Part shown: one piece after another, positions 1 through 64,000 of the stretch
Position numbering within the stretch: the stretch's first letter is position 1
How the letters are laid out: the number at the start of each line of letters is the position of its first letter
NCBI RefSeq assembly: GCF_000331735.1
Contig: NC_020126.1
Coordinates: 7,009,501-7,073,500, forward strand
Direction of reading: 5' to 3'
Length of the DNA stretch: 64,000 nt
Origin: Myxococcus stipitatus DSM 14675
GTDB lineage: Bacteria > Myxococcota > Myxococcia > Myxococcales > Myxococcaceae
Notes under the pieces: model-generated
What the model saw: only the letters and a program-made list of their open reading frames with translations
Told to the model about the DNA's origin: nothing
Databases searched by the model: none
Program-made: the position numbers and the translations under genes

Positions 1-1929
1 GCCATCGCCGTGGGGCTGACCCATGCCGTCCACCTCCGGAGCCCTTGGGCCTGCGAAGGAGCTCGAGAGGAGCTCGACAACGTCTGGGGGCCGCGACAGC
101 GAACCACGATTCAGGCGGCCTTCCTCGCCACCGACAGACCCTACGCCCTCGCCGCCTGGGGGCGTGTCCTCCAGGAGCTCGAGGCCTATGGCAACACCTG
201 GGTGGCCGAGCGCACCGTCACGTGTGAAGCCACCCACGCACCTCACGCACAGCCACCGGAGCAAGCCGCGTGGCGCATGCGCTGCCTGGACAACCGGCTG
301 GCGGACCTCTCCGCCCTCACCCAGCTCCTCTCCCAGGCGGATGGGAAGACCGTGGACGCGGCCCATCGCGCGGCACAGAGCCTGCCCTCTCTCGCCGGCT
401 GCGTGCGCCCGCACACTCCCGAGGGTGAGGCCGAACCCGCGGGCCCTCCGAAGGATCAGGCCGCGTTGCAGGCCACCCTCGCCAAGGGCCGAGCGCTCCT
501 CGCCACCGGTCGCTACGCGGAAGGTGTCGCGCTCATCGAGCCGGCGGCGCTGCTCGCGAAGAAGACGGGCCACCGACAGGGTGTCGCGGAGTCCTCCCTG
601 TTGCTGGGCGAGTTGCTCGAGGGCGCCGGGAGATGGCGTGGCGCGGAGGCGGCGCTCTTCGACGCCCTGGACGCGGCGGAAGCCACCCGCCTGGACGCGC
701 TGGCGACCCGCGCATGGATTCTGCTGGTGCGGGTGTCCTGTATCGGCCTGGACGAGTACGACAAAGCCGCACTGTGGAAGGAGCGCGCCACCGCCGCCCT
801 GGAGCGACTGGGGGATGGCCATCCCCTGGCGCGCATCCAGCTCCTGACGTACACCGGAACCCTGCTGCGGATGCAACGTGACTACGTGAGGGCCGAGGTC
901 CAGCAGGAAGACGCGCTGCTCCTGGCGGAGAGGACCTTCGGCGCCAGCAGTCTGGAGGTCGCCGACGTGCTCCTCGAGCTCGGCGCCACACAATGGCGCT
1001 CCTTGCAGCTGGCGAAGGCGCGCACCACCTTGGACCGCGCCGCTGAAATCGCCCGACGCGTGCTGGGGCCCGAGCACCCGGAGTTCGCGCGAATCCGACT
1101 GGCGCTGGTGCCCGTACTCTGGGAGGCCGCTCAGCTCGAACCATCCCAGACCCGGGGGAACTCGGCGCAAGCCCAGGAGGGCCTCGAGCTGGGGGAGCGC
1201 ATCGCCCGCGAGTCCCTGGGCATCCTGGAGCGCTCGCTCGGTCCCGAACATCCGCGCGTCTACGACGCCCTCAACGACCTGGGCACGACGCTCACGACGC
1301 TCGAGCGGCCCCTGGAGGCACTTCCCATCTACGAGCGCGCGTTGACCATCGCCATCAAGACGGACGGCGCCGAGAGCCAAGGGGTGGCGGTCATCCGCAG
1401 CAACCTGGGATGGCTCTACAACACCCAGACCGAGTACGAGCGCGCGCGGGAGCACTTCCTGCGTGTCATCGCCATCCGGGAGAAGCTCCACGGCCCGCGC
1501 GACGCGGAGTTGGTCCACGCCCTGCGCATGGTCGCGCGCAGCTACGGCAAGCGAGGACTCCTCGAGGAAGCCCTCCCCCACAGCCTGCGTGCCTCCGACA
1601 TCCAGTCCTCCCTTCCCGACGACGTCGCGGGGCTCTGGACGCTCACGCAGATAGACCTGGGCCAGCTGTACCTCGGGCTGCGCCGGTATGACGAAGCCAT
1701 CTCCCAGCTGGAGAAAGCCGTCGCCGGCTGGGACAAGGCCAGACCCCTGTCGGGGCAGCGCGCGGAGGTCCTCTTCCTTCTCGCCCGTGCCCTCGGGGAG
1801 TCCGGCAAGGACCCCAAGCGCGCGCTGCGATTGGCTTCCGAGGCACGCCGCAGAGCCAGTCTCGATGACCCTTCGCCAAGGGTGGTGAGGACCATCAATG
1901 CCTGGCTCGAGGAGAACACGCGGCGCTGA
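1..1929 (+). CDS. TPR-rich C-terminal part of a probable Ser/Thr protein kinase (5' truncated)
   Basis: The reading frame is open from base 1, so the true start lies outside the window; the GTG at 10 is only the first possible internal start. About the first 140 residues look like the extracytoplasmic linker that follows the membrane segment in myxobacterial kinases: several Cys and the block CLDNRLADL. The remainder, from about residue 150 to 620, is tetratricopeptide repeats with recurring A-x-LG, GPEHP and Y-E-A-L patterns, a fold for protein binding. No kinase motif is visible here; a kinase domain upstream is inferred from the resemblance to kinase-TPR proteins. It could also be a stand-alone TPR protein. 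It converges on the dehalogenase gene with 16 bp between the stops. Confidence 0.72.
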   Translation, partial: AIAVGLTHAVHLRSPWACEGAREELDNVWGPRQRTTIQAAFLATDRPYALAAWGRVLQELEAYGNTWVAERTVTCEATHAPHAQPPEQAAWRMRCLDNRLADLSALTQLLSQADGKTVDAAHRAAQSLPSLAGCVRPHTPEGEAEPAGPPKDQAALQATLAKGRALLATGRYAEGVALIEPAALLAKKTGHRQGVAESSLLLGELLEGAGRWRGAEAALFDALDAAEATRLDALATRAWILLVRVSCIGLDEYDKAALWKERATAALERLGDGHPLARIQLLTYTGTLLRMQRDYVRAEVQQEDALLLAERTFGASSLEVADVLLELGATQWRSLQLAKARTTLDRAAEIARRVLGPEHPEFARIRLALVPVLWEAAQLEPSQTRGNSAQAQEGLELGERIARESLGILERSLGPEHPRVYDALNDLGTTLTTLERPLEALPIYERALTIAIKTDGAESQGVAVIRSNLGWLYNTQTEYERAREHFLRVIAIREKLHGPRDAELVHALRMVARSYGKRGLLEEALPHSLRASDIQSSLPDDVAGLWTLTQIDLGQLYLGLRRYDEAISQLEKAVAGWDKARPLSGQRAEVLFLLARALGESGKDPKRALRLASEARRRASLDDPSPRVVRTINAWLEENTRR

Positions 1930-1945
1930 GACAACCGCAGGGGCC

Positions 1946-2836
1946 TCAGCGCGACTGCCGGCGGAGCCAGTCCGCCAGCCCCTGTCCGATGGCGTGAGGA
2001 TGGTCCTCCTGGATGTAGTGCAGGCCCTGGCCCAGCTCGATGACCTCCAGGCGTGGCAGGTTCTCCCGGCACCACGCCACGAGGGGTGGAGGCAGGAGCA
2101 CGCCCGGCTCGACGGCGAAGAGCAGCTTGGGCAGCGGTGAGCGGCGGAGCGCCTCGCGGTAGCGCACGACGATGTCCGCGACGTCCGCGGGGTGGCCGTC
2201 GATGGGAATCTCGTTGGGCCACGCCAGGGTCGGCCGTCGCGACGCCCGGTCCGGGAACGGCGCCCGGTAGTGGGCCAGCTCCTCCGGCGTCAGCCCGCGC
2301 ACGACGGAGCCCGGGAGGACCTTCTCCACGAAGACATTCTGGTCCAGCACCAGCGACTCGCCGACCCCGGGCGTGCGGAACGCGCGGAACAGGTCTCGCG
2401 CCTTGGCGGGGAACTGCTCCCAGCCCGACAGCGGCGACAGGAACGCCTCCATGAAGGCCAGCCCCTGGACCTTGTCCTCGTTTCGCATCGCCCAATCCAA
2501 CCCGAGCGCGGAGCCCCAGTCATGGAGCACCAGGGTGATGCGCTCGAGGCCCAGCGCGGAGATGAACCCGTCGAGATAGCGGGCGTGGTCGGCGAAGCGA
2601 TACGCCAGGTCCGGCTTGTCCGAGCGTCCCATGCCGATGAGGTCCGGCGCGATGCAGCGGCCCAATCCCTTCACATGCGGGAGGATGTTGCGCCACAGAT
2701 AGGACGACGTGGGATTGCCATGGAGGAACAGGAGGGGGTCGCCCTGCCCTTCATCGACATACGCCATGCGGGAGCCATGGACCTCGACGAAGCGGTGGGT
2801 GAACGGGAAGTCGGCGGAGATGAGGGGCGGAGTCAT
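1946..2836 (-). CDS. dhaA: Haloalkane dehalogenase (alpha/beta hydrolase)
   Basis: The 296-residue protein has the haloalkane dehalogenase layout, which hydrolyses carbon-halogen bonds in the cytoplasm. The oxyanion strand motif HGNPTSS lies at 39-45, the nucleophile Asp106 in HDWG (105-108), the probable acid Glu130 in MEAF, and the catalytic His273 in LHYIQED. Asn41 and Trp107 are the expected halide-binding pair. Asp106, Glu130 and His273 match the DhaA (HLD-II) arrangement almost residue for residue. The gene lies 20 bp downstream of an ECF sigma factor on the same strand, so the two are probably co-transcribed. The natural substrate is unknown; HLD-II enzymes are often found in bacteria with no known halogenated substrate. 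Confidence 0.9.
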   Translation of the reverse strand: MTPPLISADFPFTHRFVEVHGSRMAYVDEGQGDPLLFLHGNPTSSYLWRNILPHVKGLGRCIAPDLIGMGRSDKPDLAYRFADHARYLDGFISALGLERITLVLHDWGSALGLDWAMRNEDKVQGLAFMEAFLSPLSGWEQFPAKARDLFRAFRTPGVGESLVLDQNVFVEKVLPGSVVRGLTPEELAHYRAPFPDRASRRPTLAWPNEIPIDGHPADVADIVVRYREALRRSPLPKLLFAVEPGVLLPPPLVAWCRENLPRLEVIELGQGLHYIQEDHPHAIGQGLADWLRRQSR

Positions 2837-2856
2837 GGGTGTGCGTCGGGTCCAGG

Positions 2857-3657
2857 TCAGTGGAGTGAGCCGAGCATCGAGCGCAGGGTCGCGACGAAGT
2901 CGGTGCGGTTCGTGGAGGCGGGTTCACTTCGGTAGAAGGCGGTGACGCGTCGGAGCTCCGACAGCGTCGAGAGGCGGGCGCGCAGGGCGGGGAGGCTCTC
3001 GTCCGGAAGCTCCGCGGGCTCCACGCGCCCCTTCTCGAGCGCACGGCCCAGCCGTCGATGACACGCGCATGGGGCCGAGGGATTCACGACGCCGCACTGC
3101 TTGTTGAGGAAGTCGGACAGCGCGGTCCGCGCGCGGCTCAGGCGCTTGCGGAAGGCGGCCGGCTCGATGTCGAGAATCTCGGCGGCGTCGTTCGAGGGGA
3201 GCTCGAGCAGCTCGCCGAGGACGAAGGCGATGCGGTGGTCCGCGTCCAGACACTGCAGCAACGCTCGGCCACAGCGCAGCTTGAGCTGCTGGTGGAGGAT
3301 GGCGTCCTCGGTGCGTTCGACGGCGTGCTCGTCCCGGCCTTCGGCCAGGTCCTCCGCGAATGCTTCGAAGGAGGTGTGGGCTCGCCGCTGGCGGAAGTCG
3401 AGAATCCTGCGGACGGCGATGCTCCAGGCCCAGGTGGAGAAGCGTGACTCGCCCCGGAACTGGGCCAGGCGGGTCATGATGCGAATCAGCGACTCCTGGG
3501 TGGCGTCCTCCGCGTCCTGACGGTCCAGCAACATGCGCAGGGCGACGTTGTAGATGGGGCGCTCGAGTGCGCGGACAATCGACTCGACCGCGCGGGCATC
3601 GCCCTCGGCGGCTTGCGCGACCTGCTCGTGCGTCACGTCCGAAAAGGTGTTCGTCAT
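2857..3657 (-). CDS. ECF RNA polymerase sigma factor with Cys/His tail
   Basis: The 266-residue protein has a sigma region 2 at about 15-90 (DAEDATQESLIRI, then a W-rich STWAWSIAVRRILD segment) and a sigma region 4 helix-turn-helix at about 125-185 (NDAAEILDIEPAAFRKRLSRAR). Beyond region 4 is an extension of about 80 residues beginning with a cluster of Cys188, Cys197, Cys199 and His200 that could bind metal. No anti-sigma gene adjoins it, so the extension may regulate the factor in cis; this is inference. The next gene, 20 bp downstream, is a haloalkane dehalogenase. The start ATG at 3657 fits the family length. The sigma assignment is firm; the ECF subgroup was not determined. Confidence 0.9.
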   Translation of the reverse strand: MTNTFSDVTHEQVAQAAEGDARAVESIVRALERPIYNVALRMLLDRQDAEDATQESLIRIMTRLAQFRGESRFSTWAWSIAVRRILDFRQRRAHTSFEAFAEDLAEGRDEHAVERTEDAILHQQLKLRCGRALLQCLDADHRIAFVLGELLELPSNDAAEILDIEPAAFRKRLSRARTALSDFLNKQCGVVNPSAPCACHRRLGRALEKGRVEPAELPDESLPALRARLSTLSELRRVTAFYRSEPASTNRTDFVATLRSMLGSLH

Positions 3658-3761
3658 GGTTTCGGCGGATTAGACCGCCGCCCCCAGGACGCTGTGACCG
3701 GAGTCCTTCGTTTTTTCCGTGCACGCGCACCGGCCGTCCGGCTGGCCTGGCGCGGAGGGAG

Positions 3762-4274
3762 TCAGGGAGGGCTGGGGGGCACGGAAGGAGTCGACGGCGT
3801 GAGCTCCCCCGACTCGTACACATCCTCGCGAGACGTCATGGACAAGAGCAGGTCTCCCCACAACGACAGCAGCGCGTCGTAGTTGAACAGACGGGTCCAG
3901 TACGAGGCGCCGTCACGCGGTTTGACTTCGCCGAGCACGGTGAAGGGGGCGCCCATGCCCACCTCCTCCGCATCCACGGGGTCGTCGCGGAACGGCTCCT
4001 GCAGCGGCATCCGGTTCTCGTACTTGAGCAACACGTCCGAGGAGACGACCTTCGAGTCAGACTCCACCTGGGGCGTGCCGGGGAGGCTCTCGAGGTTGTA
4101 GAGGCGTCGGACGAACTCCGGGTCCACCGTGACGGCCGTCGAGCAACTGGCGACGTCCATCGTCGCAGGATGATCAAGGACGCCGACGTCCCCCTGTTGC
4201 GCCAGCCCGGGGAGAGGGCCCAGCAGAAGGAGCCCACACAGCACTCCTGGGATGACCGTCTTCATGGAGGACAC
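3762..4274 (-). CDS. Secreted protein of unknown function
   Basis: The protein has 170 residues, or 167 if translation starts at the second Met at 4265. A clear Sec signal peptide (MKTVIPGVLCGLLLLGPLPGLAQ) ends near residue 25, so the mature product is exported to the periplasm or beyond. The mature part is acidic and Pro-rich at its end (SGELTPSTPSVPPSPP) and holds one Cys; no catalytic motif is recognisable. It lies about 100 bp upstream of the ECF sigma gene on the same strand, so it could belong to the same transcription unit, but the gap is larger than within the sigma-dehalogenase pair. Family not recognised. Confidence 0.6.
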   Translation of the reverse strand: MSSMKTVIPGVLCGLLLLGPLPGLAQQGDVGVLDHPATMDVASCSTAVTVDPEFVRRLYNLESLPGTPQVESDSKVVSSDVLLKYENRMPLQEPFRDDPVDAEEVGMGAPFTVLGEVKPRDGASYWTRLFNYDALLSLWGDLLLSMTSREDVYESGELTPSTPSVPPSPP

Positions 4275-4542
4275 CTCGCAAGCAGCGAAAGGTCGCCATC
4301 CTCCGGAGACGGCGGCTCGCGAGTCGCACGAGCGACTCTCCGCTCCATCATGGTTCCATCATCGCGGCGGCGCTCGCTCGGGAGTGCCGGAGCCCCCTTC
4401 CCGCCCACACAGCTAAATCAAACTATTCATGAATTTCAGATTGTATGCCTCTCTGGCCGGAAGGATGCTCCCGAGGCTCCGCGCGGTCGCTGGAATCCCA
4501 GGCCGGCGGCGCATTCCTCGCAGTCAGAGACTCGGAGCTCCC

Positions 4543-5916
4543 ATGTTCAAGAAGACAGCCGTCATTGCTGTCACCTGTGGCGCATTGCTGGCCGGGTGCG
4601 GTGGCGATCCTCGGGCGGAGCAGGCGGTGCAGGACGAGATTGTTTCCAATCTGCTCCAGGCGGGGTTTCCCGCCCACGACATCCTGGTCTCCGACGGTGA
4701 CGTGTACGTGGGCCGTGACGCCCACGTCACCCTCGAGGCCTCGCGCGAGATGCTCCAGGCGCCCCTCGCGAGCGAGGAGCAGTACCGCACGACGAACCAG
4801 GTCGGCACGGGTGTGACGAAGATCTGCGTCAATCCCACCGCGGACTTCAACACCTACAACATGCTGAGCCAGGGCCTGGACCTGGCCATCGCCAACTACA
4901 ATGAGCGAGGGCTGCGGCTCACCTTCGCGCGCGGACCGAGCACCGGCTGTACGGCCAACATCACCGCGCAGACGATGGGTGGCACAGGCGGCTCCGCGGG
5001 CTTCCCGTCGGGCGGCCTGCCCTATGGAATCATCAACATCGGCACGGGTCTGAACAGCTACAGCGCTGACGTGAACGAGCACGTCATCACCCACGAACTG
5101 GGCCATGCAATCGGCTTCCGCCACTCGGACTATTACAACCGAAGCATCAGCTGCAACGTCGGCGGTGACGAGGGAGACGCGGGCGTGGGCGCCATCCACA
5201 TCCCCGGGACTCCCACGACGGCCGTCGTCGGCGGCTCGGTCATGAACTCCTGCTTCCGGGACTCCGAAACCGGAGAGTGGACCGGCTCGGATATCACCGC
5301 GCTGAATGCGCTCTATGGCACCAGCGGGGTCGCGAGCTGCGCGACCTACAACGTCCCGTCCTACCGAGGGCAGAACGGCACGAGGATTCAGTGCACCTGC
5401 GCCGCCGCGACCGGCGGCACGGTGTGGGGGACGGACGTCTACACGGATGACTCCAGCGTCTGCGACGCCTCGATTCACGCGGGAGCGATTCCCGCCAGCG
5501 GTGGAACGGTGACGCTCACCATCCAGCCTGGACAGAGCAGCTACACGGGCAGCACGCGCAATGGCATCACCACGAACGCCTACGGCGCCTGGGGCGGGAG
5601 CTTCACCGTCAGCGGCCAGACGCCCGTCGCGGCCTGCTCGACCTACAACTTCACCTCCTACCGAGGACAGAACGGAACGCAGATTCGATGCAGCTGCCCC
5701 GCCGTGAGCGGAGGCACGGTGTGGGGGACGGACCTCTACACGGATGACTCGAGCGCCTGCGCGGCCGGAGTGCACGCGGGTGCGATTCCCGCCAGCGGCG
5801 GGACCCTGACGGTCACCATCCGCCCGGGGCAGAGCAGCTACACGGGCACCACGCGCAATGGCATCACCACCCTCTCCTACGGTGCCTGGAGCGGGAGCTT
5901 CTCCATCAGTCCGTAA
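4543..5916 (+). CDS. Secreted M57-type metallopeptidase with two LCCL domains
   Basis: The ATG at 4543 (457 residues) is chosen because it begins a lipoprotein signal (MFKKTAVIAVTCGALLAGCG, lipobox Cys at 20); an in-frame ATG at 4429 would add an Arg-rich leader that masks it. The protease domain carries HELGHAIGFRH at 184-194, the HExxHxxGxxH zinc signature of metzincins, and resembles the M57 dual-action HEIGH peptidases of myxobacteria. From about 265 and 363 run two related repeats of about 95 residues with the LCCL core YTDDSSxCxxxxHAGAI. LCCL domains are thought to bind lipid or polysaccharide and are better known from eukaryotes. A hairpin terminator follows. Predicted to be a cell-surface or outer-membrane-anchored protease. 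Confidence 0.85.
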   Translation: MFKKTAVIAVTCGALLAGCGGDPRAEQAVQDEIVSNLLQAGFPAHDILVSDGDVYVGRDAHVTLEASREMLQAPLASEEQYRTTNQVGTGVTKICVNPTADFNTYNMLSQGLDLAIANYNERGLRLTFARGPSTGCTANITAQTMGGTGGSAGFPSGGLPYGIINIGTGLNSYSADVNEHVITHELGHAIGFRHSDYYNRSISCNVGGDEGDAGVGAIHIPGTPTTAVVGGSVMNSCFRDSETGEWTGSDITALNALYGTSGVASCATYNVPSYRGQNGTRIQCTCAAATGGTVWGTDVYTDDSSVCDASIHAGAIPASGGTVTLTIQPGQSSYTGSTRNGITTNAYGAWGGSFTVSGQTPVAACSTYNFTSYRGQNGTQIRCSCPAVSGGTVWGTDLYTDDSSACAAGVHAGAIPASGGTLTVTIRPGQSSYTGTTRNGITTLSYGAWSGSFSISP

Positions 5917-5937
5917 CCATTCCAGACACGCGAATGA

Positions 5938-5973
5938 CAAGGCCCTCTGGGAGCTATCTCTCAGGGGGCCTTG
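5938..5973 (+). terminator. Hairpin terminator after the M57/LCCL gene
   Basis: A 16-bp stem (5938-5953 with 5958-5973, two G-T wobbles) closes a 4-nt loop, 21 bp after the stop codon. The downstream sequence is only mildly T-rich (CCTTGTC). Confidence 0.65.
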
Positions 5974-5986
5974 CCTTGTCCGCGCG

Positions 5987-6145
5987 TCAGTCGCAGACGG
6001 TCGCCTGGAAGGTGTCGTCGTAGAAGGACGCCCACGCGCGGCGCACGATGCAGCCCGCCGGGGCCGAGGCATTCACGCCCGGCGAGCAGGTCTGCCACGT
6101 ACCGTTGGCCCCCTGCTTGGCCGCCCGCCTGTTCCTCCCTTTCAT
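5987..6145 (-). pseudogene. Possible 3' relic of a secreted protein gene
   Basis: On the minus strand a 52-codon frame ends at 5987 with a sensible C-terminus: TWQTCSPGVNASAP, then a W-A-S-F-Y-D-D-T-F segment and a final Cys-Asp. It looks like the tail of a Cys-containing exported domain. There is no signal peptide or ribosome site upstream. The rest of the 5917-6475 gap shows no other gene. It may be a decayed gene or a chance frame. Confidence 0.3.
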
Positions 6146-6475
6146 GCGCAGGGGCGTGCGACCTGGCGAGCAGGAGCGCCTCTCCGGAGGGAAGGCCCGG
6201 CAGCCCGTCGCGCGGGAGCACCCGGTGTCTCAACGTGTGTCTTGGCTCGTGGGAAACCACGCAGGGATGCAATCCACCCCGAGAGCAGAAGACTCAGGCG
6301 CACCTGGGGGAACGGATTCATCCCGGAAGCACACTTCTTCCCAGCACGAGCCGCTGCCACCCCCTTCGGCAGCGGTGCCGAGGATGCGCCGCCCTTCGCG
6401 TCGTGTGGCACAGCGAATGAAAGACGTCGCACACGGAGCCATCGCGGCTCGAGCAAAGTCCAAGTGAGGCAGCAT

Positions 6476-7405
6476 ATGAAGGCGTGGGGTCGTTTCTGTG
6501 CGCGGGCGGTGCTGTGCTGTGGCTTCGGATGGGCGAGTGCCGCGGGGGCCCATGAGTTGACGTGCGAGAAGAAGGTCAACGGAGCCCCCGTCGTGGTGGC
6601 CTCCACGTTCCCCTTCATCGCGACCTACAGCTTCAAGGTCACCAACGTCCACCCCACCCTGCCCTCCATCCTCCTGTCCGCCACGGACAGCATCCTCACG
6701 AGCGAGGGCTTCGAGTTCACGCCCGCGCCTCCCGTGAGCATCCCGGTGAGCGGCTCGCTCACGTCATTCTTCCCACTGACCATCGACAGCTTCAGCGACT
6801 GCAAGCTGCTGGCGATTCTCGACGGGACGGATGACCTCAGCATCGACAACGTCTTCACGGCGACCTTCGAAGGCGGGGTGGCCATCTGCTCGGCGCGCGT
6901 CGTCTGCGAACAGCCTCCGCCGCCGCCCGAGTGCACCCACGCGACTCGGACCCTGGGCTTCTACAAGACCCATATCCCAGCGCTCGAGCAATGCCTTGCA
7001 CTCGGCCCCATTCCACTGGGAGCCATCGGGACCATCACCACCCTGCCCTCGGCGGAAGGCATCCTCTGGGGAGACCCGGCGAAGTATCCCGACGACACGC
7101 CCCGAAGCCAGTTGGACCGTCTGCGCTTCCTGCTCGCTCGCCAGACGCTGGTGGCCACCTGCAACCAGCGCCTGTTCGGCGCGACGCCGACTCCGCCCAC
7201 CCTCATCACCGCGGCCGTCACCGCATTGAACGGAACGGACTGCACCGCCATCTCCGCCCTCATCCCGCAGGTGGATGCGTTCAACAACTCCTGTGATGCC
7301 GCGTCGTTCCCGCCTGGGTTCGTGCCAGGACCCGCCACGCCCCAGCTCGCCGAGAGCATCGCCGTCGACCCCACGTCTTCTTCGGGCCAGACCTGCTCGC
7401 CCTGA
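6476..7405 (+). CDS. Secreted protein of unknown function, two Cys-containing domains
   Basis: The ATG at 6476 (309 residues) begins a Sec signal peptide (MKAWGRFCARAVLCCGFGWA, cleavage near SAAGA); the longer upstream frame is noncoding in character. Mature residues of about 25-150 look like a beta-rich domain (hydroxyl-rich strands, Cys pairs), followed by a Pro-rich linker (EQPPPPPECTH). A second domain (from about residue 155) starts TRTLGFYKTH and contains LVATCNQRLFG and several Cys. That motif resembles the GYWKxH-type domain found in diverse exported bacterial proteins. No enzymatic motif is seen. It lies 55 bp upstream of a lipoprotein gene on the same strand and may be co-transcribed with it. 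Confidence 0.7.
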   Translation: MKAWGRFCARAVLCCGFGWASAAGAHELTCEKKVNGAPVVVASTFPFIATYSFKVTNVHPTLPSILLSATDSILTSEGFEFTPAPPVSIPVSGSLTSFFPLTIDSFSDCKLLAILDGTDDLSIDNVFTATFEGGVAICSARVVCEQPPPPPECTHATRTLGFYKTHIPALEQCLALGPIPLGAIGTITTLPSAEGILWGDPAKYPDDTPRSQLDRLRFLLARQTLVATCNQRLFGATPTPPTLITAAVTALNGTDCTAISALIPQVDAFNNSCDAASFPPGFVPGPATPQLAESIAVDPTSSSGQTCSP

Positions 7406-7460
7406 GCGACTCCCCCTTTCCAGGAACGAACTCGCATCAAGCTCGAGAGGAATCTCCACC

Positions 7461-8063
7461 ATGAAGAAGCAATGGATGCTGTCCCTGTTCGGAGCCTCGG
7501 CGCTGGCGCTTGCCCTCACCGCCTGCGGGAGCGCGGACAAGCCCCGGAGTCCAGAAGTCGCGCCCCCCGCTCCGGAAGCGCCTCCGTCCCCGCCAGATGC
7601 CACGCCGACGATCCCCGAGCCGGTCCCCCGCGCGGAGCCACCCGCGGAGCGCCGCTTCGAGCTGCGCATGCGGGGCCTGGGACTCGAGGGATTCACGTCC
7701 ATGCGGCTGCCCATCTCGGAGGTGAGTGTCACCACGATGGAGGGCAAGCCCCTGCCCGTGTGGCAACGCGCGAGCGTGCTGGAGCTCGCGACGGCGGGGC
7801 ACTCGCCGCTGCTCGCGCATTTCGATGTGCCAGCGGACCTGGAGCGAGTCCGAATCACTGTCTCCTTCGCGGACCTGGGCGAGTTCGACCGCCATGGCAA
7901 GCACGAGAAGCTCGAGGCGCGAGGGGCGCCGCTGAGCTTCGAGGTCAAGGTCAGCGACCTCGCCATGAGAGGCCGCGCGGTGCTCGCGTTGGATGCGGCG
8001 CGCTCGGTGGTCCCCTTCGCCTCCAGCTCGGTGGTGATTCCCAGCGGCGTCTTGCAGTTCTGA
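7461..8063 (+). CDS. Lipoprotein of unknown function
   Basis: The protein has 200 residues starting at the ATG at 7461, with a GAGAGG ribosome site 10 bp before it. The signal peptide ends in a lipobox (ALALTAC, Cys at 22), followed by a Pro-rich tether of about 40 residues (PPAPEAPPSPPDATPT). The remainder is a compact beta-rich domain (FELRMRGLGLEGF to the C-terminal SGVLQF) with regularly alternating hydrophobic strands. It somewhat resembles DUF4382-like carbohydrate-associated folds, but that is a weak impression. No metal or active-site motif is visible. Probably outer-membrane or periplasmic. Confidence 0.7.
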   Translation: MKKQWMLSLFGASALALALTACGSADKPRSPEVAPPAPEAPPSPPDATPTIPEPVPRAEPPAERRFELRMRGLGLEGFTSMRLPISEVSVTTMEGKPLPVWQRASVLELATAGHSPLLAHFDVPADLERVRITVSFADLGEFDRHGKHEKLEARGAPLSFEVKVSDLAMRGRAVLALDAARSVVPFASSSVVIPSGVLQF

Positions 8064-8157
8064 GCACCGTGAAGAGACACGTCGCCGGCCCGGACGCTCC
8101 GGCGCAACACCCTCGCGCAGGACAAGGAGTGTCTCGAACCCCGAGGTGTCTCCCCCC

Positions 8158-9039
8158 TCAGCCATGCTCCATCACCCAGTCGAGTGCCCGGCGCGCTCGC
8201 GTGGAGAGCTGTCGGCGTGAGGGATAGACGGCGAAGACCTCCCGGGGCTCGAGCGTGCGTCCCTTCACGGCGATGGGCACGAGCGCCGGGCCCTGGGCCT
8301 CCAGCATCTCCCTGGGCACGCTGACCACGCCCAGCCCCTCCAGGGCGGCGCCCAGGGCCACCCTCGGGTCATTCACCGTGGCGCGGACCTGGCGGGGCCG
8401 CACCTCGTCCACGCCGCCGTCCCGGCGTCGCAGGCGCCACACACCTCGAGGCAGTGTCAGGACCGCCGGCACCTCCTCGAGTGCGGCACACGTCACCTCC
8501 GCGCGTCCCTTCAAGTGCTCGCGCACGAAGCGAGGCGAGGCCGCGAGCACGGACTCGATGCTCCACAGCCGCCGTGCCACCAGCTCGGCGTCGCGGATGG
8601 GCCCCACGCGGAAGGCGAGGTCGAAGCCCTCTTCCACCAGGTCGACCAGGGCATTCGTGAGCACCAGCTCCACGTCCACGCGCGGGTGCCGTGCGGCGAA
8701 GGCGAAGAGCAGCGGAGCGAGTCGCTGGGCCCCGGAAGTCACCGGCGCGGTGACTCGCAGCTTGCCCGCGGGCTCCTCGTCCCGGTCCACCGCCTGGTCG
8801 AGGACCTCGCCCAGCTGGTCCAGGAGCGGCCCTGCTCGCCCCAGCAGCCGGCTCCCTTCCGGCGTGAGCCCCACGCGTCGCGACGTGCGCTGCAGGAGCC
8901 GGGTCCCCAGCTGCTCCTCCAGGAGCGCCACCCGGCGACTCACCGTGCTCACCGGAATGCCCAAGCGCTTCGCGGCCTCTCCGAAGCTCAGCTGACGGGC
9001 CACGGCCACGAAGATGCGCAGGTTCTCACTCGCCATCAT
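8158..9039 (-). CDS. LysR-family transcriptional regulator
   Basis: About 293 residues from the paired ATG codons at 9039/9036; the extra 12 residues of the longer frame precede the usual LysR start. The winged HTH lies at about 2-62 (FVAVARQLSFGEAAKRLGIP, STVSRRVALLEEQLGTRLL), followed by a linker helix and an effector domain (residues 90-290) with the conserved DLAFRVGP segment typical of LysR subgroups that include DsdC/AaeR-like single regulators. It is transcribed divergently from the SDR gene starting at 9111, with a 71-bp shared control region, the standard arrangement for a LysR protein and its target. The effector is unknown. Confidence 0.92.
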   Translation of the reverse strand: MMASENLRIFVAVARQLSFGEAAKRLGIPVSTVSRRVALLEEQLGTRLLQRTSRRVGLTPEGSRLLGRAGPLLDQLGEVLDQAVDRDEEPAGKLRVTAPVTSGAQRLAPLLFAFAARHPRVDVELVLTNALVDLVEEGFDLAFRVGPIRDAELVARRLWSIESVLAASPRFVREHLKGRAEVTCAALEEVPAVLTLPRGVWRLRRRDGGVDEVRPRQVRATVNDPRVALGAALEGLGVVSVPREMLEAQGPALVPIAVKGRTLEPREVFAVYPSRRQLSTRARRALDWVMEHG

Positions 9040-9110
9040 TCCACCCATGGGATGCAGCCTTCCACATCGTCCCATGGTTGCAACCGCCCCCTTTCGCTAG
9101 TCCTTGGGGC

Positions 9111-9827
9111 ATGAACCTCGAACAACAGCATGTCGTGGTGGTGGGTGGTTCCTCGGGCATCGGACTCGGCGTGGCCAAGGCGGCGCTGGAGCAAGGGGCC
9201 TCGGTGACACTGGTGAGCCGTTCGCACGAGAACCTGGAGCGGGCCGTGGCCGCCTTGGGAGCCCCGGGCCGGGTGCGCACGCAGGTGGCGGATGCGACGC
9301 GGGAGGACGACGTGCGCCGGCTCTTCGGGGCGCTCCCCCCGGTGAACCACGTGGTCGTCACCACGGTGGAGGCGCACTACCTTCCCATCCGGCAGATGGA
9401 CTTCGCCCTGGCGCGCCGCGTCATCGACTCGAAGCTCATGGCCGCCTTCCATGTGGCCAGGCACGCGCGGCTCCAGCCGGGTGGCTCGCTCACGTTCACG
9501 ACGGGAATCGCGTCGGTGCGCCCCTCTCCGAATGGCTCGGTCATCGCGGCGGTGAATGGCGGCATCGAGTCCGCCGTGCGCGCGTGGGCCCTGGAACTGG
9601 CGCCGGTGCGAGTGAATGTCCTCTCACCCGGCTGGATTGATACCCCCATCTGGGACGCCCTCGCGGGCGACGCCAAGGCCCAGCGCTTCGAGCAGCACGC
9701 ACGCCGGCTCCCCGTGGGCCGCATCGGCACGACCGCGGATGTGGGGCACGCCGCCGTGTTCCTGATGACCAACGGCTTCACCACGGGCGACGTGCTGCGC
9801 GTGGATGGCGGGCATCCGCTGGTCTGA
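9111..9827 (+). CDS. Short-chain dehydrogenase/reductase-like protein lacking the Tyr-x3-Lys pair
   Basis: The ATG at 9111 (238 residues) is chosen over the upstream frame because it places the Rossmann motif GGSSGIG at residues 13-19, as in the family. The fold continues with SPGWIDTPIW and the final TGDVLRVDGG. At the place where SDR enzymes carry YxxxK (usually SAYAASKAAL) this protein reads SVIAAVNGGI, so the catalytic Tyr is replaced by Ile and Lys by Asn. NAD(P) binding is likely, but classical dehydrogenase activity is doubtful. Divergent from the LysR gene, it is the probable target of that regulator. It may be a non-canonical reductase or a sensor protein. Confidence 0.85.
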   Translation: MNLEQQHVVVVGGSSGIGLGVAKAALEQGASVTLVSRSHENLERAVAALGAPGRVRTQVADATREDDVRRLFGALPPVNHVVVTTVEAHYLPIRQMDFALARRVIDSKLMAAFHVARHARLQPGGSLTFTTGIASVRPSPNGSVIAAVNGGIESAVRAWALELAPVRVNVLSPGWIDTPIWDALAGDAKAQRFEQHARRLPVGRIGTTADVGHAAVFLMTNGFTTGDVLRVDGGHPLV

Positions 9828-9980
9828 GGACCCGTGAGCCCCTCAGAGCCTGTATCAGCCTGAGTCACGTGAGGCGTACATCCTGGGTGGAATTCTCACA
9901 GTTTCGTAAACAAGCATCAAAACTGCGGGGCGGGCCGCAACTCCTCGGGGATAACCCGGAGAATAGGGGCAGGAGATCAC

Positions 9981-10664
9981 ATGACCGACTACCGCACGAC
10001 ATCTCGGAACCGCCCCCGTCCCCCCCAGGACTACGTCATCCAGAAGGGTGACACGCTCTCCGCGCTGGCGGCGAAATTCGGTACCACGGTGGATCAGCTG
10101 GTCCGCGACAACAACATCTCGAACCGCGACCTCATCTTCACCGGCAACAAGCTGAAGATTGGCCACTCCACGACGGACTCCTTCCAGTCGAGCGGGAACC
10201 GCCAGGGCATCCGCGGTGGCAACAGCCCCGTGGGTGGCGGCGATGATGTGGGCGGTCCGACGGGCGCTGGCCCGAGCAACGCGTCGGCGGCGATGCGTCG
10301 GCTGGCCGATGCGGCGCGTCAAGCGGCGATGGGCATGGGCGGCTACAACAGCCAGGGACTCTGCGCCACGGGCGTGAGCCGAGCCATCCGCAACGCGCTG
10401 GGCATCGGCGTGTCGGGCAACGGCAATCAAATCGACAACAACCTGCCGCGCGACAAGTTCAAGCAGGTCAACATGTCGCTGGAAGAGGCGCTGAAGATTC
10501 CGGGCCTCGTCCTCACGTGGGAGAGCACCTCCACGCGCCTGGGCAGCATCTACGGCCACACCGCCATCACCACCGGCGACGGCCACACGTCCGCGAGCGA
10601 CTTCATCGAGCGCAACACGACGAACAACGGCCGCACGGGCTTCAAGGTCTTCATGCCCATCTAG
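9981..10664 (+). CDS. LysM-domain protein with a probable Cys/His hydrolase domain
   Basis: The protein has 227 residues with a GGGGCAGGAG ribosome site before the ATG. A LysM peptidoglycan-binding module spans residues 17-61 (DYVIQKGDTLSALAAKFGTT). A Gly/Ser-rich linker (62-100) leads to a C-terminal domain with SQGLCATGVSRAI (Cys128) and YGHTAI (His193), the spacing expected of NlpC/P60- or CHAP-like amidases, where Cys and His form the catalytic pair. No signal peptide is visible, so it may be released by another route, for example as a toxin or cell-wall hydrolase. A strong terminator follows. The hydrolase assignment is inference from two motifs. Confidence 0.75.
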   Translation: MTDYRTTSRNRPRPPQDYVIQKGDTLSALAAKFGTTVDQLVRDNNISNRDLIFTGNKLKIGHSTTDSFQSSGNRQGIRGGNSPVGGGDDVGGPTGAGPSNASAAMRRLADAARQAAMGMGGYNSQGLCATGVSRAIRNALGIGVSGNGNQIDNNLPRDKFKQVNMSLEEALKIPGLVLTWESTSTRLGSIYGHTAITTGDGHTSASDFIERNTTNNGRTGFKVFMPI

Positions 10665-10692
10665 CTCCCGGCCCACACCGGTGATGCTCCCG

Positions 10693-10733
10693 AAGGCCCC
10701 GGGTCCCTCAGCGGACCTGGGGCTTTCTCTTTT
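10693..10733 (+). terminator. Rho-independent terminator after the LysM gene
   Basis: A GC-rich stem (AAGGCCCCGGGTCC pairing with GGACCTGGGGCTTT, one wobble) with a CTCAGC loop is followed by CTCTTTT. It lies 29 bp after the stop codon. Confidence 0.85.
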
Positions 10734-10912
10734 CCGGGTGACACCTGGAGCAGCGCGCATCCGGGCGCGGGAGCACCGCGACTCGAGACTCCAGCCCGGC
10801 AAGCGGGGCCCCTGTCACGCACCCGAGGGAACACGGCAGGGACAGGCACGTGTACGGTGGGCCCAGGCGCGGTGAGCCCTCTCGCCACTCCGCGCCCGAG
10901 GAGGGAGGAGCC

Positions 10913-11743
10913 GTGCCCAAACCGCTGGTGGACGTGGACTCGGCGCCCGCGTCCGCCTTCTGTCTCACCGACGCGCTGTCCCCCTCCACCTCCGCGTGGC
11001 ACATCCACCGTCGCCATCAGCTCCTCTACGCCGCGAGCGGCGCGCTCCACCTCGAGGTCGCCGAAGCCCAATGGCTCTTGCCTCCCCAGCGTGCCGCCTG
11101 GATTGCCGCTGGGATACGCCACCGCGTCCGCACCACCCAGGCCGCCACCCTCTGCACCGTCTACCTGGAGCCATCGCGCGTCCCGGCCGCGCCCCAGGGC
11201 GACTGTCACGTCTTCGTCCTTCCGGCTCTCGCGCGGGAGATGCTGCTCTATTCCACCCGCTGGGGCCCCGAGCGCTCGCCTCGCGACAGGGTGGCGGAGA
11301 GCTTCTTCTCCACCCTCGCGCACCTGCTGTCCGAGTGGAGCGCCGAGCCTCGTGATTGGAAGCTGCCTCGCGCCCGCACGCCCGAGTTGGAGCGCGCCAT
11401 GGCCTACACCCTGGCGCATCTCGCCGACCCCATCACATTGGCGGGCGCGGCGAAGGCCGCGGGTCTGTCCCAGCGCACCCTCGCCCGCCGCTTCGAGGAC
11501 GAGGCCCACACCTCCTGGCGCCGATTCCTTCATGACGCCCGAATGCTGCGCGCCATGGAGTTGCTCGCGGAGGACGGCGCCCGAGTCACCCAGACGGCCT
11601 ACGCGGTGGGCTTCGAGAGCCTCGCCGCCTTCACCCACGCATTCACGGCCTTCACCAGCGAGCGCCCCCGCGACTTCCTCCGGCGGGTGGCTCGAGGCAC
11701 CGTCCCACTCCCCTCGGCTACCCGCCGCAAGCGACGCGGTTGA
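10913..11743 (+). CDS. AraC-family transcriptional regulator
   Basis: The GTG at 10913 (276 residues) is preferred because a very strong GGAGGGAGGAG ribosome site sits just before it; the frame upstream to 10850 lacks one. Residues 10-110 form a cupin-like sensor (WHIHRRHQLLYAASG, WIAAGIRHRV). The C-terminal domain at about 155-260 has the two AraC helix-turn-helix motifs (LAGAAKAAGLSQRTLARRFE and VTQTAYAVGFESLAAFTHAF). Its 3' end overlaps the 3' end of the convergent MBL-fold gene by 26 bp. The ligand is unknown. Confidence 0.92.
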   Translation: MPKPLVDVDSAPASAFCLTDALSPSTSAWHIHRRHQLLYAASGALHLEVAEAQWLLPPQRAAWIAAGIRHRVRTTQAATLCTVYLEPSRVPAAPQGDCHVFVLPALAREMLLYSTRWGPERSPRDRVAESFFSTLAHLLSEWSAEPRDWKLPRARTPELERAMAYTLAHLADPITLAGAAKAAGLSQRTLARRFEDEAHTSWRRFLHDARMLRAMELLAEDGARVTQTAYAVGFESLAAFTHAFTAFTSERPRDFLRRVARGTVPLPSATRRKRRG

Positions 11744-12695
11744 CCAGGCCATACACGCCGTAGCCCACCAGGTACGGCAGCACATGGTCCGGGAACGCCG
11801 CCGCCGCGCGCTTCTCCAGTTGCGAATAGTGCGCCGGCGCCTGCTCACCGCACAATTCCCGCTGGCGCTCGCCGAGCTCCGCGGCGTACGCCTCCACCAG
11901 CGCCACCATCCCATCCAGGTAGCGTCGCTGCGCGGCAATCGCCTCCGCCACGGGGGCGCTGTCCCCTCGCCCGCCATGAACGGTGGCACGCGGCCATGCG
12001 GACAGCTCCTCCAGCGCCGCCTTCCACGACGCCACGTCCTGAATGACCTTGCCCTCGCGGACGCCGCCCTCCAGCCACGCATGCGCGCCGTGGTGGACCA
12101 GGTCGCCGACGATGAGCGCCTCGCTCGAGGGAACGTACGCCACCGTCTGCGTCACGGTGACACCTGAGTGCTTCAGTTCGGTCAGCTCCACCTTCGCGCC
12201 CCCTTCCAGCGGCAGCGAGTACGTCCCCGAGAAGGTGACATCCACCGTGGCTTGCGCGGGGTAGGTGTCCTCGGTGAAGGCCTTCGCCACATTCACCCAA
12301 TAGAACTTCTTGTAGGCGTGCACGGCGGGAATCGCGGCGGCGGTGGCCTCGCTCGCCACCACTCGGGCCCCCGCGCGCTGGAACACCGCCGCGCCGTTGA
12401 ACTTGTCCGGGTTCGGGTGGGTGATGACCACGTAGCGGATGGGGCGGTCGGTCCTCGCGCGGATGAACTCGAGCAACTTGTTCGCCTCGGCCTCCGTGAA
12501 CTGGGCGTCGAAGACGATCACCTCCGCGCCCGTGTCGAAGAAGAACGAGTGCGTGTCGAACCCGCTCGCGTCGCTCGTGTAGCGCTCGAGCCGCGCGTCT
12601 GCCAGGCGCGCCTGCGTTCCCGCGCAGCCGACTCCCAGCAATGCCCCCACCAACAGCACCACGGACTTCATCTTGGAGAAACGCATCGTCGTCAT
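11718..12695 (-). CDS. MBL-fold lipoprotein with altered metal ligands
   Basis: The protein has 325 residues with a lipoprotein signal (VVLLVGALLGVGC, Cys24). The fold is metallo-beta-lactamase-like: the FDTGAEVIVFDAQ strand pair, then THPNPDKFNG at 92-101 in the position of the usual T-H-x-H-x-D-H. His93 and Asp97 remain, but the second and third His are Asn95 and Lys98. Further on are HSGVTVTQ and GDLVHHGAHAW, which could supply other ligands. The C-terminal 80 residues are helical and of unknown role. Zinc hydrolase activity in the standard form is therefore doubtful. It converges on the AraC gene with overlapping 3' ends; no operon partner is seen. Confidence 0.8.
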   Translation of the reverse strand: MTTMRFSKMKSVVLLVGALLGVGCAGTQARLADARLERYTSDASGFDTHSFFFDTGAEVIVFDAQFTEAEANKLLEFIRARTDRPIRYVVITHPNPDKFNGAAVFQRAGARVVASEATAAAIPAVHAYKKFYWVNVAKAFTEDTYPAQATVDVTFSGTYSLPLEGGAKVELTELKHSGVTVTQTVAYVPSSEALIVGDLVHHGAHAWLEGGVREGKVIQDVASWKAALEELSAWPRATVHGGRGDSAPVAEAIAAQRRYLDGMVALVEAYAAELGERQRELCGEQAPAHYSQLEKRAAAAFPDHVLPYLVGYGVYGLVNRVACGG

Positions 12696-12821
12696 CCTCT
12701 TCGTGTTGAAAAGCCGGGCACCCGAAGGCCCCGGCGAGTGGAGAGGAAGATGCGCGCATGGCGGTTGGCGTGCTTGCGCGTATCAGCCACCTATTTGCTC
12801 CTATCCGCCACGCGAAATCGG

Positions 12822-13073
12822 GCGGCCGGAGTGCCCCAGGGATTCACAAACAAGGACAAGAGAGGGTTTGTCCCGAGCGCAATCAATCGCTTCGCAGCGG
12901 GCACTCGAAACAATCTGACGGAGGGCTCCGGGACGCTACTTTCCGAGCGCGCCATGGCCGAGACCGATTCGAGTCAGCATGGCGCAGTCAACGTCACCCT
13001 GCGACTGTACTCGCCGAAGCCGGCAGCCATCAGCGCGGATTGGGAGCCGCCCATCATCGCGCGAGCGAGGTGA
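12822..13073 (+). pseudogene. 3' relic of a DUF1254/DUF1214 protein gene
   Basis: An open frame ending at 13073 translates to GFVPSAINRFAAGTRNNLT, then NVTLRLYSPKPAAISADWEP, then P-P-I and a basic end. Those two blocks in that order match the C-terminal part of DUF1254/DUF1214 proteins (VPNPINRFxxGxRxxL, then a xLRxYxPKxxxxxxxWxPP ending). The N-terminal domains and any start are missing, so this is a truncated gene. It lies at the left side of the accessory segment. Confidence 0.55.
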
Positions 13074-13145
13074 TTCCCGACGGGTCGGGCGCGAGCGCGT
13101 GATTCGCGCCCAGGCCTCCGGTGAGAGTCCAGGACATCAGCCAGC

Positions 13146-13171
13146 GAGGAGTACGGGGCTTGAACCCGTGG
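13146..13171 (-). repeat. tRNA 3'-end-like direct repeat, copy A (candidate att site)
   Basis: These 26 bases are identical to 21222-21247. Read on the minus strand they form a T-arm (ACGGG, loop TTCAAGC, CCCGT) followed by ACTCCTC, which would be the 3' acceptor strand. No matching GAGGAGT acceptor strand or anticodon arm is found upstream, so this is not a whole tRNA. Confidence 0.55.
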
Positions 13172-13320
13172 GCAGGACGATAGGACACCCCAAGCAGGAC
13201 GCGCTGTTACCCCTATCACCTTGATTTCCCTCGGGCTCTTCCTCCCGCCCCATCCCGCGTAGCTCCCCGGTGTGCCACCTCGAACCACGCTGGAGGGGCA
13301 CACTGGGGACACATGCGGCC

Positions 13321-13485
13321 TCACAGGGGCAACTCGCTCACAGGCACGAACGGCCCGAGTCCTCCCGGCCTCGCCCGGCTCACGAGCTGTCCGAGGGAGG
13401 CTGGCGGTGGCAGAGTCGTATTGCCTGCCAACTGCCACAATCTAGGGCTCGGCGTGCCTCCCACGCCCGTGGCTGGCCGCTTCAT
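13321..13485 (-). CDS. Small ORF of unknown function (54 residues)
   Basis: The ATG at 13485 overlaps the stop codon of the frame upstream (ATGA), and AAGGAGG lies just before it, although the spacing of 2 nt is short. The product begins MKRPATGVGGTPSPRLWQLA and ends GLGPFVPVSELPL. It has no signal peptide or recognisable domain. Translational coupling with the preceding fragment and the position downstream of the NACHT gene on the same strand make it worth recording. It may equally be the tail of a decayed gene. Confidence 0.35.
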   Translation of the reverse strand: MKRPATGVGGTPSPRLWQLAGNTTLPPPASLGQLVSRARPGGLGPFVPVSELPL

Positions 13486-13766
13486 CGCCTCCTTGCGACT
13501 GCTCTCTTCTCGTCGATGGGATAGGAGATATTCTCGCCGGGGCCCGTGCCACTCACCACCGCCGAATGCTCGCCCTGGGCGACGTCGAAGAAGAAATACT
13601 CGTCACCGCTGCCCTCCCACACCAGCGGCTTGCCGCCTACAATCATCCCTACTCCATCGTTGCCGCTGGCGAGGAAGTGAAACTCGTCCTTGCAGATGAA
13701 GCTGGAGGCGACCTTCAAGAAGCGCGCGTAGAGAGCACCGATACGGGCGATGCCCAACGGCGACAA
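13482..13766 (-). pseudogene. N-terminally truncated gene fragment of unknown family
   Basis: About 94 codons are open, with an in-frame TGA 7-9 bases upstream of a TTG and no ribosome site, so the 5' part seems lost. The translation reads like genuine protein: RFLKVASSFICKDEFHFL, then GKPLVWEGSGDEYFFFDVA and a basic end. The mix of aromatic and acidic residues resembles small immunity-type (SMI1/SUKH-like) proteins, but this is only an impression. It lies 125 bp downstream of the NACHT gene on the same strand. Confidence 0.4.
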
Positions 13767-13891
13767 CGATGATCAACGAATTCAGTTGAGCATGCGCCCT
13801 GCCCAGGCCCCCCCCCGGATGGGGGCCGCAATAGCGGGACGGTTGGTAGTTCATGGAGAATCCCAGGCAAGAAGGGAGACTATGGGCAGGA

Positions 13892-16800
13892 CTACCTCGT
13901 CAAGAAAGGTTCCTCCTTAGTGAGCTGAAGCGAAGAAGGAAGGAGCGGTACAATATCATTCGTCTCGAATCGGCAAAGGCCTGATACGAACCAGAACATT
14001 GCGGAAGTGAAATGCTCAGCGCGATATCGCCTATCTTGGCGGAGTGCAATGGCGCCTGATTGAGTACGCAGGAGTTTTGCCAAGCATGTTCCCTGTCGCG
14101 CATCATGAATACCGACCACTCCATCCGAATAGCCCACCGCAATGCGGGTGCTATCAGGACTGAAGGCAAGGTCGGTCGCGCATACAGGGTGGCCATCCAG
14201 AATACACAGGAGCTTGCCAAGGACTACGCTCCAGATCGTGACAGAACCGAGATGTTCGAGGACTGCGAGCATTTCCCCGTCCATACTGAACACTATCTTG
14301 CGGGCTCCACGCGTCGTTCGCCCGAGCCCACTCCGGATGCACCAATCCTGGACACTTCGGATCCGAATGGGCTGACTTGCTGTGGAAGCCGCAAGCAATT
14401 GGCCGTCCGGACTGAGCGCAACGCTTGAGATTGAGTCACCCAGTGCTTCAGATGTTTGGCCGACTTCTTCCTTTCGCCAGTTCAGCAATCTGATCTTGTT
14501 GTCGTTTCCAGTCGAGACAATCGAGTCTCCATCAGGAGTAAATACAAGGGTGCGTACTGCTGCCCAGGGATGATTGAATAAGTCTGACGACTTTCCCGTG
14601 GGGATGTCCCAGAACTGGAGAGACTTGCGACCTACGGTAGATGCGATAGTGGGCTCGCGAGGATGAAACGCGAGCGCACGAATGGGGCTTGTGCCCGGCG
14701 CCAAGGGAAGTGTGCGCACGTGAGTTCCATTGGTCGCATTCCAAATATGAACACCCACGCCAGATTCGATGGATGCGAGCCATTGCCCATTCGGACTTAA
14801 TAGTGCGCGACTGTCGAGGTCGGAGGGGCTCGTGTGTTCGCCAATTAGTTGACCGGCAGCGATGTTCCAGCTTGCAAGGGCGCCATCACTGGATGCTTGG
14901 ACTATCGTCTCGTCTCCATTGAATACAATGGCGCGCACCGATGACGTCTTGCCTTGCCCCTGCAACACATGACATTGGCCACCAGGAAGGCTCCAGAAAC
15001 TAAGCGACCCATCGACATAGGCCGCCGCGAGCGTATCGCCATTAGGACTCAATGCGATGTCTTGAACTAGAGTGCCGTTTCCATTTATAACACGAACAAG
15101 CGACTTGTTTGAGACGTTCCAGACGCGTAGCGAGTGGTCCATGCCTAATGCAGCGAGATGTGTGCCGCTCTGATTGAAGACCCGCTTGATGGCCGTACTC
15201 ATTACACTCTGCCAAACCACTTTGGTGTGGTCGCCTGGCTCCCACCGCAACAGCTTTCCACTGCGCGTAGCTGCTGAGAGGCTTATGCCATCCGGACTGA
15301 ATGCCACTGCGATTGCCGCCTCATCTCCAGGTCCCCCTGTCATCACATGAAGCCGGGTACCGTGGTCTACGCTCCATATCTCTACGCCTCCAGGGGTGGT
15401 TGCGAGCGCCAGCATTGCCCCATCCGGACTGAAGGAAAGGTTCCATACAGTGTCATCACGCTGTCGATGGATGGCGCGCAACTCCCGCATCTCCTCAACG
15501 CTCCAGAACTTCACAAGCCCGCGCTTGAACGACGCGGCGAGAATCACTCCCTTCGTGTCGAAAGTGAGCTGCTCACCGCTCGATGCAGCACTTAATACGC
15601 GCCGCGAGCTACCGGTGGATAGGTTCCACAGGTCAATTTCTCCTGCATCGGAGGCTGAGGCTAGTGTCGTGCCATCTGGGCTGAACGCCAATCGAACAAT
15701 GGCGCCACGGGGCCCTCGCAGAACTCGCAGCATGCTGGACTCACGGGTGTCCCATATGCGCACCGTTCCATCTACATGTCCGGTGGCCAATAGAGTGTCC
15801 GTTGGGGAAATTGCTACGGCCTTGCACGGCGAATATGCCGCGAGCTGGGGCGACGGGGAGATGTCGGGCAAGGCTGCACCGGTCACGTCGACATGCTCAA
15901 GAGAGTCCACCTGTGCCCCAAGCAAGATGGCCCTGCGCAGCTTGGCCCCCTGGAGCTTCGCGCCGCTCATGTCTGCCGCTACTAGGCGCGCTCCTGTAAG
16001 ATCCGCGTCACGTAGGTCCGCGCTCTGCATGTTTGCGCCCTCAAGATTTGCATGAGCGAGGGCTGCGCTTTGTAGCTGTGCATCTCTAAGGTCTGCTTCG
16101 ATCAGAGGCACAGCTGTGAGATTGACTTTTCTTAGGTCGGCGCGACGCAGGTTAGCCTTTGTTAGATCCTGATTACGGAGGTCGCTTCCAGCTAGGTTCT
16201 TGGTGGTCTCATGGCTCGTCCGCTCTCCCCGCCCGCGCAGTCGGCTGAGGACATGAAGCGCATTGCGCTTCGCTATTTCGCTCCCTTCCATGGATGAAGT
16301 GCGCTCCGCCCAAGAGCGTGCCGCCGACGGCGTAGCAAGCGAGATGAAGAAGTCAGCCATCAAATCGGTCAGCTCACGCCTGCCAAGCACGGTGACTTCC
16401 CCGGTGCCGTTGAGTTCCTCTACCGCCACCTCCGCCACCAGCCACTCCATCACCGACTGGTGGACGAAGGCGAAGCGATCCTCCTCGCCCCGCACTAACA
16501 GAGAGCCCGAGCCGAGCTGGTGCCGGATGCCCTCCAAATCCAGCGCCTGCTCTCCTTGGGTGTTCACAACGTTGAGCAGCTCCTTGGGTAGCTCGCTGAG
16601 ACTCACCGTCCTCTCGGTGCGCTCCCATAGCAGCAAGGCTAGCGCCGTAGCCCCGCGCCGCAGCCCCGCAAGGCTCAGCCCCTTGGGTGCGCCTGGAGGG
16701 TTGACGCGCTCGTGCTCGCCCTTGAGCCACCGCTCGATAAGTAGCGCGTATAACTTCGCGGAGGTGATTTCCCCCGAGCCCCCTCTCGCGGCGCGGAGTT

Positions 16801-19057
16801 GCTTCCCGTCCAGCTCCACTATGAAACTCAGGAGGCGTGGGTTCTCCGACAGGCCGAGCAGGTCCCTCACGTCCCGTAGTAGCCCCATGCGCTCGTCTGC
16901 GGCGGCCTCGCTCCCCAGCCGTTTCACGAGGAATTGATGGATCTGATCCTCGCTAAAGCGCTCCAGCTTGAGGAGATGATGGCCAGGGATGGCCTCGGCC
17001 CGGCGAGCCAGCTCGCGCTTTACGTCCAAGTCTGTGAGGAAGTGCTGTGTCCTGCTCGTGACGACGACCTTCGCTTTGCCCCGGACCGCCTCGATGAGCG
17101 TGCCGAAGTGCTCCAGTGCCCGGTCGTAGGTCACCCGTAGCGCTAGCTCGTCGAAACCGTCGAAGAGCAGGGCGATACGGCCCTCGTGGAGCATGTAGAG
17201 AAATTTCTCCACCTCGAATCGCTGAACGTCTCCGGGAGCAAAGTGCTGGGCGACCAACTCACGCAGTGTGCGCTGCTTCTGTAGGGAGCGCATCTCGATG
17301 AGCACTGGCACAAGCGCGGGGACCGGCTCTTGTCCCATTCGTCGGGCCAGTTCGTGAAGCAGGTACGTCTTCCCAGTTCCGAAGTCGCCCAGAACGAGCG
17401 CAAAGCGCCGGTCCGGCGTGGCTAGCAGGTCGCGCACCGAGCGCAGTACATCCGCAGTGGCGATGGACCGCTGCCCACCGATGCTGACTTGGCCGCGCGG
17501 CTCCACGTAGTGCATGGGCAGGTATACGGGATCCTTCTCCAGCCGAGCCGTCTGCCGTTGGAGATAGCGGTCAAAGTCGAGCAGCCCCTGGTATTGAGTG
17601 AAGCTCTGCAGGTCGATGCGCCGTTCGTGCGCTAGGCTTGCCAGCTCATCCGCTGCGGTGGGGCCTGCGTGGACAAGCCTCGGTATGACCGCCGGGTTCT
17701 CCCATCGATAGCGTGCCGCGACGCCGGAGTAGAACATTTCGATGGCCTCGCGGGTGAGAGGCTGGTCGAGTGCTCCCAGCGGGTAGCAGCGGAGAAAGCC
17801 ACCCTCCAGCACGGAGACCTCCAAGTATGTCGCAAAGGGCGGAACGCCTCGGAGGCGGATGACCTGAGTGCCGGGAGGCTCGCGGAGCTGGCAGGCACGC
17901 TCAATGCGGCCGAGGAAATCGTCGCGCAGAGGTTGGCTGTGGACGAGAGGCGGGCCGTTCTCATCCTCGGCCTCCTCGATGTCTCCGGCGGTGTCCGCTC
18001 GCGGAGGGCGGATTCCCGGCTCGAGGGCCCGCACGTACCTCCGAAGAAACAACAGCAGGAACTCCGCCGAAGCACGGCAGGCGAACTTGCGGAAGGCGTC
18101 GTCCTTGTCGAAGTCCGCATGGTCAGAGACAGCCTTGACGATGATGGATCTGACCCCGCTGCGCTCTGCCACGAAACTGATGGCAGAGGACTCCATCTCC
18201 GCTGCGAGCACCTTGCGCGAATGCCGCGCGAGTCTTTGGAACAGCCCGGGATCCTCCTGGACCGCGGAGCCGGTGGCGATGGGCGCAACATGCACTTGGA
18301 AAGCGGGATCCCGTGCCTCGCCCTCCGGGTCAAGCAGCCTTGCCTCTGTCACCCACGCGCGTCCCTGCGCCGTCAGCCGGAGTACTCCCACGCCAGACTC
18401 AAGCAGGCCTTCCTTGCGGAGCTGTGGAATGAGGGTCGCCCAGTCTGGGCACCGCTCTTTGCGCTCGGGGTGAGTGCTTAGCGGTGACGCCTCTATCCGC
18501 TGCTCATGTGCGTCAAGCGCGAGCAGCAGCCAGCGCGCCTGGGCTTGTCGGGATATGGGGCGCTCGCGCGCGTACAACCAGTCCCGGGCGAACTCGTTGG
18601 CGAAGTCGCTGGCGTCCACCTTCCATGCGGTCTGCAGGTTGTATGTGGTGATGTCGTGGAAGAACCCGCCGCCGCCCGTCTCGTCGCGGGCTACCTGCTT
18701 GCCTGTATCATAGGTGAACACCCTGTCCGCGACGATGACGTCTCCCAGCGACACCTTGCCACGCCAGCCCGCGCAGATGCCGCACATGGCCAAGCATGAC
18801 GGCTCCAGTTCTGCGATCAGGCGCGTGGCCCGATGTGCCGCCGCAGTGACACCCATGTCTACGGACCATGCCGCCGCGATCTGGAGGGTTTCTCCCAGCT
18901 CGTTTTGGACTTCACGGACGAGGTACGCGACACCGTCGCGGTCTCGCAGTGGCATCCACGCGTCCCGGCTCCGCCCGTCCAGCTCCAGACCGAGCACCGC
19001 GTCGAGTTCGTCCTTGAGTGCCGTCACGATCAGAACATCTATGCGGCCTCTGCTCAT
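13892..19057 (-). CDS. NLR-like protein: nucleoside phosphorylase, NACHT NTPase, pentapeptide repeats, 14 WD40 repeats
   Basis: The ATG at 19057 has GGAGG 6 nt before it and starts MSRGRIDVLIVTALKDELDA; the longer frame to 19516 reads through the IS3 end and is not coding. The protein has 1,721 residues. Residues 3-325 form a PNP/UDP (MTA/SAH nucleosidase-like) domain: CGICAGWRGKVSLGDVIVAD and the ribose-binding-type EMESSAISF followed by KAVSDHAD. After a linker, a NACHT-type STAND NTPase (about 530-900) has Walker A GDFGTGKT near 556, Walker B IALLFDGFDEL near 630 and VVVTSRTQ. Pentapeptide repeats run at about 952-1045. Fourteen WD40 repeats (FSPDG...LASASDAG...LW) fill 1070-1690, enough for two seven-bladed propellers. 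This is the plan of bacterial NLR-like antiphage proteins, with the PNP domain as effector; PNP domains in such systems can cleave nucleotides such as ATP. Target and trigger are unknown. Confidence 0.93.
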   Translation of the reverse strand: MSRGRIDVLIVTALKDELDAVLGLELDGRSRDAWMPLRDRDGVAYLVREVQNELGETLQIAAAWSVDMGVTAAAHRATRLIAELEPSCLAMCGICAGWRGKVSLGDVIVADRVFTYDTGKQVARDETGGGGFFHDITTYNLQTAWKVDASDFANEFARDWLYARERPISRQAQARWLLLALDAHEQRIEASPLSTHPERKERCPDWATLIPQLRKEGLLESGVGVLRLTAQGRAWVTEARLLDPEGEARDPAFQVHVAPIATGSAVQEDPGLFQRLARHSRKVLAAEMESSAISFVAERSGVRSIIVKAVSDHADFDKDDAFRKFACRASAEFLLLFLRRYVRALEPGIRPPRADTAGDIEEAEDENGPPLVHSQPLRDDFLGRIERACQLREPPGTQVIRLRGVPPFATYLEVSVLEGGFLRCYPLGALDQPLTREAIEMFYSGVAARYRWENPAVIPRLVHAGPTAADELASLAHERRIDLQSFTQYQGLLDFDRYLQRQTARLEKDPVYLPMHYVEPRGQVSIGGQRSIATADVLRSVRDLLATPDRRFALVLGDFGTGKTYLLHELARRMGQEPVPALVPVLIEMRSLQKQRTLRELVAQHFAPGDVQRFEVEKFLYMLHEGRIALLFDGFDELALRVTYDRALEHFGTLIEAVRGKAKVVVTSRTQHFLTDLDVKRELARRAEAIPGHHLLKLERFSEDQIHQFLVKRLGSEAAADERMGLLRDVRDLLGLSENPRLLSFIVELDGKQLRAARGGSGEITSAKLYALLIERWLKGEHERVNPPGAPKGLSLAGLRRGATALALLLWERTERTVSLSELPKELLNVVNTQGEQALDLEGIRHQLGSGSLLVRGEEDRFAFVHQSVMEWLVAEVAVEELNGTGEVTVLGRRELTDLMADFFISLATPSAARSWAERTSSMEGSEIAKRNALHVLSRLRGRGERTSHETTKNLAGSDLRNQDLTKANLRRADLRKVNLTAVPLIEADLRDAQLQSAALAHANLEGANMQSADLRDADLTGARLVAADMSGAKLQGAKLRRAILLGAQVDSLEHVDVTGAALPDISPSPQLAAYSPCKAVAISPTDTLLATGHVDGTVRIWDTRESSMLRVLRGPRGAIVRLAFSPDGTTLASASDAGEIDLWNLSTGSSRRVLSAASSGEQLTFDTKGVILAASFKRGLVKFWSVEEMRELRAIHRQRDDTVWNLSFSPDGAMLALATTPGGVEIWSVDHGTRLHVMTGGPGDEAAIAVAFSPDGISLSAATRSGKLLRWEPGDHTKVVWQSVMSTAIKRVFNQSGTHLAALGMDHSLRVWNVSNKSLVRVINGNGTLVQDIALSPNGDTLAAAYVDGSLSFWSLPGGQCHVLQGQGKTSSVRAIVFNGDETIVQASSDGALASWNIAAGQLIGEHTSPSDLDSRALLSPNGQWLASIESGVGVHIWNATNGTHVRTLPLAPGTSPIRALAFHPREPTIASTVGRKSLQFWDIPTGKSSDLFNHPWAAVRTLVFTPDGDSIVSTGNDNKIRLLNWRKEEVGQTSEALGDSISSVALSPDGQLLAASTASQPIRIRSVQDWCIRSGLGRTTRGARKIVFSMDGEMLAVLEHLGSVTIWSVVLGKLLCILDGHPVCATDLAFSPDSTRIAVGYSDGVVGIHDARQGTCLAKLLRTQSGAIALRQDRRYRAEHFTSAMFWFVSGLCRFETNDIVPLLPSSLQLTKEEPFLTR

Positions 19058-19380
19058 TCTCGTCCTCCGATGCTGCGTGCGCGAACAGTCAGATTCTGCG
19101 CTGGGCGCGGGTCGGCCCCTGCGACGTTGGACTACCGCGGGCCTTGGCCGGACATCATGGCGGAACGGGAACTCGTGGGCACAGGAGGAAAGTTCTGGGT
19201 GCGTTCGGGTTGTTGCTACACGCAGAGGCCCGGACGGGGGCAATGCACATTCCCCCCTTTTGCATTGACCTCCCTGCAAGTGCGTAGGATTCGAGGGTGA
19301 CATTCCTCCAGGCAGGTGCGGAAGCAGCGAGCGCGGGGTTGAAGCTGCGGCCAGGAAGGATGGAGTTGCGTCGGGTTCGT
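19058..19380. other. Noncoding gap between the NACHT gene and the IS3 remnant
   Basis: These 323 bases hold the upstream control region of the NACHT gene. A GGAGG ribosome site lies at 19064-19068. No convincing -35/-10 pair, RNA gene or repeat was found by eye. The translation of the long frame through here is Arg/Pro-rich and looks noncoding. Confidence 0.5.
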
Positions 19381-19414
19381 TGAGTCCGTTCAACTGTGGG
19401 AGAAGGACCCAACG

Positions 19415-19729
19415 ATGCCGAAACCGAAGCCCCCATACCCGCCGGAGTTCCGAGCGCGAATCGTCGAGTTGGCAAAGGCAGGACGGACGACGAGCAGCTT
19501 GGCCGAGGAGTTCCACGTCACTGACACGACGGTGCGCAACTGGGTACGCCAGAGCGAACTGGACGAGGGTACGCGACAGGATGGGCTGACGTCGGACGAG
19601 AAGCAGGAACTGGCCCGCTTGCGGCGCGAGGTGAAGGTGCTGCGCGAGGAGCGTGACATCCTCTCAAAAGCCGCGGCCTGGTTCGCACAGGAAGGCGTCT
19701 GGACGCCCAAGAAGCGTTCCGATTCGTGA
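19415..19729 (+). CDS. IS3-family transposase OrfA
   Basis: The 104-residue protein carries an N-terminal helix-turn-helix (PPEFRARIVELAKAGRTTSS, then LAEEFHVTDTTVRNWV) that binds IS ends, and a C-terminal leucine-zipper coiled coil (ELARLRREVKVLREERDIL) ending in KAAAWFAQE, all standard for IS3-family OrfA. Length and order are normal, so the product is probably intact. Its stop overlaps the GTG start of the orfB remnant by 4 bp, the usual arrangement for frameshifted or coupled production of the OrfAB transposase. Confidence 0.9.
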   Translation: MPKPKPPYPPEFRARIVELAKAGRTTSSLAEEFHVTDTTVRNWVRQSELDEGTRQDGLTSDEKQELARLRREVKVLREERDILSKAAAWFAQEGVWTPKKRSDS

Positions 19730-20016
19730 GCGAGAACCAAGTATACCTCGCTGAGCTTCGGGCAGCGGTGCAGGCAGGCCGGAGTCCGTCCCTCCATGGG
19801 AGCGTCGGCGACGAGTATGACAACGCGCTGTGCGAATCCTTCTTCGCCAGCCTCGAGTGCGAACTGCTCGACCGACGGACCTTCCGCACTCACGCAGAGG
19901 CCAGGATGGCTGTCTTCCAGTACATCGAGGGCTGGTACAATCTGCGCCGAAGGCACTCCGCCCTCGGCTACCAGCCTCCTGCTAACGATGAGAAGAGGTA
20001 CCAAACTGCGGCTTGA
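19726..20016 (+). pseudogene. IS3-family transposase OrfB, internally deleted
   Basis: The frame keeps the first few OrfB residues (SENQ) and then jumps to the end of the integrase core: GSVGDEYDNALCESFFASL and YNLRRRHSALGYQPP. Only the last acidic residue of the DDE triad (Glu in NALCESFF) remains; both Asp residues and about 190 residues are missing. The reading frame is preserved across the deletion, but the 96-residue product cannot be catalytic. Confidence 0.88.
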
Positions 20017-20155
20017 CCCACCAAGTCGCCGGGACTCAACGAGGCCGGTGTAACTCCAGGGACACCGCGAGTGGGTTCGACTTCGCCAGGCTCGCCTGCA
20101 TGAAGTGTGGAGACAGGATTGAGGGTGCTGACGGACGTGAAGGAAGGAGGAGGGG

Positions 20156-20218
20156 TTCTTCTACAAACAGCAGCGCATGCACTCCGCCATCGGCTACGCT
20201 GCGCCGGCTGAGATTGAA
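20156..20218 (+). pseudogene. Tail of a second IS3-family transposase
   Basis: The frame reads FFYKQQRMHSAIGYAAPAEI, the conserved C-terminal end of IS3-type OrfB proteins, and differs from the HSALGYQPP tail of the element just upstream. So a second, different insertion sequence once ended here. Nothing else of it is recognisable. Confidence 0.65.
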
Positions 20219-20287
20219 GGCAGCGGCTCGAGCCCACGTGGATTTCAGCAACCCCACCAGCTGCCTGTAGGCGGAGAGAGAACAACC

Positions 20288-21022
20288 ATGAAGAAGACTT
20301 TTGTTTCGTCGCTGTGCGCGCTCCTGTGGATGGGCTGTGGCGAAAGCCCGACGCCAGCGGAGACCCAGGCGCCCACCGCCTCCACGGCGGAGCAGGCCCT
20401 GCCTTGCGCGGACTGCGACACCGGGCTCGCCGTGGCCGACGTGCCGGGCACCCATGGCTATGAAATCGAGCTGCCCATCTGGCAGGGCAACTTCGTGCCG
20501 CCCGAGTGGGAGGTCTACTGTCCCGAGACCGTCGGCTGTCTCATCCGTCCACTGGGCGGCGCCAGCGTGGCCAACATGGACTGGCGCGGGGGCAACGTGC
20601 TCTACAACGTCCAGGAGACCCACCTTCCGTACCTCGCCGCCGGCCTCGCGCAGGGCAACGGCTACCAGGTCCTTGGCCACGTCACGGGCTTCTTCACCAA
20701 CATCCAGCCCGGGAAGGTGCGCGGCTCGGTGCAGTTCGAGACGAGCCCCGGCGACCTGCGGCCGAACGTCCAGGACGAGGTCGTGCTGGCCCTGCAGACG
20801 CATGACGGCACGGCCTGGACCGACGCCGCCATCCGGAACCTGCCCCTGTCCGTCTTCTTCTACGGAGAGGTGGAGGCCCAGCTGTCGCCGAACACCCCGG
20901 TGCGCATGGAGATCCGGATGCGTCAGCGCCCCGACTGGCCGCGGTCCGCGTACTTCACCGCCGTCCGCCTGTTCGGCGCGCAGTGCTACCCGGACTTCTC
21001 CAACAACGCGACCTGCCTGTGA
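20288..21022 (+). CDS. Lipoprotein of unknown function
   Basis: The 244-residue protein starts at the ATG at 20288 (a GGCGGAGAG ribosome-like site precedes it); the longer frame upstream is the transposase tail. The signal MKKTFVSSLCALLWMGC ends in a lipobox Cys at 17, and a short Thr/Pro/Ala tether follows. The mature domain begins CADCDTG and is rich in aromatic and Gly-containing strands (FVPPEWEVYCPETVGCL, RGGNVLYNVQET), with several Cys likely to form disulfides. It looks like a beta-sandwich surface protein; no family is recognised. It is the last gene of the accessory segment before the tRNA region and its GC content matches the host. Confidence 0.7.
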   Translation: MKKTFVSSLCALLWMGCGESPTPAETQAPTASTAEQALPCADCDTGLAVADVPGTHGYEIELPIWQGNFVPPEWEVYCPETVGCLIRPLGGASVANMDWRGGNVLYNVQETHLPYLAAGLAQGNGYQVLGHVTGFFTNIQPGKVRGSVQFETSPGDLRPNVQDEVVLALQTHDGTAWTDAAIRNLPLSVFFYGEVEAQLSPNTPVRMEIRMRQRPDWPRSAYFTAVRLFGAQCYPDFSNNATCL

Positions 21023-21197
21023 GCAGGAGGGAAAGACCCAGGTCGAAGCACCTGCACTCCTCGCGGTGCACGTGGGTGCTCGACTCCCGCGGTCCCATCC
21101 CTCTCATGCGTCAAGCATGCCGCGCATTGACGTATCGCACCTGATTGTCGAGCCACCTGGTGGATAGTCATCAGGCCACCTGCATCGACCCCATCAA

Positions 21198-21224
21198 CTC
21201 TCGCCGAGCCTGACTCGGCGAGAG
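21198..21224 (-). terminator. Perfect hairpin beside repeat copy B
   Basis: CTCTCGCCGAG pairs perfectly with CTCGGCGAGAG (11 bp) around a 5-nt loop. On the minus strand it starts within the last bases of the tRNA-like repeat, as a terminator would after a tRNA gene. Confidence 0.55.
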
Positions 21225-21247
21225 GAGTACGGGGCTTGAACCCGTGG
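21222..21247 (-). repeat. tRNA 3'-end-like direct repeat, copy B (candidate att site)
   Basis: The 26 bases are identical to copy A at 13146-13171 and in the same orientation; identity stops exactly at both ends. On the minus strand it forms a T-arm and 3' acceptor strand and is followed by a hairpin, so it resembles the end of a lost tRNA gene located downstream of tRNA-Gly. Confidence 0.55.
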
Positions 21248-21265
21248 CCTCAGCCCGAAAACAAG

Positions 21266-21299
21266 AAGGCCGGTGCTCCCCTGAGGGAACACCGGCCTT
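21266..21299 (-). terminator. Terminator of the tRNA-Gly transcript
   Basis: AAGGCCGGTG and CACCGGCCTT form a perfect 10-bp stem with a 14-nt loop. On the minus strand the stem is followed by CTTGTTTTC. It lies 5 bases after the tRNA 3' end. Confidence 0.8.
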
Positions 21300-21303
21300 C
21301 GAG

Positions 21304-21376
21304 AGCGGCGGAAGGGATTCGAACCCTCGACCCCGAGCTTGGGAAGCTCGTGCTCTACCAACTGAGCTACCACCGC
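21304..21376 (-). tRNA. tRNA-Gly, anticodon CCC
   Basis: The 73-nt cloverleaf is complete. The acceptor stem is GCGGTGG/CCGCCGC with one G-T wobble; the D-arm is TAGCTCAGTTGGTAGAGCA; the anticodon stem CGAGC/GCTCG holds the loop TTCCCAA, giving anticodon CCC; and the T-arm is GAGGG, TTCGAAT, CCCTT. CCA is not encoded. A terminator follows directly. Confidence 0.96.
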
Positions 21377-21603
21377 GAGCGACGGGGTGGGATGTACCGC
21401 AGGCCCCCGTGAGCGTCAAGGACGTTGCCGCGGCCCCTCGTCTTCCGCACCGGGCGAACACCCTCAAATTGCTGGAGAACTTCCCACCCCTCTCGGGCCA
21501 CGTCTCGCTCGACAACTCGGCGCATCGGCCGCCCCTCCCCCACCACGCCCCGCGTCATCCGCCACTCCACATCTCCAGCTTAGTCACACTTTTCAGGCTA
21601 ATC

Positions 21604-21632
21604 TTGATTACTTGATATTTACGGCCAATACG
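21604..21632 (+). promoter_or_regulatory. Candidate promoter for the M36 protease gene
   Basis: An unusually A/T-rich patch (21578-21630) precedes the gene. TTGATT at 21604-21609 and AATACG at 21627-21632 are separated by 17 bp, 66 bp before the ATG. The match to a housekeeping promoter is only moderate. Confidence 0.3.
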
Positions 21633-21697
21633 TGCTTTCTCACACTCCCAGTACCGCCCTCCCCCGGGGCGGCTCACCCGCAGCGCAGGAGCACGAC

Positions 21698-23752
21698 ATG
21701 TCCGTAGGTGCATACCGAAGGCGGCTGTTCCAGGCGGTGGTTTTCACGGCGACCCTCACCAGCTCCGCGGCGATGGCGATGGCGCCCGAGTCGAGCGGCG
21801 AGCGCCACTTCGACGCGCGCGTCTCGTACAACGCGCAGGCGCGCTTCGGCTTCTCTGCAGCCCAGAAAGCCCGCGTGGAGCAGCTGCGCCAGAGCATCCC
21901 CGAGCTGCGCGTGGAGCTGGATGAGCACAGCGGCACCGTACGCTCTCTCTCCAACCCCGTGGGCGCGCTCTCCGGCCCCAGCAGCGGCGACCCGATGGCC
22001 ATCGGCCTGGACTTCGTCCAGAAGCACCACGCCGCGCTCGGCCTGGAGCTGTCCGACCTGGCCAGCCTCGAAGTCACCGACCGCGTCTACTCGGACGTCA
22101 GCGGCGCCACGCACCTGTACCTGCGACAGACCTACAAGGGTCTCCCCGTCTACAACGCCCAGCTGCAGATCAACGTGGGCAAGGACGGCAGCGTGCTGGG
22201 CGTCCACAGCGACTTCCTCCCCTCGCTGGACACGTCCATCGCGGGCGTGGAGCCTCGGCTGAGCGCGGGCGAGGCCGTGGCGGGACTCGCCAAGCACCTG
22301 GGCCTGCGTCTCGCGGACGCCCCCCGGTCCCTGAAGGCGGAGCCCGGCGCGAAGAAGCGCACCTCCGTCGAGGTCGAGGGCCTGTCGCGCGAGCCCATCG
22401 TCGCGGAGCTGGCCGTGCTGCCCATCCGGCGCGGCGAGGCCCGCCTGGTGTGGCACTTCCAGGTCTACACGCTGGACTCCCAGCACGACTATGACGTGAC
22501 GGTGGACGCCGGCTCGGGCGAGGTGTTGACGCGCTTCGACTGGGTGGCCGCAGATTCCTACAAGGTCTACCCCGCCCCCGTGGAGAGCCCCAACCACACG
22601 TCTCCGCTGCCGCCCTCGGACGGCCGCGCGACGGTGGCGAACCCCGCCAACACCACTGCGTCTCCGTACGGCTGGCACGACACCAACGGCGTCGCCGGCG
22701 CGGAGTACACCATTCCGCGCGGCAACAACGTCCACGCGTACGAGGACCGCGACGCCAACAACGCGCCGCCCACCACCGGCCAGCCGGACTGCGGCGCCGC
22801 CATCAACTGCGTCTTCCCCATCAACCTCTCGGCCGCGCCCTCCACGTACATCCCGGCCGCCGTCACCAACCTCTTCTACTGGAACAACGTCATCCACGAC
22901 GTCCAGTACCAGTACGGCTTCAACGAGGCGGGAGGCAACTTCCAGCAGAACAACTACGGCCGCGGCGGCGTGGGCAACGACTACGTCCAGGCCGAGGCCC
23001 AGGACGGCAGCGGCACCAACAACGCCAACTTCTCCACGCCCGCGGACGGCAGCCGCCCGCGCATGCAGATGTACATCTGGACGGCGCCCACGCCGGACAA
23101 GGACGGTGACCTCGACACGGGCATCATCGTCCACGAGTACGGCCATGGCATCTCCAACCGCCTGGTCGGTGGACCCAGCAACGTGTCGTGCCTCACCAAC
23201 CGTCAGCAGCCGGGCGAGGGCATCAGCGACTTCCTCGCGCTCTTCTACACGGCGCGCACCGGCGACACGGCCAACAAGATTCGCGGCATGGGCACCTACG
23301 CCCTGAACCAGGCCACCACCGGCACGGGCATCCGCGGCCAGCCGTACACGATGGACTCCACGCGCAACACCTGGACGTACCAGAGCCTGCGCGGCATGGC
23401 CGTCCCGCACGGCGTGGGCTCCGTGTTCGCCCAGGGCATGTGGGAGGCGTACTGGGCGCTCGTCACCCAGTGGGGCTTCGACAGCAACCTCTACAACGCC
23501 AACGGCAACGCCGGTAACCAGCGCATGATGCTGTACTTCACCGAGGGCATGAAGCGCACGGGCTGCCGCCCGACGTTCCTGATGATGCGCGACGGCATCA
23601 TCAACGCGGCCACCAGCCTGCACGGCGGCGAGGACGTCTGCCGCCTGTGGAGGGCCTTCGCCGCCTACGGCATGGGCACCAACGCGACGACGACGGGACC
23701 GGATGACGTCACCGCGGTGACCAACGGCTTCGCCGTCCCGTCGGGCTGCTGA
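21698..23752 (+). CDS. Secreted M36 (fungalysin-type) metallopeptidase
   Basis: The ATG at 21698 (684 residues) begins a Sec signal peptide (RRRLFQAVVFTATLTSSAAM); the longer frame upstream is not needed. Residues of about 60-200 contain the fungalysin/thermolysin propeptide (YLRQTYKGLPVYNAQLQINV), which keeps the enzyme inactive until export. The M36 catalytic domain has HEYGHGISNRL with His479 and His483 as zinc ligands and Glu480 as base, and the downstream Glu (near 507) in GEGISDF as third ligand. Length fits bacterial members. A strong terminator follows the gene. It is predicted to degrade protein outside the cell, consistent with a predatory lifestyle. Confidence 0.93.
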   Translation: MSVGAYRRRLFQAVVFTATLTSSAAMAMAPESSGERHFDARVSYNAQARFGFSAAQKARVEQLRQSIPELRVELDEHSGTVRSLSNPVGALSGPSSGDPMAIGLDFVQKHHAALGLELSDLASLEVTDRVYSDVSGATHLYLRQTYKGLPVYNAQLQINVGKDGSVLGVHSDFLPSLDTSIAGVEPRLSAGEAVAGLAKHLGLRLADAPRSLKAEPGAKKRTSVEVEGLSREPIVAELAVLPIRRGEARLVWHFQVYTLDSQHDYDVTVDAGSGEVLTRFDWVAADSYKVYPAPVESPNHTSPLPPSDGRATVANPANTTASPYGWHDTNGVAGAEYTIPRGNNVHAYEDRDANNAPPTTGQPDCGAAINCVFPINLSAAPSTYIPAAVTNLFYWNNVIHDVQYQYGFNEAGGNFQQNNYGRGGVGNDYVQAEAQDGSGTNNANFSTPADGSRPRMQMYIWTAPTPDKDGDLDTGIIVHEYGHGISNRLVGGPSNVSCLTNRQQPGEGISDFLALFYTARTGDTANKIRGMGTYALNQATTGTGIRGQPYTMDSTRNTWTYQSLRGMAVPHGVGSVFAQGMWEAYWALVTQWGFDSNLYNANGNAGNQRMMLYFTEGMKRTGCRPTFLMMRDGIINAATSLHGGEDVCRLWRAFAAYGMGTNATTTGPDDVTAVTNGFAVPSGC

Positions 23753-23797
23753 TCCCCGCACGTCCTTCCCGCACCCAGGGAAGCCGATAGACAGTTC

Positions 23798-23830
23798 CCG
23801 GGGGCCTCTCTCACGAGGGGCCCCCGGTTT
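23798..23830 (+). terminator. Terminator after the M36 protease gene
   Basis: CCGGGGGCC pairs with GGCCCCCGG around a 12-nt loop, followed by TTTCGTT, 45 bp after the stop codon. Confidence 0.8.
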
Positions 23831-23964
23831 CGTTCGAGGCAACCCCGAGCTTCCCAAGCGCTGGGGCAGCGGGCGACCGGAAGCGTCGCTCACAGTGAGC
23901 CCATGCTGTCGCCCAAGACCCAGTCGCCGAGGAAGCATCCGGACGGCATAAACTCAGGGCCGCC

Positions 23965-26900
23965 ATGGCGCTCCTCCCGCTATCGCTGCTGCTGAGCTCG
24001 CTGACCCTGACCGCCTCCCCTGACGACGTATCTCCGCCCGCGCCTCGCCCGCGGGAGGCGGAGCCCTTCGCCCTGACCCTCAGCGGCGGCGTCAGCCTGG
24101 GCGCCTATGAAGCCGGGCTCTCGTGGGCCCTGGTGCGCTATCTCCGAGCCATTGAAAAAGAAACCCAGACAGACCTCTCCGAGCGCCACCCTCAGCTCGT
24201 GACGGTGACAGGTGCCTCGGCCGGCAGCATCAATGCCCTCCTGGTCGCGCTCGCATGGTGTGCGAACGAGAATGCCCCAGGCCACACCGACACCATCGAC
24301 AAGAACGACTTCCGGCGAACATGGGCTCCCGTGGGCTTCGATACGCTCCTCCCAGCGTCCGAGGTGACGCCCTTCTCCTTCGTCGAGCAGCGCTACGAAT
24401 CCACGGACGGACTGCTCGCCCGCAGCGCATTCGAGTCTGTCATCGACTCCTTCCATTCCAAGCTCAACGAGCGGAGGGGTCGCGAGGCGGGACTGCAGTA
24501 CCGATACCCCTGTGAGGTTCCTCTTGGCATCACCGTCACCCGGGCAGTGCCCGAGACCATGGAGGAGGCAGGGCTGCGAATCCCTCGCCAGAGCTTCAGC
24601 ATCCTCTGGAAGCTGGAGATAGACTCCAAAGGGCACGCGCACATCCGCAATCAGTTCCTATCAGAGGAGCGCTCGAGTGATGCCCTCGTGTATCTCACCC
24701 AGACACCGAGGTCCCCCCCTGTGTCCGCCACTCCCTCGAGGGGGAGGCGCACCAGGTCCGACCGCGAGCCATCGCTGAAGAATCCCTCTTCCGTGGATGC
24801 CGACGCCGTCATCAAGGCCCTTGAGGCATCCAGCGCGTTTCCATTTGCCTTTGGCCCGGTGCACCTGTCGTATTGCGCACCGAGCTGCTCGACGGGCGCG
24901 CCCCACACCACCGTTTCCGTGTCAGACCCGGCCTGCGAAGAAGTTGCCGCGGGCCTCAGGAAAGCGGCCTCTCCGGGAACCCGCATCCCTCCGCTCCAGG
25001 TGTGCAGCCAGGACTTCTTCGATGGGGGCGTCTTCGACAATACCCCTGTGGGCGTTGCGCTGCAGCAAGCAGAGCAATTCCTCACACAGCAGCCGGCCAG
25101 AGAGCCTCTTCCGTTGCGCCCGCTCACCTACCTCTTCGTGGACCCAGACTTCCGAAGGCATCCCGCCGCTCCTTCTGGGGTCAAGCTCAAGGAGGTTCCG
25201 GATCTCGGCAAGCAGATTGACTTCCTCTTCAGCGCCGTTGGTACGGCGAGGAGCTTCCATCTGCAGACGTCCATCCAGAACAAGGGATGGAACCAGACGC
25301 TGCTCAGCCATGCACGACACACGGCGGACTGGTTGTTCAAACTGGCCGAACTCGCGGGAAGCCCTCCGGTCCAGGCCGCGCCCACGGGCAGCGAGCGTCA
25401 TGCATTCGGCTGGCGGCTCGCGCAATGTCTGACGAAGCCGGCACCAGAGCCTTTGACTCAGACGTGCCTGACAACGGTCGATCCGAAAAAAGTCGACAAC
25501 AATAGACCGGTCCCCTTCACCTCGCTGGTCGCCATGGCCCAGGGACTGCGAGACATGCTCACCCAGAGCGGCGCCATGTGCGGGAGGGCCTCTCCCCTCT
25601 CCGCGGAGGAGGCCCTGGAGGTTGCCCAGCGGCTGGGATTGGCGGCGCTCACCCAGCGCTTTCTGGCCGAGGAGCTCAACCGCTCCGACTATGGCCACGC
25701 CAATCCAGGAGACCTGCAGCTGTTGCGTCAGGCCCTGCTCGCGGTCACCGCGACGCTGGGCCAGGTCCTGCCCTGCGCGGGCTCGCATGGCACCGGTCCC
25801 TTCTCGCCACTGAGAGTGCCCCTGGCCGCGCGGAGAAGGGAGGCGGAAGCCCTCGCGAAGCTGAAGCAGGATCGCTCGATGGTGGTCTCCAGTCGCTTCT
25901 CCCCACTCGCATCCGCCCAGCTCTTCAACTTCGGAGCGTTCCTCGACGAGCCTCTGCGGATGACGGACTACTACATCGGCATCTATGAGGCCGCACACCA
26001 GCTCGCGGAGAGTTTCTGTACCGAGCAGAACCCATACAACCCCGTCGTCTGGGATGACCAGGTGGAGTCCCAGCAGCAATGCATCGGCGCGAAGCTGCAG
26101 GTCATCACGAGCAAACTGGGCGTGGCGGAGTCCGGCCCCGCAGCCTACGTCTTCGAGACCCTGGCGAAGCGGGAGCTGGAGGCCGTGCTCGGAAAGAACG
26201 CCCTGCCCAAAATCCTGGCGCGAGAGGAGTGGGCATGGATGGCTGCCTTTCCTCCACCCCCCAAGCACAAGTTCCTACGGGATGACACCTTCACTGTCTC
26301 CCAGGTGCTCTCGGTGCTGTTGTCGAAGGACGCGTTCTGCCAGGACACCAAAGGGCTCGGCAAGTGCCTGGCGGACCTCGACCTGAAGGAGCTCAGCCAG
26401 GGGCTGGTCAAGGAAGAGTACCTGCCGCGAAGTGAATCGATGCGCCTCTTCCTCGCCGACCCCACCCGCTGGAGGTGGGAGCTCGTGACGCATAGCACGA
26501 GCCGCATCGCCACCATCCAGACAGAGGCACGGCCAAACTGGGAGTTCGGTCCGGCCCTGAACGCGGTCCGCTTGTTGACGTCACGCGGGGCGGACCTGCG
26601 CGAGCCCCTGCGCATCAATGCCTCCTCCGTCCCCCTGGGCCAGACGCCCTCCGGAACGTCCGAGGTGACACCGTGGCTCTTCACCCTGCTCCCCTATCGC
26701 GCCTCCATCGACGTGGCCCACCGGGGACTGATGCTGAGCTGGTTCGAGCCCACCCTCCGCCCCAACGAGCAATTCACCGTGCGGCTGGGCCTCAATCCCC
26801 TCGAGCTCCGCTGGAAGGACTCCGCGGTCCCCCTGGTCTCGAGCAGCTTCACGCCGAGCCTGGCGTATGCGGTGTCCACGCTCGCCTCGGTGGGCGCGGG

Positions 26901-27096
26901 CCCCACCGTGGAGGCCCGGTGGCGCGAGCAGGGCCGGGAGCAGTGGGCGCTCGGCGGAGAGGTGTACGCGGACTTCGTGCAGGAGCGCATCCGGCTGGGC
27001 CTCGGCTTCCGCGACACACCCGGCACTCCGTGGGCGGGGCTCGTCTACCTGAGCTTCGCGGACGTCAACGGAATGCTCTTCTGGATGACCCGGTGA
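23965..27096 (+). CDS. Very large exported patatin-like phospholipase
   Basis: The protein has 1,043 residues with an N-terminal signal (MALLPLSLLLSSLTLTA). The patatin core begins LTLSGGVSLGAYEAG (38-52, oxyanion motif), the nucleophile elbow GASAG has Ser85, and the catalytic Asp is Asp353 in FFDGGVFDNTPV. Ser-Asp dyads of this kind hydrolyse phospholipid acyl esters. The core is interrupted by long insertions, and about 650 residues follow it. The last 130 residues have alternating strands (LGLNPLELRW, GGEVYADFV, FADVNGMLFWM) and end in an aromatic-rich segment, suggesting an outer-membrane barrel or surface domain. The frame is intact. The role may be membrane remodelling or prey lysis, which is inference. 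Confidence 0.88.
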   Translation: MALLPLSLLLSSLTLTASPDDVSPPAPRPREAEPFALTLSGGVSLGAYEAGLSWALVRYLRAIEKETQTDLSERHPQLVTVTGASAGSINALLVALAWCANENAPGHTDTIDKNDFRRTWAPVGFDTLLPASEVTPFSFVEQRYESTDGLLARSAFESVIDSFHSKLNERRGREAGLQYRYPCEVPLGITVTRAVPETMEEAGLRIPRQSFSILWKLEIDSKGHAHIRNQFLSEERSSDALVYLTQTPRSPPVSATPSRGRRTRSDREPSLKNPSSVDADAVIKALEASSAFPFAFGPVHLSYCAPSCSTGAPHTTVSVSDPACEEVAAGLRKAASPGTRIPPLQVCSQDFFDGGVFDNTPVGVALQQAEQFLTQQPAREPLPLRPLTYLFVDPDFRRHPAAPSGVKLKEVPDLGKQIDFLFSAVGTARSFHLQTSIQNKGWNQTLLSHARHTADWLFKLAELAGSPPVQAAPTGSERHAFGWRLAQCLTKPAPEPLTQTCLTTVDPKKVDNNRPVPFTSLVAMAQGLRDMLTQSGAMCGRASPLSAEEALEVAQRLGLAALTQRFLAEELNRSDYGHANPGDLQLLRQALLAVTATLGQVLPCAGSHGTGPFSPLRVPLAARRREAEALAKLKQDRSMVVSSRFSPLASAQLFNFGAFLDEPLRMTDYYIGIYEAAHQLAESFCTEQNPYNPVVWDDQVESQQQCIGAKLQVITSKLGVAESGPAAYVFETLAKRELEAVLGKNALPKILAREEWAWMAAFPPPPKHKFLRDDTFTVSQVLSVLLSKDAFCQDTKGLGKCLADLDLKELSQGLVKEEYLPRSESMRLFLADPTRWRWELVTHSTSRIATIQTEARPNWEFGPALNAVRLLTSRGADLREPLRINASSVPLGQTPSGTSEVTPWLFTLLPYRASIDVAHRGLMLSWFEPTLRPNEQFTVRLGLNPLELRWKDSAVPLVSSSFTPSLAYAVSTLASVGAGPTVEARWREQGREQWALGGEVYADFVQERIRLGLGFRDTPGTPWAGLVYLSFADVNGMLFWMTR

Positions 27097-27120
27097 GGTG
27101 GCTCCTCGCGCACCGGGCAC

Positions 27121-28194
27121 TTGACTGAACGGGCTTTCAGTCGCACGCTCGCTCGCGTGAAAGCCCGTCCCATCGACAATCCGCCCAACCCCTGGGCGAG
27201 CACCGAAGTCGAGTACCTGGACGAAATCCCTCCCTCGAAGCTGGAGGTCTGGGAGGACCACAGCCGGCAGGTCGTCTCCCACAATGACAGCCCCGACGTG
27301 GGCTTCAGCTGGAGCGTCAATCCCTATCGCGGCTGTCTCCATGCCTGCGCGTACTGCTATGCGCGCCCCACACACCAGTACCTGGACTTCGGCGCGGGCA
27401 CCGACTTCGAGACGAAGCTCGTCGTGAAGCCCCAGGCCGCGGAGCTCTTGCGAGCCCACTTCGAGCGCCCCTCGTGGAAGGGGGAGACCGTAGTCTTCAG
27501 CGGCGTCACCGACTGCTACCAGCCGCTGGAGGCCTCGCTGCGCCTCACCCGCGCCTGCCTGGAGGTCTGCGCCGAGTACCGCAACCCCGTGGGAATCATC
27601 ACCAAGGGCGTCCTCATCGAGAGAGACCTCGACGTGCTCCAGCGCCTGTCCAGCGAGGCCCGGCTGTGGGTCAGCGTCAGCCTGCCCTTCCACAACGCGG
27701 AGCTGGCGCGTGCGATGGAGCCCTACGCGGCCTCACCCCAGCGGAGGCTGCTCGCGATTCGCCGCCTCGCGGAGGCCGGAATCAACGTGGCGGTCTCCGT
27801 GGCGCCCATCATCCCGGGGCTCAACGACGAGGACATCCACCGCGTGCTCACCGCCGCTCGCGAGGCCGGCGCCACCCGCGCGCACTACAACCTGGTCCGC
27901 CTTCCCGGCCCGGTGAAGGACGTCTTCGAGGAGCGGCTGCGCGCGAAACTCCCCCTGCGCGCCGACCGCGTCCTGCATCGCATCCGGGAGACACGGGGCG
28001 GAGAGCTCAGCGACTCGCGCTTCAAGCACCGCATGCGCGGCGAGGGGCTCTACGCGGAGACCATCCACCGCCTCTTCGAGACGACGGCGCGCAAGGTGGG
28101 CATGCGCGCCTCGTACATCACCGAGGAGGCACCGGAGACCTTCCGGCGCCCACCTCGCAAGCCCCTGGCGTCACCGCAGCTCAGCCTCTTCTGA
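27121..28194 (+). CDS. Radical SAM protein of the PA0069/Rv2578c type
   Basis: The protein has 357 residues. The 4Fe-4S/SAM cluster motif is CLHACAYC (Cys72, Cys76, Cys79), preceded by the family-typical NPYRG. Later segments TKGVLIERDLDVL, SVAPIIPGLND and HYNLVRLP are those of the spore-photoproduct-lyase-like group that includes Pseudomonas PA0069. The reaction of this subgroup is not established. The TTG at 27121 is the longest start; a GTG at 27157 is an alternative, and neither has a clear ribosome site. The gene starts 24 bp after the patatin stop, so read-through from it is possible. Confidence 0.9.
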   Translation: MTERAFSRTLARVKARPIDNPPNPWASTEVEYLDEIPPSKLEVWEDHSRQVVSHNDSPDVGFSWSVNPYRGCLHACAYCYARPTHQYLDFGAGTDFETKLVVKPQAAELLRAHFERPSWKGETVVFSGVTDCYQPLEASLRLTRACLEVCAEYRNPVGIITKGVLIERDLDVLQRLSSEARLWVSVSLPFHNAELARAMEPYAASPQRRLLAIRRLAEAGINVAVSVAPIIPGLNDEDIHRVLTAAREAGATRAHYNLVRLPGPVKDVFEERLRAKLPLRADRVLHRIRETRGGELSDSRFKHRMRGEGLYAETIHRLFETTARKVGMRASYITEEAPETFRRPPRKPLASPQLSLF

Positions 28195-28218
28195 CGGCCG
28201 CCACGGAACGGCCCAGGG

Positions 28219-28467
28219 CTACTTGCGTATCGCCTGGACGATGCTGATGAGGATGACGGCGCCCACCGTGGCCACGGCCAGCGAGTAGAGGTTGAGCCCC
28301 GTCACGCCCCGGCCGCCCAGGATGCTGAACAGCCAGCCGCCAATCATCGAGCCGACGACACCGGTCGCGATGTTGGCGAACATCCCCATCTTCGCGTTCG
28401 TCCCCTTGATGATGCTCGCCAACCAGCCCGCAATCCCTCCCAGCACCAGCCACGCGCAAATTCCCAT
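28219..28467 (-). CDS. GlsB/YeaQ/YmgE-family stress-response membrane protein
   Basis: The 82-residue protein has three predicted membrane helices (about 3-20, 28-48, 58-78) with the family's G-G-I-A-G-W-L-A segment, KMGMFANIATG and a basic end (IRK). Members, earlier called transglycosylase-associated proteins, sit in the inner membrane and are often induced by stress; their biochemical role is unclear. An AGGAGG ribosome site lies before the ATG. The gene stands alone, convergent with the radical SAM gene with 24 bp between stops. Confidence 0.88.
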   Translation of the reverse strand: MGICAWLVLGGIAGWLASIIKGTNAKMGMFANIATGVVGSMIGGWLFSILGGRGVTGLNLYSLAVATVGAVILISIVQAIRK

Positions 28468-28651
28468 GACATCCTCCTGACCGGCGGGTGCAGACCCGCC
28501 CCGGCATCACCGCCGTGCCGCCGGGCTTGTTCCTACTACGCTCGACGTCCCCGCGTATTTCAAAGCCTCCGGGCCCCGGACGAAAACAGCAAGCGCCCCG
28601 CGCCTCTCGACGAGACACGGAGCGCCCAGGTCCTTCACGATGGAGACGTGC

Positions 28652-29212
28652 TCAGTCCTTGCCGAGCATGCCGTCCTTCAGCCCGCCATCCACCGGGTCC
28701 TTGCCCAGCCACACCGAGAAGAGCGAGTCGGCGAAGTCCTTGCCCTCGACCGCGATCTCCTGGCCGCCCTTGGTGCTCTGCACCTTGGTGCCCGTGCCGG
28801 GGATGTAGGTCAGGATGAGCTCGTCGCCCTTCTTCAGGTCCGGGATGGCCGCGTTGAACGTGTCCAGCTTCGGCTTGAGCTCCGCGAGCTTCGCGCCCGC
28901 GTTCTTCTTGAAGCCGTCGGAGATGGCGTCGGTGATGGTCTTCTTGTCCAGGTCACGCAGCATGTACATGCGCACGCGCTTGATCTGGTCCGAGGCGACA
29001 ATCTCCGCGCCGTCCTTGGACGGGTTCTCCAGGTACAGGCCCACGGTGTAGACCTTGAAGACCACCTTCTTGCGCAGGCCCACTCCGTTGAGCTTCAGCT
29101 CCTTGTCCTCCACCTTGGCCGTATCGGGATAGTTCACCCCGGCCACTTCCTTGGCGAAGGCAGGCATGGCGAACAGCAAGCAGAGCGCGGCGGCGGACAG
29201 CGTGGCTTTCAT
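28652..29212 (-). CDS. Exported chalcone-isomerase-like protein
   Basis: The 186-residue protein has a clear Sec signal (MKATLSAAALCLLFAMPAFA), so it acts in the periplasm. The mature part matches the chalcone isomerase-like fold: LNGVGLRKKVVFKVYTVGLYL near the N-terminus, a central RVRMYMLRDLD strand, and LILTYIPGTGTKV. Bacterial members are mostly not true isomerases; fatty-acid binding has been described for relatives. A GGAGG ribosome site precedes the ATG. It lies just downstream of serC on the same strand (42-bp gap), but a functional link is not evident. Confidence 0.85.
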   Translation of the reverse strand: MKATLSAAALCLLFAMPAFAKEVAGVNYPDTAKVEDKELKLNGVGLRKKVVFKVYTVGLYLENPSKDGAEIVASDQIKRVRMYMLRDLDKKTITDAISDGFKKNAGAKLAELKPKLDTFNAAIPDLKKGDELILTYIPGTGTKVQSTKGGQEIAVEGKDFADSLFSVWLGKDPVDGGLKDGMLGKD

Positions 29213-29254
29213 GAAACCTCCAGGTGGAATCAGTTCCGTGTGTTGAGACGCAGC

Positions 29255-30343
29255 CTACCCGCGCGTCTTCATGAAATGTTCCATGAAGGTGACGAGCGTG
29301 CGCACATTCTCCACCGTCACGGCGTTGTACGTGGAAACCCGGATTCCCCCCGCCGTGCGGTGGCCCTTCAACCCCACCATTCCTTGCTGCTTTGCGTCAG
29401 CGACGAAGGCCGCGTCGAGCTCCGGCGTGGGCAGGTGAAACACGACGTTCATCACGGAGCGGGACTCGCGCTCCACCGGCGCCCGGTAGAAGCCCGAGTG
29501 CTTGTCGAGCGCGCCGTACAGCAGGTCCGCCTTCTGGCGGTTCCAGGCCTCGACCTGTGCAAGCCCGCCCACGTCCTTCATCCACGCGAGCACGTTGCGC
29601 ACCAGGTAGATGGCCAGCGTGGGGGGCGTGTTGTAGAGCGAGTTGTTCTCCGCGTGGATGGAGTAGCGGAAGATTTTCGGGATGTCCTTGCGCCCGCGCG
29701 CGATGAAGTCCTTGGCCGCCACGACCAGCGTCACCCCGGAAGGCCCCAGGTTCTTCTGCGCGCCCGCGTACGTGAGGGCGAAGCGCGACAGGTCCATCTT
29801 CTTCCACAGGAAGTCGGAGCTCATGTCCGCCACCAGCGGCACGCCGCCCACGTCCGGGAACGTGTGCCACTGCGTGCCGTAGATGGTGTTGTTCGTGGTG
29901 ATGTGGACGTAGGCCGCCTTCGGGTCCAGGTTCAGCTCGTCCTGCCGAGGCACGCGCGTGTAGTGCTTGTCCGGCTGCACCGTCGTCGCCGCGACGCGGG
30001 GCGTGCCGTAGTACTTCGCCTCGTCCAGGGCCTTCTCGCTCCACACGCCCGTCATGAGGTAGTCCGCGCTCGTGCCGGGGGTGAGGTAGTTCATGGGCAC
30101 CTGCGCGAACTGCTGCGACGCCCCACCGGTGAGGAACAGCACCTGGTGGCTGGACGGCAGGCCCACCAGCTGCGTCAGCAGGGAGATGGCCTCGTCGTGG
30201 ACGGCCTCGTAGTCCTTGCCCCGGTGGCTGTGCTCCATCACGGACATGCCCGTGGCTTGGAAGTCCAGGAGCTCCTCCCGGGCGCGCTCCAGCGCGGGGA
30301 GGGGCAGGCCGGCGGGGCCAGGGTTGAAGTTGATGACGCGCAT
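29255..30343 (-). CDS. serC: Phosphoserine aminotransferase
   Basis: The 362-residue protein is full length for SerC, which transfers an amino group from glutamate to 3-phosphohydroxypyruvate in serine synthesis and also serves pyridoxine synthesis in many bacteria. The PLP lysine is Lys197 in [11 protein letters not shown]. The conserved NFNPGPA start, [20 protein letters not shown] and [10 protein letters not shown] are present, as is the HRTAGGIR block near the end. The ATG at 30343 has GAGGA upstream. It is cytoplasmic and a housekeeping gene. The gene upstream on the other strand is an ECF sigma factor, divergently transcribed. Confidence 0.97.
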
Positions 30344-30511
30344 GGCGGGGTCCTCGCGGAATGGAGACGACGTGCCCCATTCTTCCCCCCGAGGCCCCCC
30401 CGGGAGCCAGTAGGAAGCGAGGGGTTCCGCCCGCTTCCAGGTGACGCCGGGAGGAAAACGACGGAAAAAGGGTCGTGGCCACCGGCCGGGTCCGGGGGTC
30501 TGGAGGGACAG

Positions 30512-31087
30512 GTGGGTTCCACGGAGGGACTGGCGGAGTGGGTGCGGCGCGCGGCGAGTGGGGAGACCTCTGCCTTCAGTGAGCTGTACCGGCGCACGCG
30601 CCCTCAGGTGGCGAGGTTGATGGCGGGGTTCGCGCCCCTGGACTCCGATGAGGTGGAGGACGTCATCCAGGAGACCTTCGTCCGGGCGTTCCGCGCCCTG
30701 CCGCGCTTGAAGGAAGCGGCGGCCTTCGAGGCCTGGTTGTTATCCATTGCCCGGAACCGGGCGAGGACCCGGCTGGAGCGCAAGGCGAACTTGCGACGCC
30801 TGGAGGATGACATCGCGGACCCCGAGCCGGAGAGCGTCCCCGCCATCCCAGAGGCGCTTCAGCTCGAGCGCGACATCGACGCCGTCCGCCAGCTCATCGA
30901 CGAGCTTCCCGAGGGCGAGGAGAAGAGAACAGTCCAGCTCTTCTATATCGAGGGAGAGCTGTCGGCCCGTGAGATTGCCGAGCGGTTGGGCGTTGGGAAA
31001 AGCGCCGTCACGATGAGACTCGAGCGCTTCCGGGGTCGTATCAAGAGAGAGTTGCTGCGGCGAGTGCTCGCAGGTCGGTGGGAGTGA
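30512..31087 (+). CDS. ECF RNA polymerase sigma factor, first gene of a four-gene operon
   Basis: The GTG at 30512 (191 residues) follows a GGAGGG ribosome site by 4 nt; the 600 codons of open frame upstream run antisense to serC and are not real. Sigma region 2 is at about 10-80 ([20 protein letters not shown], then [17 protein letters not shown]) and region 4 at about 130-185 ([20 protein letters not shown]). It has no C-terminal extension. The next gene, 6 bp downstream, encodes a membrane protein that fits an anti-sigma factor, then come a caspase-like lipoprotein and a Cys-rich lipoprotein. The sigma factor probably controls its own operon. Confidence 0.93.
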
Positions 31088-31093
31088 GAGGTC

Positions 31094-31906
31094 ATGAGAC
31101 ACCTGGATGACGAGGCGCTCAGCGCCCTTGCCCGTCGAGAGCCAGCCACGGAGGCGTACTTCCGTGAGCACCTGGCCACCGCGTGTGAGGTGTGTGAGCT
31201 CTTCCTCGCCTCCCACTCCGGCCCCGACCTCCTGGATGGGCACACCGACGCCGCGCTGCTCGCCCTGGCCCCCGCTCCCTCCGAGCCGCGCCTGGACGAG
31301 GTGGGCTTCGCGCGGGTGCGCAAGCAGCTCAAGGCGGCGCCGTCGGAGGCTCGGCGCTGGGGCCTCATCACGGGCGCGGTGGCGGCGGCGCTGCTCGCGG
31401 TGGTGCTGGTGCCCCGGCTGCGGCAGACGAGCGCGGGCGTGGACCTGGGCACCGAGTCCACGGCGCCAGGAGTGAAGGGCCAGGTGGGCCGCATCGCGCT
31501 GGAGTTGGCGGTGGTGGCGCGCGGCGCGGACGGCGGCTTGCGCCGACTGGACCCGGGCACGCTCGTGGAGACCCGCGACGTGCTCCTCCTGCGCTACCAC
31601 GCCACCGAGGCCGGCACCGCCCTGCTCTTCCAGCAGCGCGAGGGACAGCCCCCCGAGCTGTTGGGACAGTTCGCGCTGGAGGCGGGGACACACGACCTGC
31701 AGGGCGCCCAGGGGCTCTCGGGCGTCAGCCTCGAAGGGGAGTCCGGGCCGCTGACGTTGTGGCTGGCTGCTTCCCCCTCGGGCCTGGAGCCGTCTCCCGA
31801 CGACGTGATGCGGGTCCTGGTGGGAGAAGGTGAGCGGTGGGAACAAGGCACCCTGGCCATCACCCGGTTCGACGTGCGAGTGAGAAGCGGCGACAATCTC
31901 CCCTGA
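31094..31906 (+). CDS. Putative membrane anti-sigma factor
   Basis: The 270-residue protein has a single membrane helix at about 89-107 (WGLITGAVAAALLAVVLVP). The cytosolic N-terminus carries His26, Cys31 and Cys34 (REHLATACEVC), close to the His-x3-Cys-x2-Cys zinc signature of anti-sigma domains but with one extra residue. The periplasmic part is beta-rich and has no recognised domain. Position immediately behind an ECF sigma gene, a 6-bp gap and this topology together support the role; the sequence alone would not prove it. It would hold the sigma factor until a signal is sensed outside. Confidence 0.72.
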   Translation: MRHLDDEALSALARREPATEAYFREHLATACEVCELFLASHSGPDLLDGHTDAALLALAPAPSEPRLDEVGFARVRKQLKAAPSEARRWGLITGAVAAALLAVVLVPRLRQTSAGVDLGTESTAPGVKGQVGRIALELAVVARGADGGLRRLDPGTLVETRDVLLLRYHATEAGTALLFQQREGQPPELLGQFALEAGTHDLQGAQGLSGVSLEGESGPLTLWLAASPSGLEPSPDDVMRVLVGEGERWEQGTLAITRFDVRVRSGDNLP

Positions 31907-31910
31907 CCTG

Positions 31911-33563
31911 GTGAGTGTGAGGACTCTCCTTCCCATCCTGCTGGCGGCGCTGACGGCCTGCGCGACTTCTTCGCCCCTGGGGACGGAGAAGGGGGGACTC
32001 GTGCCCCTTCGGCTCGACGAGGAGGCGCTGTCCAGCGCGTACACGCCCCGGCGCATGGCGCTGCTGGTGGGCATCTCCGAGTTCGACGACCCTCACTGGC
32101 GCAGCCTGCGCTACCCGGCCAAGGACGCCACGGACCTGGCGGCGGCGATGCTGGACCCGGCGCGCGGACGCTTCGACCAGGTGCGTGTCCTCACGCGTCC
32201 CGAAGAGACGACCCGCGCGGCCATCCTCCAGGCGCTGAGACAGCTGCGCAAGGAGGCCCACCGGCCGGATGACGTGGTGGTCGTCTACTTCTCCGCGCAT
32301 GGCACCCTGGCTCGCGATGCCACGGGGGAGCTGCGCCGCTTCCTGGTGACTCGAGATGCGTCCTACCGGGCCGTGGCCCAGACGGCGCTCGCCATGGACG
32401 CGCTCAAGGCGGAGTTCGACTCGCTCCCCAGCCGGCGGCGGCTGCTGGTGCTCGCGTCGTGTCACAGCGGCAACGGCAAGTCGCTGCTGCCCAAGGAGCT
32501 GGAGACGGAGCTGAACGGCATCAAGTCGGGCTTCTACGCCCGGCCGCTGGAGGAGTCGTCGCGCGCGTCCATGGTGTTCGCCGCCTGTGATTGGGGCGAG
32601 ACGGCACGCGAGGACGAGGGCCTGCGCAACGACATCTACACGCACTTCCTCATCGAGGGACTGGGCGGTGGCGCGGACCGCAACGCGGACGGCGCCGTCA
32701 CCGCGACGGAGGCCCACGACTACGCGCGCCGCCGCACCTTCGCCTTCACCGAAGGCCGGCAGCGCCCCTCGGCGGAAATCATGGAAGTGGGCGCGGACCC
32801 CGTGGTGCTGTCGGGCAGCATCGCACGCACGGGCCGGCCAGAGCTGTTCTCCTACAACCCTCGGCTGGATGGCTTCACGCTCAAGGTGGATGGAGAGCCT
32901 CGCGCGGAGCTGCCCGGCGGCGCGGCGGTGGTGCCCGGCAAGCGCACGGTGGAGCTGACCAAGGGCGGCGCGGTGCTGGTGCGCCGCGAGGTGGAGGTGG
33001 ACCTGGGCGAGCGACTCCCCCTGGAGCAGCTGCTGGCCGAGGCCTTCCCCCGGCGCTCGTTGTCCCTGCTGGGCGGCATGTTCACCTTCGTCGACGCGCG
33101 CAGCCGCTCGGAGCTGCTGCCCATGGCCCCCGAGCTCGCCCTCTCCTTGCGGCTGGAGGACCGGCCGCTGCGCGACTTCGGGCTGATGTTCGATGTGAGT
33201 TTCAGTACGGGCAGGCGTGCCCTCATGCTCCAACCCGAGGAGGAGGTGCCTTTCCGCTACACCACCTTCTCCGCGGGGGTGGCCCTGCCCTACCTGTGGC
33301 GCTGGGAGCGGCTGTCGCTATTCGCCGGCCCGCGTGTGGCCGCCCTGTACCTGGGGCGGTCCTTTGATGTGGAGACGACCGCCCGTGGCCAGAGCTTCTT
33401 CACGGTCAGCCCCGGAGTCGTCGGTGGCGTGGTGCTGCGCATGGGCGAGCGGCTGGAGTTGATGACGCAGGCGCAGCTCATGCTCACGTACGTGGTCGTG
33501 GATGGGGAAGGACAGGCCGTGGGTTTCACCGGCGCCTGGGCCGGTGTGGGGTACCGGTTCTGA
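31911..33563 (+). CDS. Caspase-like (C14) lipoprotein with a C-terminal barrel-like domain
   Basis: The protein has 550 residues from the GTG at 31911, 5 bp after the previous stop. The signal ends in a lipobox (LTAC, Cys17). A caspase/metacaspase domain spans about 47-300: MALLVGISEFDD, then the catalytic His130 in YFSAHG and Cys184 in LASCHSG. A PEGA-like sandwich domain follows at about 310-360. The last 190 residues have alternating strands ending in WAGVGYRF, like an outer-membrane barrel. A caspase domain exported as a lipoprotein is unusual. It lies third in the ECF operon and may be its output. Substrate unknown. Confidence 0.87.
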   Translation: MSVRTLLPILLAALTACATSSPLGTEKGGLVPLRLDEEALSSAYTPRRMALLVGISEFDDPHWRSLRYPAKDATDLAAAMLDPARGRFDQVRVLTRPEETTRAAILQALRQLRKEAHRPDDVVVVYFSAHGTLARDATGELRRFLVTRDASYRAVAQTALAMDALKAEFDSLPSRRRLLVLASCHSGNGKSLLPKELETELNGIKSGFYARPLEESSRASMVFAACDWGETAREDEGLRNDIYTHFLIEGLGGGADRNADGAVTATEAHDYARRRTFAFTEGRQRPSAEIMEVGADPVVLSGSIARTGRPELFSYNPRLDGFTLKVDGEPRAELPGGAAVVPGKRTVELTKGGAVLVRREVEVDLGERLPLEQLLAEAFPRRSLSLLGGMFTFVDARSRSELLPMAPELALSLRLEDRPLRDFGLMFDVSFSTGRRALMLQPEEEVPFRYTTFSAGVALPYLWRWERLSLFAGPRVAALYLGRSFDVETTARGQSFFTVSPGVVGGVVLRMGERLELMTQAQLMLTYVVVDGEGQAVGFTGAWAGVGYRF

Positions 33564-34669
33564 TGCACTCGAGACTTCACATCACGTTGGGTACCGCCCT
33601 CCTCCTCTGCACCGGGGCCTGCGGCAACCTGGAGAACGCCCCCTTGCGCGTGGGCACCATCCAGGGACAGCTCTCGGAGTTCGACCCCGCGGTGGCCATG
33701 GTCGCCCTGGTGGCGGACCCCGAGGTGCGCACCACGGTGGACTCCGCCGGTCGCTTCAAGCTGGAGGACGTGCCCAGCGGCGCCGCGGAGCTCTTCATCG
33801 TCGCCACCTCGGAGAAGGCCGCGCGCGTGGCGGTGAAGGTCTCCGGCGGCAAGGCCGTGGACGTGGCGCGCGTGGAGGCGCGGAGCGCGGGCTTCTTCGA
33901 GATGCGCGTGAAGGCGACGCACGGCGAGCGTGTCGCGGGTGTGCAGGTGTCCGTGCAGGACACGCCCTTCGGCCGGTTGATCCTGGATGGCGCGGGCCGC
34001 CTGCGCGTGGGGCCGCTCCCGGATGGGTGCTACGCGCTGACGCTCGCCGGCTCGGGCTTCCCCACCCTGACGACCGAGGCGTGTGTCGGGTCCGGCGAGA
34101 AGAAGGAGCTCAAGCTCGAGCTGGTGCCCAACGCGGGAATCGTCAACCGCTGCGGCCTGACGGGCTGCGCGGACGGCCTGGTGTGTGCCCCCGGTGGCCG
34201 CTGCGTGGAGTGCGTGCAGGATGCGCAGTGCGGCGAAGGGATGATGTGCAAGGGCTTCCGCTGCGGAGCGGCGGGCCCGAGCTGCAGCGCCTGTGGCACC
34301 AACGGGAGCTGCGACAAGGGCGCCACCTGCCAGCCCTTCTCCGATGGGAGCCAGGTCTGCGTGAAGGAATGCACGGAGACGGTGAACGAGGACGCGCAGG
34401 ACTTCGCCGCGAACCGCTGCGAGGCGGGCTTCACCTGCCAGCGCGGGAGCTGCCTGCCGGACCCGTCGCGCTTCGTGGGCTGTGGCGCGCTGGAGCGACT
34501 GGGTGACGAGTGCACGGACGACGCGCGCTGCCAGAAGCTGGGCCTCGCCAAGGGCGTCTGCGTGGAGGGCCGCTGCACCGTGCCCTGCACCGAGGACCTG
34601 GAGTGCCCGGACGTGTCCCACTGCCAGGACACCCGCTTCGGGCGGGTGTGCTCCGTGCTCCCCCGCTAA
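33563..34669 (+). CDS. Cys-rich lipoprotein with a regulatory-like beta domain
   Basis: The 368-residue protein overlaps the previous stop by one base (TGATG), which implies coupled translation. The signal ends at a lipobox (CTGAC, Cys20). Residues of about 30-180 are two beta-sandwich repeats like carboxypeptidase-regulatory domains (VDSAGRFKLEDVPSG, LDGAGRLRVGPLPDG). The C-terminal half has about 25 Cys in short repeats (C-x-DGLVCAPGGRCVEC, C-x-CGTNGSC), typical of disulfide-knotted surface proteins. It is the last gene of the sigma/anti-sigma/caspase operon. It may be a partner or substrate of the caspase-like protein, which is inference. Confidence 0.8.
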   Translation: MHSRLHITLGTALLLCTGACGNLENAPLRVGTIQGQLSEFDPAVAMVALVADPEVRTTVDSAGRFKLEDVPSGAAELFIVATSEKAARVAVKVSGGKAVDVARVEARSAGFFEMRVKATHGERVAGVQVSVQDTPFGRLILDGAGRLRVGPLPDGCYALTLAGSGFPTLTTEACVGSGEKKELKLELVPNAGIVNRCGLTGCADGLVCAPGGRCVECVQDAQCGEGMMCKGFRCGAAGPSCSACGTNGSCDKGATCQPFSDGSQVCVKECTETVNEDAQDFAANRCEAGFTCQRGSCLPDPSRFVGCGALERLGDECTDDARCQKLGLAKGVCVEGRCTVPCTEDLECPDVSHCQDTRFGRVCSVLPR

Positions 34670-35391
34670 CCGCGAGGCGCGAGGACCAGGCCGTCCCGAG
34701 ACAGGCGCGTCACCGCGTCCAGGATGTCGGCTTCGGGCATTCCCGTGGCCGCCGAGACCTCCGCGGCGGACAGCCCCTCCACCGCCATCTTCAGCACGAG
34801 CAGCGCGTGGGGCGTGGCCTCCAGGTAGTACGAGGCCAGGCTCTCCGGATGCCGCCACACGAGGGCCAGCTCTTCACCGGGCTCGGGCGGCGCACCCGCG
34901 CCTCGGGCTCGCACGTAGGCGCAGAGCCGGAAGGACTGCTCCAGCACCACCAGCGTCGGGTTCGGCGTCAGCGCCGCCACCTGCTCGGGCAACTCCACCT
35001 GTGAGGCGAACACCGCGAAGTCCGTCCACTCGAAGCGCGCCAGCGCGGGGATGAACGGCGCGAGCCCTCGGGTGGGAAGGGTGTCCGCGAGGAACGAGGC
35101 AAAGCCCTCACCCAGGCGGTTCACCTCGTGATGCCGCGCGGGCCGGGTGCGCGTGTAGTCCTCCACCAACAGCCTCCACGCGTCCGGACCCACGGCGCTC
35201 CGCACCAGCGGGAAGAGCTTCTCGAGCGCGCCTCGCACATGGCCTCGCACGAAGTCGCCGTAGAGCGACACGCGAGAGGATGGCGCCGCCCAGCCCGGAT
35301 GCTCCGCGTACAACTGCTCCAGCGACGCGGGCGCGGGGTTCGCGAGGTATGCGCCCATGCTGTCGAAGAAGTGCTCGAGCGCGGGCTTCAT
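34666..35391 (-). CDS. HvfC/BufC-type partner protein of the RiPP cluster
   Basis: The ATG at 35391 (241 residues) overlaps the stop of the MNIO gene (ATGA), so the two are translationally coupled. The N-terminal 100 residues match the DUF2063/HvfC-BufC domain (LYGDFVRGHVRGALEKLFPL). The C-terminus is winged-helix-like (SAAEVSAATGMPEADILDAV). In bufferin and HvfABC systems this protein works with the MNIO enzyme, probably as the precursor-binding subunit, in the cytoplasm. Convergent with the Cys-rich lipoprotein gene with a 4-bp overlap. Confidence 0.82.
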   Translation of the reverse strand: MKPALEHFFDSMGAYLANPAPASLEQLYAEHPGWAAPSSRVSLYGDFVRGHVRGALEKLFPLVRSAVGPDAWRLLVEDYTRTRPARHHEVNRLGEGFASFLADTLPTRGLAPFIPALARFEWTDFAVFASQVELPEQVAALTPNPTLVVLEQSFRLCAYVRARGAGAPPEPGEELALVWRHPESLASYYLEATPHALLVLKMAVEGLSAAEVSAATGMPEADILDAVTRLSRDGLVLAPRG

Positions 35392-36242
35392 CGCCCCTCC
35401 CCTTCGCGCAGCACCTGACGCGCGAGGTCCGCCTCGTCCAGCACCGCCGCCATCGACGGGATGTCCTGGTCCCACTCGATGAGCGTGGACACCGGGCCGG
35501 TGCGCTCCAGCACATATCGATACAGCGACCACACGTCGTCGCAGACGCGGTCGCCGTGCGTGTCGATGATGACGTCGGGGTACGTCGTGTGGCCCGCGAG
35601 GTGGATTTGCACCACGCGCTCCAATGGCAGCGCGTCCACGAAGGCGCGCGCGTCGTAGCCATGGTTGCGCGCGTTGACGTAGACATTGTTCACGTCGAGC
35701 AGCAGGCCGCAGTCGGCCTCCTCCACCACGTGCCGCAGGAAGTCCGCTTCGGACAACGTCCCCCCGGGCATGTTCGCGTAGTAGCTCGGGTTCTCCAGCA
35801 GGAAGGGGCGCCCCACGCGGGCCATCACCTCGCGCACGCGCGGGACGACGTGCTCCACCACCGCCTCGCTGAACGGCAGCGGCAGCAGGTCATGGAGATA
35901 CACGCCCCCCAGTCGCGAGTAGCAGAGATGGTCCGAGAAGAACGGCGCATCCACCTGCTTCACCAGCGCGGCCAGGCCCGTGACGTAGTCCAGGTCGAGC
36001 GCATCCGGCCCGCCGATATCCAAGCCCACGCCGTGCGGCAACACGGGCCAGCGCTCGCGGCACGCCTCCAGCGCGCGGTGAGAGCGGCCTCCCAGCGAGA
36101 GGAAGTTCTCCGGGATGATCTCCACCCAGTCGAGCGCGCGCCCGGTCCGGGGCAGCTCCTCGTAGAAGCTCCTGCGCAAGCCGATGCCCACGCCCAGCGA
36201 CTTCAGTCCGTGCCTTCGCGCGTACGTCACCACCACGGCCAT
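35388..36242 (-). CDS. MNIO-family (DUF692) iron oxidative enzyme
   Basis: The 284-residue protein has the TIM-barrel motifs of DUF692, now the multinuclear non-haem iron oxidative enzymes: GVGIGLR at the start, WVEIIPENF, FFSDHLCYS, LLENPSYY, LLLDVNNVYVNARNHG, IHLAGH and IDTHGDRV. The conserved His, Asp, Glu and Asn residues of these motifs bind two or three iron ions. The family modifies Cys residues in ribosomal peptides, forming thiooxazole (bufferins) or oxazolone-thioamide (HvfA) groups. Here it follows a Cys-containing small precursor gene by 95 bp and overlaps the partner gene by 4 bp. The exact modification is inferred. Confidence 0.9.
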   Translation of the reverse strand: MAVVVTYARRHGLKSLGVGIGLRRSFYEELPRTGRALDWVEIIPENFLSLGGRSHRALEACRERWPVLPHGVGLDIGGPDALDLDYVTGLAALVKQVDAPFFSDHLCYSRLGGVYLHDLLPLPFSEAVVEHVVPRVREVMARVGRPFLLENPSYYANMPGGTLSEADFLRHVVEEADCGLLLDVNNVYVNARNHGYDARAFVDALPLERVVQIHLAGHTTYPDVIIDTHGDRVCDDVWSLYRYVLERTGPVSTLIEWDQDIPSMAAVLDEADLARQVLREGEGR

Positions 36243-36337
36243 GCACCTCCAGGGAGCCTCATGAACCGGGCGGCGGGAGGTCCTCTTCCCACCGCCCAGG
36301 AGGCCGGCGACGTCACCGGCCCTGGATACGGCCCTGC

Positions 36338-36592
36338 CTACTTCTTCTGACCGTTGCAGCCACCCGCGCCGCAGGAGTGCTCAGCGCCCTTCTCCGGCGT
36401 GGCCGCGGGGGCGGCCGCATCCGTACCCTCGGCGGGCTTGTTCTCCTCGGTCTTCGCGGCGCCGCAGCTGCCCTCCGCGCCCTTCTCCGCGGCGGCCGGC
36501 TGGCCCTCCGCCGCCTTCGTGGAGGCACAGCCAGTGGCGAGGGAGGCCAGGGACAGGGTGCCGACAATCGCCGCAAGAGCCTTCGCGTTCAT
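36338..36592 (-). CDS. Bufferin/HvfA-like RiPP precursor with lipobox
   Basis: The ATG at 36592 gives 84 residues and has AAGGAAG upstream. The leader is a signal peptide with a lipoprotein lipobox (LATGCAS, Cys22). The core is Ala/Glu/Lys-rich and low in complexity, with EGSCG at 40-44, EHSCG at 71-75 and a final GGC at 77-79. EGxCG repeats are the sites modified by MNIO enzymes in HvfA proteins. Together with the downstream MNIO and partner genes this makes a complete small cluster. The modified peptide would be exported and, if the lipobox is used, lipid-anchored; related products bind copper. Confidence 0.82.
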   Translation of the reverse strand: MNAKALAAIVGTLSLASLATGCASTKAAEGQPAAAEKGAEGSCGAAKTEENKPAEGTDAAAPAATPEKGAEHSCGAGGCNGQKK

Positions 36593-36671
36593 GGTGCTTC
36601 CTTTCGGTACTGCGTTGAGGGGGAACGACTTGCTGGTACCGCGTACCGCGTGGGGTTCGAGACCTTGAACC

Positions 36672-38108
36672 TCATCTACGGATGCCGGGTGACTCGCGGA
36701 TGTATCCCCGACTTTCCATCGCCTCGCGCAACACACTGTCGCGAGCAGGGACGAATTGAATGCCTTCTGATTCCGCCGTCACACCCAGCGCTTGTAGCAG
36801 ACCTTCCTGCTCCACAAAAGCCGCGCGCTTGAGGTGACGCGCGAGCAATGCATCGAAGAGTGGCTTTCCCGCGATGGCATCCACCGCCACGCCAAACGCT
36901 CCCAACGTCGAGCTCGGTCCTCGCTCCGCGAGCAACTCCAACACATCCTCCAGGTGACGACGGTTTCCAGTAGCACGGCGTATTTCCACATCGAGATGCA
37001 ATGCGAGCAGCGCGCCCGTCCAGTACGTGCCGGGCGAGAAACCGTTTCCGGAGACAACCTCTTCCATGGTGCGGGCTCCCGCCACGCGACGTCCGCGCGC
37101 GAAGCCATCCACCAACTCCTCCCATCCCCGCTCCGCGCTCAGCCGTCCGGAGCGCACGCGCGCAACCTCCGTGTAGTAGGTGGCCAGCCCCTCCGACAGC
37201 CACGGCACACGCGGCAGGAAGGCGGGATGGGCCAGGTGGAGCATCTCGTGGAGCGCCACCCAATCGAGCGCGAAGGACGCGGCGCTCGCGTCCTGCCCCA
37301 CGAGCACGGAGATGCTGGGAGGCGAGCTCCACAGCACCATGCCGAAGAGGCTGGGCCCTTCGTGTCCGGGCACGGGAATGACTCGCACGGTGATACGCGG
37401 ATACGGGAAAGTACGGCGGACCGTGAGCACTTCGTCCGCGGCCTGCTTCAGCCAGCCACAGACCTGACTGTCCTCCAGCTGACGAAAGTGGCCCAGCACC
37501 GCCACGTCCAGCACCGCGTCCGGCAACACCACCTGACAGCGGCGTCCCCCGAAGCCATGGAAGCCCGAGTCCACCAGGTCCTCCGCGCGAAGCCGATACA
37601 GGCCCGTCTCATCCGGTTGCCAGGGCAGCAGCGCGTCCGCGCCTTCCACGGCCAACTCCACGCGCAGGTCCGGCGGCGTCTGGTGCGGACGGATGAGGTA
37701 CGCGCGCCCCGCGACATGCCACGCATCCGCCTCCCCCATTCCCGTGAACAAGCGCTGCCCGCGTGAGCGCGTCGGAGCCTCCAGGTCATAGCGATAGCGC
37801 AGGAAGCGGATGTCCGCGGGCAGGAGCACGCGGCCCTCCTCCGTCACCGGCAGCTCGAAGTGCTCACCGTCCTCGCGGTAGGCGCCCACCGACGCCACGC
37901 CCCCCGGCGAGGTGAAGCGGAACACGCGCGGCGTGCCCCGCACCAACACCACCTCCACGTCGAGCGCCCGCGTGGGCGCTCGGACGAACGTGACGGTGTA
38001 GCGGAGCGTGGCCGGGTCCTTCGAGAGGCGAGGGCCCGGCACGCTCACGCAGGACAGCCCCACGCAGAGAACGAGAGCCAGCAGCGAACACCTGTGCACG
38101 CGCGACAT
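36672..38108 (-). CDS. Gluzincin-type metallopeptidase lipoprotein
   Basis: The ATG at 38108 (478 residues) starts a signal with lipobox (LCVGLSC, Cys20 region); the upstream frame adds noncoding residues. The first 200 residues are beta-rich, as in the N-terminal domain of M1/M61 peptidases. The catalytic motif HEMLH lies near 286-290 with the third ligand Glu in WLSEGLATYYTE about 25 residues later, the gluzincin pattern. No GxMEN exopeptidase motif is seen, so M61-like or an uncharacterised relative is more likely than M1. Cell-envelope protease; substrate unknown. Confidence 0.82.
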   Translation of the reverse strand: MSRVHRCSLLALVLCVGLSCVSVPGPRLSKDPATLRYTVTFVRAPTRALDVEVVLVRGTPRVFRFTSPGGVASVGAYREDGEHFELPVTEEGRVLLPADIRFLRYRYDLEAPTRSRGQRLFTGMGEADAWHVAGRAYLIRPHQTPPDLRVELAVEGADALLPWQPDETGLYRLRAEDLVDSGFHGFGGRRCQVVLPDAVLDVAVLGHFRQLEDSQVCGWLKQAADEVLTVRRTFPYPRITVRVIPVPGHEGPSLFGMVLWSSPPSISVLVGQDASAASFALDWVALHEMLHLAHPAFLPRVPWLSEGLATYYTEVARVRSGRLSAERGWEELVDGFARGRRVAGARTMEEVVSGNGFSPGTYWTGALLALHLDVEIRRATGNRRHLEDVLELLAERGPSSTLGAFGVAVDAIAGKPLFDALLARHLKRAAFVEQEGLLQALGVTAESEGIQFVPARDSVLREAMESRGYIRESPGIRR

Positions 38109-38163
38109 CGCCACCTCCACCGGGCCTGGAGCATACAAGCCCGGTGGAGAGGGGCCGTGGCCG

Positions 38164-38763
38164 TCAGTGGCGCTTGCGCGTCGGCGGAGGTCCCCCAGCA
38201 AGCAGGGACGCACGCGCGGCCTCCAGGAGCTCGTCCGAGAGGGGCAAGCCCTTCGTCGCCCGCGCGAGGGTCATCGCACCGAAGAGGAGCGCCATCGTCG
38301 CCAGCGCCCGCTGTCGTCCGGTGACGCCTTCCGCCCCTGGGACACGCGCGCGCAGCGCGGCGACCAGTCCCTCCACGCCCTCGGCGAGCGCCTCACGGGA
38401 CTCGGGCGTCGCACGCGTCAGGTCCGACAACACCGACGGCATGATGCAGCCCGTCTCCATGTTGTCGCGGATGTTCTGGTTCAAGTAGCGGCGCACGAAG
38501 TGGTTCAGGAACTCCGCGCCGCGCAATTCCTCCAGGCCCCCGAGCCAGCGCGAGTGCTGGTGCTGGAAGAACGCGCGCACGGACTCGGTGAGCAGCGAGT
38601 CCTTCGAGGCGAAGTGCGCATAGAAGCCGCCAACGGTCAGTCCCGCGGCGCGCATGACGCGCTCCACGCTCGCGCCCGCGAAGCCTTCCTTCCGGAAGAG
38701 CGTCTCCGCCGCGGACAGGATTCTCTCGCGCGTCGCCTGCTTGTGCTCGGGTGCGTACCGCAT
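38164..38763 (-). CDS. TetR-family transcriptional repressor
   Basis: The ATG at 38763 (199 residues) starts directly before the DNA-binding domain, as is normal. The helix-turn-helix lies at about 10-55 (RILSAAETLFRKEGFAGAS, then MRAAGLTVGGFYAHFASKDS). The ligand-binding part has the C-terminal TetR_C pattern with LSDLTRATPESREAL and ALATMALLFGAMTLARA. It follows the thioesterase gene by 14 bp on the same strand, so it probably regulates that small operon and perhaps the divergent synthase gene. The ligand may be an acyl-CoA, inferred from the neighbours. Confidence 0.92.
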   Translation of the reverse strand: MRYAPEHKQATRERILSAAETLFRKEGFAGASVERVMRAAGLTVGGFYAHFASKDSLLTESVRAFFQHQHSRWLGGLEELRGAEFLNHFVRRYLNQNIRDNMETGCIMPSVLSDLTRATPESREALAEGVEGLVAALRARVPGAEGVTGRQRALATMALLFGAMTLARATKGLPLSDELLEAARASLLAGGPPPTRKRH

Positions 38764-38777
38764 CGTCGTGCCGCCTC

Positions 38778-39302
38778 CTACTCCTGGCCTCCCGAGCCGG
38801 AGGGCCGGAACACCATGCAGGTGGTGGTGCCATGCGCGTACAGCTTGCCGCTCGCGTCCGTCAGCCGGCCCTGCGCCGTCGCCACCCGGCCCCCCACGTG
38901 AATCACCTCGCCCGTACACGTCAGCCGTCCGGTGACGCCGGTGATGGCGCGCACCATGTTCACGTGCAGCTCCAGCGTGGTGTAGCCCGCACCCACCGGA
39001 AGCGTGGTGTGCACCGCGCACCCGAGCGCCGAGTCCAGCAGCGTGGCCGCCAGTCCTCCATGCACCGTGCCAATGGGGTTGTAGTGGAACTCCGCGGGCT
39101 CCACCTCGAACACCGCCCGCCCTTCCGACACCTCCACCGGAGCAAAGCCCAGCACCCGGGCGATGGGCGCCCCGGGGACGACGCCCTGGATGATGGCCCG
39201 CAGGTACTCCAGGCCCGACATCGTCTTCGCGGCGGCCAGCCCCTCACGGGGGTCCGCCCACGTCACGGTGCGGGTGCGCACCTCGGTCTCACCCTCGCTC
39301 AT
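38778..39302 (-). CDS. PaaI-type hotdog thioesterase
   Basis: The 174-residue protein has the hotdog fold of PaaI/YbgC-like thioesterases: FHYNPIGTVHGGLAATLLDS carries the Asn/His-Gly-Gly motif and Asp for acyl-CoA hydrolysis, followed by YTTLELHVNMVRAITG and VIHVGGRVATAQGRL. These cytoplasmic enzymes release acyl or aryl groups from CoA. It is first in an operon with the TetR gene and is divergent from the KAS II-type synthase, so the locus seems concerned with acyl-group metabolism. The exact substrate cannot be told from sequence. Confidence 0.9.
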   Translation of the reverse strand: MSEGETEVRTRTVTWADPREGLAAAKTMSGLEYLRAIIQGVVPGAPIARVLGFAPVEVSEGRAVFEVEPAEFHYNPIGTVHGGLAATLLDSALGCAVHTTLPVGAGYTTLELHVNMVRAITGVTGRLTCTGEVIHVGGRVATAQGRLTDASGKLYAHGTTTCMVFRPSGSGGQE

Positions 39303-39378
39303 GAACCTACCTCTCCCATGAAATGATACCCATCATCATCAAACTTCAAGACAAGTGCACTCTTCCTCGCAAGGACAC

Positions 39379-39406
39379 TTGCAAGATGGGATGACACTCA
39401 TAATAC
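39379..39406 (+). promoter_or_regulatory. Candidate promoter of the KAS II-type gene
   Basis: TTGCAA (39379-39384), a 16-bp spacer and TAATAC (39401-39406) lie 90 bp before the start codon. The region is visibly more A/T-rich than its surroundings. Confidence 0.4.
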
Positions 39407-39495
39407 AAAGGGCCATCGAGTGCACGTCAGCCAAGGGAGGGCGCGCGAGCGGCCGGGCCGTTCGCCTTCCTGGCGTGCCATCCAAGGAGCAGTGG

Positions 39496-40740
39496 ATGCA
39501 GAAGCGGCGCGTCGTGGTGACGGGAATGGGGCTCATCAGCCCCTGCGGCACGGGCGTGGAGAAGAGCTGGACCGCGCTGGTGCGCGGCGAGAGCGGCGTG
39601 GGCCCCATCACCCTCTTCGACGCGAGCCAGCTGGACTGCCAGATTGCCGGCGAGGTGAAGGACTTCCGGGTGGAGGACCACATCGAGCGCCGCGAGGCCC
39701 GGCGCATGGACCGCTTCTCGCACTTCGCGGTGGCGGCGGCGGACATGGCGGTGGCGGACGCGGGCCTGAAAGTCACCCCCGAGAACGCCGAGCGCGTGGC
39801 CACCATCATCGGCTCGGGGATTGGCGGAATCGGGAGCCTGGAGGACACGTTCCGCCTGGTCATGGAGAAGGGCCCGGACCGCATCAGCCCCTTCTTCGTC
39901 CTGCAGATGGTCATCAACATGGCGCCCGGCTACGTGAGCCTGCGCCACGGCTTCAAGGGTCCCTCCTGGGCCCCCAACTCCGCGTGCTCCACCAGCGCCC
40001 ACGCCATCGGCGAGGCGATGCGAGGCATCCAGCGCGGCGAGTTCGACGTGGCGGTGGCGGGCGGCGCGGAGGCGCCCATCTCGCTCCTGGGCGTCGGCGG
40101 CTTCGGCGCCATGCGCGCCCTGTCCCTGCGCAACGACGCGCCCCATGCCGCCAGTCGCCCCTTCGACGCGGACCGGGATGGCTTCGTCATCGCCGAGGGC
40201 GCCGGGATGCTCGTGCTCGAGGCGCTGGAGCACGCCCAGGCCCGAGGCGCGCGCATCCTCGCGGAGCTCACCGGCTACGGCGCCAGCTCCGACGCGTACC
40301 ACATCACCCAGCCCGCCCCCGAGCACGAGGGCGCCCAGCGCAGCATGCGCGCCGCGCTCAAGGACGCGGGCCTGGGCCCCGGCGACATCGGCTACATCAA
40401 CGCGCACGGCACCTCCACCGACGTGGGGGACCTGCTGGAAGCGCAGGGCATCGCCCAGGTCTTCGGGGACACGACGCGCACGGTGGCCATCTCCTCCACC
40501 AAGTCCATGACGGGCCACATGAACGGCGCCGCGGGCGCGGCGGAGGCCGTCATCAGCGTGCTCGCCCTCACGCGAGGCGTGCTGCCGCCCACCATCAACC
40601 TTCAGCGGCAGGACCCGCGCATCACCCTGGACTGCGTGCCCAACACCGCGCGCGAGATTCGCGTCGACGCGGTGATGAGCAACTCCTTCGGATTCGGCGG
40701 CACCAACGTGTCGCTCATCTTCCGCAGGATGATCTCCTGA
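39496..40740 (+). CDS. fabF: Beta-ketoacyl-ACP synthase II
   Basis: The ATG at 39496 (414 residues) has AAGGAGC before it and starts [18 protein letters not shown], the usual FabF N-terminus; the frame to 39355 is longer but unlikely. The catalytic Cys164 is in [10 protein letters not shown], His304 in [11 protein letters not shown] and His341 in TGHMNGAAG, all at normal spacing for KAS II, which elongates acyl-ACP by condensation with malonyl-ACP. No acpP, fabG or fabD neighbours it, so it is probably an additional copy rather than the main FAS II enzyme. It is divergent from the thioesterase/TetR pair. Confidence 0.93.
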
Positions 40741-40983
40741 ACTGGCTCCCCCACTCCCCATGTAAACCAGAAATACTCGTTTACCGATACGTGTCGAGCG
40801 CGTTGCGCGCCGCGGCGGTAAACACTTGACAAAGTGCGTCGAAAGGCGCCCCGGACGCACATTCGCACGGCGACAACTCCAAGTAATTCCATGAGGTTAC
40901 AGTTACTCAAAGGGTAAGAGCCCGGTGGAGGACGGCCCGTTCGTCGCCATCCGCACAGGGAGGGGGGCCTCCGAAAACGTTGA

Positions 40984-41009
40984 TTGCAAATCGGTAAATC
41001 GATTTGCAA
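40984..41009. promoter_or_regulatory. Palindromic operator candidate upstream of the ScfR-type gene
   Basis: TTGCAAATCG and CGATTTGCAA form a perfect inverted repeat with a 6-bp spacer, 59 bp before the ATG. It contains TTTGCAA/TTGCAAA half-sites like the TTTGCAAA motif reported for PrpR/RamB relatives. Elsewhere in the 40741-41068 gap, a TTGACA lies at about 40827 and GTAAAC/GTTTAC repeats near 40760-40785; no gene is seen. Confidence 0.6.
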
Positions 41010-41068
41010 AGTGGGTGAAAGGGGCCCGGGGCGCGAGGCCTGGAGCGCCCGACGGACCCGATTCAGCC

Positions 41069-42730
41069 ATGAACGACAACGCACTGAACGCCAACGTGGG
41101 CTTGAAGCTCCGCGGCCTGCGTCTTGCCCGGAACATCAAGCAAGCCGACGCGGCGAAGGACCTGGGAGTCTCTCCCGCCTACCTGAACCTCATCGAGAAG
41201 GGGAAGCGGGTGATGCCCTTCCCGCTGCTCTGGAAGGCGCTGAGGTACTTCGACCAGGACCCCGAGCAGTTCATGTCCACGCTCGGCGAGGGCCGGGTGG
41301 ACGAGGCGCTCGCCAAGCTCCTCGACGAGCCGCTGCTCAAGAGCCTGGACATCGACCCGGAGTCGCTCCAGTCGCTGTCGGCGGAGCCGAAGCTGGCGGG
41401 CACCGTGGCCGCGCTGTTCAACCTCTACAAGAACACCCGCACGCAGCTGGAGAACGTGCTGGCGCAGCTCAACGTGGAGGAGCGCACGCGCGCGCAGGGC
41501 GGTGCGGGCAACGGCACCGTGCCGGGCGTGCGGTTCGACTACTCACCGTTCGACGAGGTGAGCGACTTCCTGGAGACCCACCGCAACTACTTCCCGGAGA
41601 TTGAAGAGCAGGCGGAGGCGCTGCGGCGCGACGTCAGCCTGGAGCGGCAGCTCACCAGCGGGCAGCTCGTGCAGCTCCTGGAGCGGCGCTTCGGCTACCG
41701 CGTGCTCTTCGACACCGCGCCCAGCGGCTCGTCCGTGGTGCGGCGGTTGGACCCGGAGGAGCAGACGCTCACGCTGTCGCCGGACCTCACCGAGCAGCCG
41801 CTCAAGTTTCAAATCGCCGCGTCCATGGGTCTGTTGATGCTGGACCGCGAGAAGCTGGTGGAGCGCATCCTCGGCGCCGGCCGAATGCGGCACGCGGAGA
41901 CGCAGCGGCTCATCAAGGTGAACCTGGCCAACTACTTCGCCGGCGCGCTGATGCTGCCCTACGGGGACTTCTTCAAGGAGGTGCAGCGCACGCGCTACGA
42001 CGTGGAGCTCCTGTCGAGCATCTTCGGCTCCACCTACGAGACGGTGGCCCACCGGCTGTGCAACCTGTCGGACCCCAAGCGCCCCGGCATCCCCTTCCAC
42101 TTCCTGCGCTCGGACATCGCCGGCAACATCTCCAAGCGCTACAGCGGCACCGGCATCCGCTTCGCCACCGGCGGCGGAAGCTGCGGCAAGTGGGCCGTGC
42201 ACCTGGCCTTCCTCAACCCGTCCCAGCTCACCCGGCAGTATTCGATGATGCCGGACGGCACCACGTACTTCTGCTTCGCGAAGGTGCAGCTGCAGCCCAT
42301 CGAGGGCTCCATCGTCAAGGGCACCGCGTACTCCATCGGCCTGGGCACCCACGCGGAGAACGCCAAGTTCCTGGCGTACGGCCTGCCCACCAATGACTTG
42401 CGCAAGGACGCCATTCCGTCCGGCATCTCCTGCCGCTTCTGCGAGCGCACCGACTGCAACCAGCGCGCGGCCGCCAGCTACCGCTTCGCCTTCGCCTTCG
42501 ACGAGTACACGAAGAAGGACTGCTTCTTCTCCCCGCTGCTCGGCTACGAGCAGGGCGACAAGCAGGAGAAGGACCGCCATCACGGGCACCACGGCGGGTC
42601 CACGGCGGGGGCGCACGCCGCCACCGGAAATGGTGACCCGCTGCATCCGGGCGTCAACGGCGCTGACCGGAGTGAGAAGCACGATTCGTTGGACAAGGCC
42701 GCCCGGCGCCGCAAGGGTGGTGACGCGTGA
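41069..42730 (+). CDS. ScfR/PrpR/RamB-type transcriptional regulator (XRE, IrrE-like, DUF2083)
   Basis: The ATG at 41069 (553 residues) is chosen since the XRE helix-turn-helix follows within 20 residues (GLKLRGLRLARNIKQADAAK, then LGVSPAYLNLIEKGKRV). The middle part is IrrE/ImmA-like, but the HExxH zinc motif is absent (AASMGLLMLDRE in its place), so it is not a protease. The DUF2083 C-terminal half includes CRFCERTDCNQRAAA, probably a metal or Fe-S site. Relatives control propionate, acetate or short-chain acyl metabolism and bind acyl-CoA. The last 60 residues are His/Gly-rich. A palindrome upstream is a likely autoregulatory site. Confidence 0.92.
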   Translation: MNDNALNANVGLKLRGLRLARNIKQADAAKDLGVSPAYLNLIEKGKRVMPFPLLWKALRYFDQDPEQFMSTLGEGRVDEALAKLLDEPLLKSLDIDPESLQSLSAEPKLAGTVAALFNLYKNTRTQLENVLAQLNVEERTRAQGGAGNGTVPGVRFDYSPFDEVSDFLETHRNYFPEIEEQAEALRRDVSLERQLTSGQLVQLLERRFGYRVLFDTAPSGSSVVRRLDPEEQTLTLSPDLTEQPLKFQIAASMGLLMLDREKLVERILGAGRMRHAETQRLIKVNLANYFAGALMLPYGDFFKEVQRTRYDVELLSSIFGSTYETVAHRLCNLSDPKRPGIPFHFLRSDIAGNISKRYSGTGIRFATGGGSCGKWAVHLAFLNPSQLTRQYSMMPDGTTYFCFAKVQLQPIEGSIVKGTAYSIGLGTHAENAKFLAYGLPTNDLRKDAIPSGISCRFCERTDCNQRAAASYRFAFAFDEYTKKDCFFSPLLGYEQGDKQEKDRHHGHHGGSTAGAHAATGNGDPLHPGVNGADRSEKHDSLDKAARRRKGGDA

Positions 42731-43605
42731 GCATGCATCCGTCCGAAGACACCGAACGCGCCCACCTGCTCGAGGCGCTCCAGAAGCAGAAGAACACGCT
42801 GGCCTCGCTGCGCATCACCGGCTCGCCCACCCAGGTGGGGCAGGAGCTGGTGAGCCTGGCGGAGGTGCACGGCCTGCTCGATGACCATGCCGCGAGCCGC
42901 CAGTGCTACGAGGAGGCGCTCGCCCTGTTCAAGGAGGCGGGCTACAAGCCGGGTCAGGCCCAGGCGTGCTTCGGGCTGGGCGTGGTGAAGGCGAACTTCG
43001 AGGACCACCGCGGCGCGGTGGAGCTCATCGCCCAGGCCGCCATGCTCTTCAACGAGACGAAGGACCGCGAGGGCGAGGCCATGTGCCGCGCGTGCGTCGG
43101 CGAGTCCCTTCGCGCGCTGGGCCAGCCGGAGGCCGCCGAGGAGAAGTACCAGGAGGCCCTCATCCTCTACCGCCAGACGCGCAACACCGAGCGCACCGCG
43201 CGGCTGCTGCTGGACATCGGCGACATCCGCATGGAGAAGGCCGAGTACGAGCCGGCGCGAAAGCGCTTCCTCGAGGCGATTCCCATGCTCGAGAAGGGCG
43301 AGGACCCGGAGGCGCTCGCGCTGGGGCACCTGCTCCTGGGTGAGTCCGAGGGTCTCCTGGGCCAGCACGAGGCGGCGCGCACGCACCTCTTGCGCGCGGT
43401 GGAGCTCTACCAGGAGCTGCACGACCACGTGTACGAGGCCCGCGCCCGCTGGGACCTGAGCCTGTCCTGCTTCTACACGCAGGACCTGGCCGCCGCGCGC
43501 GAGCAGCTGGAAGCCGTGCTCCCGCTCTACGAGGAGCAGGGCCGCGCGGACGAGGTCGCCAAGGTGCGCAACATCCTGGCCCACTTCGCCGCGCGCGGCT
43601 CCTGA
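42727..43605 (+). CDS. TPR protein
   Basis: The 292-residue protein starts at a GTG that overlaps the ScfR stop by 4 bp, so it is probably translated with it; an ATG two codons later is an alternative. It has about six tetratricopeptide repeats (YEEALALFKEAG, GQAQACFGLGVVK, RTARLLLDIGDIRM, ARWDLSLSCF). No signal peptide or enzyme domain is present. TPR proteins scaffold protein complexes, and here a partner role with the regulator is suggested only by gene coupling. Confidence 0.85.
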   Translation: MSMHPSEDTERAHLLEALQKQKNTLASLRITGSPTQVGQELVSLAEVHGLLDDHAASRQCYEEALALFKEAGYKPGQAQACFGLGVVKANFEDHRGAVELIAQAAMLFNETKDREGEAMCRACVGESLRALGQPEAAEEKYQEALILYRQTRNTERTARLLLDIGDIRMEKAEYEPARKRFLEAIPMLEKGEDPEALALGHLLLGESEGLLGQHEAARTHLLRAVELYQELHDHVYEARARWDLSLSCFYTQDLAAAREQLEAVLPLYEEQGRADEVAKVRNILAHFAARGS

Positions 43606-43636
43606 GGACTCAGACAGCCCCCCGAAGGGCGCCGCA

Positions 43637-44170
43637 TCACGCCTGGATGCCGGCGCCCACCGCGAGGGCCAGGAGCCCCAGCACGCCCACGGCGATGAGG
43701 GCGTAGCGCCACTCGCCGCGCAGGCCCAGGAGCGTCCCCGCCACCCCCAGCCGCGCCACGGGCGTCACCAGCAGGAGCGACGCCGCCGCCTTGCGCAGCT
43801 GGTCGATGGCGACGTGGATGCTCTCCGTCTCCGGCAGCGCCTCCAGGCAGAGCGACAGCACGAACAGGCCGCCGCTCAGCAACGCGCCCACGCGCAGCAC
43901 CCGCGCAATCCAGCGGTCTCCCGCGAGCGTCCTGTCGCGGACGCGTCCCAGGCCCGGCGCGGGCGTCTCCACGGCGCTCGCGGTGACGGGCTCCACGTCC
44001 AGCTCCGGCGCGACCTCCACCCGTGCCTGGGCCGCCACCAGGGCACGCCGTCCCAGGGCCAGGGGGTCCGCCATCATCGCCGCGGAGACAGGCGGCGGTA
44101 CCACGCCACCTTCCGGCCCTTCCTCGCTCACTTCCACACGCTCGGCCACAGTCCCGCCCCTCCCTTCCAC
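43637..44170 (-). CDS. DUF1634-family membrane protein
   Basis: The protein has 177 residues or fewer; a GTG at 44149 is an alternative start. The N-terminal 90 residues are soluble and Pro/Ala-rich. Three membrane helices follow (about 93-112, 132-150, 155-174), with TPVARLGVAGTLLGLRGEWRYALIAV, the DUF1634 signature. DUF1634 proteins are commonly encoded beside TauE/SafE permeases, as here: the gene overlaps the 3' end of the TauE/SafE gene, from which it is read next. The role is unknown, probably as an accessory to the permease. Confidence 0.85.
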   Translation of the reverse strand: MEGRGGTVAERVEVSEEGPEGGVVPPPVSAAMMADPLALGRRALVAAQARVEVAPELDVEPVTASAVETPAPGLGRVRDRTLAGDRWIARVLRVGALLSGGLFVLSLCLEALPETESIHVAIDQLRKAAASLLLVTPVARLGVAGTLLGLRGEWRYALIAVGVLGLLALAVGAGIQA

Positions 44171-44910
44171 AACATCTGCCCCGCCACCACCAGCAGCACC
44201 AGCGCGAAGAGTCTCTTGAGCACCGTCGTCGGGACCTTGGGCATCAGCTGGCCGCCGGCATACGCGCCCGCCAGAACGCCCACCACCAAGGGAGACACCA
44301 GCGCCAGCTTCAGGTGTCCGCGGAGGGCATAGGCGGCCACGCTCGCCGCGCCCGTCACGCCAATCATCAGGTTGCTGGTGGCGCTGGCCACCTTGAAGGG
44401 CACGTGCATGCCGTAGCTCATCAGCGGCACCTTCAGCGGCCCGCCGCCCACGCCCAGGAGCGCGGAGAGACCTCCCGCCACGAAGGAGCCGGAGATGCCC
44501 AGCGGATAGTTCGTCGGCCGGTAGTCGTCGAGCGTCGCGGGCTCCGCGCGAGGCGAGCGCAGGAACATCATCTGCAGCGAGACGTAGAGGGTGAACAGGC
44601 CGAACACCACCGCCACCATCGCGGGCGCGAGCAGCGCCGCCACCAGCCCTCCGGCGATGGCCCCCAGCACCGTGGACAGCTCCAACGTCAGCCCCAGGCG
44701 GATGTCACTCAGGTGGTTGTCCACGTAGCCAGCCGCCGCGGCGCAGGAGTTGGCCACCACGCACAGCAGGCTGGCCGGTATCGCCTCCTCCAGGGGCACG
44801 TTGAAGCCCAGCACCAACGCGGGCACCAGCACGATGCCGCCGCCAATGCCCAGCATCGCCCCCAGCGCTCCCGCGAGCACGCCCACCACCATGAGGAGAA
44901 GAACCGTCAT
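44128..44910 (-). CDS. TauE/SafE-family sulfite/sulfonate exporter
   Basis: The ATG at 44910 (260 residues) starts at the first helix; the longer frame is not supported. The protein has about eight membrane helices and the paired glycine-rich motifs GALGAMLGIGGGIVLVP and LSALLGVGGGPLKVPLM of the family. TauE/SafE proteins export sulfite, sulfoacetate or other organic anions through the inner membrane. The DUF1634 gene overlaps its 3' end by 43 bp on the same strand, giving a two-gene operon. The transported anion cannot be told from sequence. Confidence 0.92.
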   Translation of the reverse strand: MTVLLLMVVGVLAGALGAMLGIGGGIVLVPALVLGFNVPLEEAIPASLLCVVANSCAAAAGYVDNHLSDIRLGLTLELSTVLGAIAGGLVAALLAPAMVAVVFGLFTLYVSLQMMFLRSPRAEPATLDDYRPTNYPLGISGSFVAGGLSALLGVGGGPLKVPLMSYGMHVPFKVASATSNLMIGVTGAASVAAYALRGHLKLALVSPLVVGVLAGAYAGGQLMPKVPTTVLKRLFALVLLVVAGQMLWKGGAGLWPSVWK

Positions 44911-45036
44911 TCCTTCACGAGAATAGGAGCGCCACCGCACGCCGCCCAGCGGCATTCCCCGGGGGGGACATGGCTCGCCAGGACGGTTGCTCCGCGCGCG
45001 TAATATCTCCTGCACCCCGGGGCATGGGGCCGCCCA

Positions 45037-45930
45037 CTACGCGGCGCGGGCCCCCAGGGTTCCCTCGGGGAAGGCCTCCAGGAAGCGGGCTCGCGTACGG
45101 GGTGTGAAGGTGCCCCTTGCCATGTAGCCGTGCAACCGCCGAAGCACGCCCCGCGCCGACTCCAGCGCACCCTCGACCTCCTGGGAGAAGTCGAAGGTGT
45201 CGTTCCGATACAGCTCCTGGAAGGACAAGCGGGCGAACGCGGGGAGCGCGCGCGTGCGTCCCATGGGGCTGGAGAGAAACAGGCCGGAGACATAGAGGCC
45301 GCGCACCCACCCGTCGACCTCGGCCTTGGTCGGCGCCTGCCCCACGCGCTCCTGCGACGACAGCCGCACCAGCTCGAAGATGCCGCGTCCGATGCCGCGC
45401 CACGGGAAGCCGGGACTCTTCACCACCTGACACTTCTCCCGCAGGCGGGGCGTGCCCAGCAGGTCCATGCCGTGCAGCTCGCGCAGGTAGAAGAGCGTCT
45501 GGGCCCATTCGATGTCGCGGTGCGCGGACAAGGGTCGCTCGCCCCGGCGGCGGTGCCGCTCCACCAGCCCGTCCACCACCGGATACAGCCGCCGGTCCAA
45601 GCACAAGTGGGTGAAGTATCCCGCGAGCAGGGCCAGTCCCGGCTCGGTGCCCACCAGCGCGCCCGTCGCCACCAGCTCCGCCATCTTCAGCCCGAAGCCC
45701 ACCGGCGCGCGCTCGTGATACAGCCGCGCGAAGGGAGGCATCTCGCGCTCCGGAAGGAACGCCGCGAGCCCGCCCCGGATGCCCTCGCACAGCGGCAGGT
45801 CCGGCAGCGCCGCGCCGAAGCGCGCGTACGGAAGGTCCTCGGAGAGCGCGCGCACCCAATCCGCCGGCAGCTCTCCGGGATTGACGGCCAACCGTTCGAT
45901 GGCGGTCAGATGCATCAACAAGGTGGGCAT
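45037..45930 (-). CDS. Zinc-dependent phospholipase C-like protein
   Basis: The ATG at 45930 (297 residues) begins MPTLLMHLTAIERLA, the typical start of bacterial zinc-dependent phospholipase C-like (HD-like helical) proteins, with His7 as a possible metal ligand. Downstream are FGAALPDLPLC (Asp ligand), ARLYHERAP, GYFTHLCLDRRLYP and SAHRDIEWAQ, giving the scattered His/Asp residues expected of this fold. There is no signal peptide. The function of cytoplasmic members is not known; activity on phospholipid is not demonstrated by these motifs. It is divergent from pepA. Confidence 0.75.
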   Translation of the reverse strand: MPTLLMHLTAIERLAVNPGELPADWVRALSEDLPYARFGAALPDLPLCEGIRGGLAAFLPEREMPPFARLYHERAPVGFGLKMAELVATGALVGTEPGLALLAGYFTHLCLDRRLYPVVDGLVERHRRRGERPLSAHRDIEWAQTLFYLRELHGMDLLGTPRLREKCQVVKSPGFPWRGIGRGIFELVRLSSQERVGQAPTKAEVDGWVRGLYVSGLFLSSPMGRTRALPAFARLSFQELYRNDTFDFSQEVEGALESARGVLRRLHGYMARGTFTPRTRARFLEAFPEGTLGARAA

Positions 45931-46064
45931 TGCCCTGACTGCTACCCAGCCCCTCGCGGCAATGCAACGCTCGAATGGAATCCAACGCTTTGCGTGCAAC
46001 AAGGCGGGCGTTACAGTCCGCGGCTTCGTTTCTCCCCCTCTCCCGTTCAGGAGTTCATCGGCCC

Positions 46065-47660
46065 ATGAATTTCACCTTCGTCACCGGCGACGCCACCCTT
46101 GCGAATGGCGAGCTGCTCGTCATTCCGCTCTTCGAGGGCGAGCTGAGTGAGGGCGCCCCGGTCAGCCTGGCCTCGGCGGACCGCGCGCTGGAGGGCCGCC
46201 TGCGGGGCGCCGCGACCCAAGAGGGCTTCAAGGGCAAGGCCGACCAGTCCCTGATGATGCACACGCTCGGCCGCACCACCGCGGGCCGCGTGCTGTTGTT
46301 GGGCCTGGGCCACCGCGCCCGCTTCCAGCCGGAGACGCTCCGCCTGGCCCTGGGCCGCGCGGCCAAGGCGGCTCAGCGCCTCAAGGTCGCGTCCGTCGCG
46401 GTGGCGATTCCCGCCACGCCGTCCTCCGCCGACGCGGTGCGCGCGGTGGTGGAAGGGCTGGAGCTGGGCGCCTACCGCTTCGACAAGTACAAGTCCTCCG
46501 CGCGCGAGGAGAAGGGCGCGCAGAAGCCCGTCAAGGTCGCGCTGGTGCTGCCCGAGGGCACCGAGAAGTCGCGCGACGTGGAGGACGCCCTCGCGCTGGC
46601 GAAGACGGTGAGCGAGGCCACCAACTGGGCCCGCGACCTGGTGAACGAGCCGCCCAACGCGGTGACGCCCGCGGTGCTGGCGGAGGCCGCCCGCAAGTCC
46701 GCGCGCGAGCACGGGCTGAAGATCACCATCGGCGGCAAGCGCGAAATCGAGAAGCTGGACATGGGCATGTTCCTGGGCGTCGCGGCCGGGAGCACCGAGG
46801 AGCCCCGCCTCATCCACGTCGTCTACACGCCGAAGAACGCGCGCGACGCGAAGCGCCCGCCGCTGGCGCTGGTGGGCAAGGCCATCACCTTCGACTCGGG
46901 CGGTCTGTCGCTCAAGCCCACCGAGGGCATGGTGGAGATGAAGACGGACATGGCCGGCTCCGCCGCCGTGCTGGGCGCCATGCAGGTCATCGCCGCCGTC
47001 AAGCCGCCCTTCCCCGTGCATGCCTTCATCGGCGCGTGTGAGAACATGCCCGCTGGCAATGCCTACAAACCCGGCGACATCCTCACGTCCCGCCTGGGCA
47101 AGACGGTGGAGATCACCAACACGGACGCCGAGGGCCGCCTCGTCCTGGGTGACATCCTCACCTGGGCCTGCGAGCACCAGCCGTCCGCCGTCATCGACCT
47201 GGCCACGCTGACGGGCGCGTGCATCGTCGCGCTGGGCAACTACATCGTCGGCGCCTTCGGAGACCACGACGGCGCGGTCAACGAGGTGCTCCAGGCCGCG
47301 CGCACCGCGGGCGAGGACATGTGGCGCCTGCCCGTGAGCGAGCTGCAGAAGGACGCGCTGCGCTCCGAGGTCGCCGACATGAAGAACTCCGGCGAGCGCT
47401 GGGGCGGCTCCATCAACGCCGCGCTCTTCCTCAAGGAGTTCGTCGGCGAGACGCCGTGGGTGCACCTGGATATCGCCGGTCCGTCCAACAGCCCCAAGGA
47501 GCGCGGCTACAACGCCAAGGGCGCCACGGGCGTGGGCGTGCGGACGCTGGTGGAGTGGGTGCGGCTGCGCGCGCAGAACCAGGCCACCGAGCCCGCGGAG
47601 GCGTCGAGCGCCAAGCCCGCGCGCGCCGCTCGGGGTTCGCGCAAGTCGGCGAAGAGCTGA
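46065..47660 (+). CDS. pepA: Leucyl aminopeptidase (M17)
   Basis: The ATG at 46065 (531 residues) starts the N-terminal macro-like domain (MNFTFVTGDATLANGELLVI); the longer frame is not coding. The catalytic domain has VGKAITFDSGGLSLKP (metal-binding Asp and catalytic Lys), DMAGSAAVLGAMQ and the M17 signature NTDAEGRLVLGD near residue 353. PepA removes N-terminal residues from peptides in the cytoplasm using two metal ions and usually forms a hexamer. The C-terminal 35 residues (ATEPAEASSAKPARAARG and a basic end) form an extra Ala/Lys-rich tail beyond the family end. Confidence 0.95.
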   Translation: MNFTFVTGDATLANGELLVIPLFEGELSEGAPVSLASADRALEGRLRGAATQEGFKGKADQSLMMHTLGRTTAGRVLLLGLGHRARFQPETLRLALGRAAKAAQRLKVASVAVAIPATPSSADAVRAVVEGLELGAYRFDKYKSSAREEKGAQKPVKVALVLPEGTEKSRDVEDALALAKTVSEATNWARDLVNEPPNAVTPAVLAEAARKSAREHGLKITIGGKREIEKLDMGMFLGVAAGSTEEPRLIHVVYTPKNARDAKRPPLALVGKAITFDSGGLSLKPTEGMVEMKTDMAGSAAVLGAMQVIAAVKPPFPVHAFIGACENMPAGNAYKPGDILTSRLGKTVEITNTDAEGRLVLGDILTWACEHQPSAVIDLATLTGACIVALGNYIVGAFGDHDGAVNEVLQAARTAGEDMWRLPVSELQKDALRSEVADMKNSGERWGGSINAALFLKEFVGETPWVHLDIAGPSNSPKERGYNAKGATGVGVRTLVEWVRLRAQNQATEPAEASSAKPARAARGSRKSAKS

Positions 47661-47679
47661 GTCCTCGCTTCAGTCACAA

Positions 47680-47708
47680 GGCCCGTCGCGCGCAGGACGT
47701 GACGGGCC
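47680..47708 (+). terminator. Possible terminator after pepA
   Basis: GGCCCGTC and GACGGGCC form an 8-bp stem with a 13-nt loop 20 bp after the stop. There is no T-run, so this is a weak call; it could serve either strand. Confidence 0.35.
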
Positions 47709-47754
47709 CCTCGAGCGCGCGGGAGCCTCCACCGAGGCCCGCGCGCTTCGTCTT

Positions 47755-48387
47755 TCAGTGCGCGGCCGCCTGCGGAGTCGACTTGGGCAGCGCCTTCTGT
47801 TGCTCGGGCAGGGGGCGGATGCCGATGAGGAGCGCATCCACGTTCTGGATGACACTCGCCACGGCCTGGGCGGGCCACGTGGCCAGCATCATCAGGATGC
47901 GGCCCTCCCGGCCTTCGCGCACCACCACGCGGCCATTCACGCCGTCCCCCACCTGGAAGTCGAAGCCCACGGCGGTGTCCGACAGCGTGAGCGGCACCGG
48001 GTCCGTCGTGGTGAAGCCCGGCTGCTGACGCAGGCCCTCCGTCAGTCGTTCGGCGAACTGGGTGGGCGTGGCGACCGCGGGGGCCACCTGGACCACCACC
48101 TGCGCGCCTGAAGGTGGATGGCGCAGGATGACGGGAATCGAGAGCCCCTCGGGCGTGCGCTCGTTGGTGGCGTCGAGCTGCCACTCGTCACTGGGCCGGA
48201 CGACCTCGAAGCCCAGCTCCTCGTCCACGTAGGGACCGGAGACCACGGACGCGAGCGTGGCCACCGACGAGGCGCCCGAGCCTCCCGTGCCTGGCCCCGC
48301 GACGTCCGGCTTCACGGCCTGACGTGAGCCACTGCACGCCACGCCACCCATCAGGAATCCCCACGCCAGCTTCCGCCACCCAGCCAT
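47755..48387 (-). CDS. Lipoprotein of unknown function
   Basis: The ATG at 48387 (210 residues) starts a lipoprotein signal (RKLAWGFLMGGVACSG, Cys18). After a Gly/Ser tether comes a beta-rich domain beginning YVDEELGFEVVRPSDEWQLD. Together with PVTLSDTAVGFDFQVGDG-like strands it resembles the PsbP-like/DcrB-type lipoproteins that pair with photosystem or phage-sensitivity functions, though the match is faint. It ends in a short Pro/Gln tail. The next gene upstream on the same strand encodes a DUF4388 protein (56-bp gap). Confidence 0.7.
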   Translation of the reverse strand: MAGWRKLAWGFLMGGVACSGSRQAVKPDVAGPGTGGSGASSVATLASVVSGPYVDEELGFEVVRPSDEWQLDATNERTPEGLSIPVILRHPPSGAQVVVQVAPAVATPTQFAERLTEGLRQQPGFTTTDPVPLTLSDTAVGFDFQVGDGVNGRVVVREGREGRILMMLATWPAQAVASVIQNVDALLIGIRPLPEQQKALPKSTPQAAAH

Positions 48388-48443
48388 GCCGTCGTCCCCC
48401 AACCACCAACAACGTGGCAGCGAACGTGGGCACGGGCCGCCTG

Positions 48444-49679
48444 CTAGGCCAGACCTCCCTGCAGGGTGCGGTAGGTGTTGGACAACCGCTCCGCCACGTC
48501 GGGCGGCAACACATTGCGCGCGGAGAACAGCGCATAGGAGACGATGGCGTCCAGCGCCTCCAGCGTCATGGCCCGCGCCACGGCCTCGCCGCCCAGGGAC
48601 AGGTTGGCGCGCAGCCGCGTCACGTCCACCCGCCCGTCCGGCCCCGGCACCACCCCCGCGAAGGCATCCTCCAGCCCGGAGGGCGGCGCATCCAGGAAGC
48701 CCCGCAGCAGGTCCACGTCCTTCCCCGCGTCGCGCAGCGAGCGGTGAATCAACGACAGGAGCAGGTTGTAGCGCTCCTCCGCGGACAACAACTCCCAGGC
48801 CATGCCCTCCACCGCCGGCACGGGCGCCGCGGGAGGCGTCGTGGGGCGAATCTGGAGGTGCCCGCCTCGCACGCACTCGTCCAGCCACGAGAAGAAGGCG
48901 TGCTGCCCGCCCTCGCGCACGGCGCGCAGGTCGCTCAGCGTCGCGCCCGCGCCCATCCGCTGGAAGAAGCGCTCCTCCCCCGGCTTTGGCCCCGCGGGCC
49001 CGGGCTCCGCGCGCAGGTCCTCCGGATAGCGCCGCCGCAGGCGAGCCAGCTCCTCCGAGCGCTTGATGCCGGTGAGCACCAGGTCCCGCGTGCGCTCGGG
49101 CAGCTTCACCACGTCGGCCATGGGCGCGGGGCCCTCGACGAAGAGGAAGCTGCCTTCCGTCAGCTCGAAGAGGCTCAGCACCACCTCGCGCACGACGTAC
49201 GTCATGGCGCCGTAGAGGTGGGCCTCGGACACCAGCCCCTCGGAGGTCAGCACCTGACCGATGCGCCGCGACGGCGTCACGCGCGACAGCGCTTGCGTGA
49301 GCTGCGCCTGCGTCACCAGCCCCAGCCGCGTCAGCACCGCGCCCAGCCGCTCCGAGCGCTCCGTGGACGTGGCGAAGACGACCTGCCCGTCCCGGAAGGA
49401 CACCGTCCGTCGGACCGCGCCGCTCTGCACGGCCAGCAGCCCGCTGCGGATGCCCGTCAGGACGTGGGCGAAGACCTCCTCCACCGACAGCGTCCCGAGC
49501 GTGCCCGCCAGGAAGCCGGCGAAGCCCGAGGGCTCGTGGAGGAGCACCATCCCCTCCGGCCCGTGGAACCAGGCCGAGAGGGGACGTGTGGAGGACAGGC
49601 CCGCGGCAAGGGACTTCTCCAGCTCGAGTGAAGTCGCCTCGCCGCCGACGCGGGGCGTGGCCTTGGGTTTCTGGGCCAC
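48444..49679 (-). CDS. DUF4388 (PATAN-type) domain protein
   Basis: The 411-residue protein from a GTG at 49679 contains a DUF4388 domain (GTLGTLSVEEVFAHVLTGIR, then SGLLAVQSGAVRRTVSFRDG, VVFATS), a module common in Myxococcota and cyanobacterial regulators. It is followed by a winged-helix-like repeat (LGAVLTRLGLVTQAQLTQAL) similar to type II/IV secretion GspE N-terminal domains. There is no receiver, kinase or membrane segment. It probably mediates protein contacts in signalling. It lies between the DsbA-like gene (25 bp upstream) and a lipoprotein gene, all on one strand. Confidence 0.82.
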   Translation of the reverse strand: MAQKPKATPRVGGEATSLELEKSLAAGLSSTRPLSAWFHGPEGMVLLHEPSGFAGFLAGTLGTLSVEEVFAHVLTGIRSGLLAVQSGAVRRTVSFRDGQVVFATSTERSERLGAVLTRLGLVTQAQLTQALSRVTPSRRIGQVLTSEGLVSEAHLYGAMTYVVREVVLSLFELTEGSFLFVEGPAPMADVVKLPERTRDLVLTGIKRSEELARLRRRYPEDLRAEPGPAGPKPGEERFFQRMGAGATLSDLRAVREGGQHAFFSWLDECVRGGHLQIRPTTPPAAPVPAVEGMAWELLSAEERYNLLLSLIHRSLRDAGKDVDLLRGFLDAPPSGLEDAFAGVVPGPDGRVDVTRLRANLSLGGEAVARAMTLEALDAIVSYALFSARNVLPPDVAERLSNTYRTLQGGLA

Positions 49680-49704
49680 CGCCCGTGTCCTCCCGCGCGT
49701 CGAA

Positions 49705-50799
49705 CTACTTCTGCGCCGGCGCCTTCAGCTCGGCGTCGATGATGGTCTTGAACTCCTCGGCGGGCTGCGCGCCGGAGAGCATGATGCCGTTGATGAAGAA
49801 CGCCGGCGTGCCGCTGACGCCGACCTTCTGGCCGTCCGCCATGTCGCTCTTCACGGTGGCCGCCTTCTCACCCGAGTCCAGGCACTTGTCGAACTTCGCC
49901 TTGTCCAGGCCCAGCTCGCCCGCGTAGGACTTCAGGCTGTCGACCTGCAGCGCGCTCTGGCTGGCGAACAGCTTGTCGTGCATCTCCCAGAACTTGCCCT
50001 GGTCCCCGGCGCACAGCGACGCCTCGGCGGCCTTCTGCGCCTCCTTGTGGAAGTCGAGCGGGAACTGGCGGAACACCAGCTTCACCTTGCCCTCGTACTC
50101 CTTCATGACCTGGTCCACGGCCGCGTTGGCGCGGCTGCAGAACGGGCACTGGAAGTCGCTGAACTCCACGATGGTGATGGGGGCGTTGTCCGCGCCCTTC
50201 GACGGGCCCGTGGCGGCGACCTGCTTGCGCTCCGCGGGGGGACGCGGGGGCTCCGGCAGGGTGATCTGCACGTTGGCGTTCTTGCGCAGCTCGCCGAAGA
50301 GGGCCTGGGCGCGCTCCTGCTTGGGCTGCTGCGTGAGGAAGTCGACAATCTGCGGCTTCATCTGCTCGAAGGTCGAGCCGGGCGGCAGCTGGCCCTTGGC
50401 ACCGTCGAAGACCTCCTTGATCTTCTCGTCGGTGGGCGCGGGAACCTTGTCGTCGATCTCCGCCTTGAGGAACTGGTCCTGCGTCATGCCGCGCTTCTTC
50501 GCCTCGGCGTCGACCAGCTTCTCCGTCACCATCCCATCAAGGCCCCGCTTGCGCAGCTGGAACTTCTGCTTCTCCAGGTTCGCCATCGGCTCCTGGATGC
50601 GCTCGTTGAGCTCCTTGTAGGTGATCTTCTGGCCGTCGCCGAAGGTGGCGACCACCGTGTCCGGGGTCGGCTCACCCGCGGTGGCCTGCGCGGCGGCCGG
50701 CGCCTGCGCGGCGGCCGGCGCCTTCTCCTTGTTGCAACCGGCGGTGAAGGAAGCCGCCAGCAACGCGGCGAGGATGACAGGGGTTGGACGCATGGGCAT
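49705..50799 (-). CDS. DsbA-family thioredoxin-fold lipoprotein with a SurA-like N-terminal part
   Basis: About 364 residues from the ATG at 50799 (or 362 from 50793). The signal ends in a lipobox (ASFTAGC) and an Ala/Pro-rich tether. Residues of about 45-165 are helical and resemble the SurA/PrsA chaperone N-domain (ITYKELNERIQEPM, DGMVTEKLVDAEAKKRGM). The C-terminal 190 residues are a DsbA/DSBA-like thioredoxin domain with the redox motif CPFC near 218-221, VEFSDFQCPFCSRAN, and the cis-Pro in GVSGTPAFFING. Predicted as a periplasmic disulfide oxidoreductase or isomerase with chaperone character. It lies upstream of the DUF4388 gene. Confidence 0.88.
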   Translation of the reverse strand: MPMRPTPVILAALLAASFTAGCNKEKAPAAAQAPAAAQATAGEPTPDTVVATFGDGQKITYKELNERIQEPMANLEKQKFQLRKRGLDGMVTEKLVDAEAKKRGMTQDQFLKAEIDDKVPAPTDEKIKEVFDGAKGQLPPGSTFEQMKPQIVDFLTQQPKQERAQALFGELRKNANVQITLPEPPRPPAERKQVAATGPSKGADNAPITIVEFSDFQCPFCSRANAAVDQVMKEYEGKVKLVFRQFPLDFHKEAQKAAEASLCAGDQGKFWEMHDKLFASQSALQVDSLKSYAGELGLDKAKFDKCLDSGEKAATVKSDMADGQKVGVSGTPAFFINGIMLSGAQPAEEFKTIIDAELKAPAQK

Positions 50800-50854
50800 A
50801 AGCCCGCGACTTAGTCGAGGCTGCCCCGGCCTGCAAGGAAATGCCAAGACAGCA

Positions 50855-51799
50855 TCAGGCGACGAGCGGCTCCAGCGCCAGCGCTCCAGCCAACCCCGGC
50901 AGGCCCAACTCCAGACCCTCCAGGTCGAGTCGACGCGCGGGGACAATCTCATAGCAGCTGGGGTCCGAAAGCACCTTGCGCACCAGCTTGTGATTGAGCG
51001 CGTGGCCCGTCTTGTACGCCGTGAGGTGTCCGATGACGGGGCGGCCGAAGAGAGACACGTCGCCGATGGCGTCGAGGATCTTGTGCCGCACGAACTCGTC
51101 CGTGAAGCGCAGACCCTCCGGGTTGAGGATGGAGAGCTCGTCCACGACGATGGCGTTCTCCAGCGAGCCGCCGCGCGCCAGGCCCAGCTTCTTCAGCTTC
51201 TCCACGTCGCGCAGGAAGCCGAAGGTGCGCGCGCGAGAGATCTCCCGGGAGAACTCCCGGTCGCTGAAGTCCAGGTCGAAGGCCTGGCCCTGGATGATGG
51301 GGTGCTCGAAGTCGATGGTGCAGCTGATGCGGAAGTTCGTGGAGGGCGTCAGCGAGGCCTGCTTGTCGCCATCCACCACGGACACCGACTTGCGGATGAC
51401 CAGCAGCTCCTTGGGCGTGTCCAGCTCGCGGATGCCGGCTTCCTGGATGAGCGCGGCGAAGGGCGCGGCGCTGCCGTCCATGATGGGAACCTCGGGGCCG
51501 TCCAGCTCCACCCGGGCGTTGTCGATGCCCAGGCCCGCCATGGCGGCCATGAAGTGCTCCACCGTCGCGACCTTCACGCCGTCGCGGCCCAGCGTCGTCG
51601 CCAGGGACGTGTCCACCACGTACTCCGCCAGCGCGGGGATGCTCACCGGCCGGGGCAGGTCCGTGCGGACGAAGACGATGCCGTGCCCCGCGGGCGCCGG
51701 ACGCAGCGTGAGCGTCACCTTCGCGCCCGAGTGGAGCCCGATTCCCTGCAGACTGGCGGTCTTCGAAAGGGTGCGCTGGTTGTAGGAAGACGGGGGCAT
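50855..51799 (-). CDS. lpxC: UDP-3-O-acyl-N-acetylglucosamine deacetylase
   Basis: The ATG at 51799 (314 residues) begins PPSSYNQRTLSKTASLQGIG, the usual LpxC start. It removes the acetyl group from UDP-3-O-acyl-GlcNAc, the committed step of lipid A synthesis, in the cytoplasm. Zinc ligand His82 is in TVEHFMAAMAGLG, and further ligands and the catalytic His occur in VRHKILDAIGD and KTGHALNHKLVRK. Its presence shows that the organism makes a lipopolysaccharide outer membrane. The next gene on this strand, 56 bp on, encodes the DsbA-like lipoprotein. Confidence 0.97.
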   Translation of the reverse strand: MPPSSYNQRTLSKTASLQGIGLHSGAKVTLTLRPAPAGHGIVFVRTDLPRPVSIPALAEYVVDTSLATTLGRDGVKVATVEHFMAAMAGLGIDNARVELDGPEVPIMDGSAAPFAALIQEAGIRELDTPKELLVIRKSVSVVDGDKQASLTPSTNFRISCTIDFEHPIIQGQAFDLDFSDREFSREISRARTFGFLRDVEKLKKLGLARGGSLENAIVVDELSILNPEGLRFTDEFVRHKILDAIGDVSLFGRPVIGHLTAYKTGHALNHKLVRKVLSDPSCYEIVPARRLDLEGLELGLPGLAGALALEPLVA

Positions 51800-52200
51800 G
51801 TCGGTGTCGCCTCGTGGCTGCTCGTGCTGCGGGACTTCCGAACGGTCATCTGGCCAGATGGCGCCGGAATCGTTCAACAGTGGTCTGACGCGACGCGCAG
51901 ATTGAGCAAGTGGCATGCCACAACAGCGTGACATCCCGGGAACCGTGGTGGGGGGTGCGAGTGGTTCGAACCCCTTGGAACGGCTGGCCTTTTTCTGACA
52001 TCGCGGTGGGTGCCGTTCGTGGCCAGACACCCTCCCCCGTCTGAGGCCCGGTCAGTCCCCCCCGAAACCGTGACATTGGTGTCCGGGATTTCCTCGCGGC
52101 CCCATTCCCCGCCCGCCTCCGTGACGCGCTTCGCAATGAAGCGTGTCTTCCATGCAACACGGGCGCGTCCATAGCGCAAGGAACTGGCTGGAAGCAAACA

Positions 52201-52246
52201 CGCGCCGTATGAGCACGCGCCGTGGGGGGTTGCGTCATACGGCGCG
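52201..52246 (-). terminator. Perfect 12-bp inverted repeat, possible terminator
   Basis: CGCGCCGTATGA and TCATACGGCGCG are separated by 22 bp. On the minus strand it lies 45 bp after the stop of the 498-residue gene and is followed by TGTTTGC. The long loop is unusual. The rest of the 51800-52290 gap contains the lpxC upstream region; no promoter or RNA gene was recognised there. Confidence 0.4.
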
Positions 52247-52290
52247 CATGGGCGTGGGTCGAAAAAATCCCGCCCGATACACGTATCAGC

Positions 52291-53787
52291 TCAGCGAGAC
52301 AGCGTGGAGACGAACCTGTCCCGCAGCGCCTCGGCCTCCTGGCGGTCGAAGCCTCGGCCCTGCAGGAGGGTGCGCCGGCTGACGGCGTGAAACGTCGACT
52401 CGAGTGTCTGGCTGAAGCGGCGCAGGTCCTCCGCGAGGCGGGCGCGGATGCCGGGCCCTTCCGGGGGCCAGGGCAGCTCGACGAGCAGCGCGGTGAAGCG
52501 GTCGAACGCGTCGTAGTCGGCGTAGCGCAGGAGCTGATAGCCGCCGTCGTGGAAGTAGGCGAGGAAGGACTTGAGGGCATCCAGCGCCCGCTCGGCCGCG
52601 GGCACGTCCTCGGCGCGCAGGCAGCCCTCCGCCGTGCGGCACAGCTGGGCGTAGACCCACAGGTCCTTGCGCAGCCGCAGCGCGGCGTCCTGGGGGCTCA
52701 CCAGCGTGTCGAAGACGCCGTCCGTCAGGCCGCCATTGGGCGCGAGCGCCTCCACCAGCGCGACCACCTGGGCGCGCAAGAGCTGCGTGAAGGCCGCGGC
52801 GGCGCGAGCGGGGGCCTCCGGTTCCTTGTCGACGTGGGCCAGCACCTCCCGGCCGATGCGCTCCGACTCCTTGGCCAGGTCCCTCGCGGCCCGGAGCGCC
52901 GCGGCCTGCAGCGGCTTGGAGCCCGCCTTGGGGGACAGGTCCGCGTGCATCCACGTGGCCAGGGCGTGTGTCTCGCTGCGCACCAGCGCCAGCAACACCC
53001 GCACCCGCCGGGGCGCGGGCGGCGTGCCCTCCGCGTCCACGTAGGCCAGGTAATGCAACAGGCGGAACAGCCCCAGGAACGCGGTGGTGAAGACGGCTCG
53101 CGACTCCTCCGCCATGGGGGCCAGCGTGTCCAGCAGCCGCACCGAGCGCAGCCGGTCGTACTCGACGCGGAACTCCAGCGGCCGGAAGGGCCGGAAGTAG
53201 CGGTTGAGGACGATCTCCTTCAGCGCCAGCTTGCCCAGGTCCTGGAAGAGATTGAGGCGCGCGGTGGGGAGCTGGAGCAGGTGGTCCAGCAGGTTGCGCA
53301 GCGCGTCCAGGTCCTCGCGCAGGACGAAGAGGCTCTCCGGCGGCGTCTCCTGGTCCAGCTCCTCCTCGATGAGTGCGCGACGCACCCGGTCATCCGCGAG
53401 CTGGGTCTCCACGTACTTGCGGAAGACCATCTTCTGGTCGCTGTCCGGGTCCTGGAGGTGACGTGCGACACGGATGGCGCGGTCCATGGCGTCGCGGACG
53501 TCCACCAGCTCCTCGTGGAAGTCGCGGGTGACGAGCGGCCGGTCCTTCGCGTCCACCACGGCGGTGAGGTTGAGGTAGCGCTCCACGGCGCGCAGCAGCA
53601 TCTCGAACTCGAAGAGCAGCTCCTCGCGGCCGTCCACGGGCACGCCGCGCAGCCAGCGCTCGCGCTCGGCGAGGAAGCCCGCGCGCGACGTCTGCGACGC
53701 CCGCATCAGGTCCGCGTAGAAGTCACGCGCGACGCGGGGGGAGGAAGGGCCGGAGGCGGGAGACGCGGGAGAGGTGGCCTGGCTCAT
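52291..53787 (-). CDS. Helical protein of unknown function, downstream of ruvB
   Basis: The 498-residue protein is rich in Arg, Leu, Ala and Glu and predicted to be almost entirely helical, with repeated amphipathic segments (RDFYADLMRASQTSRA, EELLFEFEMLLRAVERYLN, LDALRNLLDHLLQLPT). There is no signal peptide, membrane helix or catalytic motif. It starts 12 bp after the ruvB stop and has no separate promoter, so it is co-transcribed with ruvB. Family not recognised; the position suggests a link with DNA repair or merely shared expression. Confidence 0.75.
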   Translation of the reverse strand: MSQATSPASPASGPSSPRVARDFYADLMRASQTSRAGFLAERERWLRGVPVDGREELLFEFEMLLRAVERYLNLTAVVDAKDRPLVTRDFHEELVDVRDAMDRAIRVARHLQDPDSDQKMVFRKYVETQLADDRVRRALIEEELDQETPPESLFVLREDLDALRNLLDHLLQLPTARLNLFQDLGKLALKEIVLNRYFRPFRPLEFRVEYDRLRSVRLLDTLAPMAEESRAVFTTAFLGLFRLLHYLAYVDAEGTPPAPRRVRVLLALVRSETHALATWMHADLSPKAGSKPLQAAALRAARDLAKESERIGREVLAHVDKEPEAPARAAAAFTQLLRAQVVALVEALAPNGGLTDGVFDTLVSPQDAALRLRKDLWVYAQLCRTAEGCLRAEDVPAAERALDALKSFLAYFHDGGYQLLRYADYDAFDRFTALLVELPWPPEGPGIRARLAEDLRRFSQTLESTFHAVSRRTLLQGRGFDRQEAEALRDRFVSTLSR

Positions 53788-53799
53788 GGCTCGCGAGTT

Positions 53800-54831
53800 T
53801 CAGAAGAGGCTGCCCTGGGGCGTGGGTGGCAGCGGCTTCTTGAAGTACTGGTAGGTGCGATGCGTGGCCATCCGGCCCCGGGGCGTGCGCTGCAGGAAGC
53901 CCTCTTGCATGAGGAATGGCTCGTACACGTCCTCAATCGTATCGCGTTGTTCGCCCACGCTGGCGGCGATGGTCTCCACGCCCACCGGCCCCCCACCGAA
54001 CTTGTCCAGGATGGTGAGGAGGATCTTCCGGTCCATGGAGTCCAGGCCGCTGGCGTCCACCCCCAGCCGGTCCAGGGACTTCTTGGCCAGCTCCAACGTA
54101 ATCCGGCCGTTGCCCTCCACCTCCGCGAAGTCGCGCAGCCGGCGCAAGAGCCGGTTGACGATGCGCGGCGTGCCTCGGGAGCGAGTGGCCACCTCGCGGG
54201 CGGCGTCCTTCTCCAAGGGGATGCCCAGGATGCGCGCGGAGCGGTGGAGGATGAGCTCCAGGGCCTTCGCGTCGTAGTACTCCAGGCGCTCCTGGATCTG
54301 GAACCGGTCTCGCAGCGGCGAGGTGAGGAGGCCCGTGCGCGTCGTCGCGCCGATGAGGGTGAAGGGAGGCAGGTCTATCTTCATCGCCCGGGCGGCCGGC
54401 CCCGTGTCGATGGTGATGTCCAGCCGGAAGTCCTCCATCGCCGGGTAGAGGTACTCCTCCACCGCCGCGTTGAGCCGGTGGATTTCGTCGATGAAGAGGA
54501 CGTCGCGCGCGTCCAAATTGGTCAGCAGACCCGCCAGGTCGCCCTTGCGCTCGAGCGCGGGGCCGCTCGTCACGTGGATGCCCACGCCCAATTCGTTGGC
54601 GATGATGTGCGCCAGCGACGTCTTGCCCAGACCCGGGGGGCCCGAGAACAAGCAGTGGTCCAGCGCCTCGCCGCGGCTCTTGGCCGCCTGCACGTAGACC
54701 TTGAGCTTCTCGACGACGGGGCCCTGCCCCACATACTCGTCGAACGAGCGCGGACGCAGGGAGGCCTCGAGCCGGACGTCCTCCGGGAGGACCTCTTCGG
54801 AGAGAGTGTCGGACTTCCTCGCCATGACCAT
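53800..54831 (-). CDS. ruvB: Holliday junction branch-migration helicase RuvB
   Basis: The 343-residue protein is full length. It carries Walker [13 protein letters not shown], Walker [11 protein letters not shown] and sensor motif [18 protein letters not shown] of AAA+ RuvB, then a winged helix ([20 protein letters not shown]). RuvB forms hexameric rings that drive branch migration of Holliday junctions with RuvA. In this genome it is separated from ruvA and ruvC by two genes on other strands, so the classic ruvCAB operon is broken. It is transcribed with the 498-residue protein gene downstream. Confidence 0.97.
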
Positions 54832-55118
54832 GGGACCCTATACAGGAAGGCCCCGTCTGTCGCCCACATCCTCGGACCCTTCCAGCGGGGTGCCTCGCAC
54901 GCCAGGCGGCCAGGGCCTGAAGCGCCGGCCCGGGCCTCGCGTGCGGGTGGCTTCGCGGAGGGTGAGGTCTCCCCGACGAACGAGGGCAAGGCGTGTGGAC
55001 TGGCGGACGCTCGGACCCGGTCCTCGAGCAGCGAGGCGCGCGGACGCGTCCAGGTCGGGGGAAAATGTCTCCACCCTCTCGACCCGCTTCCCCCTCCCCG
55101 CGCCTCCACGGTGAGCCC

Positions 55119-56198
55119 ATGAGCCAGAGCCCCGCCTTCCGCCCCCTGCCCTTCCTCGGGGAGGCCCACGCCGAGCCGCTGCCAGGACCTCGGCTGCAGA
55201 AGCTGCGGCGCGCGGCGCTCCTCGCGCGGGAGCACTTCGTCCAGGAAGGCCCGGTGGCGGCGGTCGCCACCTGCGAACTGGTCACCTTCCCATATCCCGC
55301 GCTGTTCGCCTTCAGCGGCGCGAGCCTGTCACCCGCGCCCTACGTGATGCTGACCCACCGGATGCAGGTGGTGCAGTTCGTGGACACCGAGGGCGTGCGG
55401 CGCACGCTGCTCTTCAACCCCACCGACTACGAGCGGAGCCAGACCGCGCCCTTCTACCACTCGCTGCGCGAGCGCTACGGCCCCTTCGTCTCCGACAAGC
55501 TCATGTCCACCCGGCGCGGCACGGTGCGCAGTCACCTGGCGTCACTGGGGCTGACGCCCGCGGACGTGGACTACGTGGCCTTCGACCACCTGCACCTGCA
55601 GGACCTGCGCGGCTGGTTGGGAGGGGGCGGAGCGACGGCGTACTTCCCTCGGGCCCGGCTGCTGGTGCAGCGCGAGGAATGGGACGCGGTGAAGGAGCCG
55701 CACCCGCTGCAATCCGTGTGGTGCGTCCCCGGCGGCGCCGACGTGCCCGACGAGCGCGTGGTGTGCCTGGAGGGAGACACCTGGCTGGGCGTGGGCGCGG
55801 CCCTGCTCTTCACCCCGGGCCACACGCGCGGGAACATGTCCCTGGCGGTGGCGACGTCGCGCGAGGTGTTCGTCACCAGCGAGAACGGCGTCGCCACCGA
55901 GAGCTACACGCCGCTGTTGTCCGCCATCCCCGGCGTGCGCCGCTTCGCCGAACAGATGGGCTGGGAGGTCATGCTCAACGGCAACACGCGAGAGGACTCG
56001 CTGGCGCAGTACTCGTCCATGGTGGTGGAGAAGCTCTTCGCGGGCCCCTCCGCGGTGGAGCGCTCGTTCATCAACTGCCACCCGTCCTCGGTGCTGACCG
56101 CCCACCTGCTGGCGCCGGGCTTCGCGCCCACCATCGTCCTGCCCGCGCCCAACTTCGGAGACGTGCGCCCCACGCCCGCCCACCGGCGCGCGGCCTGA
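55119..56198 (+). CDS. MBL-fold hydrolase-like protein
   Basis: The ATG at 55119 (359 residues) starts MSQSPAFRPLPFLG; the frame upstream to 54993 is not supported. The metallo-beta-lactamase core has FDHLHLQDLRG, an H-x-H-x-x-D variant of the usual motif, and TPGHTRGN for a later His ligand. The C-terminal part SFINCHPSSVLTAHLLAPG adds more His. The spacing is unlike the HxHxDH of classical members, so metal content is uncertain. No signal peptide. It is convergent with the ELW-repeat gene, with 2 bp between the stops. Confidence 0.75.
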   Translation: MSQSPAFRPLPFLGEAHAEPLPGPRLQKLRRAALLAREHFVQEGPVAAVATCELVTFPYPALFAFSGASLSPAPYVMLTHRMQVVQFVDTEGVRRTLLFNPTDYERSQTAPFYHSLRERYGPFVSDKLMSTRRGTVRSHLASLGLTPADVDYVAFDHLHLQDLRGWLGGGGATAYFPRARLLVQREEWDAVKEPHPLQSVWCVPGGADVPDERVVCLEGDTWLGVGAALLFTPGHTRGNMSLAVATSREVFVTSENGVATESYTPLLSAIPGVRRFAEQMGWEVMLNGNTREDSLAQYSSMVVEKLFAGPSAVERSFINCHPSSVLTAHLLAPGFAPTIVLPAPNFGDVRPTPAHRRAA

Positions 56199-56200
56199 CG

Positions 56201-57706
56201 TCACTGACATCCCTGCGCATCCTCACCCGACTGCGCGCACGGCCACGCGGGGCGGAAGGGCACCGCCCACAGCGCCTCGTTCATGGGCACGTCCCCGGCG
56301 AGGAAGAACACCTCGTTCCCCGCGCGAACGAACGAGCGAGGGTCCGACGACGACGTCCCCGGCGCGATGTCCGTCAGCCGGCGCGTCCGCCACAGCCAGC
56401 CGTCGCTGGTCCAGGCCTCGCGGCCGTAGCGGGACGTCGTCGCGGAGAAGAACAGCCAGCCGTTCTCCGCCGCGAGCTGCTCCGGGTCACTCCCCGTCGA
56501 GCCCCACTCGATATCCCAGACCATCCACGTCCCCAGCGCGGAGCCGTCGCTGCGCCACAGCTCGCGCCCGCGCCAGCCATCCTCGGCCGCGAAGTAGAGC
56601 ACGCCATCCATCACGACGAGGCTGGTCGGCAGCGAGCCCTTGGGCCCCGGCCAGATGTCGCGGACCAGGCGCGTGCCCGACGCCGAGCCATCACTGCGCC
56701 ACAGCTCCCCCCCGTGGCGCGTGTCGCCCTTCTCCCCGAAGTACCCGTCCGAGCCCGCCACGAAGAACAACATGCTGTTCATCGACGTGAGGTACGACGG
56801 AATCTCTCCCGTGAAGTCGCGCACCTTCTCCGCGGAGCCTGGACGGTCCGCCGTCACCCACAGCTCCGCGACATCCGTCCCGATGTCGCGCAGGAAGAAC
56901 AGGCGGCAGCCCACCGCCGTCAGCGAGAAGAACACCCCCACCGGGGAGTGGAAGTGCGCACGCGCGAGCCCTCGCGGGTCCACGCTCCACAGCACCGCTG
57001 AGTCCGCCGAGTACGCCACCAGCGCGAGCCGGTCTCCCCACGCCACCAACCCCGTGAGCTGGCGCCAGCCCGCGCCGGGCTGGAACTCGTGCACCAGCTG
57101 GGTGCCCACGTCCGTGCCGTCCGTGCGCCACAGCTCCTGGCCGTGCTCGAAGTCCTCCGCGACGAAGTAGATCCAATTCCCCACGCGGGTGAGCGCACGC
57201 GGCGCGGAGCCTCGCTCGCCCTGCCACACGTCCTTCACCATCACCGTGCCCGCCGCGGTGCCATCCGTGCGCCACATCTCCGGCCCGTGCTGACCGTCAT
57301 CCGCGACGAAGAGCACCCACTTGCCCAGCGGCGTCAGGAAGCGCGGCACCGAGCCCATGGGCCCGGGGCGGATGTCCTTCACCACGTCCGCGCACTCGGT
57401 CCCTCCGGCGCTGCTGCTCCACAGCTCGCGCCCCTGCTCCACCCCTTCCGCGCTGTAGAACAGCCGACCCTCGCCCCGCGCCAGCCACTCCGGCTTCGAG
57501 CCCGGAGGCCCCACGCGGTCCGGTCCACACTCGCGGCGCGCCGTCGGAACCTCGACAGCCAGCGGCCCTTCGGGCGCGTCCTCCAGCGCCGCCTCCCCCC
57601 CCACGACACTCGAGTCGCGCTCCTCCAGCGGAGCACCGCACCCCACCGCGGTGAGCCCCCCCAACACAACGGACACAAACATCGGGATGCCACGCCATGC
57701 CTTCAT
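56201..57706 (-). CDS. Exported ELWxxDGT-repeat lipoprotein
   Basis: The ATG at 57706 (501 residues) starts a lipoprotein signal (FVSVVLGGLTAVGCG, Cys23). From about 80 on the protein has at least seven repeats of about 45-60 residues in the pattern G-x-ELWRSDGSxxGT...VRDIxPGPxGS...LYFAAEDG, the hyalin-like ELWxxDGT repeat common in Myxococcota and probably forming a beta-propeller. The repeats carry many Trp and Asp. It is likely a surface adhesin or a structural protein; no enzymatic motif is present. It lies alone between ruvA and the MBL gene. Confidence 0.85.
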   Translation of the reverse strand: MKAWRGIPMFVSVVLGGLTAVGCGAPLEERDSSVVGGEAALEDAPEGPLAVEVPTARRECGPDRVGPPGSKPEWLARGEGRLFYSAEGVEQGRELWSSSAGGTECADVVKDIRPGPMGSVPRFLTPLGKWVLFVADDGQHGPEMWRTDGTAAGTVMVKDVWQGERGSAPRALTRVGNWIYFVAEDFEHGQELWRTDGTDVGTQLVHEFQPGAGWRQLTGLVAWGDRLALVAYSADSAVLWSVDPRGLARAHFHSPVGVFFSLTAVGCRLFFLRDIGTDVAELWVTADRPGSAEKVRDFTGEIPSYLTSMNSMLFFVAGSDGYFGEKGDTRHGGELWRSDGSASGTRLVRDIWPGPKGSLPTSLVVMDGVLYFAAEDGWRGRELWRSDGSALGTWMVWDIEWGSTGSDPEQLAAENGWLFFSATTSRYGREAWTSDGWLWRTRRLTDIAPGTSSSDPRSFVRAGNEVFFLAGDVPMNEALWAVPFRPAWPCAQSGEDAQGCQ

Positions 57707-57985
57707 GTGAGCAACTCCTTGTCCTGGGTGGAGCACTGCCGCCACCGCTGTGGCTGGAAAGTGTCACCGCTGGCGGAATTGACTACCCACTGTGGGAAGA
57801 GGGGTGCCCAGGGTGTCCGCCATCCTGCGACGCGCGCCGACCCTTGCCACCAAGCGGACACCGGGCACGTCGGACCCCGGACCGTTTCGCTTTCTCAAAG
57901 GAGAGATGCTTGTGCGGGCTAGTCCTGGAGGTCCTGAATTTGATCTCCCCAGGTCAGAAACAACCCCCGGGCCGTCGAGAAGCCG

Positions 57986-58594
57986 TCAGCCGCCGGCCCT
58001 CAAGGACTTGAGGGCCTCGCGGAAGAGGGCCTGGAAGGAGGCGTCGGCGCCCAGCCGGCTGGTGGCGAGCTCCGCGGCCTTCTCCGCTTGGGGGGGCTTG
58101 TAGCCCAGGTTGAGCAAAGCGGAGACGAGGTCGGAGTGTGTCCCCCCCTCGGGTGCTGGCGCGGTACCTCGGGACACCGCCTCCAGGTGGACGGTCTTCA
58201 TCTTGTCCTTGAGCTCCAGCACCAGCCGCTCGGCGGTCTTCTTTCCGACGCCGTGGATCTTGGCCAGCCGCGCCACCTCTCCACGAGACAGCGCCGCCAC
58301 CAGCTCCGGCACCTCCATGCCGGACAGCACGCCCAGCGCCATGCGGGGCCCCACGCGCGAGACACCGTTGAGCAGGAGAAAGACGTCCTCCTCCGCCTTG
58401 GACAGGAAGCCGAAGAGGTCGAAGGCGTCCTCGCGAACGACGGTGCGCACGCGCACGTCGACGGGCTGCCCTTCCGGGGGCAGCTTGCCGAGCGACAGCG
58501 ACGAGAAGTTCACCTGGTAGCCCACACCCTGCACGTCAATGACAGCGCCTTCGGCATCCTTCTCCAGAACCACGCCACGCAGCCGAGCAATCAT
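57986..58594 (-). CDS. ruvA: Holliday junction branch-migration protein RuvA
   Basis: The ATG at 58594 (202 residues) begins MIARLRGVVLEKDAEGAVID and overlaps the ruvC stop by 4 bp. The OB-fold N-domain, the HhH motifs in FLLLNGVSRVGPRMALG and LAKIHGVGKKTAERLVLEL, and the C-terminal RuvB-binding UBA-like domain (DLVSALLNLGYKPPQAEKA) are present at normal spacing. RuvA binds the four-way junction as a tetramer and loads RuvB. It is transcribed behind ruvC and yebC. Confidence 0.96.
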   Translation of the reverse strand: MIARLRGVVLEKDAEGAVIDVQGVGYQVNFSSLSLGKLPPEGQPVDVRVRTVVREDAFDLFGFLSKAEEDVFLLLNGVSRVGPRMALGVLSGMEVPELVAALSRGEVARLAKIHGVGKKTAERLVLELKDKMKTVHLEAVSRGTAPAPEGGTHSDLVSALLNLGYKPPQAEKAAELATSRLGADASFQALFREALKSLRAGG

Positions 58595-59166
58595 CCCGCC
58601 TCCGGGCGCCGGTAGGACGGCGCCAATCTGTCCGCGAGGAGCGCCGCGGCGCCCTTGCGCTTCTTGCCAGCCGAGCCCGCCATCGGAATGGCGGCGCGGC
58701 CGTGATTGAGGTGACACAGCGCCACGGCCAGCGCGTCGCTCGCGTCCGCGCGGCCCAATTCCGAGGCCTCCAGCCCCAGGAAGGTCCGCACCATCCGCGC
58801 CACCGCGTCCTTGCCGCCCGCGCCGCCCGCGCCCACCGACTTCTTCACCTTGGCGGGCGGATACTCGAAGACAGGCAGCGCCCCTTGCGCCGCCGCCAGC
58901 AGCGCCACGCCGCGCGCATGGCCCAGCACCAGCGCGCTGCGTGCGTTGCGGAAGGTGAACACGCCCTCCACGGCCACGGCCTCCGGGTGGAACCGCGCAA
59001 TCTGGGCGGACAGCGCCGCGTGCAGCTCTTTCAGGCGAAAGGCCAGGGGCGCTGTCTCATCGACCTTGATGACGCCGTGGCCCACGTGCACCAGCCGGCC
59101 TCGCTTCTCCTCCACCACGCCGTAGCCCATGAAGCGACTGCCGGGGTCCACCCCGAGAACGCGCAC
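58591..59166 (-). CDS. ruvC: Holliday junction resolvase RuvC
   Basis: The 191-residue protein has the RNase H-like catalytic residues: Asp7 in GVDPGS, Glu in AVEGVFTFRN near 70, and Asp residues in GRADASDALAVALCH. RuvC cuts Holliday junctions symmetrically. The lysine-rich linker KVKKSVGAGGAGGKD, where most homologs read KxxVxGxGxAxKxQ, is slightly shifted. A C-terminal extension of about 20 residues (GKKRKGAAALLADR) is basic. The stop overlaps the ruvA start by 4 bp; yebC lies 23 bp upstream. Confidence 0.96.
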   Translation of the reverse strand: MRVLGVDPGSRFMGYGVVEEKRGRLVHVGHGVIKVDETAPLAFRLKELHAALSAQIARFHPEAVAVEGVFTFRNARSALVLGHARGVALLAAAQGALPVFEYPPAKVKKSVGAGGAGGKDAVARMVRTFLGLEASELGRADASDALAVALCHLNHGRAAIPMAGSAGKKRKGAAALLADRLAPSYRRPEAG

Positions 59167-59189
59167 CGTTTGCTCCGTTCCACCCGCCG

Positions 59190-59939
59190 TTATTGCGACA
59201 GGGACTCCATCAAGGACTCGTCCATCTCGAAGTTCGCGTGCACGTTCTGCACGTCGTCGTTGTCCTCGAGCGCGTCCATCAGCTTGAGCATCTTCTTCGC
59301 ATTATCACCGTCGAGCTGGACGGTATTCTGCGGCAGATACATCCATTTCTGCTCACCCAGCGACAGGCCCGCCGACTCCAGGCTCACGGCCACCGTGTGC
59401 AGGTCCGCGGGCGCGGTGCGCACCTCGAAGCCGTCCGAGCCCTGGGGCAAGACATCCTCGGCTCCCGCCTCCAGCGCCTTCTCCAGCACCGCGTCCTCCG
59501 CGGGGCCTGGTTTCACGGTGACGACACCCTTCTTGTGAAACATCCAGGCCACCGCGCCCTCGGCGCCCAGGTTGCCGCCGTGACGGCCAAACACGGAGCG
59601 CACGTCGGCGGAGGTGCGGTTGCGATTGTCGGTGAGACATTCCACGAGCACCGCCACGCCGCCGGGGCCGTAGCCCTCGTACATGACCTCCTCGTAGCTC
59701 TCCCCCTCCAGCTCACCGGTGCCCTTCTTGATGGCGCGCTCGATGGTGTCCTTGGGGATGTTGGCCTCGCGAGCCAACCCCAACGCCACGCGCAGCCGCG
59801 CGTTGCCACTCGGGTCTCCCCCGCCCAGCCTCGAGGAGACGGTGATCTCCTTGATGACCTTCGAGTAGAGCTTGCCCTTGGTCGCGCCCATCGCGGCCTT
59901 CTGGCGCTTGATCTTCGACCATCGATTGTGACCAGACAT
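59190..59939 (-). CDS. yebC: YebC/PmpR-family transcriptional/translation-related protein
   Basis: The 249-residue protein has the full-length family hallmarks: SGHNRWSKIKRQKAAMGA at the start, LALGLAREANIPKDTIERAI-type helix and YEGYGPGGVAVLVECLTDN. YebC-like proteins affect gene expression and, in recent work, translation of proline-rich stretches. It lies first in the yebC-ruvC-ruvA order, a common arrangement in bacteria. Located in the cytoplasm. Confidence 0.96.
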   Translation of the reverse strand: MSGHNRWSKIKRQKAAMGATKGKLYSKVIKEITVSSRLGGGDPSGNARLRVALGLAREANIPKDTIERAIKKGTGELEGESYEEVMYEGYGPGGVAVLVECLTDNRNRTSADVRSVFGRHGGNLGAEGAVAWMFHKKGVVTVKPGPAEDAVLEKALEAGAEDVLPQGSDGFEVRTAPADLHTVAVSLESAGLSLGEQKWMYLPQNTVQLDGDNAKKMLKLMDALEDNDDVQNVHANFEMDESLMESLSQ

Positions 59940-59998
59940 GAAGGTATCGCCCCTGGGCGGCCTTCTCTCCCAGCCCGGGGCGTGGAGTCAAACCCTCT

Positions 59999-61123
59999 TC
60001 AGTCCGCGTCCTGTCGCGCCGCCGTCGTCACGAGCTCGGGCTCGGACTCCACCGAGGGCATGGGCTCGAAGAACCCTGTCGGGCCCGACGAGCCACTCGC
60101 CTTCTCGCGCTCCTCGATGAGACAAGCGGGCACGAGCACTCCCAGCGCGAACAGCCGCGTCGCCGCCTCGTAGGCCACGACCTCCGGGTAGCGGCACTCG
60201 AGCAGCGCCGCGCGCATCGTGCGTCGCCCATCGAACAGTCGCACGACCTCGCCCACGTCCTCGGGCAGCGAGGGCAGCTCCGCCGCCAGCCGCGTGAAGT
60301 CCACCGTCAGCCGGGACGCCAGCGGCAAGCCTCGCGCCCTCAGCGCATCGAAGCGCTCCAGCGCCGGCAACACCGTCTCGCACAGATAGGCCCGGTCCAT
60401 CGTGAACGAGCCCTTGTGCAGCTCCGGCCCCAGCGCCACCTCGTACGCGCCACTGGCGAAGCCCAGCATGCGGCGGAAGGCCAGGCTCCCGCGCTCGCCG
60501 TGGAACAGGGCATCCACCACCAGGCCATGGCGGAACGCGAACCAGCCCTCCCCTTCCGCCAGCACCAACCGTCCCGAGCGGACTCCCGACAACAGCGCCC
60601 GCGTCACCTGCGACAAGGACAGCCGCGCGGTGTGTGACGCGAACGTGGCCGTCCCCGTCGCGCGCCCCGACTTGAGCCGCGCCAGCGACACCACGTCCTC
60701 CACCGCCACCGGCCACGCCAGATAGTCGTCCGCGCCCACGCCCCCCGCGAGGTCGCGATGAAACTCCTCCACGCGCCTGGCGAGCAGCAACACCGGCAAG
60801 TGCGCGGTGCGCACGTCCGCGCGAATCTGTCCGCAGAGGCCGAAGCCATCCCCGTCGGGGAGCTCCACCTCCGAGATGACCAACCTGGGCAACGGCCCTT
60901 CCGCCGCCAGCGACTCCAGCGCGGCCTGCGCGCCGCTCACCAGCAGCGCCTCGAAGCCCGCCTCCACCAGCGCCGCCGCCAGCGCGGACTGCGCGCCCGC
61001 ATCCGAGTCCACCAGCAGCACCCGCGCCCGACTCCGCCCGCTTCGACGACGCCCCCCGACCTCCGAAGGCACCGAGGCCACCGGGACAGGACGCGGGGGG
61101 TGTTGGGTAGACACGGCAGTCAT
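59999..61123 (-). CDS. Degenerate response regulator with DUF4388 domain
   Basis: The ATG at 61123 (374 residues) begins before the receiver. The receiver (about 33-150) starts RVLLVDSDAGAQSALAAALV, but the phosphorylated Asp is Glu (LVISEVELPDGDG), the Thr/Ser is Ala (VLLLARRV) and the Lys is Trp (DDYLAWPVAVED). It cannot be controlled by ordinary phosphorylation and may be locked on. A DUF4388 domain follows (VTRALLSGVRSGRLVLAEGE), then a helical C-terminus. No DNA-binding domain is seen. It lies 59 bp downstream of the yebC coding region on the same strand? It is upstream of yebC, so it may be co-transcribed with it. Confidence 0.85.
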   Translation of the reverse strand: MTAVSTQHPPRPVPVASVPSEVGGRRRSGRSRARVLLVDSDAGAQSALAAALVEAGFEALLVSGAQAALESLAAEGPLPRLVISEVELPDGDGFGLCGQIRADVRTAHLPVLLLARRVEEFHRDLAGGVGADDYLAWPVAVEDVVSLARLKSGRATGTATFASHTARLSLSQVTRALLSGVRSGRLVLAEGEGWFAFRHGLVVDALFHGERGSLAFRRMLGFASGAYEVALGPELHKGSFTMDRAYLCETVLPALERFDALRARGLPLASRLTVDFTRLAAELPSLPEDVGEVVRLFDGRRTMRAALLECRYPEVVAYEAATRLFALGVLVPACLIEEREKASGSSGPTGFFEPMPSVESEPELVTTAARQDAD

Positions 61124-61228
61124 GGATACGAAATTATTCCAGCGAACCCAGACAAGATCGCAACCTCGACACAAGCCCTCGGAATCGTTGAGTTTCCGTC
61201 ACCAGCATGGCGCGGTAGGGTGTGCGGC

Positions 61229-61945
61229 ATGACTCACTTCGTCTCTCGGGCCCTCCTGGCGTCCTCGCTGCTCCTGGCCTCCACCTCGGCGGCCCAGCCA
61301 GCCACTCCCGCTCAACCCGGAGCGGCGGGACAGGTCGACGTGGCGCAGACGCCGCTCTCCTCGGACGACGAGGACCGGATGGGCGCGGTGATTGCGCCCG
61401 CGACGCTGCCCGGCCGGACGACGGCGCTGTATGGCTATGCGGGAGCGCCCGAGCTGGGCGTGGGCTTCCGCCAGGGCCTCTCCCTGGTCGAGCTGGAGGC
61501 GCGCGCGCGCTTCAACTGGTTTCAAATCTCCGCGGCGCTGGAGTTGGTGGGGCGGCTGAAGGTGTACGAGCAGGGCTCCGTGTCGTTGGCGCCGTCGCTG
61601 GGCCTGGGCGTGGTGTTCAACTCCGGCTCCACGTACATGGACGACCAGAACTTCTCGGGCGTGCTGCTGCGCATGTCACCGGGCCTGGTCGTGAACTGGC
61701 GGGTGGCGGAGACGGTGTCGATTCTCGGCCTGGTGGATGTGCCGGTGGACATCGGCCTCTCCAAGTCGGAGTCGCGGCGGGTGCAGGCGCTCGGCGGTGG
61801 CGGCGTCGAGGTGTACCTGGGCAACGGCATGTCCGTGCTGCTCGCGGGACAGCTCGGGCTGGAGGCCTTCCGGGAGCGCGCGGGCCTCTCCGACACGCGG
61901 CTGGGCTGGGCGCTGAAGGCGGGCCTGGGCGCGCGGCTCTTCTAG
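61229..61945 (+). CDS. Exported beta-barrel-like protein
   Basis: The ATG at 61229 (238 residues) starts a Sec signal (FVSRALLASSLLLASTSAAQ). The mature protein alternates hydrophobic residues in strands (LVELEARARFNWFQISAALE, SVSLAPSLGLGVVFNSG, SVLLAGQLGLEAF) and ends in GAGLGARLF-type aromatic residue, the pattern of small outer-membrane barrels. No family is recognised. It is divergent from the degenerate response regulator gene (105-bp gap) and convergent with the NtrC-type gene with 2 bp between stops. Confidence 0.7.
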   Translation: MTHFVSRALLASSLLLASTSAAQPATPAQPGAAGQVDVAQTPLSSDDEDRMGAVIAPATLPGRTTALYGYAGAPELGVGFRQGLSLVELEARARFNWFQISAALELVGRLKVYEQGSVSLAPSLGLGVVFNSGSTYMDDQNFSGVLLRMSPGLVVNWRVAETVSILGLVDVPVDIGLSKSESRRVQALGGGGVEVYLGNGMSVLLAGQLGLEAFRERAGLSDTRLGWALKAGLGARLF

Positions 61946-61947
61946 CG

Positions 61948-63321
61948 TCACGTCAGGCCGTAGCGGTCCAGCTTCTTGAGGAGTCCCTGTCGTGACAGGC
62001 CCAGGGCCTCCGCCGAGTGCGTGCGGTTGCCACCGTGGCGCTTCAGGGCCTCCTCGATTTCACGGCGCTCCAGCGCCTCCACCTTCGCGGCCAGCGTGGT
62101 GGCGCCCGTGGGAGCTGCTCGCGGGCGCTCGCTTCCGGTGAAGGACAGGTCCTCGGGCTGAAGCTCGCGACGCTCTCCCGCGAGCACCGTCGCGCGCTGC
62201 ATCTCGTGCCGGAGCTCACGCAGGTTGCCCGGCCAGGCATGCGCCGCGAGCGCCTCCGCGGCGGCCTCCGACAACAACCGGGCCCGACCATCCGGACACA
62301 GGTGCGCGCACTGGTTGAGGAAGTGCGTGGCCAGCAGCGGCAGGTCCAGGGCGCGCTCACGCAGCGCGGGCAGCCGGACCTCCACGCCCTTCACACGCCA
62401 GTAGAGGTCCTCGCGAAACGCCCCCTCCTGGAGCATGCGGCCCAGGTCCCGATGCGTCGCGGAGATGAGGCGCACGTCGACGTGCACCGGGCGGTCCGCG
62501 CCCACGGGCAGGATGTCTCCGGTCTCCAACGCACGCAGCACCTTCACCTGGAGGGCCGGCGTCATGTCGCCCAGCTCGTCCAGGAACAGCGTGCCGCCAT
62601 CGGCCTCGGCGAAGAGGCCTCGATGGTCCCGCGTCGCCCCGGTGAAGCTGCCCTTCACATGGCCGAAGAGCGCGCTCTCCAGCAGCGTCTCGGGGAGCGC
62701 GCCGCAGTTGACCGGGATGAAGGGGCCCGACTGGCGGCGGCTCTTGAGGTGCACCGTTCGCGCGAGCAGCTCCTTGCCCGTGCCGTTCTCTCCGGTGACG
62801 AGCACCGGCAAGTCACTGGTCGCCACCCGCTCGGCCAGGGAGACAGCGGCGAGGAACGAGGGGCTCTGCCCCACCATGGCCGCGTCCCTGGACGCCTGCT
62901 CCAGGGAGGTGCGCAGCGCCTCGACCTGCCGCTCCAGGGCCACGCGGGCCAGCGCGCGTTGCACGACGACCAGGAGCACATCCGGGTCCACCGGCTTGGT
63001 GAGGAAGTCGTACGCACCCAGGCGAATCGCCTCCAGCGAGTGGCGCGTGTCCCCCACGCCGGAGATGACGATGACCTTGGTGCCCGGCCTCGCATCGAGC
63101 AGCGCGGCCAGGCCCTCCAGCCCCGCGGACACGCTGCCGTCCGGAGGCAGCATCAGGTCCAGGAGGACCAGCGGGAACGCCCGTGCCTCGAACGCCGCGC
63201 GGGCGGAGGGACGGTCCCCCGCCTCCACCACGTCATGCCCCGCGTCGCGCAGCAGCTTGCCGTAGACCTTGCGGAAGGCGGCATCGTCGTCGACGAGCAG
63301 CAGCGGCTGGGAAGAGGCCAT
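61948..63321 (-). CDS. NtrC-family sigma-54-dependent response regulator
   Basis: About 457 residues from the ATG at 63321; a GTG at 63330 adjoining the previous stop is equally possible. The receiver (1-120) is intact, with Asp pair LLVDDDAAF, phosphorylation site VLLDLMLPP and Lys in FLTKPVDP. The AAA+ domain (about 140-370) has Walker A GENGTGKE, the sigma-54 contact loop GSFTGA (normally GAFTGA) and Walker B LFLDELGDM. The C-terminal Fis-type helix-turn-helix is GNRTHSAEALGLSRQGLLKK. It activates sigma-54 promoters. The partner kinase is not in the window. Confidence 0.95.
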   Translation of the reverse strand: MASSQPLLLVDDDAAFRKVYGKLLRDAGHDVVEAGDRPSARAAFEARAFPLVLLDLMLPPDGSVSAGLEGLAALLDARPGTKVIVISGVGDTRHSLEAIRLGAYDFLTKPVDPDVLLVVVQRALARVALERQVEALRTSLEQASRDAAMVGQSPSFLAAVSLAERVATSDLPVLVTGENGTGKELLARTVHLKSRRQSGPFIPVNCGALPETLLESALFGHVKGSFTGATRDHRGLFAEADGGTLFLDELGDMTPALQVKVLRALETGDILPVGADRPVHVDVRLISATHRDLGRMLQEGAFREDLYWRVKGVEVRLPALRERALDLPLLATHFLNQCAHLCPDGRARLLSEAAAEALAAHAWPGNLRELRHEMQRATVLAGERRELQPEDLSFTGSERPRAAPTGATTLAAKVEALERREIEEALKRHGGNRTHSAEALGLSRQGLLKKLDRYGLT

Positions 63322-63330
63322 GGGGCGCAC

Positions 63331-63573
63331 TCAGTCGGGCAAGGGGGCCTGTCGAGGCGTGCCCACGAGCTCCAGGGTGCGCAGCGCCACCTGGATGAGC
63401 GTCTGGGCACACGGCTCACAGCCGCCGCCACAGCACCGGGGCCAGCGGCCCTCCGGGTTGCGCAGCAGGGGCCGCACGCAGGACTGGTAGTAGCTGGGCA
63501 GACCCAGCTCCTCACTGGCGCGGGCCAGCGCGGAGTCGAGGGGAGACGCTGTGGGCTCGGTGACGTCGGACAC
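63331..63573 (-). CDS. Small Cys-rich protein upstream of the NtrC-type gene
   Basis: The GTG at 63573 gives 80 residues beginning VSDVTEPTASPLDSALARAS, and the stop directly adjoins the next start codon, so it is translated together with the response regulator. The middle holds RCCGGGCEPCAQ, a Cys4 cluster that could bind zinc or an Fe-S centre. No other domain is recognised. The longer frame to 63705 adds Gly/Ala-rich residues and is less likely. It may be a small redox or metal accessory to the regulator. Confidence 0.6.
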   Translation of the reverse strand: MSDVTEPTASPLDSALARASEELGLPSYYQSCVRPLLRNPEGRWPRCCGGGCEPCAQTLIQVALRTLELVGTPRQAPLPD

Positions 63574-63740
63574 AACGGCTTCATAGCAATGGAATCGCGC
63601 GCGCGCAGCGGCCGTCCCGTGCCCCCCAGGCGCCGCCCCGCTGCGAGCCTCCCGCGAGGAGTCCTGCTCGACTGCCCCGCCGGCCCCTCCTCCACCCGGC
63701 GTCACGGAGCTTCCGCCCCGGCCCCCTCACCCAGGAGGGT

Positions 63741-64000
63741 TCAGCCGCGAACCACCACCTCGCGGACCTCTCGGGACACCTCTCGCACGTCCACCTTCAC
63801 CTCGAGGAAGTGCGACATCGTCTCGATTTGCGTCACCGCATGGCCGTCCAGCGGCACGGTGCGGAACGTCCCACCCTTCGCCAGCGCGAACAGGAGCAGG
63901 AGCTGGTCGCACAGGTGCTCGCCCACCGGCACCTCCGCGTCCAGGTAGCGCTTCACCTCCGACGCCACCTCCTCGGCCACGACCTCCGCGCGCTTGCCGC
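63741..64000 (-). CDS. rtcA: RNA 3'-terminal phosphate cyclase, C-terminal end (truncated by window)
   Basis: The frame is open to the end of the window and ends at 63741. The visible 86 codons read VKRYLDAEVPVGEHLCDQL, LLLFALAKGGTFRTVPLDGHA and TQIETMSHFLEVKVDV, the C-terminal block of RtcA (EYLADQLLxPxALAxGGxFTTxPLxxHxxTNIExIxxFL). RtcA converts RNA 3' phosphates to 2',3'-cyclic phosphates in RNA repair. The catalytic His that is adenylylated is in the visible part (DGHA, where homologs have the conserved His). The start and the rest of the gene are outside the window. Confidence 0.88.
   Translation of the reverse strand, partial: GKRAEVVAEEVASEVKRYLDAEVPVGEHLCDQLLLLFALAKGGTFRTVPLDGHAVTQIETMSHFLEVKVDVREVSREVREVVVRG

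Follow-up and report, generated by a model that had tools for sequence, protein, structure and literature searches.

A predicted lipid-anchored RiPP of the oxazolin/captophorin family in Myxococcus stipitatus and its linked M61-like peptidase gene

Is the small precursor peptide encoded beside an MNIO enzyme in Myxococcus stipitatus DSM 14675 destined to become a lipid-anchored RiPP, and if so, to which known family does it belong and which neighbouring genes might serve it? The locus lies in a 64,000 nt stretch of contig NC_020126.1 (the window). On the minus strand, positions 34666–36592 carry three genes that form one tight unit: an 84-amino-acid BufA/HvfA-like precursor (36338..36592), an MNIO (DUF692/PF05114) enzyme of 284 amino acids (35388..36242), and a 241-amino-acid HvfC/BufC partner of PME type 1, which combines DUF2063 with an RRE-type winged helix (34666..35391). 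Partner and MNIO genes share 4 bases (35388–35391), which hold the ATG of the one and the stop of the other. Open reading frames and their translations bear out this anatomy as it had been set out in the original prediction, including the EGSCG, EHSCG and GGC motifs of the precursor. Captophorins/oxazolins are recognized by this arrangement, a Sec-signal precursor followed immediately by an MNIO enzyme and a DUF2063-RRE partner.

The families claimed for the two larger proteins are upheld by profile searches. The MNIO enzyme scores 342 bits against Pfam PF05114 and 318.9 bits against the NCBIfam BufB model NF050167 (cut-off 310), and falls below the cut-off of the HvfB model (282 bits; cut-off 360). 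Its iron-ligand motifs are kept (H70, H105, E150, D183, N185/186, H214, D227, H229, E256 and D258). The partner scores 54 bits against Pfam DUF2063 (cut-off 27.2), and its AlphaFold2 model (pLDDT 91.7) matched 3dee/NGO1945 (E 5.6e-7) and TglI 8hci (E 1.4e-6) in Foldseek, the sole structures found at E<0.001.

Defining an orthologous locus by an MNIO enzyme of at least 74% identity, we found 69 loci in 63 myxobacterial genomes; Myxococcus (including M. xanthus), Corallococcus and Archangium carry the cluster. A homologous precursor with a lipobox lies upstream of the MNIO gene in all 69, and the precursor reading frame is therefore not a chance one; the possibility that relatives might lack such a precursor, which would have counted against the original prediction, is thereby removed. 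The count leaves out L102, where a seeming lipoprotein upstream of the MNIO gene is a different kind of protein.

From its translation, the precursor has the layout MNAKALAAIVGTLSLASLATGC-ASTK...EKGAEGSCGAAK...EKGAEHSCGAGGCNGQKK. Residues 1–21 form a predicted type II signal peptide ending in the lipobox LATGC (Leu18-Ala19-Thr20-Gly21-Cys22, codons at 36527..36541, minus strand), with Cys22 as the predicted lipidation site and Ala at +2. The motif reads LA[TAS]GC at every locus: among 68 aligned orthologues L18, A19, G21 and C22 are invariant and position 20 is T, A or S, and Cys falls at position 22 in all 68 orthologues whose start is uniform. The codons of the lipobox nonetheless all show synonymous variation (for Cys22, TGT in 59 and TGC in 9). 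A type II signal peptide whose lipobox is kept among orthologues is what marks a RiPP lipoprotein, and on this comparative sequence evidence we take the lipobox to be real, and the predicted lipid anchor originally proposed to be well supported. The lipobox clade is a single branch of the MNIO tree (support 99/95). Two further loci on a separate branch, L213 and L146, also have lipobox precursors, which led us to reject the idea that the lipobox had been gained just once, late, within one clade. Sister clusters of the same family have SPI-type precursors whose core is of the same kind (GGEKSCGADGKSCGGK following AxA).

Beyond Cys22, the precursor has cysteines at positions 43 (EGSCG), 74 (EHSCG) and 79 (GGCN). 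The number of core motifs varies among orthologues, some of which carry EGKCGEGKCG repeats. Across the orthologues the core context is E-G-S-C-G: of 257 core cysteines, 250 are followed by a small residue and 161 have Glu at −3, and most motifs of the clade have Ser in place of Lys before Cys; this context fits the residue tolerance measured for FonBC (PMC13097082). Of the three core cysteines here, one is isolated and one is followed by Asn. FonBC required two repeats and favoured Gly or Ala after Cys (PMC13097082), so that some of the core cysteines may stay unmodified.

By itself the precursor is below every family cut-off, reaching 7.3 bits against the HvfA domain model NF050137 (cut-off 19.5). 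Three orthologues with EGKCG repeats (L078, L080 and L081) score 19.6–19.9 bits against that cut-off, and 11–16 bits against the full-length model NF050188 (cut-off 95). The four-Cys DUF2282 precursor that characterizes Buf1 is not seen, there being no DUF2282 match and three core cysteines in an E-x-S-C-G context; nor does the precursor match Cu_RiPP_BufA2 (NF050166), the model for the 6- or 12-Cys precursors of Buf2, against which L108 (genome G101), a genuine Buf2 relative from this family, scores 78.5 bits (cut-off 60).

The selectivity sites of the enzyme bear on the same question. The residues of EGKCG-type enzymes are those of FonB: Arg15, Arg16, Asp249 and Phe250. At the corresponding sites the MNIO enzyme has Arg23-Arg24 and Asp258-Gln259, retaining all but Phe, which is replaced by Gln259. 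The Arg-Arg pair is present in 68 of 69 members of the lipobox clade and in none of 20 Buf2-type enzymes, and is found also in the HvfB-like 3bww; the second pair is Asp-Gln here, Asp-Phe in EGKCG-type enzymes and mostly Asp-Asp/Glu in Buf2-type enzymes. In the MNIO tree the enzyme lies outside the branch formed by the Buf2-type enzymes that other myxobacteria carry. The Bufferin/HvfA-like label of the original prediction thus stands as far as the MNIO RiPP cluster type goes, but the precursor is nearer HvfA/oxazolin (Buf_EGKCG) than the bufferins proper (Buf1 with DUF2282, 6-Cys Buf2), though the enzyme scores as BufB.

The fourth gene (36672..38108, minus strand) encodes an M61-like zinc metallopeptidase of 478 amino acids, a predicted lipoprotein with the motif ...VGLSC, and its stop lies 79 bases ahead of the precursor start. 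The boundary originally drawn at 34666–36592 omits this linked same-strand gene. It adjoins the MNIO gene in 62 of the 70 genomes possessing it, and the literature cited here holds no description of an M61-fold fourth gene in an MNIO cluster. The zinc ligands, HEMLH-x14-E (H287, E288, H291 and E306), are invariant across 25 sequences. Against Pfam PF05299 the protein scores 16.3 bits, short of the gathering score of 22, and all 25 members of the peptidase set A1 match this family weakly (best E 1.8e-6). The predicted structure (pLDDT 88.4) has the M61/M1 fold with its zinc ligands. A PDB sequence search gave nothing useful, and the structural match comes from the fold search only, whose top hits were the M61 members 7xyo and 8j9c and the related 4fgm. 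The nearest, 7xyo (E 2.7e-21; 22% identity), comes from Myxococcus fulvus and belongs to M61; we take it to be MfuP. A lipobox Cys is present in 21 of 21 aligned peptidases where the precursor is of the lipidated type and in none of 5 where it is of the SPI type. One genus (G082, G095, G107 and G108) keeps the lipidated cluster and has no peptidase, which is therefore not obligatory. In genome G028, an unlinked peptidase gene on a 5-kb contig has the lipobox LAGC, and the genome's only MNIO match is of Buf2 type. DoxX was considered as a missing fourth member and rejected, as the cluster lacks a DoxX gene and about 2 Mb separates it from the closest one in the genome.

Our analysis covers the gene anatomy, lipobox and core conservation, enzyme and partner families, predicted folds of partner and peptidase, and linkage; chemistry, localization, copper role and protease substrate are what we infer. 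We consider it probable that the cluster makes a lipid-anchored, copper-binding 5-thiooxazole RiPP of the oxazolin/captophorin family. The family assignments and folds, the conserved lipobox and core context, the EGKCG-repeat orthologues, the Arg-Arg pair and the single MNIO branch support this reading, as does NedA, a comparable lipidated EGKCG RiPP that has been made and measured (PMC12636315). It is weakened by a precursor below family cut-offs, an enzyme that passes the BufB, not the HvfB, model, the small number and partly atypical setting of the core cysteines, the lack of a DoxX gene in the cluster and of any copper gene or regulator seen close to it, and the genus that keeps the lipidated cluster without the peptidase. 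The partner would hold the precursor in the cytoplasm through its RRE domain and offer core cysteines to the MNIO enzyme, whose four-electron oxidation would, by analogy with HvfA, FonA and BufA, most likely yield 5-thiooxazoles. The modified precursor would be exported via Sec, diacylglycerated at Cys22 and then cut before this residue by signal peptidase II; Ala at +2 points to the outer membrane as its destination. Once tethered, the peptide may bind copper at the envelope, as the family suggests, and not in a form set free into the periplasm or secreted. The M61-fold lipoprotein, probably on the same membrane face, could trim or release the modified core, a role proposed because of its linkage, the joint switch of signal-peptide type and the similarity to RiPP-cutting MfuP.

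Other explanations must be weighed against this reading. The lipobox could be fortuitous, with signal peptidase I setting the peptide free in the periplasm, as happens with ordinary bufferins; the SPI precursors of sister clusters are compatible with this, but the near-invariance of Leu-Ala-x-Gly-Cys despite varying codons, and its presence on a second branch, leave it very improbable. A modified, lipidated precursor might alternatively have a job other than copper protection, such as binding another metal, a part in redox or sulfur stress, or surface or vesicle decoration in predation or development. No copper gene or regulator was seen near the cluster, the landscape paper itself expects roles beyond copper (PMC12452194), and the combination of mostly Ser-for-Lys motifs with a Gln-for-Phe enzyme means that the product differs from characterized members. 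Characterized thiooxazole RiPPs nevertheless bind copper (PMC13097082), and lipid anchoring does not alter the chelating group, so that we regard a non-copper role as unlikely.

For the peptidase the balance is finer, and we give an even chance to its position reflecting no more than conserved gene order, with no relation to the RiPP. Many Myxococcus share the gene order onward to tetR, a thioesterase gene and fabF, and part of the linkage is therefore shared descent; moreover, besides the lipobox genus without a peptidase, a few genomes have the gene elsewhere. Yet Archangium and Hyalangium keep the peptidase by the cluster though tetR, thioesterase and fabF are gone, and SPI-type sister clusters have a peptidase of 28–31% identity on the opposite side, after the partner gene. 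The peptidase lipobox also goes with lipidated-type precursors and not with SPI precursors, and the nearest structure is presumably that of MfuP, a cutter of a modified RiPP core. We advance only tentatively, as somewhat doubtful, the idea that the maturation of thiooxazole RiPPs can include proteolysis by a membrane-anchored enzyme: the M61-fold lipoprotein would cut or release the MNIO-modified copper peptide, held by its lipid on the same membrane face, both proteins switching between SPI and SPII together.

A protease gene that is tied to the cluster, and predicted to be lipidated with a lipidated precursor and soluble otherwise, makes a direct genetic test possible. The tractable model M. 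xanthus carries the cluster and so offers a setting in which to study what a lipid-anchored thiooxazole peptide does in vivo. The Asp-Gln signature marks an MNIO subgroup whose substrate preference is predictable and testable.

A literature search on Myxococcus together with DUF692, bufferin or MNIO-YceI returned nothing relevant. Among the closest known systems, MfuP is an M61 endopeptidase of a Myxococcus fulvus class II lanthipeptide cluster that cuts a modified RiPP core (PMC10885120); the M61 fold, the RiPP cluster and the myxobacterial host are shared, whereas its substrate is a class II lanthipeptide and the peptidase described here belongs to an MNIO cluster and is predicted to be a lipoprotein. 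HvfA/oxazolin and FonA/fontiphorin, the captophorins, share the A-B-C gene order, the RRE partner and Glu/Gly-flanked cysteines (PMC13097082, PMC13419390), as well as the MNIO Arg-Arg pair, and by this analogy a 5-thiooxazole product would be expected. Those two papers describe no lipobox for either HvfA or FonA, and these systems have Lys before Cys and Phe at the selectivity site, where the present clade has mostly Ser and the enzyme Gln. Buf1 and Buf2 bufferins resemble the cluster in their BufB-scoring MNIO, PME type 1 partner and, for some Buf2 precursors, predicted lipoprotein status (PMC12452194), but here DUF2282 and the 6-Cys Buf2 pattern are absent and the enzyme is off the Buf2 branch. 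DybA/chryseobasin is likewise an MNIO-modified RiPP with an SPII signal, and lipidation has been shown for DybA; its CPACGMG core, ChrH-type MNIO and chemistry are different (PMC12636315). NedA/NedBC of Neisseria dentiae shares the type II signal peptide, cysteine motifs of the E-G-x-C-G kind, and an MNIO with partner; by MS, NedA, an EGKCG precursor with an SPII signal, was shown to become triacylated, with a loss of 4 Da for each EGKCG motif (PMC12636315). It differs in having EGKCG repeats in place of EGSCG/EHSCG/GGC, and the present cluster has a BufB-scoring Asp-Gln MNIO and a linked gene for an M61-like peptidase, and lacks DoxX. Lipid anchoring, originally thought unrecognized among described members, is thus already known for MNIO RiPPs, about 16% of Buf2 precursors being predicted lipoproteins (PMC12452194) and NedA being triacylated (PMC12636315); what the papers cited here leave undescribed is the linked peptidase gene with the same predicted lipid anchor.

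The three genes, on a 10.35-Mb myxobacterial chromosome, run along the minus strand in the order precursor (84 aa; 36338-36592), MNIO enzyme (35388-36242) and partner protein (34666-35391), with the partner start codon overlapping the MNIO stop by four bases. The MNIO scores 342 bits against PF05114 and exceeds the NCBIfam BufB cut-off (318.9 versus 310 bits), does not pass the NCBIfam HvfB model (282 versus 360 bits), and carries the iron-ligand motifs common to 3bww, TglH and MbnB; its near relatives in named records come from Myxococcus, Corallococcus, Pyxidicoccus, Citreicoccus, Archangium and Hyalangium. As the partner matches DUF2063 and its predicted structure (pLDDT 91.7) retrieved NGO1945 (3dee) and TglI as the sole structures with E < 0.001, it is a PME type 1 partner in the nomenclature of PMC12452194.

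Convergent to the cluster are two predicted lipoproteins (31911-34669, plus strand): one has a caspase/CHAT domain, and the other is Cys-rich with a CarboxypepD_reg domain. Many relatives preserve the order of these two, with a variable spacing to the cluster. The genome has two further MNIO loci. At L034 (4628-7292; G000:C1 about 5.848-5.851 Mb) the MNIO adjoins a membrane-type protein with a C-terminal CGGCGGGGD-like Cys/Gly/Ser tail, TIGR04222-substrate-like by eye, together with a short protein (156 aa), possibly a type 2 partner. At L035 (6701-8593; G000:C1 about 4.805 Mb) the MNIO domain lies within a 630-aa ORF that is followed by a kinase-like gene.

The window precursor alone passed no family model, and its status was settled by comparison with relatives. 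A homologous ORF with a lipobox (LATGC, LAAGC or LASGC, judged by eye and pattern) lies just upstream of the MNIO gene at 69/69 loci, in 63 genomes, where the MNIO is at least 74% identical to that of the window (the lipobox clade); 68 were counted by pattern and the 69th (L093) was added separately. The lipobox Cys is residue 22 in all 68 precursors with a uniform start, and in these Leu18, Ala19, Gly21 and Cys22 are invariant, each with synonymously varying codons (Cys22: TGT 59, TGC 9). This preference for TGT (window 36527-36529) occurs despite GC-rich genomes.

Orthologous cores carry two to six Cys. The next residue is Gly, Ser, Asn or Ala in 250 of 257 cases (Gly 184, Ser 56), and Glu stands three residues ahead in 161/257. 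Several orthologues (L078, L080 and L081) contain EGKCGEGKCG and exceed the cut-off of NF050137, the NCBIfam HvfA-type domain; they fall below that of the full-length NCBIfam HvfA model. The window lineage is without one repeat kept by its closest sibling (KPAEGTDAA versus KGAEGSCGAAK in G014).

FonB, from a characterised EGKCG-type (oxazolin/captophorin) system, contacts its substrate through Arg15, Arg16, Asp249 (the catalytic base) and Phe250 (PMC13097082). That paper contradicts itself on the second Arg, once describing it as conserved in Cys-Lys enzymes; the reading here follows its preceding lines. At the aligned sites, Arg-Arg and Asp-Gln each occur in 68/69 lipobox-clade enzymes. HvfB-like 3bww has Arg-Arg and Asp-Phe. 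In Buf2-type (6-/12-Cys bufferin) enzymes from the same phylum, Arg is paired with a non-Arg residue (20/20), and Asp-Asp or Asp-Glu predominates. With Arg-Arg kept and Asp-Gln instead of Asp-Phe, the lipobox-clade MNIO therefore appears EGKCG-like at the contact with the motif's Glu and different where it touches the residue preceding Cys, which fits the presence of Ser in place of Lys there.

The lipobox clade comes out as a single branch (99/95) in the MNIO tree, and its sister group has ordinary signal peptidase I (SPI) precursors with similar cores, e.g. GGEKSCGADGKSCGGK. L142, with two tandem lipobox precursors, groups with the clade; these precursors (5346-5938) have SSCSGDK repeats and stand ahead of an MNIO that shares 65% identity with the window's. 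The MAG that carries L142 bears the label Planctomycetota, which may reflect binning error or transfer. Lipobox precursors also occur on a separate branch (L213, L146), and gain or loss of the predicted lipid anchor has therefore happened repeatedly. Two lipobox clusters coexist in some genomes (G095, G107, G108, G119, G126, G133), of which the first three also have an SPI-type cluster, providing a natural within-cell comparison.

Directly upstream of the precursor is a gene for a 478-aa M61-like peptidase (36672-38108, minus strand) with HEMLH-x14-E ligands that are invariant in 25 homologues. Its Pfam M61 match is weak (16.3 bits, cut-off 22; best homologue E 1.8e-6). Its confident model (pLDDT 88.4) has 7xyo as first PDB match (E 2.7e-21), a Myxococcus fulvus protein of the M61 family. 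We take 7xyo to be MfuP, the structurally solved M. fulvus M61 endopeptidase of a lanthipeptide cluster, which cuts the modified core peptide (PMC10885120). A homologue occurs in 70/145 genomes of the class. In 62 of these, by manual compilation with a single MNIO taken per genome, it shares a contig with an MNIO gene 387-1618 bases away, although most are near relatives and the linkages are thus not independent. The other eight have no MNIO match or an MNIO on another contig.

The peptidase gene lies ahead of the precursor in the lipobox clade, and after the partner gene in four SPI-type clusters (L038, L040, L145, L147) and one Buf2-type cluster (L222). Peptidases that accompany lipobox precursors carry Cys at their own lipobox position (21/21 aligned sequences, several of them, including the window's GLSC, non-canonical at -3); those that accompany SPI precursors have none (0/5 clusters). 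The joint change of signal-peptide type may have happened only once. The peptidase is missing from one genus that retains the lipobox precursor, and G028 has a lipobox-bearing peptidase unlinked to MNIO.

A YceI-family gene (PF04264, E 3e-24) separates peptidase from precursor in many relatives, from Corallococcus, Pyxidicoccus, Hyalangium and M. eversor (L128 4917-5552; L049 5937-6572; L118 4941-5576; L126; L136). It is absent from the window, and a YceI-like stretch also occurs at L213, a distant cluster of the lipobox kind, and at two Buf2 loci (L042, L112).

To the anatomy, families and conservation observed here, characterised relatives add the chemistry, place and copper of a proposed mechanism. 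Most likely, MNIO and partner would oxidize Cys residues in the cytoplasm, and the modified peptide would then most likely undergo Sec export and lipidation at Cys22. It would be tethered at the envelope, where Ala at +2 suggests the outer membrane, and would most likely bind copper there. Judged by the tolerance measured for FonBC, Cys79 and Cys43 may be poorly modified, because Asn follows Cys79 and Cys43 is isolated. A possible role of the peptidase is to free or trim the peptide, its putative substrate.

The original prediction recognised no lipid-anchored variant among described members, a view that published precursors contradict: roughly 16% of Buf2 precursors are predicted to be lipoproteins (PMC12452194), signal peptidase II signals are predicted for some bufferins and some oxazolins, and the EGKCG precursor NedA shows triacylation in E. 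coli, with -12 Da over three motifs (PMC12636315). HvfA-type product chemistry is now assigned as 5-thiooxazole (PMC13419390, PMC13097082). PMC12452194 names no peptidase among cluster members, and the peptidase-MNIO cluster link was not found in the MNIO RiPP literature cited here. The lipobox by itself has precedent; what merits testing is the protease link. Beside these systems, the cluster is a probable lipid-anchored, captophorin-type myxobacterial one with its own enzyme signature and, probably, an anchored M61-like protease.
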